Of a stretch of DNA of 35,256 nucleotides, positions 1 through 35,256 are shown in pieces (the stretch's first letter is position 1; each line of letters starts with the position of its first letter). Source of the stretch: Herbinix sp. (GTDB lineage: Bacteria > Bacillota > Clostridia > Lachnospirales > Lachnospiraceae). The translations under genes were made by a program, and so were the position numbers. A model generated the notes under the pieces. It was not told where the DNA came from, ran no database searches, and saw only the letters and a list, made by a program, of their open reading frames with translations. Location: positions 1 to 35,256 of the forward strand of contig JAQUYQ010000015.1 in NCBI GenBank assembly GCA_028691795.1. Reading direction: 5' to 3'.

Positions 1-1
1 A

Positions 2-115
2 CTGTCGGTGCGGTATAAGGCATTTGAGGAAATCGAAAGATTATTGGAAAAGCACAGACACTTTATCCCCGCCGAAAGGTTAGAGGAACTAAAACAGGCT
101 CGGAGGGTGTCATAA
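2..115 (+). CDS. C-terminal end of an unidentified protein (cut by the window edge)
   Basis: An open frame enters from the left edge and ends at TAA 113-115, giving 37 residues (starting LSVRYKAFEEIERLLEK, ending LKQARRVS). The tail is helical and charged, rich in Glu, Arg and Leu. I do not recognise the family. Its base composition is clearly richer in G+C than the genes that follow. Two hairpins follow it within 190 bases. Together this suggests the last gene of an integrated element (conjugative or transposon type), but that is inference; the piece is too short to name. Confidence 0.5.
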   Translation: MSVRYKAFEEIERLLEKHRHFIPAERLEELKQARRVS

Positions 116-131
116 TGAAATACTGTGGTTG

Positions 132-168
132 AGAAGTCGCTTCTGTATATACGGAAGTGGCTTCTTTC
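132..168 (+). terminator. Hairpin terminator after the left-edge gene
   Basis: Arms AGAAGTCGCTTC (132-143) and GGAAGTGGCTTCT (153-165) pair over 12 bp with two G-T wobbles, and are followed by a short T stretch. It lies 17 bases after the stop codon at 115, the right place for a Rho-independent terminator. Confidence 0.6.
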
Positions 169-251
169 ATTCTGCGGCAAATCTCGCCTAAATCTCGTGG
201 CTCTCTCGTGTTTTTAGCCTGTACCCTAACAAACTACCCTACCAAATAATA

Positions 252-300
252 AAGCCGCTTGCACCGTTGCTCTCGTGGCGATACGGTACAGGCGGTTTTG
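252..300 (+). terminator. Second GC-rich hairpin with T tail
   Basis: Arms GCCGCTTGCACCGT (254-267) and ACGGTACAGGCGGT (283-296) pair with one internal mismatch and a wobble, ending in TTTT (296-299). It is the second terminator-like structure in a gene-free stretch of 290 bases (116-405). Such doubled structures are common at the edges of integrated elements; no attachment-site repeat could be identified. Confidence 0.5.
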
Positions 301-405
301 TATAAATTTTCTTAAAGAAGTTGCGAAAAATATGCTAATCTTTCACCGTTGAAATGTAGTATAAATCGTTGCAGCTATTTGGAAGTGCTGAATTGTAACA
401 AGCAC

Positions 406-1023
406 TTAGCGTATGAAATTGGTCCGTGCACGTTCCACTGGAGAAGGGGCTGGATAAACTTCCTTACTATACTCTTTGATTTTTAGCATCCAAGCCATAT
501 TATTAGCTAGATTCTTCAAAACACTAATGCCCTCTGAATCCTCAGATACTTCACCAGGGGCTGCACCGTGAATTGCATTCCAATAATAAGATGGGGCAAT
601 CATCATTTCAGAAATCAAGAAGTAGTTATTTAATTGATCAAAGGTAGTTACACCACCAGAACGGCGTAGAACAGCTACAGAAGCACCAACTTTGAGACGC
701 ATCCTCCCTGCATTAGCATAAAATAACCGGTCAAGGAAGCATTTCATTGTACCGGCTATGCTGGCATAATATACAGGACTACCAAGTAATAAACCATCGG
801 CAGCATAGATCTTTGAAACGATTTCACGAAAACTTTCATCGGAGAAGGAACAGTGGCCCTCTTGGCAGCGGCCGCAGCCGATGCATCCCTTAATTTGCAT
901 ATTTCCTACATGTATGATCTCTGTCTCTACAGTTTGCTTTTCAAGTTCCTCACAAACTGTTTTCAGGGCATAGTAGGTATTCCCCTTTGGCTTCGGGCTC
1001 CCGTTAATTGCAATAACTTTCAT
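406..1023 (-). CDS. Iron-sulfur flavoprotein / NADPH-dependent FMN reductase family
   Basis: A 205-residue flavodoxin-fold protein. The start chosen is the ATG at 1023, because GGAGG lies 5 bases upstream of it on the minus strand; an upstream ATG would add only four residues (MEDV). Residues 8-20 (GSPKPKGNTYYAL) form the FMN phosphate loop. Cys47, 50, 53 and 58 have the spacing CX2CX2CX4C, the compact cysteine motif of Isf-type flavoproteins that bind a [4Fe-4S] cluster. The segment SPVYYASIAGTMKCFLDR is the conserved flavin/dimer region. The likely role is two-electron to one-electron transfer with NAD(P)H or ferredoxin in an anaerobic cytoplasm; the partner is unknown. A 7-bp hairpin (383-407) overlaps the stop codon. 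It is divergent from trmB. Confidence 0.85.
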   Translation of the reverse strand: MKVIAINGSPKPKGNTYYALKTVCEELEKQTVETEIIHVGNMQIKGCIGCGRCQEGHCSFSDESFREIVSKIYAADGLLLGSPVYYASIAGTMKCFLDRLFYANAGRMRLKVGASVAVLRRSGGVTTFDQLNNYFLISEMMIAPSYYWNAIHGAAPGEVSEDSEGISVLKNLANNMAWMLKIKEYSKEVYPAPSPVERARTNFIR

Positions 1024-1062
1024 AACATCCTCCATTCTGCTAGAATAGCATCTATATTATTT

Positions 1063-1085
1063 AAAGCATACTTTCATGCTTTTTT
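1063..1085 (+). terminator. Small hairpin with T run in the divergent gap
   Basis: AAAGCAT (1063-1069) and ATGCTTT (1076-1082) pair, and T's continue to 1085. On the plus strand it reads as a short intrinsic terminator; on the minus strand it falls in the leader of the flavoprotein gene. It may block antisense transcription. The rest of the gap 1024-1372 holds the trmB promoter and a 10-bp palindrome TAGTATACTA (1153-1162) of unknown use. Confidence 0.35.
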
Positions 1086-1202
1086 GCGGTTGAAATAAAT
1101 ACATTAGCCTGTTTTTCAAACTACTGATTACAAAGGAAAGTGTAACTCTCTATAGTATACTACAAGAAAAGATTCTTTGGAATAGGTGAGAAAAGAGATT
1201 AA

Positions 1203-1231
1203 TTGACGAATTTAGAGATAGAAATTATAAT
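1203..1231 (+). promoter_or_regulatory. SigmaA-type promoter for trmB
   Basis: TTGACG (1203-1208), a 17-base spacer, then a perfect TATAAT (1226-1231). It would start a transcript near 1238 and leave a leader of about 135 bases before the trmB start, in which I see no known riboswitch. Confidence 0.65.
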
Positions 1232-1372
1232 GGAAGAAGTTCAGGGTATTATATGAAATATCATTAGGATTGAAAAAAATTAATAATAAAGCCGGTTTAT
1301 CACCCGGGAAAAACAAATTGAAAGGAACGTAATCAAGCCATTAGTATAAGGCTGTGATTATACTGGAGAAAT

Positions 1373-2011
1373 ATGAGGCTGAGAAATATCAGAGGATCAA
1401 GAGAAATGGTAGCGGCAAATGATTATGTCGTGCATGATCCGGAACAATACAAAGAGAAATGGAATACGCTCTTTGGCAATGACCATCCAATTCATATTGA
1501 AATTGGAATGGGCAAAGGAAAATTTATAATGCAGCTTGCTGCTAGCCATCCGGAGATTAATTTTATCGGCATAGAAAAATATTCAAGTGTATTGCTGCGG
1601 GCTCTAGAAAAGAGGAAGGAAATAGAGCTTTCAAACTTATATTTTATTCGCTTTGATGCAGAGTATCTAAATAATATCTTTGGGCAGGAAGAGATTGCAA
1701 GAATCTATCTGAATTTTTCTGATCCCTGGCCAAAAGACCGGCATGCAAAAAGGCGTCTAACATCAAAGGAATTCTTAAGTAAGTATAACCTCTGCTTAAA
1801 AAAGGATGGAGAGGTAATCTTTAAGACAGATAACCGCATGTTATTTGACTTTTCAGTTGAAGAAGCAAAGATTGCAGGATGGAAACTGAGGGATCTTACC
1901 TATGATCTGCATCATAGCGAGTATCTGGATCAGAATGTGATGACGGAGTACGAGGAACGTTTTGTGGCAATGGGCAATCCCATTCATAAGCTGACGGCAT
2001 ATCGGGATTAG
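1373..2011 (+). CDS. trmB: tRNA (guanine-N7-)-methyltransferase
   Basis: A 212-residue cytoplasmic enzyme that uses S-adenosylmethionine to methylate G46 in the variable loop of tRNAs. Visible family motifs are HIEIGMGKGKF (about residues 41-51, the SAM-binding loop), FIGIEKY (the acidic end of beta-2), and YLNFSDPWPKDRHAKRRL (about 113-130), the TrmB signature containing the catalytic Asp and tRNA-binding basic residues. The C-terminal TEYEERFVAMGNPIHKL is also typical. The length is normal. Its GGAGA ribosome site is close to the ATG. It has its own promoter and no obvious co-transcribed partner. Confidence 0.95.
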   Translation: MRLRNIRGSREMVAANDYVVHDPEQYKEKWNTLFGNDHPIHIEIGMGKGKFIMQLAASHPEINFIGIEKYSSVLLRALEKRKEIELSNLYFIRFDAEYLNNIFGQEEIARIYLNFSDPWPKDRHAKRRLTSKEFLSKYNLCLKKDGEVIFKTDNRMLFDFSVEEAKIAGWKLRDLTYDLHHSEYLDQNVMTEYEERFVAMGNPIHKLTAYRD

Positions 2012-2415
2012 CGTCAAAAAATAACATCGGACAGGGTGCTAAATCATATTATATTTCATAGAATAGTAAAAATGAGTATTGCAGGTGTCTGGATGAAAAG
2101 AAATTGGAAGTGTAAGGTTGCCAAAATGACCGGATCATGTAAATTTAATCGAAAAGTAATGAAGTTAAAATCATCCTGGGATGAAGTTGAAAAAATACTC
2201 AATAGCTCAACGAAAAAAAGAAAATGTAAAAGGTAGAGGATATCCAAGCCAGGCTGCTTGCAGACAAATAATTACTTGTATTTTTTTCACTGATGTTATA
2301 ATATTACCATGTAACCACATAAAAAAGGTAATAATTAAGATACTATAAACGTCAGGATAAAAGTTGAGTAAGAAACAGTTTTACAAATTACTCAGGAAAG
2401 AATGGAGGAAGATGA

Positions 2416-2733
2416 ATGGCTTTTCAATTTACAGATGCAAACTTTCAAAAAGAAGCACTAGAATCAAACATTCCCGTATTAGTAGACTTCTACGCAGACT
2501 GGTGTGGACCATGTAAAATGATTGCACCAATCGTAGCTGAATTAGCGGACGAGTACGAAGGAGTATTTAAAATAGGAAAAATAAACATAGATCAGGAATC
2601 AGCAACGGCAGAAAAATACCGTGTAATGTCAATCCCGACCTTAATTATATTTAAAAACGGAGTGCCTGTAGACACAGTGGTAGGAGCAGTTCCGAAAAAA
2701 GCGCTGTTAGATAAACTGGAAGCTCATAAATAG
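2416..2733 (+). CDS. trxA: Thioredoxin
   Basis: A 105-residue protein of standard thioredoxin length with the redox-active WCGPC motif at about residues 29-33 and the cis-proline segment MSIPTLIIFKNG at about 75-86. It reduces protein disulfides in the cytoplasm using electrons from thioredoxin reductase; no reductase gene is next to it. The start is supported by GGAGG 4 bases before the ATG. A -10 box TATAAT is at 2297-2302, but the matching -35 region is weak. It is single-gene and followed by a strong hairpin. Confidence 0.95.
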   Translation: MAFQFTDANFQKEALESNIPVLVDFYADWCGPCKMIAPIVAELADEYEGVFKIGKINIDQESATAEKYRVMSIPTLIIFKNGVPVDTVVGAVPKKALLDKLEAHK

Positions 2734-2769
2734 GTTAAAAACTCAAATAATGTAAAAAGATAGAATATC

Positions 2770-2810
2770 TAGGGAAGAAAAATCTTTGGAATCGAGGGTT
2801 TTCTTCCCTA
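2770..2810. terminator. Strong hairpin after trxA
   Basis: TAGGGAAGAAAA (2770-2781) pairs with TTTTCTTCCCTA (2799-2810), a perfect 12-bp stem. The T's lie inside the 3' arm rather than after it. It lies 36 bases after the trxA stop and just before the tRNA promoter, so it most likely ends the trxA transcript. Confidence 0.6.
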
Positions 2811-2854
2811 AAACATAAAAATTATATATTTTTTTAAAAAAATTGAAAAAACGC

Positions 2855-2883
2855 TTGCAATTTATCTCGACATTATATATAAT
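2855..2883 (+). promoter_or_regulatory. SigmaA-type promoter for tRNA-Lys
   Basis: TTGCAA (2855-2860), a 17-base spacer and a perfect TATAAT (2878-2883). The expected start near 2890 leaves a 20-base leader before the tRNA. Confidence 0.7.
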
Positions 2884-2909
2884 AACTTTTGCGTTCAGAA
2901 AAAAAACAA

Positions 2910-2982
2910 GCGCTTCTAGCTCAGTTGGTAGAGCACCTGACTCTTAATCAGGGTGTCCAGGGTTCGAGTCCCTGGAGGCGCA
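2910..2982 (+). tRNA. tRNA-Lys (anticodon CUU)
   Basis: A 73-base cloverleaf. The acceptor stem GCGCTTC pairs with GAGGCGC (7 bp, one G-T). The anticodon stem CCTGA/TCAGG encloses loop CTCTTAA with anticodon CTT, which reads the lysine codon AAG. The T arm is CAGGG-TTCGAGT-CCCTG. The discriminator base is A and the CCA end is not encoded. tRNA-Lys genes are frequent integration sites, and an RM island begins downstream, but no copy of the tRNA 3' end was found at the far side of that island. Confidence 0.97.
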
Positions 2983-3051
2983 CTTATAAAGTATCTATTT
3001 TGAAGACATAGGAGCTTCGGGGTAGGTGCTTTTTTGTGCGTAAAAAACTTT

Positions 3052-3118
3052 GTATAGGCGAAGCCTACGCGACCGAACGACGAAGGTCGTGAGGTGGCGG
3101 TGCAGGTCTCAGTTTTTT
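3052..3118 (+). other. GC-rich structured intergenic element (candidate small RNA or REP-like repeat)
   Basis: Inside a very AT-rich gap (2983-3315) there is a compact block of high G+C. It contains TAGGC-GAA-GCCTA (a tight 5-bp hairpin at 3055-3067), then CGACC (3070-3074) pairing with GGTCG (3085-3089) around a 10-base loop, then GAG/CTC able to close a further loop, and ends in a T6 run (3113-3118). It could be a terminator-ended small RNA, a decoding-independent repeat element of the genome, or a complex terminator for the tRNA transcript. I see one copy only in this window. Confidence 0.4.
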
Positions 3119-3191
3119 ATATAAAACGCGACTAAAAAAACTAGAATAAGAAAATAACTTTATATCAATTGTAAAAAAATGTTGAACTTAT

Positions 3192-3220
3192 TTGTAATAC
3201 ATTGGATAATGGATTATAAT
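3192..3220 (+). promoter_or_regulatory. Promoter for the type I RM operon
   Basis: TTGTAA (3192-3197), a 17-base spacer and a perfect TATAAT (3215-3220), about 95 bases before the hsdM start. No other promoter of this quality was noticed before hsdR, so the genes to 12118 may be one transcript. Confidence 0.5.
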
Positions 3221-3315
3221 TAAAAAAGATGTATTATACAATTATTTTTAGTAAAACCCATCCGTTAACAAGATGATGGATTAAAATACTCCAAAAGGCA
3301 AAAGGGGAACGACAA

Positions 3316-4824
3316 ATGGCAAATGGAACAATAGGATTTGAAGACAAGCTATGGCTAGCAGCAGATAAATTAAGAGGAAGCATGGATGCATCAGAATATA
3401 AGCATGTGGTATTGGGTCTTATATTCTTGAAATTCGTATCGGATTCCTTTAATAGTAAATATGAAGATTTAGTACATGAGGCTGCAGGATTTGAAGAAGA
3501 TAAGGATGAGTATCTGGCTGAGAACATCTTCTATGTTCCTATTGATGCTAGATGGAGTGTTATTTCTTCCTATGCTACGTCGCCAGAAATAGGAAAAGTA
3601 ATTGATAATGCTATGGAAATTCTTGAAAAGGAAAATCCGGTATTAAAAGGGGTGTTAAGCAAAAATTATTCTAGACCGGAACTTGATAAGACAAGATTAG
3701 GTGAATTAGTAACTTTATTTACAAATATTGATGTAGGTACGGATTCAGCAATTGAAAGAGATGTACTAGGAAGGGTATATGAATACTTCCTTGGTAAGTT
3801 TGCCAGTGCTGAAGGTAAATTAGGAGGAGAATTCTATACTCCATCATGTATAGTACGTACTTTGGTTGAAATCATAGAGCCTTATAAAGGTAGAATATAT
3901 GACCCATGTTGTGGCTCAGGTGGTATGTTCTGCCAGTCTGCGAAATTCATTAAGGAACATCAGGGTAATGTCAATAATATCTCTGTATACGGTCAAGAGA
4001 GCAACCCGACAACTTGGAAGCTTGCGAAAATGAATTTGGCATTAAGACAGATCGATGCAGATCTTGGAACCCATAATGCAGATTCCTTCCATGAGGATTT
4101 ACATAAGCAGTTGAAGGCGGACTTCATTCTTGCCAATCCGCCTTTCAACATTTCTGATTGGGGTGGAGAAAAAATTCAGGAGGATGTTCGTTGGAGATAT
4201 GGAACACCTCCGACAGGTAATGCAAATTATGCCTGGTTACAGCATATGCTTCATCATCTTAATCCGATGAATGGTGTCTGTGGCACGGTTCTTGCAAATG
4301 GATCATTAAGCTCGAATACATCAAATGAAGGGGTTATTCGTGCAAATATGCTACGTTCTGATGTTGTGGAGTGTATTGTTGCAATGCCGGGACAATTATT
4401 CTATTCCACTGGTATTCCTGTATGTCTTTGGATTATGAGAAAAGGTAAAAATGAAAGTACCAAGGAGAAGGTACTGTTTATCGACGCCAGAAATCTTGGT
4501 CATATGATTGACCGACGTGTCCGTGAATTAAGTGAGGAAGATATTCAGAAAATAGCTGATACCTATCATAAGTGGAAAAATAATCAGGGATATGAGGATG
4601 TACAAGGCTTCTGTAAGGTAGTAACTATAGATGAGATATCGGAGAATGATTATGTCCTTACTCCGGGAAGATATGTTGGAATTGAAGTGGTAGAGGATGA
4701 TGGCATACCATTTGAAGAGAAAATAGAGAAGCTGACAAAAGAGATTAGTCAGCAGTTTAAGGAATCCAGAGAGTTGGAGGAAAAAATAAAGAAGGCTCTT
4801 GGAGGGATTGGATATGAATTATAG
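3316..4824 (+). CDS. hsdM: Type I restriction-modification system, DNA adenine methyltransferase subunit M
   Basis: A 502-residue N6-adenine methyltransferase, full length for the family. An N-terminal HsdM helical domain (about residues 8-140; SEYKHVVLGLIFLKFVSD is characteristic) is followed by the catalytic domain: DPCCGSGGMF (196-205) is the SAM-binding motif I, and NPPF (274-277) is the catalytic motif IV that contacts the flipped adenine. QESN at about 227-230 precedes the usual N-terminal helix of the SAM fold. It works as an M2S methylase with HsdS and as M2SR2 with HsdR. AAAGGGG precedes the ATG. Its last 11 bases overlap hsdS. Confidence 0.96.
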   Translation: MANGTIGFEDKLWLAADKLRGSMDASEYKHVVLGLIFLKFVSDSFNSKYEDLVHEAAGFEEDKDEYLAENIFYVPIDARWSVISSYATSPEIGKVIDNAMEILEKENPVLKGVLSKNYSRPELDKTRLGELVTLFTNIDVGTDSAIERDVLGRVYEYFLGKFASAEGKLGGEFYTPSCIVRTLVEIIEPYKGRIYDPCCGSGGMFCQSAKFIKEHQGNVNNISVYGQESNPTTWKLAKMNLALRQIDADLGTHNADSFHEDLHKQLKADFILANPPFNISDWGGEKIQEDVRWRYGTPPTGNANYAWLQHMLHHLNPMNGVCGTVLANGSLSSNTSNEGVIRANMLRSDVVECIVAMPGQLFYSTGIPVCLWIMRKGKNESTKEKVLFIDARNLGHMIDRRVRELSEEDIQKIADTYHKWKNNQGYEDVQGFCKVVTIDEISENDYVLTPGRYVGIEVVEDDGIPFEEKIEKLTKEISQQFKESRELEEKIKKALGGIGYEL

Positions 4825-5953
4825 TGATATTATGGAGCTTAAACTTAATCAGATATTTATATTTTCTAATGGAAAAAAGAGACCAAGTGAAAAGGGAAAT
4901 ATACCTGTATATGGTGGCAATGGTGTACTAGATTATTGTGATAATTTTAATACAGAAGGAGAAAGTATAGTTATTGGAAGAGTTGGCGCATATTGTGGAA
5001 GTGTTTATTGTGAAAACAATAAAATCTGGGTTTCAGATAATGCAATATTAGCAAAAGTTAAGGATGATTTTGATTTTTATTTTATGTATTATCTTCTACT
5101 ACATATGAAGTTAAATGATTTCCATATCGGGAGTAGCCAACCTCTTTTAACTCAAGAAATATTAAATAATTTGTCAGCTAAGATTCCTAATCCTGATTAT
5201 CAGAAGCGATCAGGGCAGATATTAAAATATCTAGATGATAAAATCAGACTTAATTATAAACTAAATGATAATTTAGAATTGTTAATTAGCAATATATATG
5301 AATCTTGGTTTGAGAATTTTAGCGTTTATGAGGAAACAGAATTTAAAGAATCTGAGATTGGCTTAATACCTGCTTCCTGGGAATTAGTTGAGTTGGATAA
5401 TGTATGTGAAAGTGTTTCTAAAAAGCATGCATTTGATAAAGAGCAATTAATATTTCTGAATACAGGTGATGTTACAAATGGTCAATTTGCTCATTCTAAT
5501 TACAGTGAAGTTTCATCAATGCCTGGACAAGCTAAGAAAAGCATAAAACAGAATGATATACTTTATAGTGAAATCAGACCCATAAATCAACACTATGCGT
5601 ATGTAAATTTTGATTCCGAAGACTACGTAGTTTCAACAAAACTAATGGTTATAAGAGCAAAAAGTATATCACCAAGGAGATTATATAATTTTTTAACATC
5701 ACAAAAAATTATAAATGATTTGCAAATGGAAGCAGAAAGCAGATCGGGTACGTTTCCTCAAATCACTTTTGATATTATCAAAAAAAAGCGAATTTTGATT
5801 GCGGATAAGATAACTGAAGAAAAATTCTCGCGGTTTTTGGAGGATGTTTATGAAAAAGTAGATTCAAATATTAAAGAAAACACCTTGCTTTCAGAAATTA
5901 GAAACACCTTGCTTACCAAATTAATGGCTGGAGAACTAGATTTAGAATGTTGA
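4814..5953 (+). CDS. hsdS: Type I restriction-modification system, specificity subunit S
   Basis: About 379 residues. The ATG at 4814 is preferred over an upstream TTG at 4799 because GGAGGG (4801-4806) sits 7 bases before it. The protein has two target-recognition halves, about residues 3-135 and 180-330, joined by a conserved helix (KYLDDKIRLNYKLNDNLELL region) that sets the spacing between the two half-sites of a bipartite recognition sequence; the second helix near the C terminus ends LLTKLMAGELDLEC. Both recognition halves are AT-rich compared with hsdM, as is common for these frequently exchanged regions. The target sequence cannot be deduced from the protein alone. No inverted copy of hsdS for phase switching is visible. 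Confidence 0.93.
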   Translation: MNYSDIMELKLNQIFIFSNGKKRPSEKGNIPVYGGNGVLDYCDNFNTEGESIVIGRVGAYCGSVYCENNKIWVSDNAILAKVKDDFDFYFMYYLLLHMKLNDFHIGSSQPLLTQEILNNLSAKIPNPDYQKRSGQILKYLDDKIRLNYKLNDNLELLISNIYESWFENFSVYEETEFKESEIGLIPASWELVELDNVCESVSKKHAFDKEQLIFLNTGDVTNGQFAHSNYSEVSSMPGQAKKSIKQNDILYSEIRPINQHYAYVNFDSEDYVVSTKLMVIRAKSISPRRLYNFLTSQKIINDLQMEAESRSGTFPQITFDIIKKKRILIADKITEEKFSRFLEDVYEKVDSNIKENTLLSEIRNTLLTKLMAGELDLEC

Positions 5954-6140
5954 TGGTTCTGCAGACATTGCACAACCAATAATGGGTAACATAAAAAAGA
6001 GATCACTTGAGAATAGGAAATTAAGTAGTTTTTGGAACATGCTTTTTCCTAAACGCATGAATGGAGATGGTGACTTAGCTTCCTCAAACATAGAGCTTTG
6101 TTATAAATGTTAAATAGATAAAATTAGGATGGGTGAAAAA

Positions 6141-6533
6141 ATGAGTGAAATAATAAATACATTTCTTATTTCCTGCGTTCCTGCACTTATAACAGGGATA
6201 ATTACATATCTAACAACTAAAAAAACAACAACAACACAGATGGAATCATTAATAGAAGAAAATCGGCATGATATTGAAAGATTGATGAAACAGCACGAGA
6301 TTGATATAGAATCATTGAAAGAAAAACATATTTTAGAACAAGAACGAATTGAAAATGAACATAAGCATAAATTAGAAATTATAAGTTTGGAGCATCAATA
6401 TGATATTGATAAAAAGGATAAAGAACAAAGTAGTGCTGCGATGTATGGCGTTATGGGTGAACTGTTTACTAATCCACAGAAACTTAATGAACTTATGAAA
6501 CTTGCAGATCATCCTATGTTTAAAAAGAAGTAG
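6141..6533 (+). CDS. Small membrane-anchored coiled-coil protein of the RM island
   Basis: About 130 residues. The ATG at 6141 is chosen because GGTGA lies just upstream; an in-frame ATG at 6129 would add four residues. Residues 4-24 (IINTFLISCVPALITGIITYL) form one hydrophobic membrane segment. Residues 30-100 are a long, highly charged helix rich in Glu, Lys and His, very probably a coiled coil, with repeats of the type HDIERLMKQHEIDIESLKEK. A short tail (MGELFTNPQKLNELMKLADH) follows. Topology would leave the coiled coil in the cytoplasm. It sits between hsdS and the ATPase gene, on the same strand. I do not recognise a named family; a scaffold or anchor for the island's other proteins is only a guess. 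Confidence 0.65.
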   Translation: MSEIINTFLISCVPALITGIITYLTTKKTTTTQMESLIEENRHDIERLMKQHEIDIESLKEKHILEQERIENEHKHKLEIISLEHQYDIDKKDKEQSSAAMYGVMGELFTNPQKLNELMKLADHPMFKKK

Positions 6534-6608
6534 CAATAAGTTAAAAAGTCGTGTTGTGTAAGGAGAATGTTTTGTAAGCTAAATTGGTATTTTTAATATG
6601 GGGGTAGT

Positions 6609-7862
6609 ATGAAAGATAATTATGAAATAAAGCTTTCTATGGACAATATGAATACACCAAAACATTTTAATGATTCTATATTATCAGGAATTAGGAAGGG
6701 CTATACTGATTTTAATGTTTTTATTAACGATAAGCAAAAAACTTATCCTAATATTTGTGTGCCAGTAGCTGGTATTACAGAATATTATAGAAATTTGAAT
6801 TTGAATATCACTTTTACTTTTCCACCCAATGAATTAGATTATATAAAACATACGGCCTTTGGAAAACCATATATTATCGAAGATGATGTGCAAATAACTG
6901 ATCTTAGATATCCGCTTGATAAAGTATGGAAATTTAGTACTTCTGAAGGAGTTAACGCAATAGTAACAGCAATAACAAATTCAATCAGGGAATCAGAGCA
7001 ATTAGTGTGTGGAGTGTTGAATAGTATTGAATGGTGTTTGAATGAAGTAATGGATAACGTATTACAGCACTCAGAATCTCCTTATGGATTAGTTATGGTA
7101 CAATTACATAAGGCTACTTCTAAATTATCTATATGTGTTTTTGACAGTGGTAGAGGAATTTATAATTCGTTAAAGAATTCTAAACATAGGCCACACAAAC
7201 CATTGGATGCAATTACACTTGCATTACAAGAACGTGTAACAAGGGATGAGAGAGTGGGACAAGGAAATGGAATGTGGGGTTTATCAAGAATTATAGATGA
7301 AAACAAAGGTGGTATAAAAATAAGTTCTTGTGGTGCAGTATATAGTTTTTTATATGATAAGGTCAAAACGGTTGAGAGTGGTTATATGCATTTTGGAAAA
7401 GAAAATGGAACAACTTTAGTTGATTTTCAAATTGATTACTCTAAGTCGATAGATATTTCAAAAGCATTAAATAGTTATAAACCTGTAGACTTATGGTTGG
7501 AAAATAGAGAATTAGATTCGGGAGAGTTTTTATTTAAAGTTTCTGAGGATTCGGCTGGAACCGGAACCAGAAAAGCTGCTTTACGATTTAAAAATATAGT
7601 GCTGAATACACTTCGAGAAAATAATAAAAAAATTATATTAGATTTCGAGAAGGTTAATTTGGTTAGTTCTTCATATGCGGACGAGTTAATTGGTAAGATT
7701 ATATCAGATTATGGATTTGTTTTCTTTATAAACAATTTTGAAATAAGAAATATAACTGAACTAAATATAGGAGTAATAAATAGATCGGTCGAACAACGTA
7801 TGGCACAATCTTATTATGATAGTAGTATCGAAGATGATCAAGACGTTACAACAACATGGTAA
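6609..7862 (+). CDS. GHKL ATPase fused to a C-terminal STAS-like (DUF4325) domain
   Basis: A 417-residue soluble protein. Residues 1-110 match nothing I know. Residues 115-255 carry a GHKL (histidine-kinase type) ATP-binding fold: N box NEVMDN (145-150), G1 box DSGRGI (179-184) and G2 box GQGNGMWGL (217-225). No histidine-phosphorylation helix is visible, so it is an ATPase or serine kinase type rather than a classical sensor kinase. Residues 305-400 resemble STAS-like DUF4325 domains (ILDFEKVNLVSSSYADELIGKI). ATPase plus STAS pairing recalls the anti-sigma kinase/antagonist logic of SpoIIAB/SpoIIAA, here in one chain. It lies inside a type I RM island beside nuclease genes, so a control or defence role is an inference. 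A GGGGG site precedes the ATG. Very AT-rich. Confidence 0.75.
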   Translation: MKDNYEIKLSMDNMNTPKHFNDSILSGIRKGYTDFNVFINDKQKTYPNICVPVAGITEYYRNLNLNITFTFPPNELDYIKHTAFGKPYIIEDDVQITDLRYPLDKVWKFSTSEGVNAIVTAITNSIRESEQLVCGVLNSIEWCLNEVMDNVLQHSESPYGLVMVQLHKATSKLSICVFDSGRGIYNSLKNSKHRPHKPLDAITLALQERVTRDERVGQGNGMWGLSRIIDENKGGIKISSCGAVYSFLYDKVKTVESGYMHFGKENGTTLVDFQIDYSKSIDISKALNSYKPVDLWLENRELDSGEFLFKVSEDSAGTGTRKAALRFKNIVLNTLRENNKKIILDFEKVNLVSSSYADELIGKIISDYGFVFFINNFEIRNITELNIGVINRSVEQRMAQSYYDSSIEDDQDVTTTW

Positions 7863-7924
7863 GTTAAATTGGTATTAAGATTGTAGCATGAATCTGGATG
7901 TAAGGTGGGAAAGGTTATGATGAA

Positions 7925-8494
7925 ATGAATGATAAGGTTTCTATATTACAAGAGATATCGTATATGTTGCTGCAAGGAAATAGGAAGCAGGCAAAAGAGA
8001 TAATTCAAAATCAATATCCTTTTCAAAAACAAGAAATCTTTCACCGGCAATATACGATAAGGCAGAAGATGAAGGTTTTTCGAAAAGATGGATTTATTGA
8101 TAGATATTCTGGAAATAGGTTGGTTAATCCAGGCATATTGAAGATATATTCTACATATTTTCCGGAACAATTTCCTTATCATAAAAATGGAAAAATGACT
8201 GAGGGACACATTGCATATTGGGAGATGTTTCCCACAATTGATCATGTTATTCCAATCGCTGTTGGTGGAGTAGATAATGAAAGTAATTGGGTAACAACAT
8301 CAATGCTTAACAACTCAATTAAATCTAATTGGACATTAGAACAGCTCAAGTGGGCTTTACTAGAGCCTGGTCATTTTGATGATTGGGATGGACTTACCGG
8401 TGATTTCATAAGGCATGTTGAGAGGGATAAAGTCTTATTAGCTGATCGGTATATAAAGAATTGGTATTTGGCATCAAAGGATATAATGAAATGA
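7925..8494 (+). CDS. HNH endonuclease family protein
   Basis: A 189-residue protein. Residues 58-69 (FIDRYSGNRLVN) take the place where many relatives have a CxxCG zinc knuckle; cysteines are absent here. The core is TIDHVIPIAVGG (104-115), with the catalytic Asp106/His107 pair, then NWVTTSMLNNSIKSN (121-135) giving the Asn of the HNH motif; WTLEQLKWALLEPG and WDGL follow as in a widespread bacterial family. It would cut or nick DNA with a divalent metal. Upstream ATGs at 7917 and 7920 run into a stop at once, so 7925 is the start, with AAAGG about 10 bases before it. Its place in the RM island suggests a restriction or defence role; its substrate is unknown. Confidence 0.82.
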   Translation: MNDKVSILQEISYMLLQGNRKQAKEIIQNQYPFQKQEIFHRQYTIRQKMKVFRKDGFIDRYSGNRLVNPGILKIYSTYFPEQFPYHKNGKMTEGHIAYWEMFPTIDHVIPIAVGGVDNESNWVTTSMLNNSIKSNWTLEQLKWALLEPGHFDDWDGLTGDFIRHVERDKVLLADRYIKNWYLASKDIMK

Positions 8495-8521
8495 TACAAT
8501 GAAGTTTAAAAAGGAGATATT

Positions 8522-8891
8522 ATGGCATCGCTATACTTAACAGATATCTTATATGAATGACACGATAACATATTCTGAATGGCATACAGCGCTCTATTAT
8601 ATAAATGCCATCTATCTGATTGTTGATAGAAATAATGGAAAGCAATACGTTGGTAGCGCATATGGTAAAGATGGATTATTGGGTAGGTGGGCTATTTACG
8701 TAACAACCGGACATGGTAACAATAAGCTTATGAAGGAAGTTGTCTGTAATTATCCAGACAGATACAAAGAGTTTTAATTCTCTATCCTACAGATTCTTCC
8801 AAAGAATTTGACTGATGATGAGATAATAAAAATTGAATCATTATATAAGAAAAAATTAATGACGAAAGAATTTGGAATGAATGATAATTAA
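8522..8891 (+). pseudogene. GIY-YIG nuclease family gene, broken
   Basis: A GIY-YIG-type core is clear: AIYLIVDRNNGKQYVGSAYG followed by LLGRW and TTGHGNNKLMKE. The frame is damaged twice. First, the ATG with the good AAGGAG site (8522) opens a frame that stops after 12 residues, and the nuclease frame (ATG 8553) is shifted by one base and lacks the usual N-terminal region. Second, TAA at 8775-8777 interrupts the frame after NYPDRYKEF, but the same frame goes on with FSILQILPKNLTDDEIIKIE to TAA 8889-8891; relatives usually read a glutamine at the stop, so CAA to TAA is the likely change. The intact part would be 74 residues. It is probably a recent pseudogene of a family commonly seen with RM and HNH genes. 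Confidence 0.75.
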
Positions 8892-8923
8892 ATGTAAACG
8901 GGACTTAGCAGGGGGGAAATACT

Positions 8924-11900
8924 ATGCCATTCACAGAAGAAACTTTTGAACAAGCATTAATAGAAGAATTTGAGTCTAAAGGATACCATCATCTATACGC
9001 TCCCAATATTGCGAGAGATTACCACCAAGTAATATTGGAAGAATACTTCTATGAAGCAATGTTTAAGATTAATCCAGCAATTACAGCTGAAATAGCAGAA
9101 GAAGCTTATAAGCAAATACGTAATATAGGCTTAGTTAAGCTTGCGGATATTAATCAGGCTTTTCATAAGTTTCTTATTGAAGGTGTACCGATACCTTACA
9201 GATCAGGATATGAGAACAGGACATTCCAGGTAAAGTTGGTTGATTTTGATGCCCCTAAAAATAATCAATTTCATGTAGTAAATCAATTTACCGTAATTGA
9301 ATATAAGAATAAAAGACCGGATATTTTGATATTCATTAACGGTATTCCTTTGGTATTATTCGAGTTAAAAAGTGCTGTTTCAGAAGAGGCAACAATGGAA
9401 TACGCCTATAATCAGGTGAAGAATTATCAGAAGGATATTCCGACCTTATTTCACTACAATGCATTTAATGTAATCTCCGATGGCGTGAATGCAAGCATGG
9501 GAACAATTACAGCTGATTACACCAGATATATGACTTGGAAATCAAAAGATGGTGAACCCCCGGTGAAGGATTTTAGTCCTATCAGTGTATTAATGGAAGG
9601 GGTATTTAAGAAGGAACGGTTACTCGATATCATCCGTAATTTCATCGTATATCAGGATATCAAAGGGAATACAGTCAAGATCGTAGCTGGATATCATCAG
9701 TACTTTGCGGTTAGAAAAGCGGTTGAAAGAACAAAACTTGCTTTACAGAAGAATGATAAAAAAGTAGGTGTTGTATGGCATACACAGGGAAGTGGGAAAA
9801 GCTTTTCTATGGTTTTCTATACAGGGCTGATTGTTAGTGATCCGGAGTTTAGTAATCCCACCATTGTTGTGTTAACAGACCGTAATGACCTGGATAGTCA
9901 GTTATTTAATACATTTGCTGCTTGTTCCAAGCTACTATTAAGACAGGAACCAAAACAAGCTCAAGATAGAAGCAATTTAAAAGAGTTATTAAGCGTCAAT
10001 GCCGGAGGGATTGTATTTACAACGATTCAGAAGTTTGAGGAAAGTCCGGAGATATTAACTGACCGGAAAAATGTTATATTTATCGCAGATGAGGCACATC
10101 GATCCCAATATGGTTTGGATGCAAAGTTAGACCGTACTACTGGTGAATGGAAGTACGGATATGCTAAAAATATGCGTGATGCTTTACCAAATGCAACCTT
10201 TATCGGATTTACCGGAACCCCGATTGATAAGGATGATAAGTCTACCATTGAAACTTTTGGTGATTATATTGATGTATATGATATGACCCAGGCAGTAGAG
10301 GACGGTGCAACCGTACCAATCTATTATGAAAACAGAACTGCTAAACTGAAATTAGATGAGGATATATTAAAGCAAATAGATGATGAGTACAGTAAAATGA
10401 GTGGAGAGACAACCGAACTCATTATAGAGAAATCAAAAAAAGACTTGTCTAAGTTTGAAACCATCATCGGTTCCAAGCAAAGACTTGATATGCTGGCAAA
10501 TGATATCATAGCTCATTATGAGGACAGAAAATACGTATTATCAGGAAAAGCAATGATTGTATGTATGTCACGTAAAATAGCGATTGATTTATATAAGATG
10601 CTTTTAATTAAGCGACCTGATTGGGATAAAAAGGTAAAAGTAGTCCTTACGGAAAGTAACAAAGATGATGAATCCTGGCATGATATTATAGGCAATAAGG
10701 AATATCGGAAGGAGCTTGCTTACGAGTTCAAAGATGAGAAAAGTGATTTCAAGATAGCAATTGTTGTAGATATGTGGCTTACTGGATTTGATGTACCGTC
10801 TATGGCAACGATGTATATTGATAAACCAATGAAAGGTCACAATCTTATGCAGGCGATTGCAAGAGTTAATCGTGTGTATAAAGATAAGGAAGCCGGATTA
10901 ATTGTCGATTATATTGGTATGGCTGCAGAGCTCAAATCAGCATTAAACCAGTATACCAACAGAGATAAAGACAAAGTGCCAGATCTTACTAAGGCTCTAC
11001 AAATAGCCTTAGAAAAGTTAGAAATCATGAGAGACTTTTTCTATGGGTTTGATTATACTTCATTTTTCGGAGAGTCGAATAGGGATAGACTTGATATTCT
11101 TCTGAAAGGTGTGAACTTTGTTCTAGGAATTGAAGTGGAAGAAAAGAAAATCTTTATTCGAGAAGCTACTGCTCTTAGCCAGGCAGAAACATTATGTAGA
11201 AGCCTTCTATCCGATGACCTTAAAAAAGAAATAGAGTATTTCAAGGGAGTTAAAGCTGGTGTATGTAAAGTGACGACCGGTACTGGATTAACAGCTAATG
11301 AAGTTAACTCACGCATAGAAGCAATTTTAGAACAAGCAATACAACAGGATGGAGTTGTAAATGTATTTATCGCTGCAGGGAAGAAAAATCCGGAAATATC
11401 AATTCTTTCTGATGAATATATGAAGAGCATTCGTAATATGAAACATAAGAATATAGCTGCTGAGTTACTAAGAAAATTATTAGAAGACAATATCAAGGTA
11501 ATGAGTAGAACAGGAGTTGTTCAGGCTGAGTTATTCTCCAAAAAAATTAAGGCACTGCTAAAGCAATACAATAATCGACTGATTACAAGTGCAGAAGTGA
11601 TAGAAGAACTATTAAACTTGTCAAATGAAATGGTTACATCATATAATGCCGGTGATGAGAAGGGACTTTCTGTTGAGGAGTATGCATTTTACAATGCACT
11701 AGCAGCTGATCCCAAAGTGTTAGAAGAGATGCAGGATTCTGTATTGGTTGACATGGCTCATGAACTTACGGATATGATACGGAAAAACCGTACGGTTGAT
11801 TGGGATAAGAAAGAGTCCGCCAGAGCTGCAATGAGGAGCATGGTAAAACGATTACTCAGGAAGTATAAGTACCCACCAGAAAAGGCACAGGGTGCGGTGG

Positions 11901-11950
11901 ATATAGTAATCAAGCAGGCAGAGCTGATGAGTAATAACATGGAGGTATAG
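8924..11950 (+). CDS. hsdR: Type I restriction-modification system, restriction/translocase subunit R
   Basis: A full-length 1008-residue protein. The N-terminal nuclease has the PD-(D/E)xK pattern: Asp133 (RPDILIF), Glu147 and Lys149 (FELKS). The superfamily 2 translocase motor follows: TQGSGKS (287-293, Walker A), DEAH (389-392, motif II), FTGTP (429-433, motif III) and the late helicase motif QAIARVNRVY (about 640-650). A C-terminal helical region that binds the methylase completes it. It translocates unmethylated DNA past the complex and cuts at a distance, using ATP. A strong AGGGGGG site is 8 bases before the ATG. It is separated from hsdS by about 2.97 kb of cargo genes and followed directly by a small coupled gene. 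Confidence 0.96.
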   Translation: MPFTEETFEQALIEEFESKGYHHLYAPNIARDYHQVILEEYFYEAMFKINPAITAEIAEEAYKQIRNIGLVKLADINQAFHKFLIEGVPIPYRSGYENRTFQVKLVDFDAPKNNQFHVVNQFTVIEYKNKRPDILIFINGIPLVLFELKSAVSEEATMEYAYNQVKNYQKDIPTLFHYNAFNVISDGVNASMGTITADYTRYMTWKSKDGEPPVKDFSPISVLMEGVFKKERLLDIIRNFIVYQDIKGNTVKIVAGYHQYFAVRKAVERTKLALQKNDKKVGVVWHTQGSGKSFSMVFYTGLIVSDPEFSNPTIVVLTDRNDLDSQLFNTFAACSKLLLRQEPKQAQDRSNLKELLSVNAGGIVFTTIQKFEESPEILTDRKNVIFIADEAHRSQYGLDAKLDRTTGEWKYGYAKNMRDALPNATFIGFTGTPIDKDDKSTIETFGDYIDVYDMTQAVEDGATVPIYYENRTAKLKLDEDILKQIDDEYSKMSGETTELIIEKSKKDLSKFETIIGSKQRLDMLANDIIAHYEDRKYVLSGKAMIVCMSRKIAIDLYKMLLIKRPDWDKKVKVVLTESNKDDESWHDIIGNKEYRKELAYEFKDEKSDFKIAIVVDMWLTGFDVPSMATMYIDKPMKGHNLMQAIARVNRVYKDKEAGLIVDYIGMAAELKSALNQYTNRDKDKVPDLTKALQIALEKLEIMRDFFYGFDYTSFFGESNRDRLDILLKGVNFVLGIEVEEKKIFIREATALSQAETLCRSLLSDDLKKEIEYFKGVKAGVCKVTTGTGLTANEVNSRIEAILEQAIQQDGVVNVFIAAGKKNPEISILSDEYMKSIRNMKHKNIAAELLRKLLEDNIKVMSRTGVVQAELFSKKIKALLKQYNNRLITSAEVIEELLNLSNEMVTSYNAGDEKGLSVEEYAFYNALAADPKVLEEMQDSVLVDMAHELTDMIRKNRTVDWDKKESARAAMRSMVKRLLRKYKYPPEKAQGAVDIVIKQAELMSNNMEV

Positions 11951-11953
11951 ATT

Positions 11954-12118
11954 GTGGGACAACTAAAAGATCCTTATGGTATTGCTTATGATATAAGTAA
12001 TCGAAAGTGGTCTGCAGCACAATATGCTATAAAAGTAACATCAACAACTAATGTCGATGATGTAATGGATTTGATTAAACAAAGTTATAAAGTAAATGTA
12101 CAAGATGGAAAACAGTAA
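11954..12118 (+). CDS. Small 54-residue protein coupled to hsdR
   Basis: A GTG-start frame (GTG 11954, TAA 12116-12118) encodes 54 residues beginning MGQLKDPYGIAYDISNRKWS and ending in VNVQDGKQ. It begins 3 bases after the hsdR stop, and GGAGG (11941-11945), inside the last hsdR codons, lies 8 bases before the GTG, so translation is very likely coupled. It has no membrane segment and no cysteines. I do not recognise the family. Position suggests a small partner or regulator of the restriction complex, but nothing in the sequence proves that. Confidence 0.6.
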   Translation: MGQLKDPYGIAYDISNRKWSAAQYAIKVTSTTNVDDVMDLIKQSYKVNVQDGKQ

Positions 12119-12222
12119 ATACCGGGAGAATTACGTAATAAGCAGATAAAATCCGGGAGATATTTTGGACAGGTGGTATTGTTATTAATGAGTGTAGCTT
12201 AAAGCAAGCAAAGGGAGTGTAA

Positions 12223-13467
12223 ATGAAAAATAATAAAAAAAGAATAAAGGTACCTAGAAGAGGAATAGTAACTGTAATGATTATTGCATGCATTTTTTCG
12301 GTGTGCAAAACAATGCCATTTGTTGTTCAGGCAAAGAGCCTAAGCTCAGTTTATACAATTACCACAACAAGTAAGCCCTGTGATAAATCAGCTAATTATA
12401 CTACTTATAATAAGTACACCAGGTACTACTATACGATTACGTCCTACTTAAAAAAATTAGAAAATACAGGTGGTGGCACCCTGATATTAGAAAAAGGTGT
12501 CTATAAAATTACGAATACACTTTATATTCCTGCTAATGTTACAATTAAATTAAAAGATGGAGTAAAGATTGTTAAGGGAACAAAGACGGGAACGAGTAAG
12601 TTTGGAGCTTCTCATTCTATTTTTCAAATGTGTTCCAACAGTAACAGTGTTAAGAAGGGTGCCTATCGTAAGTATAATGGGGAATCCAATATAGCAATCG
12701 TTGGTGAGGGAAAAGCCGAAATAGATTTGAATTATGATGTAGATACCGTTGGTATTATGATGTGTCATAATAGCAGTATCACAATTAGCAACATAATATT
12801 TAGCAATATGTATAGTGGGCATTTTATTGAACTAGATGCATCTAAAGATGTAACGATTACAAAGTGCACTTTTCAGAATCATAAGGATTCTCCAAATAAT
12901 AATAAAGAAGCAATCAATTTAGACACACCAGATAAGGTTACGAATGGTTTTCATGCAGAATGGTCTTCTTATGATAAGACACCAAATAAAAATATTACAA
13001 TCTCCGATTGTACCTTTGAAGATTTGGAACGTGCAATAGGAACACATAAGTACTCAGAAAATAAGTTACATGAGAATGTTCAAATCTTAAATAATGTAAT
13101 AAGCAATTGTGATCAAGATGCAATACGTGTAATGAACTGGGAGAAACCTGTTATCAAAGGAAACATAATTAGTAATGTAGCGGATAAAAAAGCTGGTATG
13201 AGAGCAATATTAATGAGTGGGGTTATCGATCCTCAGATTTCAGAGAATGTATTCAAAAAGGTATCTCGACCGATACAGATTATACCGTGGAAAAATGATG
13301 GAGATGGCAGTGAATACGATATCATTTATAGCGTAATCAGTACAGAATGTATCGAGCTCATGAAAAACAATGTGTTAGAAGAATGTGATGAGAATTTTAT
13401 TCGCTATAATAAAACATATAATGAATATAAGGAAAACACGGAGAAAATACCAGTAGGTATTAATTAA
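12223..13467 (+). CDS. Secreted right-handed beta-helix (pectate-lyase-fold) protein
   Basis: A 414-residue protein with a Sec signal peptide: basic start MKNNKKRIKVPRRG, hydrophobic stretch to about residue 36, and probable cleavage after VQA. The mature part begins with the classic segment GGGTLILEKGVYKITNTLYIP (about 84-105) found at the first coil of pectate-lyase-like folds, then repeats of the NITISDCTFEDL, VQILNNVISNC and PVIKGNIISNV type that stack into a parallel beta-helix. Such proteins bind or cleave polysaccharides outside the cell; the exact activity cannot be told, and no calcium-binding catalytic set was identified. A GGGAG site precedes the ATG. It stands alone between the RM island and the chemoreceptor gene. 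Confidence 0.8.
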   Translation: MKNNKKRIKVPRRGIVTVMIIACIFSVCKTMPFVVQAKSLSSVYTITTTSKPCDKSANYTTYNKYTRYYYTITSYLKKLENTGGGTLILEKGVYKITNTLYIPANVTIKLKDGVKIVKGTKTGTSKFGASHSIFQMCSNSNSVKKGAYRKYNGESNIAIVGEGKAEIDLNYDVDTVGIMMCHNSSITISNIIFSNMYSGHFIELDASKDVTITKCTFQNHKDSPNNNKEAINLDTPDKVTNGFHAEWSSYDKTPNKNITISDCTFEDLERAIGTHKYSENKLHENVQILNNVISNCDQDAIRVMNWEKPVIKGNIISNVADKKAGMRAILMSGVIDPQISENVFKKVSRPIQIIPWKNDGDGSEYDIIYSVISTECIELMKNNVLEECDENFIRYNKTYNEYKENTEKIPVGIN

Positions 13468-13578
13468 TCGATAGAAGGCAACCATGGAATCAGATTGCAT
13501 CAGCTATTCCATCTTTGCATGGTATGATCTCCAACCCCCCAATGATTGTAAAATTGTGAAATAATTGTCGAATTTTAA

Positions 13579-13607
13579 TTGATTTTGCTACCAATTGTAG
13601 ATATACT
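13579..13607 (+). promoter_or_regulatory. SigmaA-type promoter for the chemoreceptor gene
   Basis: TTGATT (13579-13584), a 17-base spacer and TATACT (13602-13607), 54 bases before the start codon. The spacer contains one arm of an inverted repeat. Confidence 0.55.
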
Positions 13608-13651
13608 AAATATGTAAACATTCGGTCTGGTAAAGCTTAAACTACAATTGG
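13591..13651. repeat. 10-bp inverted repeat around the chemoreceptor transcription start
   Basis: CCAATTGTAG (13591-13600) and CTACAATTGG (13642-13651) are exact inverse copies. The left arm lies between the -35 and -10 boxes and the right arm runs into the ribosome site before the gene at 13661. A third, imperfect relative, CCCCCAATGATTGTA, is at 13536-13550. The layout fits binding sites for a regulator rather than an RNA hairpin, since the left arm would not be transcribed. Confidence 0.45.
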
Positions 13652-13660
13652 GGGTAAACT

Positions 13661-14953
13661 ATGTTCAGGAAAAATCAAAATGTCATTGTAGAAGAAACAG
13701 AAGGTAAATTGAGAGAGAGTCTAACAGCCATTGAGCTACGGTGTACTTCAGCAGAAACATGCAATAAGGAATTATTAAAAAGTACCAATGAGTTACTTCA
13801 GTTTATGACAAGCCTAGATTATGTTAAAAAGATGATTGAAGATGCAGGTCAGCAAACAGAGCTTGTGGAAACTGTAGCAGCAAGCAGTGAAGAATTGAGT
13901 GCGTCGACGGAAGACATCTCTAATTACGTCCAGGAATCAAATAAGACGATAAGTGACACAATGATTGAGACCGGAAACAGCTTAAGTAAAATAGACCATA
14001 CCTTTGAAACCATTGAAAACAATATGAACCAAATACTATTAGCGAAGAATACAATGGATGAAGTGAATTTAGAGACAGGTAAAATAAATGACATTGTAAA
14101 TGTAATTAAAGGAATTGCAAATCAGACAAATCTTCTTGCACTCAATGCATCCATAGAAGCTGCCAGATCTGGGGAACATGGAAAAGGGTTTGCTGTTGTA
14201 GCCGACGAGATTAAAAAGCTTTCTCATAACGTAACGAAAGAAGTAGACCTTATTCAAGAAATGGTGAACAGACTAAATTCTAAAATCACAGATGCATCAA
14301 TGGAAATACATAATGTAATAAATTCATTCCAGAGCTGCAAAATATTAATTGATGACGCCACCTCCGGAATTAAAGATATTAAAGGTGCGATGAATTCAGT
14401 GGGAGACAGTTTTTCTGAAATCTCAGCAAATATACAGGAACAAACGGCCGCAACAGAAGAAATGTCCTCTAGTTTAATGGTTATTAACGAAAAGTCGGCT
14501 GGGTTGAAAAAGGAAGCGGGCAGAACGGGACAAGCTTATTATGACATATCTCAAAGAATCGATCATATGCGGATGAACGCAGTTAGCAAATCTAACAGCA
14601 TCGATAGTGCAACTATGATAGAACTAACGATTACCGACCATCTAATGTGGAAATGGAAAGTTTATAATATGCTCCTCGGGTATAATCAAATTAATATAGA
14701 TACCGTAGGAGACCATATCGACTGCAGACTTGGTAAATGGTTAAAAACGCTGGATAGTAGCAATGAAAAGGTGACTGAAATACTTACAAAGATGGAGGCA
14801 CCTCATTGTAAAACACACGAATCAGCCAGAGATGCTGTCTCTGCCTATAATAATAACGATATCAGAAAGGCAGAGCAGTGTATCAAAGATATTGAAGAAC
14901 ATTCATTGACGGTAGTGGAATGTTTAAACAACCTGAAGAAAGTTCTTATATAG
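13661..14953 (+). CDS. Soluble methyl-accepting chemotaxis protein with C-terminal zinc-binding CZB domain
   Basis: A 430-residue protein without membrane segments or periplasmic sensor. Residues 60-300 form the signalling coiled coil; its hairpin tip is [20 protein letters not shown] followed by [19 protein letters not shown], the part that binds CheA and CheW. The Glu/Gln-rich stretches ([26 protein letters not shown]) are the methylation regions. Residues about 325-430 are a CZB domain: [19 protein letters not shown] and PHCKTHES supply the His/Cys zinc ligands. CZB receptors sense zinc or oxidants such as hypochlorous acid by changing the Cys-zinc bond; this is known for the family, not shown here. 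GGGGG precedes the ATG. Confidence 0.92.
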
Positions 14954-15113
14954 ATTCTAATCATCGTAGTAAATGAATGTAGATTATCATCCAAGAGTAA
15001 CATGGCATTTTTGAGTCCGGGCAGGCAAGGAATTCGTGTGGAATATCACAAAGTGACATCTTTCCTATTGATGTGCACATATAATATATTAACTTACGGC
15101 CGGAGATAGTGAA

Positions 15114-16481
15114 ATGCATTATAATAGTTATGATGAGATGAGGTTGAATATATTTGATCAGGCGACTAACGGCACTACGCGCTATCTTAATCCCAGGGAT
15201 ATTGTAATCCCACAGGGATATACGATAGAAGTATTTGCAGAGCGTTTAAATACTCCAAGCAGTATCCTTTTTACGGAGGATGGAGATATATTTATCGCTG
15301 ATACCGGATACATATCCAGAAATCCGGCAGTATATCGTCTGGAAAATGGCAGGATTGAAGTGGTAGCCGATCAATTTAATGTTCCGCTGACAGGGATAAA
15401 TTATAGGGATGGTAAAATTTATGTGTCGCATAAAGGAGCTATTACGGTGATATATCGGGATGGTGAAAGACAGGATATAATTACCGGACTTCCCAGTAAC
15501 GGAGATTATAGTAATAGCAGAGTGGCATTCGGACAAGATAATAAAATGTACTTTGGCCAAGGGACAACGACGAATTCCGGAGTCGTTGGCTTAGATAATC
15601 TTTGGGTAACGGAGCGGCCTTTTTTACACGACTTTCCGGGATCATATATCATGCTCAATGGACAGAATTTTGAGACCGTTAATATGCTGTTAAGTGAAAC
15701 AGATGAAATCACTTTTACAGGTGCATTTTCACCTTATGGGGTACCAAATCAACCTTATGAGACAAGGAAAGGTATCGTGAGAGCATCCGGTAGTATTCTT
15801 AGGTCAAAACTAAACGGAGAAGATCTGGAGTTGGTTGCCTGGGGGCTAAGAAGCCCCTCCTATCTTAAATTTGATGCAGGGAATCGATTATTCGCATCAA
15901 ATAATGGATGTGACCTTAGAGGCAGCCGGCCGATTGCCAACGCTCCGGATGAATTCCAAATTATTATGCCAGGAATGTGGTATGGATGGCCGGATTATGT
16001 AGGAGGAGAGCCGGTTACTCTCACTAGATTTAAGCCAGATGGTGGAAGGCAGCCGGAGTTTTTACTTACGAATCATCCAAATATTCCTCCAAGGCCTTTC
16101 GCGGTGTTTCCGCCGGATTCTACGATTATCGGTTTTGATTTTAATCCATACAGATCATTTGGCCAGGTTGGTGATGTTTACATTGCTGAATTTGGTATTA
16201 TCAGACCGTTTACCTATGGAAGCCTGGAGCCTCAGTTTACCGGGATAGGACATAGAGTTTCTAAGATTGACATTAATACCGGAGGGGTGACCACCTTCGC
16301 TATAAACCGTTCGGGATTTTCATCTACCCTAACAAGGGAAGGAGGTTTCGGAAGACCTTCGGATGTTGCATTCGGGCCTGATGGGGCACTTTATATTGTA
16401 GATATGGGAATAAGTTCCTTAGATGATCCCAATTCATTCTTGCCGAACTCAGGTGTTATATGGAAAATAATTAAAAACTAA
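15114..16481 (+). CDS. Sorbosone/glucose-dehydrogenase-like beta-propeller protein
   Basis: A 455-residue protein built of repeated blades such as TPSSILFTEDGDIFIADTGY, NSRVAFGQDNKMYFGQG, SYLKFDAGNRLFASNNGCD and RPSDVAFGPDGALYIVDMG, typical of NHL and PQQ-sugar-dehydrogenase-type propellers. The order (IPQGYTIEVFAERLNTPSS at about 33-51, GMWYGWPDY at about 290-298, GVIWKI at the end) matches the L-sorbosone dehydrogenase family. There is no signal peptide, unlike most relatives, which act outside the cytoplasm with PQQ. Whether this one binds PQQ or any sugar is unknown. The start follows GGAGA at about 8 bases. It stands alone; a terminator candidate lies 150 bases later. Confidence 0.75.
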   Translation: MHYNSYDEMRLNIFDQATNGTTRYLNPRDIVIPQGYTIEVFAERLNTPSSILFTEDGDIFIADTGYISRNPAVYRLENGRIEVVADQFNVPLTGINYRDGKIYVSHKGAITVIYRDGERQDIITGLPSNGDYSNSRVAFGQDNKMYFGQGTTTNSGVVGLDNLWVTERPFLHDFPGSYIMLNGQNFETVNMLLSETDEITFTGAFSPYGVPNQPYETRKGIVRASGSILRSKLNGEDLELVAWGLRSPSYLKFDAGNRLFASNNGCDLRGSRPIANAPDEFQIIMPGMWYGWPDYVGGEPVTLTRFKPDGGRQPEFLLTNHPNIPPRPFAVFPPDSTIIGFDFNPYRSFGQVGDVYIAEFGIIRPFTYGSLEPQFTGIGHRVSKIDINTGGVTTFAINRSGFSSTLTREGGFGRPSDVAFGPDGALYIVDMGISSLDDPNSFLPNSGVIWKIIKN

Positions 16482-16628
16482 TAATATAGAGTAGAAAGTG
16501 GCGCCTACAACTTTTGGTTTGTTCAAGATTTGTCTCCTTTAAAGATTTTAATGAGAATACTTATTGGCACCTTTTCATTTGGTTTTCTAAATACATACCA
16601 TTTTCCATTCTATTAATGAATATATAAA

Positions 16629-16694
16629 GAAAGAGTTCCAACGTTGTTAGGGGAAAGAGTTGTATAAAAACCAAACACAAGAGGAACTCTTTTT
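16629..16694 (+). terminator. Terminator-like inverted repeat
   Basis: AAAGAGTTCC (16630-16639) pairs with GGAACTCTTT (16683-16692), and T's run to 16694. The loop of 43 bases is long. It may end the transcript of the propeller gene or belong to the edge of the decayed insertion sequence that follows. Confidence 0.45.
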
Positions 16695-16699
16695 ATCTT

Positions 16700-17015
16700 T
16701 GGGGTTTCCGATGTTCGCCTACAAATCCACAGTATTTTACATCTGTTTTATCTGACATTCTAAATAAAACACAGGCTGTTTTCGTTGACCATCTCATCTT
16801 TCGCCCTTTTATAATCATAGTTTTCGTTGTACAGTTCAGATACTCCCTCACTCTCATATTCTTTATGAAATGTCTTCCTTAGGTTCGGGCAACATGTTTC
16901 CATGGCTTTGATAGGGCAATAAACCCTCTCTGATATTATTTAGAAATTCATATAATTTTAAAGACCGGCTACCTTGTTTATTATTTTCGATCTTAGCTTG
17001 AAAGGCTGTCAGCAA
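16700..17015 (-). pseudogene. Decayed ISLre2-like transposase remnant
   Basis: Within the 989-base gap without intact genes, the minus strand can be read, with frame changes, as pieces of a transposase C terminus. One frame gives SRSLKLYEFLNNIREGLLPY then QSHGNMLPEP, and a shifted frame gives IIKGRKMRWSTKTACVLFRM. The order 'NREGL-PY-LP...', 'RMKGRKMSWS' matches what I recall of ISLre2/UPF0236 transposases. There are at least one frameshift and several missing parts, and no clear terminal repeats. The rest of the gap (17016-17300) is AT-rich with nothing recognised. Confidence 0.45.
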
Positions 17016-17322
17016 AAATTCTTATATACAACATTTCATCTGTTTTTTCTGATTGAAACAATTTCGTGACAATACAACACCAAAGAGCATATCCACAGTA
17101 AAAATCTTGTTGGAGTTTTCAATGAAATGCAGGGATGTAAAATATATAACATTAATTTATAAGAGTCGAATAAATCTCTTGAAATTTATTCATAGGACAA
17201 ATATACAAATTAAATAACCGATTTATATTTTAAGATCCAAGAGCCAACTATATTAAATGATAGAAGGCATTTGAATTATTCACAAAGAGACCAGACGAAA
17301 AGTAATGGTATAAACAATATAA

Positions 17323-17420
17323 CAAACTAAAAGTATGAATAATTATTTGGATATGGCAAAAAACTGGTTAAAATCATACTAAAAGTTTGGTATACGTATT
17401 GACGACAAACTAAAAGTATG
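17323..17420. promoter_or_regulatory. Three 15-bp operator palindromes before the regulator gene
   Basis: CAAACTAAAAGTATG (17323-17337), CATACTAAAAGTTTG (17375-17389) and CAAACTAAAAGTATG (17406-17420). Sites 1 and 3 are identical; site 2 is the same palindrome with the two half-sites swapped. The consensus is CAWACT-AAA-AGTWTG. Start-to-start spacings of 52 and 31 bp are close to 5 and 3 turns of B-DNA, so all three face the same side. Site 3 exactly fills the spacer between the -35 and -10 boxes. The most likely binder is the product of the next gene. Confidence 0.7.
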
Positions 17421-17427
17421 GTACTAT
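17399..17427 (+). promoter_or_regulatory. SigmaA-type promoter of the regulator/ureide operon
   Basis: TTGACG (17399-17404), a 17-base spacer and TACTAT (17422-17427), 43 bases before the start of the regulator gene. Because the spacer holds a complete operator, binding there should block RNA polymerase. Confidence 0.65.
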
Positions 17428-17470
17428 TCATTTATAAGAAATAAATAAATAAATACCTCGAGGTAAACAT

Positions 17471-18121
17471 ATGGAAATGAATGATAAGTATTTTGACTCA
17501 AATTTTATAAATCGTCTCTTGGACATGCTGGAACAACAACTAGGAAAAAAATCAGAAATTATTCTACATGATTTAAGAAATGGTTATGAGCACACAATAG
17601 TAGATATTAGAAATGGTGAAATTACAGGCAGACAATTGGGTGGAACAGGAAGTAATCTGGGCTTAGAGGTTCTAAAAGGAACAACGGGTAATGGTGATAA
17701 GTATAATTATGTTACAAAGCTGCCTGACGGAAGGTACCTAAGGTCATCATCGTTATATATAAGAGATAAGGAAGGAGTAATTGTTGGATGTTTATGTATT
17801 AATACAGATATAACGGAAACTCTTAATTTTGAACAGACACTTCGAGAAATGAACCGGTTTGATTTAAACAACATAGAAGATGAAATATTTGTTTCGGATG
17901 TAAATCAGCTCCTTGAAAGTATTATCCAAAAAACACAAGATTACATAGGAAATCCGCCAAGCCAAATGTCACGAGAAGATAAAATTGAATTTGTAAGAAG
18001 GCTTGATGAAAAAGGAGCATTTTTAATTACAAAATCAGGAGAAAGAGTTCAGGAATATTTGGGTATATCAAAATATACACTATACAATTATCTGGACATG
18101 GTAAGAAGCAATAAAATGTAA
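17471..18121 (+). CDS. YheO/DauR-like PAS-HTH transcriptional regulator
   Basis: A 216-residue protein. Residues 10-115 resemble the YheO-like PAS domain (GKKSEIILHDL... the segment VVGCLCINTDIT-like IVGCLCINTDIT at about 98-109 is characteristic). The C-terminal 60 residues (REDKIEFVRRLDEKGAFLIT, then VQEYLGISKYTLYNYLD) form the matching HTH_22 helix-turn-helix. Family members include DauR, a repressor of D-arginine catabolism that responds to a metabolite. GAGGT is 7 bases before the ATG. It is the first gene of the locus and has three matched operators in front, so autoregulation is likely. The effector is probably a substrate or intermediate of the downstream pathway. Confidence 0.85.
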   Translation: MEMNDKYFDSNFINRLLDMLEQQLGKKSEIILHDLRNGYEHTIVDIRNGEITGRQLGGTGSNLGLEVLKGTTGNGDKYNYVTKLPDGRYLRSSSLYIRDKEGVIVGCLCINTDITETLNFEQTLREMNRFDLNNIEDEIFVSDVNQLLESIIQKTQDYIGNPPSQMSREDKIEFVRRLDEKGAFLITKSGERVQEYLGISKYTLYNYLDMVRSNKM

Positions 18122-18138
18122 TATTTAAATTAAAAAAT

Positions 18139-18205
18139 AATACCCATAACAACGACCTTTGCAGCAAGTTTGGATACAATCGTATTAATATGGGTATTTT
18201 TTTTT
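18139..18205 (+). terminator. Terminator or attenuator between the regulator and the catabolic genes
   Basis: AATACCCATA (18139-18148) pairs perfectly with TATGGGTATT (18189-18198), and nine T's run from 18197 to 18205. The 40-base loop holds a possible weak promoter, TTGCAG (18159-18164), 18-base spacer, TATTAA (18183-18188). Only 31 bases separate the T run from the next gene, so the catabolic genes need either read-through of this hairpin or that loop promoter. Confidence 0.65.
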
Positions 18206-18236
18206 ACCTAAATTAAGATAAAATGGAGGCTTTGGT

Positions 18237-18995
18237 ATGAAGTTAAAAGGAAAAGTAGCTGTAATTACAGGCGCAGGTGTAGGGCATGGTATGAGTAGAG
18301 GGTTTCCTACAATATATGCAAAAGAGGGTGCCAACTTAGTTTTAAACTACTACATGGATGATACAGTTAAAATGGAAGAGTTTCAAAAAGAGTTGGAATC
18401 CTATGGAAGTAAAGTAATCATCCAAAAGGGTGATATTTCTAAGGCAGAAGTTGCAGAAAAACTTATTGAATCTGCAATCTCAGTATTTGGAAGAGTTGAT
18501 ATTTTATTAAATGTAGCAGGTATATCTAATCCTAAATTGTTAATTGACATGACCTTGGAGGATTGGAATCGAATGATTGAAGTTGATTTGACAAGCAGCT
18601 TTTTGACATGCAAATATGCGGTTCCATATATGATAAAACAAAGATTTGGAAGAATTATTAACCTTTCATCACAGATTGCGCAAAAAGGTAGTGTTGAACA
18701 TTGCCATTATAGTGCCGCTAAGGCAGGACTTATTGGGTTTACAAAATCTTTGGCCAGAGAGTTGGGGCAATATAACATTACGGTTAACTGTATTGCACCA
18801 GGACCTATTGAAACACAATTAATGGGAGTAGTAAGTCCAGAGTGGAGAAAACAAAAAGAATCAGAATTAGTATTACCTAGATTTGGTGAACTGGAAGAGA
18901 TTCTTCCAACAGCAGTTTTTCTTGCTGCAGAGCCTGACGGGAATTTATACACTGGACAGACGCTTGGACCAAATTTAGGCGATGTAATGTTATAG
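18237..18995 (+). CDS. Short-chain dehydrogenase/reductase (SDR)
   Basis: A 252-residue NAD(P)-dependent oxidoreductase of classical SDR length. TGAGVGHGMSRG (11-22) is the nucleotide-binding loop, slightly unlike the usual TGxxxGIG (His-Gly-Met in place of the Ile-Gly end). NVAG (92-95) is the structural NNAG-type motif. Ser145, Tyr158 and Lys162 (YSAAKAG) form the catalytic set. The usual PG motif appears as IAPGPIETQL. GGAGG precedes the ATG by 8 bases. It is the first enzyme of the catabolic operon, so it may oxidise or reduce an alcohol/ketone intermediate of the ureide; the true substrate is unknown. The FabG role is unlikely given the context. Confidence 0.88.
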   Translation: MKLKGKVAVITGAGVGHGMSRGFPTIYAKEGANLVLNYYMDDTVKMEEFQKELESYGSKVIIQKGDISKAEVAEKLIESAISVFGRVDILLNVAGISNPKLLIDMTLEDWNRMIEVDLTSSFLTCKYAVPYMIKQRFGRIINLSSQIAQKGSVEHCHYSAAKAGLIGFTKSLARELGQYNITVNCIAPGPIETQLMGVVSPEWRKQKESELVLPRFGELEEILPTAVFLAAEPDGNLYTGQTLGPNLGDVML

Positions 18996-19033
18996 AACTG
19001 ACAATCCATAATCACATTGGAGAAATGATTATT

Positions 19034-20530
19034 ATGAAGGAAGTCTTATTAAAAACTATTAATATCAATAAATCTTTTTCTGGAAATATTGTTTTAAAAG
19101 ACATTAATTTAGAGATAAAGAAGGGTGAAGTTCATGCTCTGATGGGGGAAAATGGTGCCGGTAAGTCAACTCTGGTGAAGATAATTACAGGAGTATTAGG
19201 CCCAAACACAGGAGAGGTTATATATAATAAAGAACAGCTTAATATAAATCATCCTAAGGAATTATATGATTTAGGAATTGGAATTGTATTTCAAGAGTTC
19301 AATTTAATGCCTGATCTTACAGTTGCACAAAATATTTTTATAGGGCGTGAACCTCAGTTAAAAATAAAAGGTTTTTTAAACGATAAGAAAACCAATGCTT
19401 TAGCTGAAGACATTCTGAAGGAATTGGAGTGTACCATTGATCCTGAAAGAAAAGTATCTGATCTTAGTGTAGCTGAACAACAGATGGTTGAAATTGCAAA
19501 GTCATTATCTTACAATTGTAATCTTCTTATTATGGATGAGCCGACTGCAGCATTAACCGAAAATGAAATTAGTGTTTTATTTAATATCATACGTAAGCTG
19601 AGAAATAAAAATGTTGCAGTTGTTTATATATCTCACAGAATGAGTGATTTGGATGCAATTGTTGATACGGTCAGTGTTTTAAGAGATGGTAATTTGATTA
19701 GCACTAGATCATATACACCTGAAATTAAAAATCAAATCATTTACGAAATGGTAGGCCGGGATCTGACTCAGCAATTTCCGCCTAAGCCTGATTATAAGAA
19801 AGGCGAGTTATCTTTGGAAATAGAAAATCTTAATTCAAAGAATCGTTTATATAACATATCTTTCAAAGCATACAAAGGTGAAATTCTTGGAATAGTGGGA
19901 CTAATGGGTGCAGGAAGAACTGAAATGGTGAAAGCTGTTTTTGGTGCCTATAAAAGAAATTCTGGAATAATTAAGGTTGATGGAAAAGCAGTGGATATTA
20001 AGAATCCAAGAAGTGCTATAAAGGCTGGAATAGGTTATCTAACTGAGGATCGTAAGAAAGATGGCTTGATGTTAGGTCTTTCAATACGAGAAAATATTCT
20101 CTCCGCTAGCTATCAGCACTTTACTCAACTAGGATTTGTTAACGATAAAAAGGCTGGAGAAAATGTAAATGAATACATAAGAAGAATGAGTATTAAAACC
20201 TATGGAAGCAAACAATTAGCCAAAACCCTATCAGGCGGTAATCAACAGAAAGTAATGGTAGCGAAATGGCTGAGTACAAAAGTAAAGATTTTAATATTTG
20301 ATGAACCGACAAGAGGAATTGATGTTAAATCTAAGTATGAAATATACGAGTTGATGTACGAACTTGTACAGAATGGCGTAACAATTATAATGATATCTTC
20401 AGAAATGCCGGAAATATTAGGAATGAGCGATCGGATTCTAGTTATGAATGATGGTAGAATTACAGGAGATTTCTCTAAAGAAGAAGCCACTCAGGAAAAA
20501 TTAATGAAGTGTGAAATGATGGAGGTGTAA
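19034..20530 (+). CDS. RbsA-type ABC transporter ATPase with two nucleotide-binding domains
   Basis: About 498 residues from the ATG at 19034; a closer ATG at 19025 leaves only 1-2 bases after GGAGA, so 19034 is preferred, though not certain. Domain 1 has GENGAGKST (Walker A), LSVAEQQMVEIAKSL (signature) and LLIMDEPTAAL (Walker B). Domain 2 has the degenerate GLMGAGRTE, LSGGNQQKVMVAKWL and ILIFDEPTRGID. This tandem, with an altered second Walker A, is typical of RbsA/MglA/XylG ATPases of the CUT2 class. It drives import with the next two gene products. The family mostly imports monosaccharides, but ones for purine-type molecules and autoinducers exist. Confidence 0.92.
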   Translation: MKEVLLKTININKSFSGNIVLKDINLEIKKGEVHALMGENGAGKSTLVKIITGVLGPNTGEVIYNKEQLNINHPKELYDLGIGIVFQEFNLMPDLTVAQNIFIGREPQLKIKGFLNDKKTNALAEDILKELECTIDPERKVSDLSVAEQQMVEIAKSLSYNCNLLIMDEPTAALTENEISVLFNIIRKLRNKNVAVVYISHRMSDLDAIVDTVSVLRDGNLISTRSYTPEIKNQIIYEMVGRDLTQQFPPKPDYKKGELSLEIENLNSKNRLYNISFKAYKGEILGIVGLMGAGRTEMVKAVFGAYKRNSGIIKVDGKAVDIKNPRSAIKAGIGYLTEDRKKDGLMLGLSIRENILSASYQHFTQLGFVNDKKAGENVNEYIRRMSIKTYGSKQLAKTLSGGNQQKVMVAKWLSTKVKILIFDEPTRGIDVKSKYEIYELMYELVQNGVTIIMISSEMPEILGMSDRILVMNDGRITGDFSKEEATQEKLMKCEMMEV

Positions 20531-20537
20531 GTACTTA

Positions 20538-21512
20538 ATGACGATACATAATTTATTTAAGACGAAGAAAGCAAAGCCTAATATGCAACTCCTATTTACT
20601 TTTGTTGGTTTAATACTTCTAATGCTATTCTTCTCAATTAATACAAGTAATTTTTTATCACAGAAAAATTTACTAAACGTAGCTTTACAAACATCGGTTG
20701 CAGTTTTAGTTGCTTTAGCGGAAACTTATGTAATCATTACAGGAGGAATCGATTTATCAATTGGGTCTATGGCGGCTGGCTCCGGTATGGTAGTAGCAAT
20801 TGCTATTAATCATGGTATGTCCATACCCGTGGCAATCATTTTAGGTCTTTTAACAGGAATATTAAGTGGAGCATTTAATGGATTTGTTATCACCGTTTTA
20901 GGAATAGTCCCTTTTATTGCTACTTTAGGTACCAATAGTATCATGAGAGGTCTTATTTATGTGATATTAAATGGTATACCACTTTCAGCATCCTCTGCAG
21001 GTGAAGCGTTTACTTGGATTGGACAAGGTAAACTTTGTGGCTGGTTGCCGTACCCAGTATTATTTATGTTTATTATTGCTATAATTGCAACAATTATTCT
21101 TGTGAAAACTAAATTTGGGCGAATAATATTTGCAATCGGTAGTAATGAAAATGCGGCTTTTCTATCTGGTATTAATGTAAATATTAATAAGTTCAGTGTA
21201 TATGTATTTTGCGGACTTTTATCTTCTATTGCCGGTATTATTTTGACATCAAGAGTAGCTTCTGCGTCTCCAACAGCCGGTGAAGGTTATGAGACGTTCG
21301 CTATTGCAGCAGCAGTTATTGGCGGAGCAAGTCTGTCTGGTGGGAAGGGAAATATGATTGGTACCATAATCGGAGCATTTATAATTGGTATCATGAATAA
21401 TGGTTTAAACTTAATTGGTCTAAGCTCTTTCTGGCAACAGGTAGCAGTAGGTTGTGTAATTATCTTAGCAGTTTTTCTGGATGTTATTCGGGTTAAATTA
21501 AAAAACAATTAA
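20538..21512 (+). CDS. RbsC-type ABC transporter permease
   Basis: A 324-residue integral membrane protein with about nine to ten hydrophobic segments. Motifs ETYVIITGGIDLSIGSMAA, LGIVPFIATLGTNSIMRGL, AIGSNENAAFLSGINV and AAAVIGGASLSGGKGNMIGT are hallmarks of the BPD_transp_2 family (RbsC/YjfF). The ribosome site GGAGGTG lies at the end of the preceding ATPase gene, so the two are closely coupled. It forms the channel as a dimer. After it, an operator-like palindrome stands before the binding-protein gene. Confidence 0.92.
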   Translation: MTIHNLFKTKKAKPNMQLLFTFVGLILLMLFFSINTSNFLSQKNLLNVALQTSVAVLVALAETYVIITGGIDLSIGSMAAGSGMVVAIAINHGMSIPVAIILGLLTGILSGAFNGFVITVLGIVPFIATLGTNSIMRGLIYVILNGIPLSASSAGEAFTWIGQGKLCGWLPYPVLFMFIIAIIATIILVKTKFGRIIFAIGSNENAAFLSGINVNINKFSVYVFCGLLSSIAGIILTSRVASASPTAGEGYETFAIAAAVIGGASLSGGKGNMIGTIIGAFIIGIMNNGLNLIGLSSFWQQVAVGCVIILAVFLDVIRVKLKNN

Positions 21513-21518
21513 ATTATA

Positions 21519-21533
21519 TGTACTAAAAGTACT
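21519..21533. promoter_or_regulatory. Fourth, weaker operator-like palindrome
   Basis: TGTACTAAAAGTACT shares the 9-bp core ACTAAAAGT with the three operators at 17323-17420 and matches their consensus at 11 of 15 positions. It lies in the 50-base gap before the binding-protein gene, 30 bases before its start. Confidence 0.35.
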
Positions 21534-21562
21534 ATAAAATATATTAAAAAGGAGATAGCAAT

Positions 21563-22594
21563 ATGAAGAAAATGAAAAAGTTATATGTTTTTGTACTAGT
21601 AATTGTACTGGTTATGGCAGGGGGATGTGGTGGTAAAGCAAAACAAACTACAAATGTAGAAACAGAAAAGGCAGAAACCGGTCAGGCAGATGCAGAGAAA
21701 ACAGACACAGAAAAAACATTAACAATCGGTTTAATTCCACAATCCACGCTCTATGTTTTTTATGATTACGTTAAAAAGGGAGCAGAGGACGCGGCAAAAG
21801 AGGCAGGTTATAGCATTAATTATCAAGGAACAACTACAGATACTGACGGAACAGGTCAAAGACAAATTGTTGAAGATATGATGGTTACCGGTATTGATGC
21901 CTTAGCAATTTCTGCAACCAATGCGGATGCTGTTAATGATTTATTAAAATCTTTAGAAGTACCTGTTATTGCCTGGGACTGTTCGGTAGATCCATCCGCT
22001 TGTAAGACTACAGTTTCTGTAGATCATTATAAGGCAGCTCAAAGTGCAGCAGAATATATGATAGAAAAGTGTCCGGAAGGTGGAAAATTTGCTGTCATTT
22101 CAACGAATGCAGGAAATGCAGTTATTCAGGATCGCGAGAAAGGATTCATGGATAAGATGAAAAGCCAGGAAGGCTTCGAATGTATCGGACCGTTTTATAC
22201 GAATGGTGAGCTTGAAAAAGCAGCAAATACCATGCAGGATTTGTTAACTGAGAATCCTGATTTAAAAGGTGTATTTATGGTTAATGAAGGAAGTACAGAA
22301 GGTGCATGCCAAACAATTAAAAATGAAAACAGAGAAGATATTCTAGCGGTTGGATATGATACATCAGAATCATTAATTATTTATGTGCTAGAGGGTTATT
22401 TAGATGGTATGATATCGCAGAATCCATATGGTTTAGGATATAATTCAATTAAACAGGCAGTTGCCGCTATTGAAGGACAGACAGACTTTCCTGAAAAAAT
22501 GGAAAATGACTTTGTACTTGTAACTTCAGACAATATTCACGAGGCAGAAATTACTAAGGTATTAGATCCTTTAGGAACAATGAATCTTAATTAA
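21563..22594 (+). CDS. Substrate-binding lipoprotein of the RbsB-type ABC transporter
   Basis: A 343-residue lipoprotein. The signal peptide (MKKMKKLYVFVLVIVLVMAGGC) ends in lipobox AGGC with Cys22 as the lipid anchor, followed by a charged, Glu/Thr/Lys-rich linker to about residue 50. Residues 51-343 are a Peripla_BP_4 domain: TLTIGLIPQSTLYVFYDYVK, NADAVNDLLKSL, VIAWDCSVD, VDHYKAAQSAAEYM, LKGVFMVNEGSTEGA and ILAVGYDTSESLIIYVLEG. It captures the substrate outside the membrane for the permease. Its relatives usually bind sugars or sugar-like rings; the neighbouring enzymes suggest a ureide. AAGGAG precedes the ATG. A 13-bp stem-loop follows. Confidence 0.9.
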   Translation: MKKMKKLYVFVLVIVLVMAGGCGGKAKQTTNVETEKAETGQADAEKTDTEKTLTIGLIPQSTLYVFYDYVKKGAEDAAKEAGYSINYQGTTTDTDGTGQRQIVEDMMVTGIDALAISATNADAVNDLLKSLEVPVIAWDCSVDPSACKTTVSVDHYKAAQSAAEYMIEKCPEGGKFAVISTNAGNAVIQDREKGFMDKMKSQEGFECIGPFYTNGELEKAANTMQDLLTENPDLKGVFMVNEGSTEGACQTIKNENREDILAVGYDTSESLIIYVLEGYLDGMISQNPYGLGYNSIKQAVAAIEGQTDFPEKMENDFVLVTSDNIHEAEITKVLDPLGTMNLN

Positions 22595-22650
22595 TAAAAT
22601 AGAATATTGTTTACCCAGTAAAAAATTACATAAGAGCTTTTATTGCATGA

Positions 22651-22705
22651 GACCTCTTCTTAGGCTGTCACTGAGATGTTTATTAAAGAGAACTAAGGAG
22701 GGGTC
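22651..22705 (+). other. Intercistronic stem-loop after the binding-protein gene
   Basis: GACCTCTTCTTAG (22651-22663) pairs with CTAAGGAGGGGTC (22693-22705) over 13 bp including two G-T wobbles; the loop is 29 bases. No T run follows, so it is not a standard terminator. Such structures often protect the upstream binding-protein message from 3' exonucleases and keep expression of the downstream enzymes lower. It lies in a 222-base gap without genes. Confidence 0.55.
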
Positions 22706-22816
22706 AAAGCAATTTGTTTAATTAATGATAGATGAAGATTAGATACAGTTATAAGACAGTGCTAGATAATAATGATGTAAACCGTCTGAAATAAAATAAT
22801 AAAAAAGGTGTTTATT

Positions 22817-24169
22817 ATGAAATATGATTTAGTAATTCAGAATGGAAAAGTTGTTTTAGAGGATAAAGTAATACATAGTAATATTGGTATCAAAGATGGA
22901 AAAATTGCAGATGTTTTTGAGTCGGATCAATTCATAGCCGATAATGTAATAGATGCTAATAATAAATATGTTATGCCAGGAGCAATAGATACACATACAC
23001 ATTTCTTTGAACCAGGTGCAAGTTATCGAGAAGATTTTGAACACGGAACAAAGGCAGCAGCTAGTGGTGGATTTACCTGTATTATGGAAATGCCTAATAG
23101 TAATCCTGCGGTAGTAGATTTAGAGACATTTGAAATGAAGAGAAAATTCGCAGAAAAAGGAGCCGTAATCGATTATGCTCTTTGGGGAGGAGCTACTGCT
23201 ACTAATTTAGATAATTTAGATATATTAAAAAATTTAGGATGTATTGCTTTAAAAGGATTTACATTATATGCAGGAACAGCATTTCCTTACCTAAATACAG
23301 AAATGCAAATGGATGCCATGAAAAAAGTAAAAGCGTTGAATATGATTTTGGGATTTCATGCAGAAGACCCTGTAATTGTTAAAACATTAACAGAAAAATA
23401 TCAAAGCCAGAGTTGGAATTTAAAAATACATGATATGTCAAGACCATATTATGCAGAGTTGGCAGCAATTTCACAAATACTATTATTTTCAAAAGAAACT
23501 GGTTGTCCGGTTCATATTTGCCATTTATCTATTCCTGAGGGAGCGGAATTAATATCAAAAGCTAAGCAGGATAATGTAAATGTAACGGTTGAGAGTTGTT
23601 CACATTATTTTTTGCTTAATTATGAAGATTACTATCAGTATGATACTTACGCTCTGATACAGCCACCTATTCGTAGCAGAAGACGAATGGATAATATGTG
23701 GAAATACTTAATGAATGGTACGATTGATTATTTAGCTACAGATCACGCACCATATACGGAAGAAGAAAAAGAACCGGAAAATGGGAACAAGTGGGATGTG
23801 ATGGGGGGTAGTCCCTCTATTGATGTCGCTTTTCCAATGATGTTTGATGAGACGGTTATTAAAAGAGGAATGGATCCGATACAATTTGTTAAACTCAGTT
23901 CAACAAATGCGGCAAAGAGATTTGGAATGTATCCAAGAAAAGGAAGTATATGCAAGGGTGCTGATGCAGATATTGTTATTTTAAATCCCAATGAGCCTTG
24001 GATAATTGATAGAAGTAAAAGCTTTTCAAAGTCGAAGAATACCAAATTTCCTTATCAGGGAAGAAAAGTTAACTGTAAGGTAAATACAACTTTAGTGCGT
24101 GGAAATGTTGTATATAACAATGGTCAAATAACAGTTGATAATGGTCATGGCATTTTGATAAAACCATAA
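22817..24169 (+). CDS. Cyclic amidohydrolase, allantoinase/dihydropyrimidinase/hydantoinase family
   Basis: A 450-residue TIM-barrel metallohydrolase. The ATG at 22817 is preferred over GTG 22808, with AAAGGTG 6 bases before it. The binuclear metal site is complete: His60 and His62 (DTHTHFFEPG), the carbamylated bridging Lys146 (GCIALKGFTLYAG), His181 (GFHAED), His236 (HICHLS) and Asp309 (ATDHAPY). The pattern EPG...EDFEHGTKAAASGGFT followed by MEMPNSNPAV is closest to allantoinase-type members. It hydrolyses a cyclic imide/ureide ring to a carbamoyl or ureido acid. The substrate cannot be fixed by motif alone; allantoin, hydantoins and dihydropyrimidines are all possible. Confidence 0.88.
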   Translation: MKYDLVIQNGKVVLEDKVIHSNIGIKDGKIADVFESDQFIADNVIDANNKYVMPGAIDTHTHFFEPGASYREDFEHGTKAAASGGFTCIMEMPNSNPAVVDLETFEMKRKFAEKGAVIDYALWGGATATNLDNLDILKNLGCIALKGFTLYAGTAFPYLNTEMQMDAMKKVKALNMILGFHAEDPVIVKTLTEKYQSQSWNLKIHDMSRPYYAELAAISQILLFSKETGCPVHICHLSIPEGAELISKAKQDNVNVTVESCSHYFLLNYEDYYQYDTYALIQPPIRSRRRMDNMWKYLMNGTIDYLATDHAPYTEEEKEPENGNKWDVMGGSPSIDVAFPMMFDETVIKRGMDPIQFVKLSSTNAAKRFGMYPRKGSICKGADADIVILNPNEPWIIDRSKSFSKSKNTKFPYQGRKVNCKVNTTLVRGNVVYNNGQITVDNGHGILIKP

Positions 24170-24184
24170 AAATAAGGAGGTTTT

Positions 24185-25441
24185 ATGAATATTAATTCAG
24201 ATAGATTATGGGATAGAGAACAAGAAGTTGGTGAGTTTGGTCGTGACGAACGGGGCGGAATAAGCCGCTTTGCTTGGACTCAGGAATATCGAGAAGCAGC
24301 ATTAGCTTTAATAAAATGGATGAAAGAAGCGGGCCTTAAAGTAAGAGTTGATACAGTAGGTAATATATATGGCAGATATGAGGGATCAGAAGATTTACCA
24401 CCAGTGCTAATGGGTTCTCATTTTGATACTGTTCCGATGGGGGGTAAATTTGATGGTCTGGCTGGAGTTATGACTGCTCTTGAAGTATTGGTATCAATGA
24501 GAGAAAAGAATATAAAACCCAAGAGACCGATAGAAATGATAGCATTTATTAATGAAGAAGCCAGTCAATTCCTAGGTGGGCATTTTGGAAGCAAAGCAAT
24601 CTGTAATATGCTACCAATGAATTTTGCCGATATCTCTGTGGATAGAAATACAGGTAAGGTTCTAAGACAGGCAATGGTGGAATATAACATGGGATTAGAT
24701 CCGGATAACTTTGCAGGCTCCTTTATTAAAGCAGAAGATTACTTCGCTTTTATTGAACTACATATAGAACAAGGCAAATATTTACTTGATGCTGATTTGC
24801 CAATTGCTGTTATAGATGATATTGCAGGAATTAAACAATTTTATATAACTTTCAATGGTGAATCTGCGCATGCCGGTGGTATGGCTATGAAAGACCGTCA
24901 TGATGCTTTAGCAGCAGCTGCTGCAACTGCTTGTGAAGTTGAAAGATTGGCGCTTACTTCAGAATCTCGAACGAGAGGAACGGTAGGATATGTACATGTA
25001 GAACCAGGTGAACATAACATAGTTGCAAATAAGGCAATCATTTCAGTTGATTTTAGAGAGGCAAGACTAGATATTTGGCAAAGACTTTATGATGATTTGA
25101 TTTTTTTTGTTGAAAATCAGTGTACCAATAGGAATATTACATATTCCGTAAGCTCTACCATTAATACGGAACCTTGTCACTGTAATGATCAACTTAGGAA
25201 AATTATTGCGGAAAGTGCCGAAGAAAATAATATACCATATATGCATATGGTAAGTTATCCGGCTCATGATGCTATGCAGATGGGCAGGCTATTCCCTATG
25301 GCTATGATATTTCTGCGTAGTTCCAATGGAGGTGTCAGCCACTGTCCGAATGAATATACAACAAAAGAGGATTTGGCAGCCGGTGCGGATGTTTTATATA
25401 CGGTAATTCAAAAAATCTGCAATTTAGATAAAGTTAATTAG
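24185..25441 (+). CDS. Zn-dependent M20-family amidohydrolase (allantoate amidohydrolase / N-carbamoyl amino-acid hydrolase type)
   Basis: A 418-residue cytoplasmic hydrolase. Metal ligands are visible: His79 (GSHFDTVPMGGKFDGLAG), bridging Asp90 in the same motif, Glu124/Glu125 (FINEEASQF), His193 (IELHIEQG) and a late His in SYPAHDAMQMG. IEQG and the dimerisation-domain segment GESAHAGGMAMKDRHDALAA are typical of the AAH/HyuC branch. It starts 15 bases after the amidohydrolase stop with GGAGG 4 bases before the ATG, so the two are co-expressed. It would remove the carbamoyl or ureido group from the opened ring, releasing ammonia and CO2. This hydrolase order is the classic hydantoinase-carbamoylase pairing. 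Confidence 0.88.
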   Translation: MNINSDRLWDREQEVGEFGRDERGGISRFAWTQEYREAALALIKWMKEAGLKVRVDTVGNIYGRYEGSEDLPPVLMGSHFDTVPMGGKFDGLAGVMTALEVLVSMREKNIKPKRPIEMIAFINEEASQFLGGHFGSKAICNMLPMNFADISVDRNTGKVLRQAMVEYNMGLDPDNFAGSFIKAEDYFAFIELHIEQGKYLLDADLPIAVIDDIAGIKQFYITFNGESAHAGGMAMKDRHDALAAAAATACEVERLALTSESRTRGTVGYVHVEPGEHNIVANKAIISVDFREARLDIWQRLYDDLIFFVENQCTNRNITYSVSSTINTEPCHCNDQLRKIIAESAEENNIPYMHMVSYPAHDAMQMGRLFPMAMIFLRSSNGGVSHCPNEYTTKEDLAAGADVLYTVIQKICNLDKVN

Positions 25442-25471
25442 ATTAAAATAAATGGAATGGAGAGTAATACA

Positions 25472-25924
25472 ATGAAGATAGAGGATATGTTCAATGAATT
25501 AGGAATTCAATGCAGGGAATATTGCAATCCTAATTGGCTATTCACAAATTATACTTTAAATGGGAAGACATTATATATATCAGGTCATACACCAACTATT
25601 GATGGAGTACCACAATTTCATGGTAAAGTGGGTGCAGAGGTTGATTTAGAAAAGGCAAAAAATGCTGCTGTATTATGTTTAGAGAATTGCTTAGGAGCAA
25701 TCAAGATGGCAATAGATGATTTGGATAACATCAAATCTATATTAAAAGTAAATGGATATGTTGCATCAAATCCAGATTTTGTGGATCAAGCGATTGTTAT
25801 TAATGCAGTATCAGAACCACTTTATAAAGTTTTTGGTACAAAACATGCTAGAGCAGCTTTAGGTGTAGCCGTTCTTCCAGGTAATGTGCCAGTAGAAATT
25901 GAATTAATTGTTGAACTCAAATAA
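25472..25924 (+). CDS. RidA family protein (YjgF/YER057c/UK114)
   Basis: A 150-residue protein. The ATG at 25472 is preferred to that at 25457, since GGAGAG (25459-25464) is 7 bases before it. KHARAALGVAVLPGNVPVEI contains the conserved Arg127 that binds the carboxylate of imine substrates; YISGHTPTIDG and the VNGYVAS strand are also family features. It is longer than the usual 125-130 residues, being extended at the N terminus as in several RidA subfamilies. RidA proteins hydrolyse reactive enamines/imines; relatives such as RutC act in pyrimidine ring degradation. As last gene of the operon it probably clears a reactive product of the pathway. 200 bases without recognised features follow it. 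Confidence 0.88.
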   Translation: MKIEDMFNELGIQCREYCNPNWLFTNYTLNGKTLYISGHTPTIDGVPQFHGKVGAEVDLEKAKNAAVLCLENCLGAIKMAIDDLDNIKSILKVNGYVASNPDFVDQAIVINAVSEPLYKVFGTKHARAALGVAVLPGNVPVEIELIVELK

Positions 25925-26209
25925 ATGAATTTAATCCAAACTTTTTTTATAGATCCTTAAAATATTACAATTCTAAAATAAGTTAAATTAAAAAGAGACT
26001 CTTTAATTATGGTAATAGCGTCACTTTTCACACCTAACAATTCGTTGTTTTGCATTCTGATTCATAATTAGGTCCAGGTTTCTGTCCGTACCTCCTTTTT
26101 CGTTTTATTGGAAAGTTACTAAAACAACTTGACTACGAGTATGATCAAAGGTTTAAATAAAATAGTACCTATTTACATAAGAGTTTACAAACAGAAGAAG
26201 GAGAACACT

Positions 26210-27208
26210 ATGTATCAAGCAGATTCAAAAAGATATGAAAGTATGCAATATAATCGGTGCGGTAAAAGCGGATTAAAGCTTCCGGCGGTGTCGTTGGGGT
26301 TATGGCATAACTTTGGAAGTAATGCAAGTTTCGACAATATGCAGGATATGTGTTTTACCGCATTTGATAATGGAATTACACATTTTGACCTTGCAAACAA
26401 TTATGGTCCTACCATAGGCAGTGCTGAGACAAACTTCGGAAGGATTCTAAAAAGCGGTTTGGAGGAATATCGAGATGAGCTCGTTATTTCAACCAAAGCC
26501 GGCTATGACATGTGGCCGGGACCTTATGGAAATTGGGGGTCTAGAAAATATTTAACCGCAAGTCTAGATCAGAGCCTGAAACGCATGGGGTTGGAGTATG
26601 TTGATATCTTTTACCATCATAGATTTGATCCTGAGACACCTTTGGAGGAAACTATGCTTGCCTTGGATTCTATTGTTCGATCAGGGAAAGCACTATACGT
26701 TGGAATATCTAATTATAATAAGGAACAAACAAAGGCTGCCATAGAAATACTTTCTGATTTGAAATGCCCATTTATTATTAACCAAAGAAAATACTCCATG
26801 TTTGAAAGAAATATTGAAGAAGATGGTTTAAAATCCTTTGCAGCTCAGAACGGAATTGGAATTATTGCATTCTGTCCGCTGGCACAGGGTCTGCTTACCG
26901 ATAAATACCTTCACGGGATACCGGAGGATAGCCGAATAAAAACAGATGGCCGTTACTTGAAAGAGAGTCAGGTAACCGAAGCGCGCTTAGCACAGATTCA
27001 GTCCTTGAATGAAATTGCGAAAGGCCGTGGGCAGACAATGGCTCAAATGGCACTTTCCTGGGTACTCAGAGATGGAGAGGTAACCAGTGTTCTAATTGGT
27101 GCTTCAAAGTCTAAGCAGATTTTAGAAAATGTTAAGATTGTGAAATCGCCAGCTTTTATGGAAGATGAACTGGAGACAATTGAGGAAATCTTAAAAGAGG
27201 TAAAATAG
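26210..27208 (+). CDS. Aldo/keto reductase, YghZ (AKR14)-like
   Basis: A 332-residue NADPH-dependent reductase. The ATG at 26210 is chosen because GGAG (26200-26203) sits 6 bases before it; a longer frame from 26129 has no good site and adds unlike residues. The catalytic tetrad is visible: Asp and Tyr in DLANNYGP, Lys in STKAGYDMWPGPYG, His in YHHRFDP. NFGRIL and YDMWPGPYGNWGSRKYL are typical of YghZ-type enzymes, which reduce L-glyceraldehyde 3-phosphate or methylglyoxal in vitro. GASKSKQILENV near the end binds the 2'-phosphate of NADPH. Monocistronic with its own terminator; unrelated to the ureide operon as far as can be seen. Confidence 0.92.
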   Translation: MYQADSKRYESMQYNRCGKSGLKLPAVSLGLWHNFGSNASFDNMQDMCFTAFDNGITHFDLANNYGPTIGSAETNFGRILKSGLEEYRDELVISTKAGYDMWPGPYGNWGSRKYLTASLDQSLKRMGLEYVDIFYHHRFDPETPLEETMLALDSIVRSGKALYVGISNYNKEQTKAAIEILSDLKCPFIINQRKYSMFERNIEEDGLKSFAAQNGIGIIAFCPLAQGLLTDKYLHGIPEDSRIKTDGRYLKESQVTEARLAQIQSLNEIAKGRGQTMAQMALSWVLRDGEVTSVLIGASKSKQILENVKIVKSPAFMEDELETIEEILKEVK

Positions 27209-27242
27209 GTTTAGAATAAGATATTAAAATAAAAATCAAAAT

Positions 27243-27294
27243 AATCGGGAACCTGTCATCGGTATCAATATCCATGAAGGTTCTCGATTTTTTT
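27243..27294 (+). terminator. Rho-independent terminator after the aldo/keto reductase gene
   Basis: AATCGGGAACCT (27243-27254) pairs with AGGTTCTCGATT (27278-27289) over 12 bp with one G-T, followed by T's to 27294. Confidence 0.8.
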
Positions 27295-27366
27295 GGTATA
27301 GCATGTTTTTCCAGAAGCTTCAACTTCTTTAAGCGACTAAATACTGGAAAATATTATGCAGGATAT

Positions 27367-27394
27367 TTGAATGTGTGATAGAATAGGATATATT
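27367..27394 (+). promoter_or_regulatory. Promoter for the kinase-flotillin-regulator cluster
   Basis: TTGAAT (27367-27372), a 16-base spacer and TATATT (27389-27394), 47 bases before the kinase start. Confidence 0.45.
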
Positions 27395-27441
27395 AATAAG
27401 GCATAGCATAAAATATCAGTTAAAAACAGGAGAGCTTTTCG

Positions 27442-28272
27442 ATGAACATAAAAAAGATCGCATCAGCGTTACTTCTAATCAATGTCCTTCAGTTTATCCT
27501 TGGACTTTCTGTATGGAATTTGACTGGAAGAACGATAATGAATGAAGTGAGTAGCTATGTTTATGTTTCCATCGGCTTAATGTTGCTGAGCAGTGTAATT
27601 ACGATTATCGGATTATATTTCGCAATACGCTATAAAAATGATGATTATACGGAAACTATTAAGAACCTTGAAGAATTAAACACTAAAATACGTGCTCAAC
27701 GACATGATTATTTAAATCATTTCCAAGTAATCTATGGGTTGATGGAATTAGAAGAATATGAAGAAGCTAAGAAATATATTGATCCGGTATTTAAAGACAT
27801 CTTGAAAATAAGCAAAGCGTTAAAGACCGCTCAACCCGCGGTAAATGCCTTGTTGCAAGCAAAAATGGAAGCAGCAGAAAAAAATAAAATTGATTTATTC
27901 CTTGAGATTCATTCGGATTTGAAGAGCATACCGATTGAACCATGGAATCTTTGTAAGGTATTGGCAAATATTATTGATAACAGTATCACTGCCTTGGAAG
28001 GTGTGGGACCTGAAAAAATAATAAAAGTAGAAATTGGTGAAGATAGTATTAACTATAACTTTCAAGTCCGAAACAATGGACCTGTAATTCCTAAAGATCA
28101 TATTAACGATATTTTTAAGAAGGGTTATACTACCAGTAAGAAAGAAGAACATGGAATGGGACTGTATATTGTATCAAAAATCGTCCGAGAGGCAAACGGT
28201 GCCATATGGGTGGATTCAGACACTGATCGTACCAGCTTTCATATTCAACTTCCCAAAAAATTCAGAGCATAG
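27442..28272 (+). CDS. Spo0B-like/GHKL sensor histidine kinase with minimal sensor
   Basis: A 276-residue membrane kinase. Two membrane helices (about residues 7-27 and 40-63) are joined by an outside loop of only about 12 residues, so there is no extracellular ligand domain. The phosphorylation helix RAQRHDYLNHFQVIYGLMEL carries His88; the N box is NIIDNS (176-181) and the G2 region EHGMGLYIVSKI (236-247). This type (CitA/DcuS-like catalytic part without PAS) senses the membrane state or a partner protein. GGAGAG precedes the ATG by 8 bases. The likely partner regulator is the LytTR gene at 30464, with nfeD, floA and a small gene between the two. Confidence 0.88.
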   Translation: MNIKKIASALLLINVLQFILGLSVWNLTGRTIMNEVSSYVYVSIGLMLLSSVITIIGLYFAIRYKNDDYTETIKNLEELNTKIRAQRHDYLNHFQVIYGLMELEEYEEAKKYIDPVFKDILKISKALKTAQPAVNALLQAKMEAAEKNKIDLFLEIHSDLKSIPIEPWNLCKVLANIIDNSITALEGVGPEKIIKVEIGEDSINYNFQVRNNGPVIPKDHINDIFKKGYTTSKKEEHGMGLYIVSKIVREANGAIWVDSDTDRTSFHIQLPKKFRA

Positions 28273-28453
28273 TCGGTCATATGTTTCAAATCATATAATG
28301 ATATATTCTTCTAAACAAGTAATTGCATTTTGAAGACCTGATTCCGACATTGTAATAAGGCAGATGTATCATTTAGAGGGTATGTATTTAATTAAATCCC
28401 GATCAGGTGTAGTATTAACTTATCAAAAACTTACTGGAAGGGAGGTAAGAGTT

Positions 28454-28945
28454 ATGTTTGGATTTGATGGAATCTTTCTTTTGGCGATTATTTTGTTTGT
28501 TGCCGGTTTTATTCTGATTGGAATTGAAATGGTGATACCAGGCTTTTCCATACCTGGAATATCCGGAATTATTTGTCTGGTAGTGGGTATCTTTTTAGTA
28601 GCGGATTCCTTTGTGGAAGGTGCGATTATAGCGTTGATTATTCTGGCGTTATTAGGAGTTATGCTGGCGGTTATACTAGGATTGCTTTCTAAATCTAAAT
28701 TTAAGTTGCCGTTTATATTAAGGGATGAGCAGAAAAAAGATAAAGGATATATAAGCTCAAATGACCTGGAGTATCTTTTGGGCAGAAAGGGTATCGCTAT
28801 CACTGACTTAAGGCCAACAGGAACAGGTAACTTCGATGGTATCGATTTTGATGTAATATCAGAGGGTAAATATATCCCGAAGGATACGAAACTGGTTATT
28901 TATAAGGTACAGGGTTCAAAATTAATTGTTAAAGCAATTAATTAA
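28454..28945 (+). CDS. Short NfeD-like membrane protein
   Basis: 163 residues from the ATG at 28454, with GGAGGT 7 bases before it; an upstream in-frame ATG at 28364 lacks a ribosome site. Three to four hydrophobic segments fill residues 5-85 (FLLAIILFVAGFILIGIEMV, then IPGISGIICLVVGIFLVADS and IIALIILALLGVMLAVILGL). Residues about 105-163 (LLGRKGIAITDLRPTGTGNF and following) are the OB-fold domain of NfeD proteins. No ClpP-like protease part is present, so it is the short form that partners flotillin-like proteins. It stands directly before floA, as in Bacillus yqeZ-floA. Confidence 0.88.
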   Translation: MFGFDGIFLLAIILFVAGFILIGIEMVIPGFSIPGISGIICLVVGIFLVADSFVEGAIIALIILALLGVMLAVILGLLSKSKFKLPFILRDEQKKDKGYISSNDLEYLLGRKGIAITDLRPTGTGNFDGIDFDVISEGKYIPKDTKLVIYKVQGSKLIVKAIN

Positions 28946-29053
28946 AATCAGAGGGATATATTTAAATTTAAACTTCTCCAAGTATATCACCGCAATGGAT
29001 TGAATAGTGTTTCATATAGTTACTAAAATAAAAATTGAAAGAAGGGTATTAAA

Positions 29054-30034
29054 ATGCCAGAAACAATAAGTTTGATCGTATTAATTGGTGTTATCAGTTT
29101 ATTTATTGTTATGTTTTTTAGCTTTGTTCCTGTAGGCTTATGGATTTCTTCCTTGGCTGCAAATGTTAAAGTAAGTATTTTTAATTTAATTGGTATGAGA
29201 CTAAGACGTGTTATTCCTTCCAGGATTGTTCTTCCATTGATTAAGTCAACAAAAGCAGGGCTGAATTTAAATGTAAATCAGTTGGAAGCACATTATCTGG
29301 CCGGCGGTAATGTGGATGGCGTCGTAAATGCTTTAATTGCATCAGAAAGGGCAGGCATCGAACTACAATTTGAGAAAGCAGCAGCCATTGACCTTGCCGG
29401 AAGAGATGTTTTTGACGCTGTAAAAATGAGTGTTAACCCGAAAGTAATTGAAACCACTAATGTTTCTGCAGTAGCCAAAGACGGAATTGAATTACTGGTC
29501 AAAGCCAGGGTGACGGTTAGGGCTAATCTGGAACGATTAGTCGGAGGAGCCGGAGAAGCAACAATATTGGCCAGAATAGGTGAAGGCATTGTTACTACGG
29601 TTGGTTCGGCTGCATCACACAAAGAGGTTCTGGAAAATCCGGATGATATCTCAAAACGAGTATTAAGTAAAGGTTTAGATTCCGGTACCGCTTTTGAAAT
29701 ATTATCGATCGATGTTGCTGACATTGATGTGGGTAGGAATATAGGTGCACAGCTTCAAACGCTTCAAGCAGAAGCTGATAAAAATATTGCACAGGCAAAA
29801 GCAGAAGAACGAAGAGCTATGGCAGTAGCGAAAGAACAAGAAATGAGAGCTTATGTAGTAGAAGCAGAGGCTGAGGTCCCAAAAGCTATGGCTTATGCAT
29901 TAAGGGAAGGTAAACTTGGAGTAATGGATTACTATGATATGCAAAATATTAAAGCGGATACTAAGATGAGAGAGAAAATTTCTGAAACTTCAAGGAAGCC
30001 GATTACAGATAATGATACAAAAGGAAACAGATAA
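29054..30034 (+). CDS. floA: Flotillin-like protein FloA
   Basis: A 326-residue SPFH-family scaffold that organises functional membrane microdomains. An N-terminal hydrophobic hairpin (about residues 5-36) anchors it from the cytoplasmic side. The SPFH domain follows with [40 protein letters not shown] and [20 protein letters not shown], all typical of the YqfA/FloA group, then the Ala/Glu-rich coiled coil ([20 protein letters not shown], about 236-255) for oligomerisation. The length is standard. GAAAGAAGGG lies upstream of the ATG. It is flanked by nfeD, the small gene and a two-component pair. Confidence 0.95.
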
Positions 30035-30056
30035 TCAGCAGTAAGAGGTGAATTCT

Positions 30057-30386
30057 ATGAATATATACAAGATGATATCAAACCTTAATACGGAGCTTTC
30101 CAACACCGTGAGACCGTTAAATGGAACAAGCGATATAATCAAGACTGTAAACAAAAAAATATATCATGATGTTAAGGATACCAAAGCATCCAAAGAAACT
30201 ATGGATTCTAAAGGCAGGAACGATGTCAAACTTGCGAAGAATGATTCTAAGTGGAATAACTCGTGGAGTAATGTAAAAAGCACCTCAAATGATTCCGCTG
30301 ATTTAACACAGAAAAATCTGCAAGAAGCGATTATATGGTCAGAGATTCTTGGTAAACCTATGTGTAAACGTAGAAACAACAGATGA
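30057..30386 (+). CDS. Small basic protein linked to floA
   Basis: 109 residues from the ATG at 30057, with AGAGGTG 6 bases before it (a GTG at 30048 is an alternative start). No membrane segment. The middle (about 40-75) is Asp/Lys/Ser-rich and probably disordered. The C terminus, LQEAIIWSEILGKPMCKRRN, is conserved-looking: I have the impression that proteins encoded after floA in Clostridia end in a similar 'IIWSEILGKP' plus basic tail. It starts 22 bases after floA and is probably co-transcribed. Function unknown; a FloA-associated factor is possible. Confidence 0.7.
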   Translation: MNIYKMISNLNTELSNTVRPLNGTSDIIKTVNKKIYHDVKDTKASKETMDSKGRNDVKLAKNDSKWNNSWSNVKSTSNDSADLTQKNLQEAIIWSEILGKPMCKRRNNR

Positions 30387-30463
30387 GTGCGAAGAGATTA
30401 CTTTCTCAAGTAGGAGGAGTCTCTTTAGTAGCCATGAAATCATGTAAGGCATTGAGGTGAATG

Positions 30464-31204
30464 ATGGCGATAAAAGTTATTTTAGTAGACGATGAACTTG
30501 GTATCCGCAAACTTCTGCGTACAATCATAGAACGTAAAGAAGGCTTTGAGATTGTAGGGGAAAGTGATAATCTGTCAGATACCGTAGCTTTGTTTACGAA
30601 AACAAAGGCTGAAGTAATTTTTATGGATATTGAGATTCATGGTTCCAGCGGTCTGGAATGTGCAAAAATAATAGCTGATATGGAACCAAAGACAAAAATA
30701 ATTTTTGCTACGGCTCATTCGGAATACATGTCGGCGGCATTTGAAGTGTATGCCTTTGACTATTTGGTAAAGCCATTTCAGCTGGAGCGGGTAAATCAGA
30801 CTCTTGACCGGATTAGAGCGCTAACGGTTTCTAACAGCCGGGAGCCGCTGGATAGAATTATTAAGTTTGAACGAGGCTTAGAAAAACTCCTGGTGAAGGG
30901 GAAAGAAAGTATGAGCTTTGTTAATATTCATGATATTATATTGATCCAGAGGGAGAACAGCAGTACAGTAATATATACCACTAAGGATTCCTATACCACA
31001 TCAGTCAGCCTAAGTGACATTGAGAGTAAGTTAGATACAGAACAGTTCATGCGTAGTCATAAATCTTACCTTATTAATATCTCACAAATAAAAAAAATTG
31101 AGCCCTATGGCCGATGGACTTATATTGTGACATTCCATGATATCGGTAAGGATGCCTTAATGACGGCAGATAAATTGGAAGAATTGAAAAGAAGGTTTTT
31201 ATAA
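30464..31204 (+). CDS. LytTR-family response regulator
   Basis: About 246 residues from the ATG at 30464, which has the better spacing from GAGGTG (30454-30459); ATG 30461 is adjacent. The receiver domain (1-120) has the acidic pair DDE (9-11), the phosphoacceptor Asp in VIFMDIEIHG (about 57), Thr/Ala in FATAHS and the conserved Lys in DYLVKPFQ. The LytTR DNA-binding domain (about 140-245) has SMSFVNIHDIILIQRENSST, QFMRSHKSYLINISQIKKIE and TADKLEELKRRFL. It would bind direct-repeat sites and is likely phosphorylated by the kinase at 27442. It closes the floA cluster and is followed by a terminator. Confidence 0.92.
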   Translation: MAIKVILVDDELGIRKLLRTIIERKEGFEIVGESDNLSDTVALFTKTKAEVIFMDIEIHGSSGLECAKIIADMEPKTKIIFATAHSEYMSAAFEVYAFDYLVKPFQLERVNQTLDRIRALTVSNSREPLDRIIKFERGLEKLLVKGKESMSFVNIHDIILIQRENSSTVIYTTKDSYTTSVSLSDIESKLDTEQFMRSHKSYLINISQIKKIEPYGRWTYIVTFHDIGKDALMTADKLEELKRRFL

Positions 31205-31222
31205 CCATTCATATTATTAAAC

Positions 31223-31264
31223 AAAGGGAAGGGTGCACGTTTGATGCTACCCTTTCCTTTATTT
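31223..31264 (+). terminator. Terminator of the floA/LytTR cluster
   Basis: AAAGGGAAGGGT (31223-31234) pairs with ACCCTTTCCTTT (31249-31260) over 12 bp with one G-T; the T's are interrupted by a single A. The remaining gap to 31531 holds the next promoter. Confidence 0.65.
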
Positions 31265-31422
31265 GCGCGTATGCAAATGCAGCGCTATTTTCTTGTGATG
31301 CAGAATTATTATGTTAAATGTAATAGAGCACGAATATAAGGGCGGCTTAATATACATAAAAACGGTCGGTTTTACCAGCACGAAAAACCAGTATTTTCTT
31401 ATAGTAAAACAGAAAAAAAGTA

Positions 31423-31451
31423 TTGACTATTTCATATATTAATAGTACACT
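31423..31451 (+). promoter_or_regulatory. SigmaA-type promoter for the TrpXYZ-like transporter
   Basis: TTGACT (31423-31428), a 17-base spacer and TACACT (31446-31451). The leader to 31531 is about 75 bases and contains the palindrome TTAAAGCTTTAA; no T-box or known riboswitch fits. Confidence 0.7.
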
Positions 31452-31531
31452 TTATCCATTAAAAGCGTTAAAGCTTTAAAGCGTAAATGTAAAAAATTGT
31501 TATAAGGTACTTAGTATAAAGGAGGAAATTT

Positions 31532-32506
31532 ATGAAAAAAAGAAAAATTTTAACTGTTTTCTTATTAATAGCATTGGTAGCTTCTTCTTTAGCCGGCTGT
31601 GGTAAAAAAGACGAAGTATTTACAATCGGCGTAAACCAGTACGTTACCCATGCAGCACTTGATGCGAGCTATCAGGGGTTTGTTGATGCATTGGCAGACG
31701 CAGGCTACGTAGATGGAGAAAAAATCAAAATCGATCTGCAGAATGCACAGGGAGACCAATCCAATGCCAATACTATTGCTACAAAGTTAGTAAATGATAA
31801 CAATGATTTAATTCTGTCTATTGCTACACCATCCGCTCAGGCATCTGCAAATGCTACGAAGGATATTCCGATCCTAGTAACTGCGGTGACAGATCCCCAG
31901 GGTTCCGGTCTTGTGGCTTCTAATGATGCTCCGGGTGGAAATGTATCCGGAACTTCGGATTTAACTCCGATCAAAGACCAGATTGAATTACTGATGAAAC
32001 TGGTTCCGAGTGTAAAGACCGTTGCGGTTTTATACTGTTCCAGTGAAAGCAACTCTAAGATCCAAGCAGAAATTGCAATGGAAGCAGCTGCAGAATTTGG
32101 TTTAACGGCACAGGAAGCTACCGTATCCAACTCCAATGAAATCCAGCAGGTGGTTCAGTCCTTAGTAGGTAAAGTAGATGCTATTTATGCACCTACAGAT
32201 AATATTATTGCAGCAGGTATGCCAACAGTTTCTCTAGTTGCAAATGACAATGGAATACCGGTTATTTGTGGCGAAGAAGGAATGGTTGATGCAGGCGGCC
32301 TAGCAACGTATGGTATTGATTACTACAAATTAGGAAGACTGACCGGAGAGCAGGCAGTTCAAATTATAGAAGGAAAAGCAACTACCGATAAAATGCCTAT
32401 TGGATACTTATCAAACGATCAGTATACGCTGAAGATTAATGAGGAAGTTGCTGGAAAACTCGGAATTACCATTCCCGAGGATTTGAAAGCTCAGGCAGGG
32501 CAATAA
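31532..32506 (+). CDS. ABC transporter substrate-binding lipoprotein (TrpX-like)
   Basis: A 324-residue lipoprotein. The signal peptide ends in lipobox LAGC with Cys23. The mature part is the ABC_sub_bind fold (PF04392 type): FTIGVNQYVTHAALDASYQG, TIATKLVNDNNDLILSIATP, TDPQGSGLVASNDAPGGNVS, VKTVAVLYCSSESNSKIQ, VDAIYAPTDNIIAAGMP and AGGLATYGIDYYKLGRLTGE are standard blocks. Relatives (pneumococcal TrpX, CD0873 of C. difficile) bind tryptophan or tyrosine, so an aromatic amino acid is the best guess. GGAGG is about 6 bases before the ATG. A very strong stem-loop follows. Confidence 0.92.
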   Translation: MKKRKILTVFLLIALVASSLAGCGKKDEVFTIGVNQYVTHAALDASYQGFVDALADAGYVDGEKIKIDLQNAQGDQSNANTIATKLVNDNNDLILSIATPSAQASANATKDIPILVTAVTDPQGSGLVASNDAPGGNVSGTSDLTPIKDQIELLMKLVPSVKTVAVLYCSSESNSKIQAEIAMEAAAEFGLTAQEATVSNSNEIQQVVQSLVGKVDAIYAPTDNIIAAGMPTVSLVANDNGIPVICGEEGMVDAGGLATYGIDYYKLGRLTGEQAVQIIEGKATTDKMPIGYLSNDQYTLKINEEVAGKLGITIPEDLKAQAGQ

Positions 32507-32550
32507 TCATAGTAACAGTTCAGAAAAACATACATAAGAGAACATAATAT

Positions 32551-32592
32551 AGGGTTGCCGCAATAAGATATCAACTAAGTTGCGGCAGCCCT
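32551..32592 (+). other. Strong stem-loop between binding-protein and permease genes
   Basis: AGGGTTGCCGCAA (32551-32563) pairs with TTGCGGCAGCCCT (32580-32592) over 13 bp with one G-T; the loop is 16 bases. No T run follows. It is GC-rich in an AT-rich gap, 45 bases after the binding-protein stop and 49 before the permease start. The likely role is to stabilise the binding-protein message and reduce expression of permease and ATPase. Confidence 0.65.
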
Positions 32593-32640
32593 CCATTTGC
32601 TAAAATAGAATTTTAACATCAGAAGAAAGGAAAACACAAT

Positions 32641-33570
32641 ATGAATATAGTTATGGCAATATTCGGAGCGGTTTCCCAAGGATTAACCTGGGCTATTTTA
32701 GCACTGGGTGTCTATCTAACCTTCCGAATTTTAAATTTTGCAGATATGTCCTGTGAAGGAAGTTTTGCATTAGGAGGAAGCATCAGTGCAGTTCTGATGG
32801 TAAACTTCCAATGGAATCCGTTTTTAACACTGATCGTTTCCACCCTAGCAGGCGCGGCGGCAGGTGCTGTAACAGGCTTTCTACATACCAGACTTAAGAT
32901 CCCGGCAATTCTTTCAGGTATCCTTACCATGATAGGTTTATATTCTGTAAATCTCCGTGTCATGGGACAGGCAAATACATCACTCATCGGACAGAATACG
33001 CTGATCATGATGATTAAGGGGCTGTTACCTGAGGCAAAAGAATTGGGGATCAAAGATTCTACTCTGCAGACCTGGGTCACGATGGGGGTAGGACTGGTAT
33101 TTATTTTTGCAGTCATTATGATTCTATACTGGTTCTTTGGAACAGAAATTGGCTGCTGTATACGTGCAACCGGAAACAATGAAGCAATGGTAAGAGCACA
33201 GGGAGTAAATACCGATAAGATGAAAATTCTCGGCCTTTTGTTTAGCAATGGTCTGATTGGTCTTTCCGGTGCTTTGGTAACACAAAGTCAAGGTTATGCC
33301 GATGTCAGTATGGGCGTTGGTGCGATTGTGATTGGATTGGCCTCCATTGTAATCGGTGAAGTATTATTGCTAAGAGTTAAGAATTTTGCCGGTAAGCTGA
33401 TTGCTATTGTAGTAGGATCTATTATTTACCGAATTATTATAGCTGTAGTTTTACAGTTTGGTCTGGCTACCGATGACTTAAAACTATTTACAGCGATTGT
33501 GGTTGCACTTGCGCTGTCCGTTCCCGTTCTAAAGAGTAAAAAGGGAATGATACGGAAGGAGGCCAGATAG
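32641..33570 (+). CDS. ABC transporter permease (TrpY-like)
   Basis: A 309-residue membrane protein with eight or nine hydrophobic segments. LRILNFADMSCEGSFALGGS-like text (RILNFADMSCEGSFALGGSI), AAGAVTGFLHTRLKIPAILSGI, CCIRATGNNEAMVRAQGVNT and GALVTQSQGYADVSMGVGAI are typical of permeases paired with ABC_sub_bind proteins. GAAAGGA lies before the ATG. The stop is one base away from the next start, so it is tightly coupled to the ATPase gene. Confidence 0.92.
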   Translation: MNIVMAIFGAVSQGLTWAILALGVYLTFRILNFADMSCEGSFALGGSISAVLMVNFQWNPFLTLIVSTLAGAAAGAVTGFLHTRLKIPAILSGILTMIGLYSVNLRVMGQANTSLIGQNTLIMMIKGLLPEAKELGIKDSTLQTWVTMGVGLVFIFAVIMILYWFFGTEIGCCIRATGNNEAMVRAQGVNTDKMKILGLLFSNGLIGLSGALVTQSQGYADVSMGVGAIVIGLASIVIGEVLLLRVKNFAGKLIAIVVGSIIYRIIIAVVLQFGLATDDLKLFTAIVVALALSVPVLKSKKGMIRKEAR

Positions 33571-33571
33571 T

Positions 33572-34366
33572 ATGCTGAAAATGACGAATATCTATAAAAC
33601 ATTTAACCCTAATACCGTAAACGAGAAGTTGGTTTTAAGGGGATTAAACGTGGAGCTTAAGGATGGAGATTTTGTAACAGTAATCGGTGGCAATGGTGCC
33701 GGTAAATCAACCATGCTGAACATGATAGCCGGGGTTCATTTCCCGGACCAGGGTTCCATCACCTTGGATGGGGAAGACATTACCGGTTTACCGGAACATA
33801 AAAGAGCAAAATATCTGGGGAGAGTATTCCAGGATCCGATGATGGGCACGGCTGCAAATATGGAAATTGAAGAAAACCTGGCACTGGCATATCGACGTGG
33901 ACAGAAACGTGGTCTTAACTGGGGCATCACCAAAGAAGAGAAAGAATTGTATGTTGAGAAGCTGAAAATGCTGGATTTGGGATTGGAGACCCGTCTAACG
34001 GCAAAGGTGGGACTGTTATCCGGAGGGCAACGGCAGGCCCTAACACTTCTTATGGCGACGTTGCAGCAGCCGAAGTTATTACTGCTGGATGAGCATACCG
34101 CAGCGTTGGATCCCAAGACTGCTAGCAAAGTATTAGAATTGTCGGAGCAGATCATTGCATCATACTCTCTGACCGCCTTAATGGTTACTCATAATATGAA
34201 AAACGCAATCCAGTATGGAAACCGCTTAATTATGATGTATGAAGGTAAAATCATTTACGATGTTTCGGGTGAGGAGAAAAAGAATCTTCATGTTAGTGAT
34301 CTTCTCGAGAAGTTTGAGAAGGCCAGTGGCGGAGAATTTGCAAATGACCGTATGATATTGTCATAA
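33572..34366 (+). CDS. ABC transporter ATP-binding protein (TrpZ-like)
   Basis: A 264-residue ATPase. Walker A GGNGAGKST (39-47), Q loop VFQDPMMGTA, signature LSGGQRQALTLLMA, Walker B LLLLDEHTAALDP and the H-loop VTHN are all present. The Walker B Glu is followed by His (DEH) rather than the usual Pro (DEP), a trait of this transporter subfamily, so it is not a defect. The ATG follows the permease stop immediately, with GGAGG 10 bases upstream inside the permease gene. A large hairpin with a T run ends the operon. Confidence 0.93.
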   Translation: MLKMTNIYKTFNPNTVNEKLVLRGLNVELKDGDFVTVIGGNGAGKSTMLNMIAGVHFPDQGSITLDGEDITGLPEHKRAKYLGRVFQDPMMGTAANMEIEENLALAYRRGQKRGLNWGITKEEKELYVEKLKMLDLGLETRLTAKVGLLSGGQRQALTLLMATLQQPKLLLLDEHTAALDPKTASKVLELSEQIIASYSLTALMVTHNMKNAIQYGNRLIMMYEGKIIYDVSGEEKKNLHVSDLLEKFEKASGGEFANDRMILS

Positions 34367-34429
34367 TATAGGTTCTTAGAATCATAATTCAGCTGCGCAT
34401 ACAGTGGCAGCAAAAAGATTTAAACAACG

Positions 34430-34519
34430 AAAGCTATCATTTATGGAATTTGTCAACAAGTTCTCTTTTATCTCTAAGGGTAGAGAACTATGCCAATATT
34501 CCCAAATGGTAGCTTTTTT
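34430..34519 (+). terminator. Two-tier hairpin terminator after the TrpXYZ-like operon
   Basis: The outer stem AAAGCTATCATTT (34430-34442) pairs with AAATGGTAGCTTT (34504-34516), 13 bp with one G-T, then T's to 34519. An inner stem AGTTCTC (34459-34465)/GAGAACT (34493-34499) folds the loop. This lies within the 366-base gap 34367-34732, which otherwise holds only the next promoter. Confidence 0.65.
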
Positions 34520-34604
34520 AACGGAAATTCTCGCATTATTAACATGGTATAATATGATAAAGGGGTAGGTATGGGTATCTTCTATGCTAAATGTATATGA
34601 AATA

Positions 34605-34633
34605 TTGTTATTCCTATAAAAATGATATATATT
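34605..34633 (+). promoter_or_regulatory. Promoter for the decarboxylase gene
   Basis: TTGTTA (34605-34610), a 17-base spacer and TATATT (34628-34633), 99 bases before the start codon. Confidence 0.5.
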
Positions 34634-34732
34634 AATAATAAACACTAAAAAAAGTACAAGAAGTTTGGACAAGTATTATAGAAAAAGCAATAAAAATAAA
34701 TTTAAGGTAGATATAAGAAGGGCTGGGCAAAC

Positions 34733-35256
34733 ATGGTACAGCTATATGATAAATTAATTTCCTATAAGAAAGATGATTTTTATCCGATGCATATGCCCGG
34801 GCATAAGCGCAACACTCGTATAATGCATATGGATAATCCTTATTCTATTGATTTTACAGAAATCGAGGGTTTTGATAACCTGCATCAGCCGGAAGGGGTT
34901 CTAAAGGAACTGGCTGAGAGAATCAGCAACCTTTATGGTACAGTGAAATCCTATCCATTGGTGAATGGAAGTACTGCTGGTATTCTTGCCGGAATTTCAG
35001 CCGCAACAAAGCTTGGAGATTCTATCCTGGTAGCGAGAAACTGTCATAAGTCTGTATTCCATGGGATTGCCATCCGAGGTTTGAAACCAATCTATTGTTA
35101 TCCACAGATAATCAAAGAGTTTGGCATCAATGGTGGAATTCTTGCCGAGGATATTGAGAAAGTGTTAATAACGAATAAGGAGATAACACTAGTTGTTATC
35201 ACTTCCCCAACCTATGAGGGAGTGGTTTCCGACATAAGAGAAATAGCGGAAACGGT
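34733..35256 (+). CDS. Orn/Lys/Arg decarboxylase, N-terminal part (cut by the window edge)
   Basis: An open frame from ATG 34733 runs off the right edge after 174 codons. MHMPGHKRN (about residues 19-27) is the substrate-loop motif of the fold-type I Orn/Lys/Arg decarboxylase family; IEGFDNLHQPEGVLKE, YPLVNGSTAGILAGISA (the GST-type PLP phosphate loop), ARNCHKSVFHGI (the His that stacks on PLP) and VVITSPTYEGVVSDI follow in the expected order. There is no N-terminal wing domain, so it is the short Gram-positive (SpeA/Cad/YaaO-like) type. It makes polyamines or agmatine/cadaverine; the exact substrate is undetermined. The ribosome site (AAGGGC) is weak. Confidence 0.9.
   Translation, partial: MVQLYDKLISYKKDDFYPMHMPGHKRNTRIMHMDNPYSIDFTEIEGFDNLHQPEGVLKELAERISNLYGTVKSYPLVNGSTAGILAGISAATKLGDSILVARNCHKSVFHGIAIRGLKPIYCYPQIIKEFGINGGILAEDIEKVLITNKEITLVVITSPTYEGVVSDIREIAET

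What the first reader, a model, noticed from the sequence alone, without database searches (positions are those of the whole stretch)
5954..8923. Type I RM operon carrying a four-gene cargo between hsdS and hsdR
hsdM-hsdS and hsdR are same-strand but separated by about 3 kb of markedly AT-rich genes: a membrane coiled-coil protein, a GHKL ATPase/STAS-like fusion, an HNH nuclease and a broken GIY-YIG nuclease. Clean RM genes around a nuclease-rich, regulator-like cargo look like a defence hotspot, and the cargo may itself be an anti-phage module that uses the RM operon's transcription.
Basis: partly seen in the sequence, partly recalled or inferred. Interest (0 to 1): 0.7.

Follow-up and report, generated by a model that had tools for sequence, protein, structure and literature searches.

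The report
Kinase-switch gene inside a restriction operon
A bacterial DNA-restriction operon carries, in a gap that related bacteria fill with changing genes, what looks like a one-piece version of a recently described phosphorylation switch that senses DNA damage; the neighbouring genes look like unrelated passengers rather than one new defence system.

Summary
In detail: hsdM, hsdS and hsdR are intact and on one strand, with three intact genes and one remnant between hsdS and hsdR. The slot is a cargo hotspot: of 14 relatives' regions with hsdS and hsdR in view, 11 carry an extra gene there, from 10 families (UG19 reverse transcriptase, FRG, HAD, HEPN and others). Such embedding is already published. 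The idea that the cargo is one anti-phage module is not supported: no other locus I held has two of the genes. The coiled-coil gene recurs in one other hsdS-hsdR slot, beside a SieB gene; the HNH gene lives in unrelated settings; the GIY-YIG gene is a decayed UzuA-like remnant. The interesting part is the 417-aa gene, read as (probable STAS)-GHKL kinase-STAS in one chain. Its only significant PDB sequence match is VapS, the STAS substrate of the VapKSC switch; the VapS acceptor serine (Ser48, if an 18-aa tag is assumed) aligns with invariant Ser354. Fused members lie on one branch of a tree spanning several phyla, and one lies between hsdR and hsdM in a second type I RM operon. Best reading: a fused VapK-VapS-type switch in an RM cargo slot, effector unknown.

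The parts
3316..4824 (+). hsdM, type I modification subunit
   Evidence: N6_Mtase E 6e-111, HsdM_N 2.3e-23
4799..5953 (+). hsdS, specificity subunit
   Evidence: Methylase_S E 1.4e-33, two stretches
6129..6533 (+). small membrane coiled-coil protein (probable N-terminal transmembrane helix, then charged coiled coil)
   Evidence: phrog_2542 E 6.9e-16; 36% identical homologue in an hsdS-hsdR slot of another family member, L021:7544-7882, also phrog_2542; transmembrane helix read from the sequence only
6609..7862 (+). probable STAS - GHKL kinase - STAS single-chain protein, VapK-VapS-like
   Evidence: DUF4325 6.1e-11, HATPase_c_2 1.3e-5; VapS 9z7o E 1.9e-5; AlphaFold pTM 0.82; SpoIIAB 1tid_C TMt 0.70, E 0.014; E146, N150, S354, S355 invariant in 13 of 13 fused rows, window included
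7925..8494 (+). HNH endonuclease of a family found in varied settings
   Evidence: HNH E 0.0015; 46-53% identical homologues in 3 of 249 other family genomes; further homologues in 19 plasmid records and 3 phage records
8522..8891 (+). decayed UzuA-like GIY-YIG gene: possible start at 8522, internal loss with frame change, in-frame stop at 8775-8777
   Evidence: PADLOC UzuA E 6.9e-29 at profile 168-240 of 278; tblastn with R. albus homologue; coordinates
8924..11950 (+). hsdR, type I restriction subunit
   Evidence: T1RH-like_C E 3.1e-100, SWI2_SNF2 3.4e-80, HSDR_N 1.6e-44
6574..6591 (+). first copy of an 18-bp direct repeat (17 of 18 identical) that closely brackets the GHKL/STAS gene
   Evidence: a pair this good somewhere in 4700-9100 arose in 9 of 200 shuffles
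7859..7876 (+). second copy of the same direct repeat, overlapping the gene's stop codon

Best explanation
The hsdS-hsdR gap of this type I RM operon is a cargo slot that exchanges genes. Here it holds independently acquired genes, one already decaying. The main one, 6609-7862, encodes a single-chain phosphorylation switch: a probable N-terminal STAS-like domain, a GHKL serine kinase and a C-terminal STAS domain with a conserved candidate phospho-acceptor serine. This is the VapK and VapS (or CapK and CapS) pair joined in one polypeptide. Proposed working: in resting cells the unphosphorylated C-terminal STAS domain holds a partner; when DNA damage or phage DNA processing activates the kinase, it phosphorylates Ser354 (or Ser355), within or between chains, and the partner is released. 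The partner could be the HNH nuclease 62 bp downstream, the membrane coiled-coil protein, or an RM subunit. Shown here: gene order, domain content, invariant kinase and serine residues, relation to VapS, slot turnover, and recurrence of the fused gene in a second RM operon. Inferred: kinase activity, the ssDNA trigger, release of a partner, and which partner.
For: C-terminal domain: DUF4325; only significant PDB sequence match Escherichia VapS 9z7o (E 1.9e-5), with chain Ser66 aligned to window Ser354. Ser66 is VapS Ser48 if the 134-aa chain carries an 18-aa tag (inferred from the paper's residue range to 116). Kinase: E146 and N150 (N box, motif name recalled), D179xGxG183 and G219xG221 invariant in 13 of 13 rows; SpoIIAB 1tid_C has the best target-normalised TM-score of the 50 rows listed (0.70; next 0.40; E 0.014), though no Foldseek hit reached E 0.001. 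Fused members lie on one side of one branch (98/96). RM association: L029 hsdR-kinase-hsdM with overlapping ORFs, then a gene read by eye as hsdS; L034, 74 bp after a D12 adenine methylase; a split kinase+STAS pair in L043 next to an N6-methylase/specificity fusion and a TIR gene. Slot turnover. Published mechanism of CapKS/VapKSC and their link to RM: PMC13373217, abstract, sections 7 and 13 and passages read.
Against: Of 13 other fused loci, only L029 is inside an RM operon, and L034 is next to a methylase; L029 is a 7.9-kb record marked UNVERIFIED phage, and its last gene, read as hsdS, has no Pfam match. L009 sits between metabolic-looking genes, L006 and L008 have no clear defence neighbour, and L090 is in a prophage-like stretch. 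No VapC-like gene is adjacent in the window. The N-terminal STAS assignment rests on the model's order of strands and helices only: no PDB match, and profile comparison with the C-terminal STAS gave probability 4%. SpoIIAB was rank 10, behind gyrase-type ATPases, by E-value. The effector is unidentified. The HNH and coiled-coil genes do not accompany the kinase in any other locus held.
Confidence: 0.6

Rival explanations
1. Kinase-effector pair: the fused kinase-STAS protein is the antitoxin and sensor for the HNH nuclease directly downstream, a VapKSC-like system with HNH in place of VapC.
For: Gene order kinase/STAS then nuclease with a 62-bp gap resembles the vapKSC operon of kinase, STAS protein and nuclease genes; HNH gene is intact.
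Against: 0 of 9 HNH neighbourhoods read hold a kinase of this family, and 0 of 13 other fused-kinase loci hold this HNH gene. An 18-bp repeat brackets the kinase gene without the HNH.
Confidence: 0.12
2. RM governor: the fused protein controls the type I enzyme itself (for instance HsdR) in response to DNA damage, a form of restriction alleviation or boosting.
For: Inside two type I RM operons of different gene order (window; L029), beside a D12 methylase (L034) and, in split form, beside an M-S fusion gene (L043). CapKS lies immediately downstream of a predicted RM system in 88 of 443 published cases.
Against: Most fused loci show no RM genes nearby; none of 14 sister slots holds the gene; no DNA-binding domain matched.
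Confidence: 0.15
3. Only passengers: the slot is a recombination-tolerant landing place, the genes are phage- or element-derived leftovers, and none acts with RM.
For: Coiled-coil, kinase and GIY-YIG proteins match phage families phrog_2542, phrog_3364 and phrog_26160; GIY-YIG gene decayed; no co-occurrence; the cluster lies in a region of about 28.5 kb after tRNA-Lys that is about 4 kb in a same-genus relative.
Against: The kinase gene keeps the catalytic and acceptor residues and the coiled-coil gene recurs in another hsdS-hsdR slot.
Confidence: 0.2
4. The first reader's module: coiled coil + ATPase + HNH act as one anti-phage system.
For: Same strand, gaps of 75 and 62 bp.
Against: No second locus held has any two of the three.
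Confidence: 0.05

Closest known systems
VapKSC (PMC13373217; section 13 read)
   Same: STAS+GHKL kinase and a STAS substrate with conserved serine; VapS is the only significant PDB sequence match
   Different: two separate proteins plus a VapC toxin there; here one chain and no VapC
CapK + CapS (PMC13373217; section 7 and passages read)
   Same: GHKL kinase and STAS substrate, often placed beside RM and defence operons
   Different: CapK has an HTH and CapS a wHTH DNA-binding domain; no such match here
SpoIIAB-SpoIIAA anti-sigma partner switching
   Same: GHKL kinase and STAS substrate; 1tid_C is the best target-normalised fold match of the 50 rows listed
   Different: two proteins that control a sigma factor (recalled)
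Genes embedded in type I RM operons: DarTG2 between hsdS and hsdR (PMC12255303, passages read); TgvAB and RloF (PMC11411939, passages read)
   Same: position of cargo inside the RM operon
   Different: different cargo genes; no kinase-STAS fusion named in the passages read

Membership tests
Type I restriction-modification | hsdM, hsdS and hsdR, each with its domains, in one gene cluster on one strand | tested here: met
Type I restriction-modification | active methylation and cleavage | not testable with these tools
   no methylome or assay
VapKSC | STAS + GHKL kinase | tested here: inconclusive
   GHKL clear; N-terminal STAS from the model's fold order only
VapKSC | STAS domain with conserved acceptor serine | tested here: met
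   Ser354 aligns with VapS Ser48 if an 18-aa tag is assumed; invariant in 13 of 13 rows
VapKSC | separate vapS gene and a PIN-domain vapC gene | tested here: not met
   one chain; next gene is HNH
CapKS | HTH on the kinase and wHTH on the STAS protein | tested here: not met
   no such Pfam match at E 0.1; the model's first strand starts at residue 5, leaving no room for an N-terminal HTH
CapKS / VapKSC | activation by ssDNA | not testable with these tools
   needs biochemistry
DISARM DrmA | large helicase protein (size and partners recalled) | tested here: not met
   PADLOC DrmA profile matches only positions 116-403 of 1750; protein is 417 aa without a helicase match
Uzume (UzuA) | intact UzuA gene | tested here: not met
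   74-aa C-terminal piece with losses and an in-frame stop
One co-conserved defence module | genes recur together elsewhere | tested here: not met
   no second locus among those held

The most novel reading that the evidence does not exclude
A one-polypeptide DNA-damage switch, kinase and its STAS substrate fused, travels between phyla as a plug-in controller and has been recruited into type I RM operons at least twice. There it would gate a companion effector or the restriction enzyme itself, giving RM a stress-responsive second stage.
Probability: 0.25. Interest if true: 0.75.

Novelty: new variant of a known kind. Interest (0 to 1): 0.45.

Why it matters
CapKS/VapKSC were described in 2026 as two-protein switches that connect DNA damage with defence. 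A fused, cross-phylum form would show that kinase and substrate can work as one portable part, and would let the switch be tested with a single gene. The hsdS-hsdR survey also shows how fast this slot turns over in one bacterial family and points to several uncharacterised cargo families as defence candidates.

Tried and rejected
Module by co-occurrence: not supported. HNH as an RM-linked gene: not supported; of its nine neighbourhoods read, none holds hsd genes, although L030 lists an AbiE-type pair and a gene annotated 'restriction endonuclease' within 6 kb and L026 a HicAB pair next to it. DrmA/DISARM: rejected on length and lack of a helicase match. Coiled-coil hit in G195 (L022): rejected as a chance match to a gene among V-type ATPase-like genes, read by eye. 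GHKL hit in G094 (L023), the only other hit among 99 relatives: rejected as a weak match to an efflux-like protein, by eye. Searches with no relatives: viral contigs for the kinase, HNH and coiled-coil proteins as single queries; plasmids and phages for the coiled coil; coiled-coil profile in 347 other phylum genomes. Alignment queries for the kinase in viral contigs gave two loci, the same two both times. Two sequence searches of solved structures gave no match: HNH and the N-terminal domain. The first kinase-STAS paper search with OR terms was mostly noise apart from PMC13373217. One paper opened for a lead, PMC7159879 (passages), did not help.

Not done: the N-terminal domain was not folded alone, and no comparison with the viral fold library or by VIA-align was made.
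Full report
WHAT IS THERE. The window holds an intact type I RM gene set on the + strand: hsdM 3316-4824, hsdS 4799-5953 and hsdR 8924-11950. Between hsdS and hsdR lie a 134-aa membrane coiled-coil gene, a 417-aa GHKL/STAS gene, a 189-aa HNH gene and a GIY-YIG remnant. The remnant keeps a possible start at 8522 and the part that matches residues 164-250 of an intact R. albus homologue. About 150 residues before that are lost, the frame changes, and there is an in-frame stop at 8775-8777. The interval's low GC (31.5% against 35.8%) is shared by hsdS (29.8%). The terminator scan gave no + strand hit between the genes.

THE SLOT. HsdR matched at E<=1e-100 in 22 of 250 genomes of the same family, the window's own included. 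Of the 21 others I fetched 17 upstream regions; four (G182, G045, G304, G206) were left out because the match begins at or near a contig start. Fourteen of the 17 show both hsdS and hsdR; in L088 and L089 the window's hsdS gave no match and Pfam Methylase_S identifies the gene. Eleven of the 14 carry an extra gene on hsdR's strand between them, and three (L076, L081, L088) carry none. One of the eleven is only 86 aa, with no Pfam match (L075). Two more regions (L079, L083) show a cargo-like gene at a contig edge without hsdS in view, and one (L080) has no hsdS in view. Among these 13 cargo genes only two pairs are related: L073 with L082, and L083 with L085, so the eleven fall into ten families. 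Pfam and PADLOC name an FRG protein (PDC-S15), DUF1643, a HEPN-like protein, PDC-M10B, a HAD protein (PDC-S34), a UG19 reverse transcriptase, DUF3800 and DUF4238; L073, L082 and L086 have no match in either library. PADLOC hits 5 of the 12 it was given (L075 was not given). None of the 17 regions holds any of the window's cargo genes at the thresholds used. The closest operon (HsdR 71% identical, L073) carries a different gene. So the slot is real and turns over fast. Embedding of defence genes in type I RM operons is published: DarTG2 between hsdS and hsdR, with the remark that the site may be a hotspot (PMC12255303, passages read), and TgvAB and RloF (PMC11411939, passages read).

NOT ONE MODULE. 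A scan of all loci held at that point (L001-L097) for the window proteins found no locus other than the window's own with two of the four cargo genes. The stretches are short, mostly 3-17 kb, so distant pairing is not excluded. The HNH gene has relatives in 3 of 249 other family genomes, 19 plasmid records and 3 phage records. Nine HNH neighbourhoods were read and none holds hsd genes. L030 does list an AbiE-type pair and a 'restriction endonuclease' within 6 kb, and L026 a HicAB pair. In L025 my ORF scan did not pick the HNH gene up, so there I rely on the record's own annotation. The coiled-coil query had two hits among 249 other family genomes. One was rejected by eye. The other, L021, lies between an HsdS gene and an HsdR gene, beside a SieB-domain gene (E 8.2e-21), in a cluster that also holds hsdM and an ATPase with a sub-threshold nSTAND3 match. 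Both coiled-coil proteins match phrog_2542. No relative was found in 347 other phylum genomes.

THE KINASE GENE. The 417-aa protein has HATPase_c_2 and DUF4325 (STAS-like) matches. A profile of seven family members finds one significant PDB entry, Escherichia VapS (9z7o, E 1.9e-5). VapS chain Ser66 aligns with window Ser354. If the 134-aa chain carries an 18-aa tag before a 116-aa protein, as the residue range in the paper suggests, Ser66 is the acceptor Ser48. Across 13 fused rows (window included, L010 left out), E146, N150, D179, G181, G183, G219, G221, S354, S355, D358, E359 and K363 are invariant. AlphaFold on eight sequences gives pLDDT 80.4 and pTM 0.82. Residues 5-81 alternate strands and helices as a STAS domain could, but this is not proven. 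Foldseek lists GHKL ATPases first, mostly gyrase B. SpoIIAB from its complex with its STAS partner (1tid_C, rank 10) has target-normalised TM 0.70 and probability 1.00 but E 0.014, and no match reached E 0.001. The N-terminal part has no PDB sequence match, and profile comparison with the C-terminal STAS domain gave 4% probability.

RELATIVES AND SETTINGS. Thirteen other fused loci were collected from Cyanobacteriota, Bacteroidota, Planctomycetota, Ignavibacteriota, Myxococcota, an unassigned bacterium, the window's own phylum, a plasmid and phage-like records. On a tree of 24 rows, 13 of them fused (window included; L010 left out because its frame is broken, L004 entered from residue 111 on), the fused rows lie on one side of one branch (98/96). 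This allows but does not prove one origin, and the C-terminal STAS columns, present only in fused rows, were part of that tree. Two-gene versions exist in L032, L033, L043, L092 and L095. Settings of the fused loci: L029 hsdR-kinase-hsdM with overlapping ORFs (hsdR by ResIII and EcoEI_R_C, hsdM by N6_Mtase and HsdM_N), then a 179-aa ORF read by eye as hsdS but without a Pfam match, in a 7.9-kb record marked UNVERIFIED phage; L034, 74 bp after a D12 adenine methylase; L041, overlapping a Fic gene; L007, after a DUF5615 gene, and L003, after a DAC-domain gene; L031, before a DUF5895 gene; L004 with an AlbA_2 gene and L005 with a HicB-like gene nearby on the other strand; L010 with a HigB-like gene about 2 kb downstream on the other strand; L008 among integrase-like genes, L009 between metabolic-looking genes and L006 without a clear defence neighbour, all by eye; L090 in a prophage-like stretch, by eye. 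Frequencies are low: 4 of 391 class genomes and 9 of 398 phylum genomes, own included and partial or split matches counted.

HOW IT MAY WORK. In CapKS and VapKSC the kinase is activated (shown for CapK, proposed for VapK) by ssDNA and phosphorylates a STAS-domain serine, which releases a repressor or a toxin; 88 of 443 capKS loci lie immediately downstream of a predicted RM system (PMC13373217: abstract, sections 7 and 13 and passages read). The window protein has both halves in one chain and the expected residues. The simplest reading is a self-contained switch whose partner is still unknown. A word search of that paper's main text gave no fused form, no HNH and no DUF4325, and DUF4325 occurs in two papers of the held library (listing only).

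SURROUNDINGS. In same-genus genome G006 the same trmB-trx-tRNA-Lys block is followed, after about 4 kb, by relatives of the ABC-transporter genes that lie at 31532-34366 here, about 28.5 kb from tRNA-Lys; in G004 the block is also followed by other genes. The RM cluster thus lies in a variable region. An 18-bp direct repeat (17 of 18) closely brackets the kinase gene at 6574 and 7859. A pair this good somewhere in the region occurred in 9 of 200 shuffles, so it suggests, but does not prove, a single-gene insertion.

VERDICT. Observation right; hotspot idea right but known; module idea not supported. The kinase-STAS fusion in RM operons is a new variant of a known kind, moderately interesting, and testable with one gene.

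Noticed in passing
window 2983-31532: The tRNA-Lys to ABC-transporter distance is about 28.5 kb here and about 4 kb in a same-genus relative (L110), so the RM operon sits in a large variable region beside tRNA-Lys.
   Followed up: partly
window 6574-6591 and 7859-7876: An 18-bp direct repeat closely brackets the kinase gene, possibly a scar of single-gene insertion.
   Followed up: partly
L084:3465-5582 (-): A UG19-type reverse transcriptase (705 aa) occupies the hsdS-hsdR slot of a relative.
   Followed up: no
L073:3432-4208 (-) and L082:8736-9554 (+): An unnamed 258-272 aa family with no Pfam or PADLOC match fills the hsdS-hsdR slot in two genomes, one with the closest HsdR (71%): a defence candidate.
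   Followed up: no
L043:7018-10947 (+): A split kinase + STAS pair is followed by a one-gene N6-methylase/specificity fusion and a TIR-domain gene, which may be another switch-controlled defence operon.
   Followed up: partly
window 6609-7862: The PADLOC DrmA profile PDLC02567 matches kinase-STAS proteins in its first 400 or so positions, so automatic calls of DISARM DrmA on such proteins may be false.
   Followed up: partly
L018:7373-8475 (-) and L027:6040-6890 (+): In two other loci the HNH gene is directly followed by a YaiI/YqxD-family (DUF188) gene, a recurring neighbour that has nothing to do with RM.
   Followed up: no
G000:C54:223-1552: The window's assembly holds a second trmB-trx stretch only 71% identical to the window's, which may mean mixed sequence in the assembly.
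   Followed up: no
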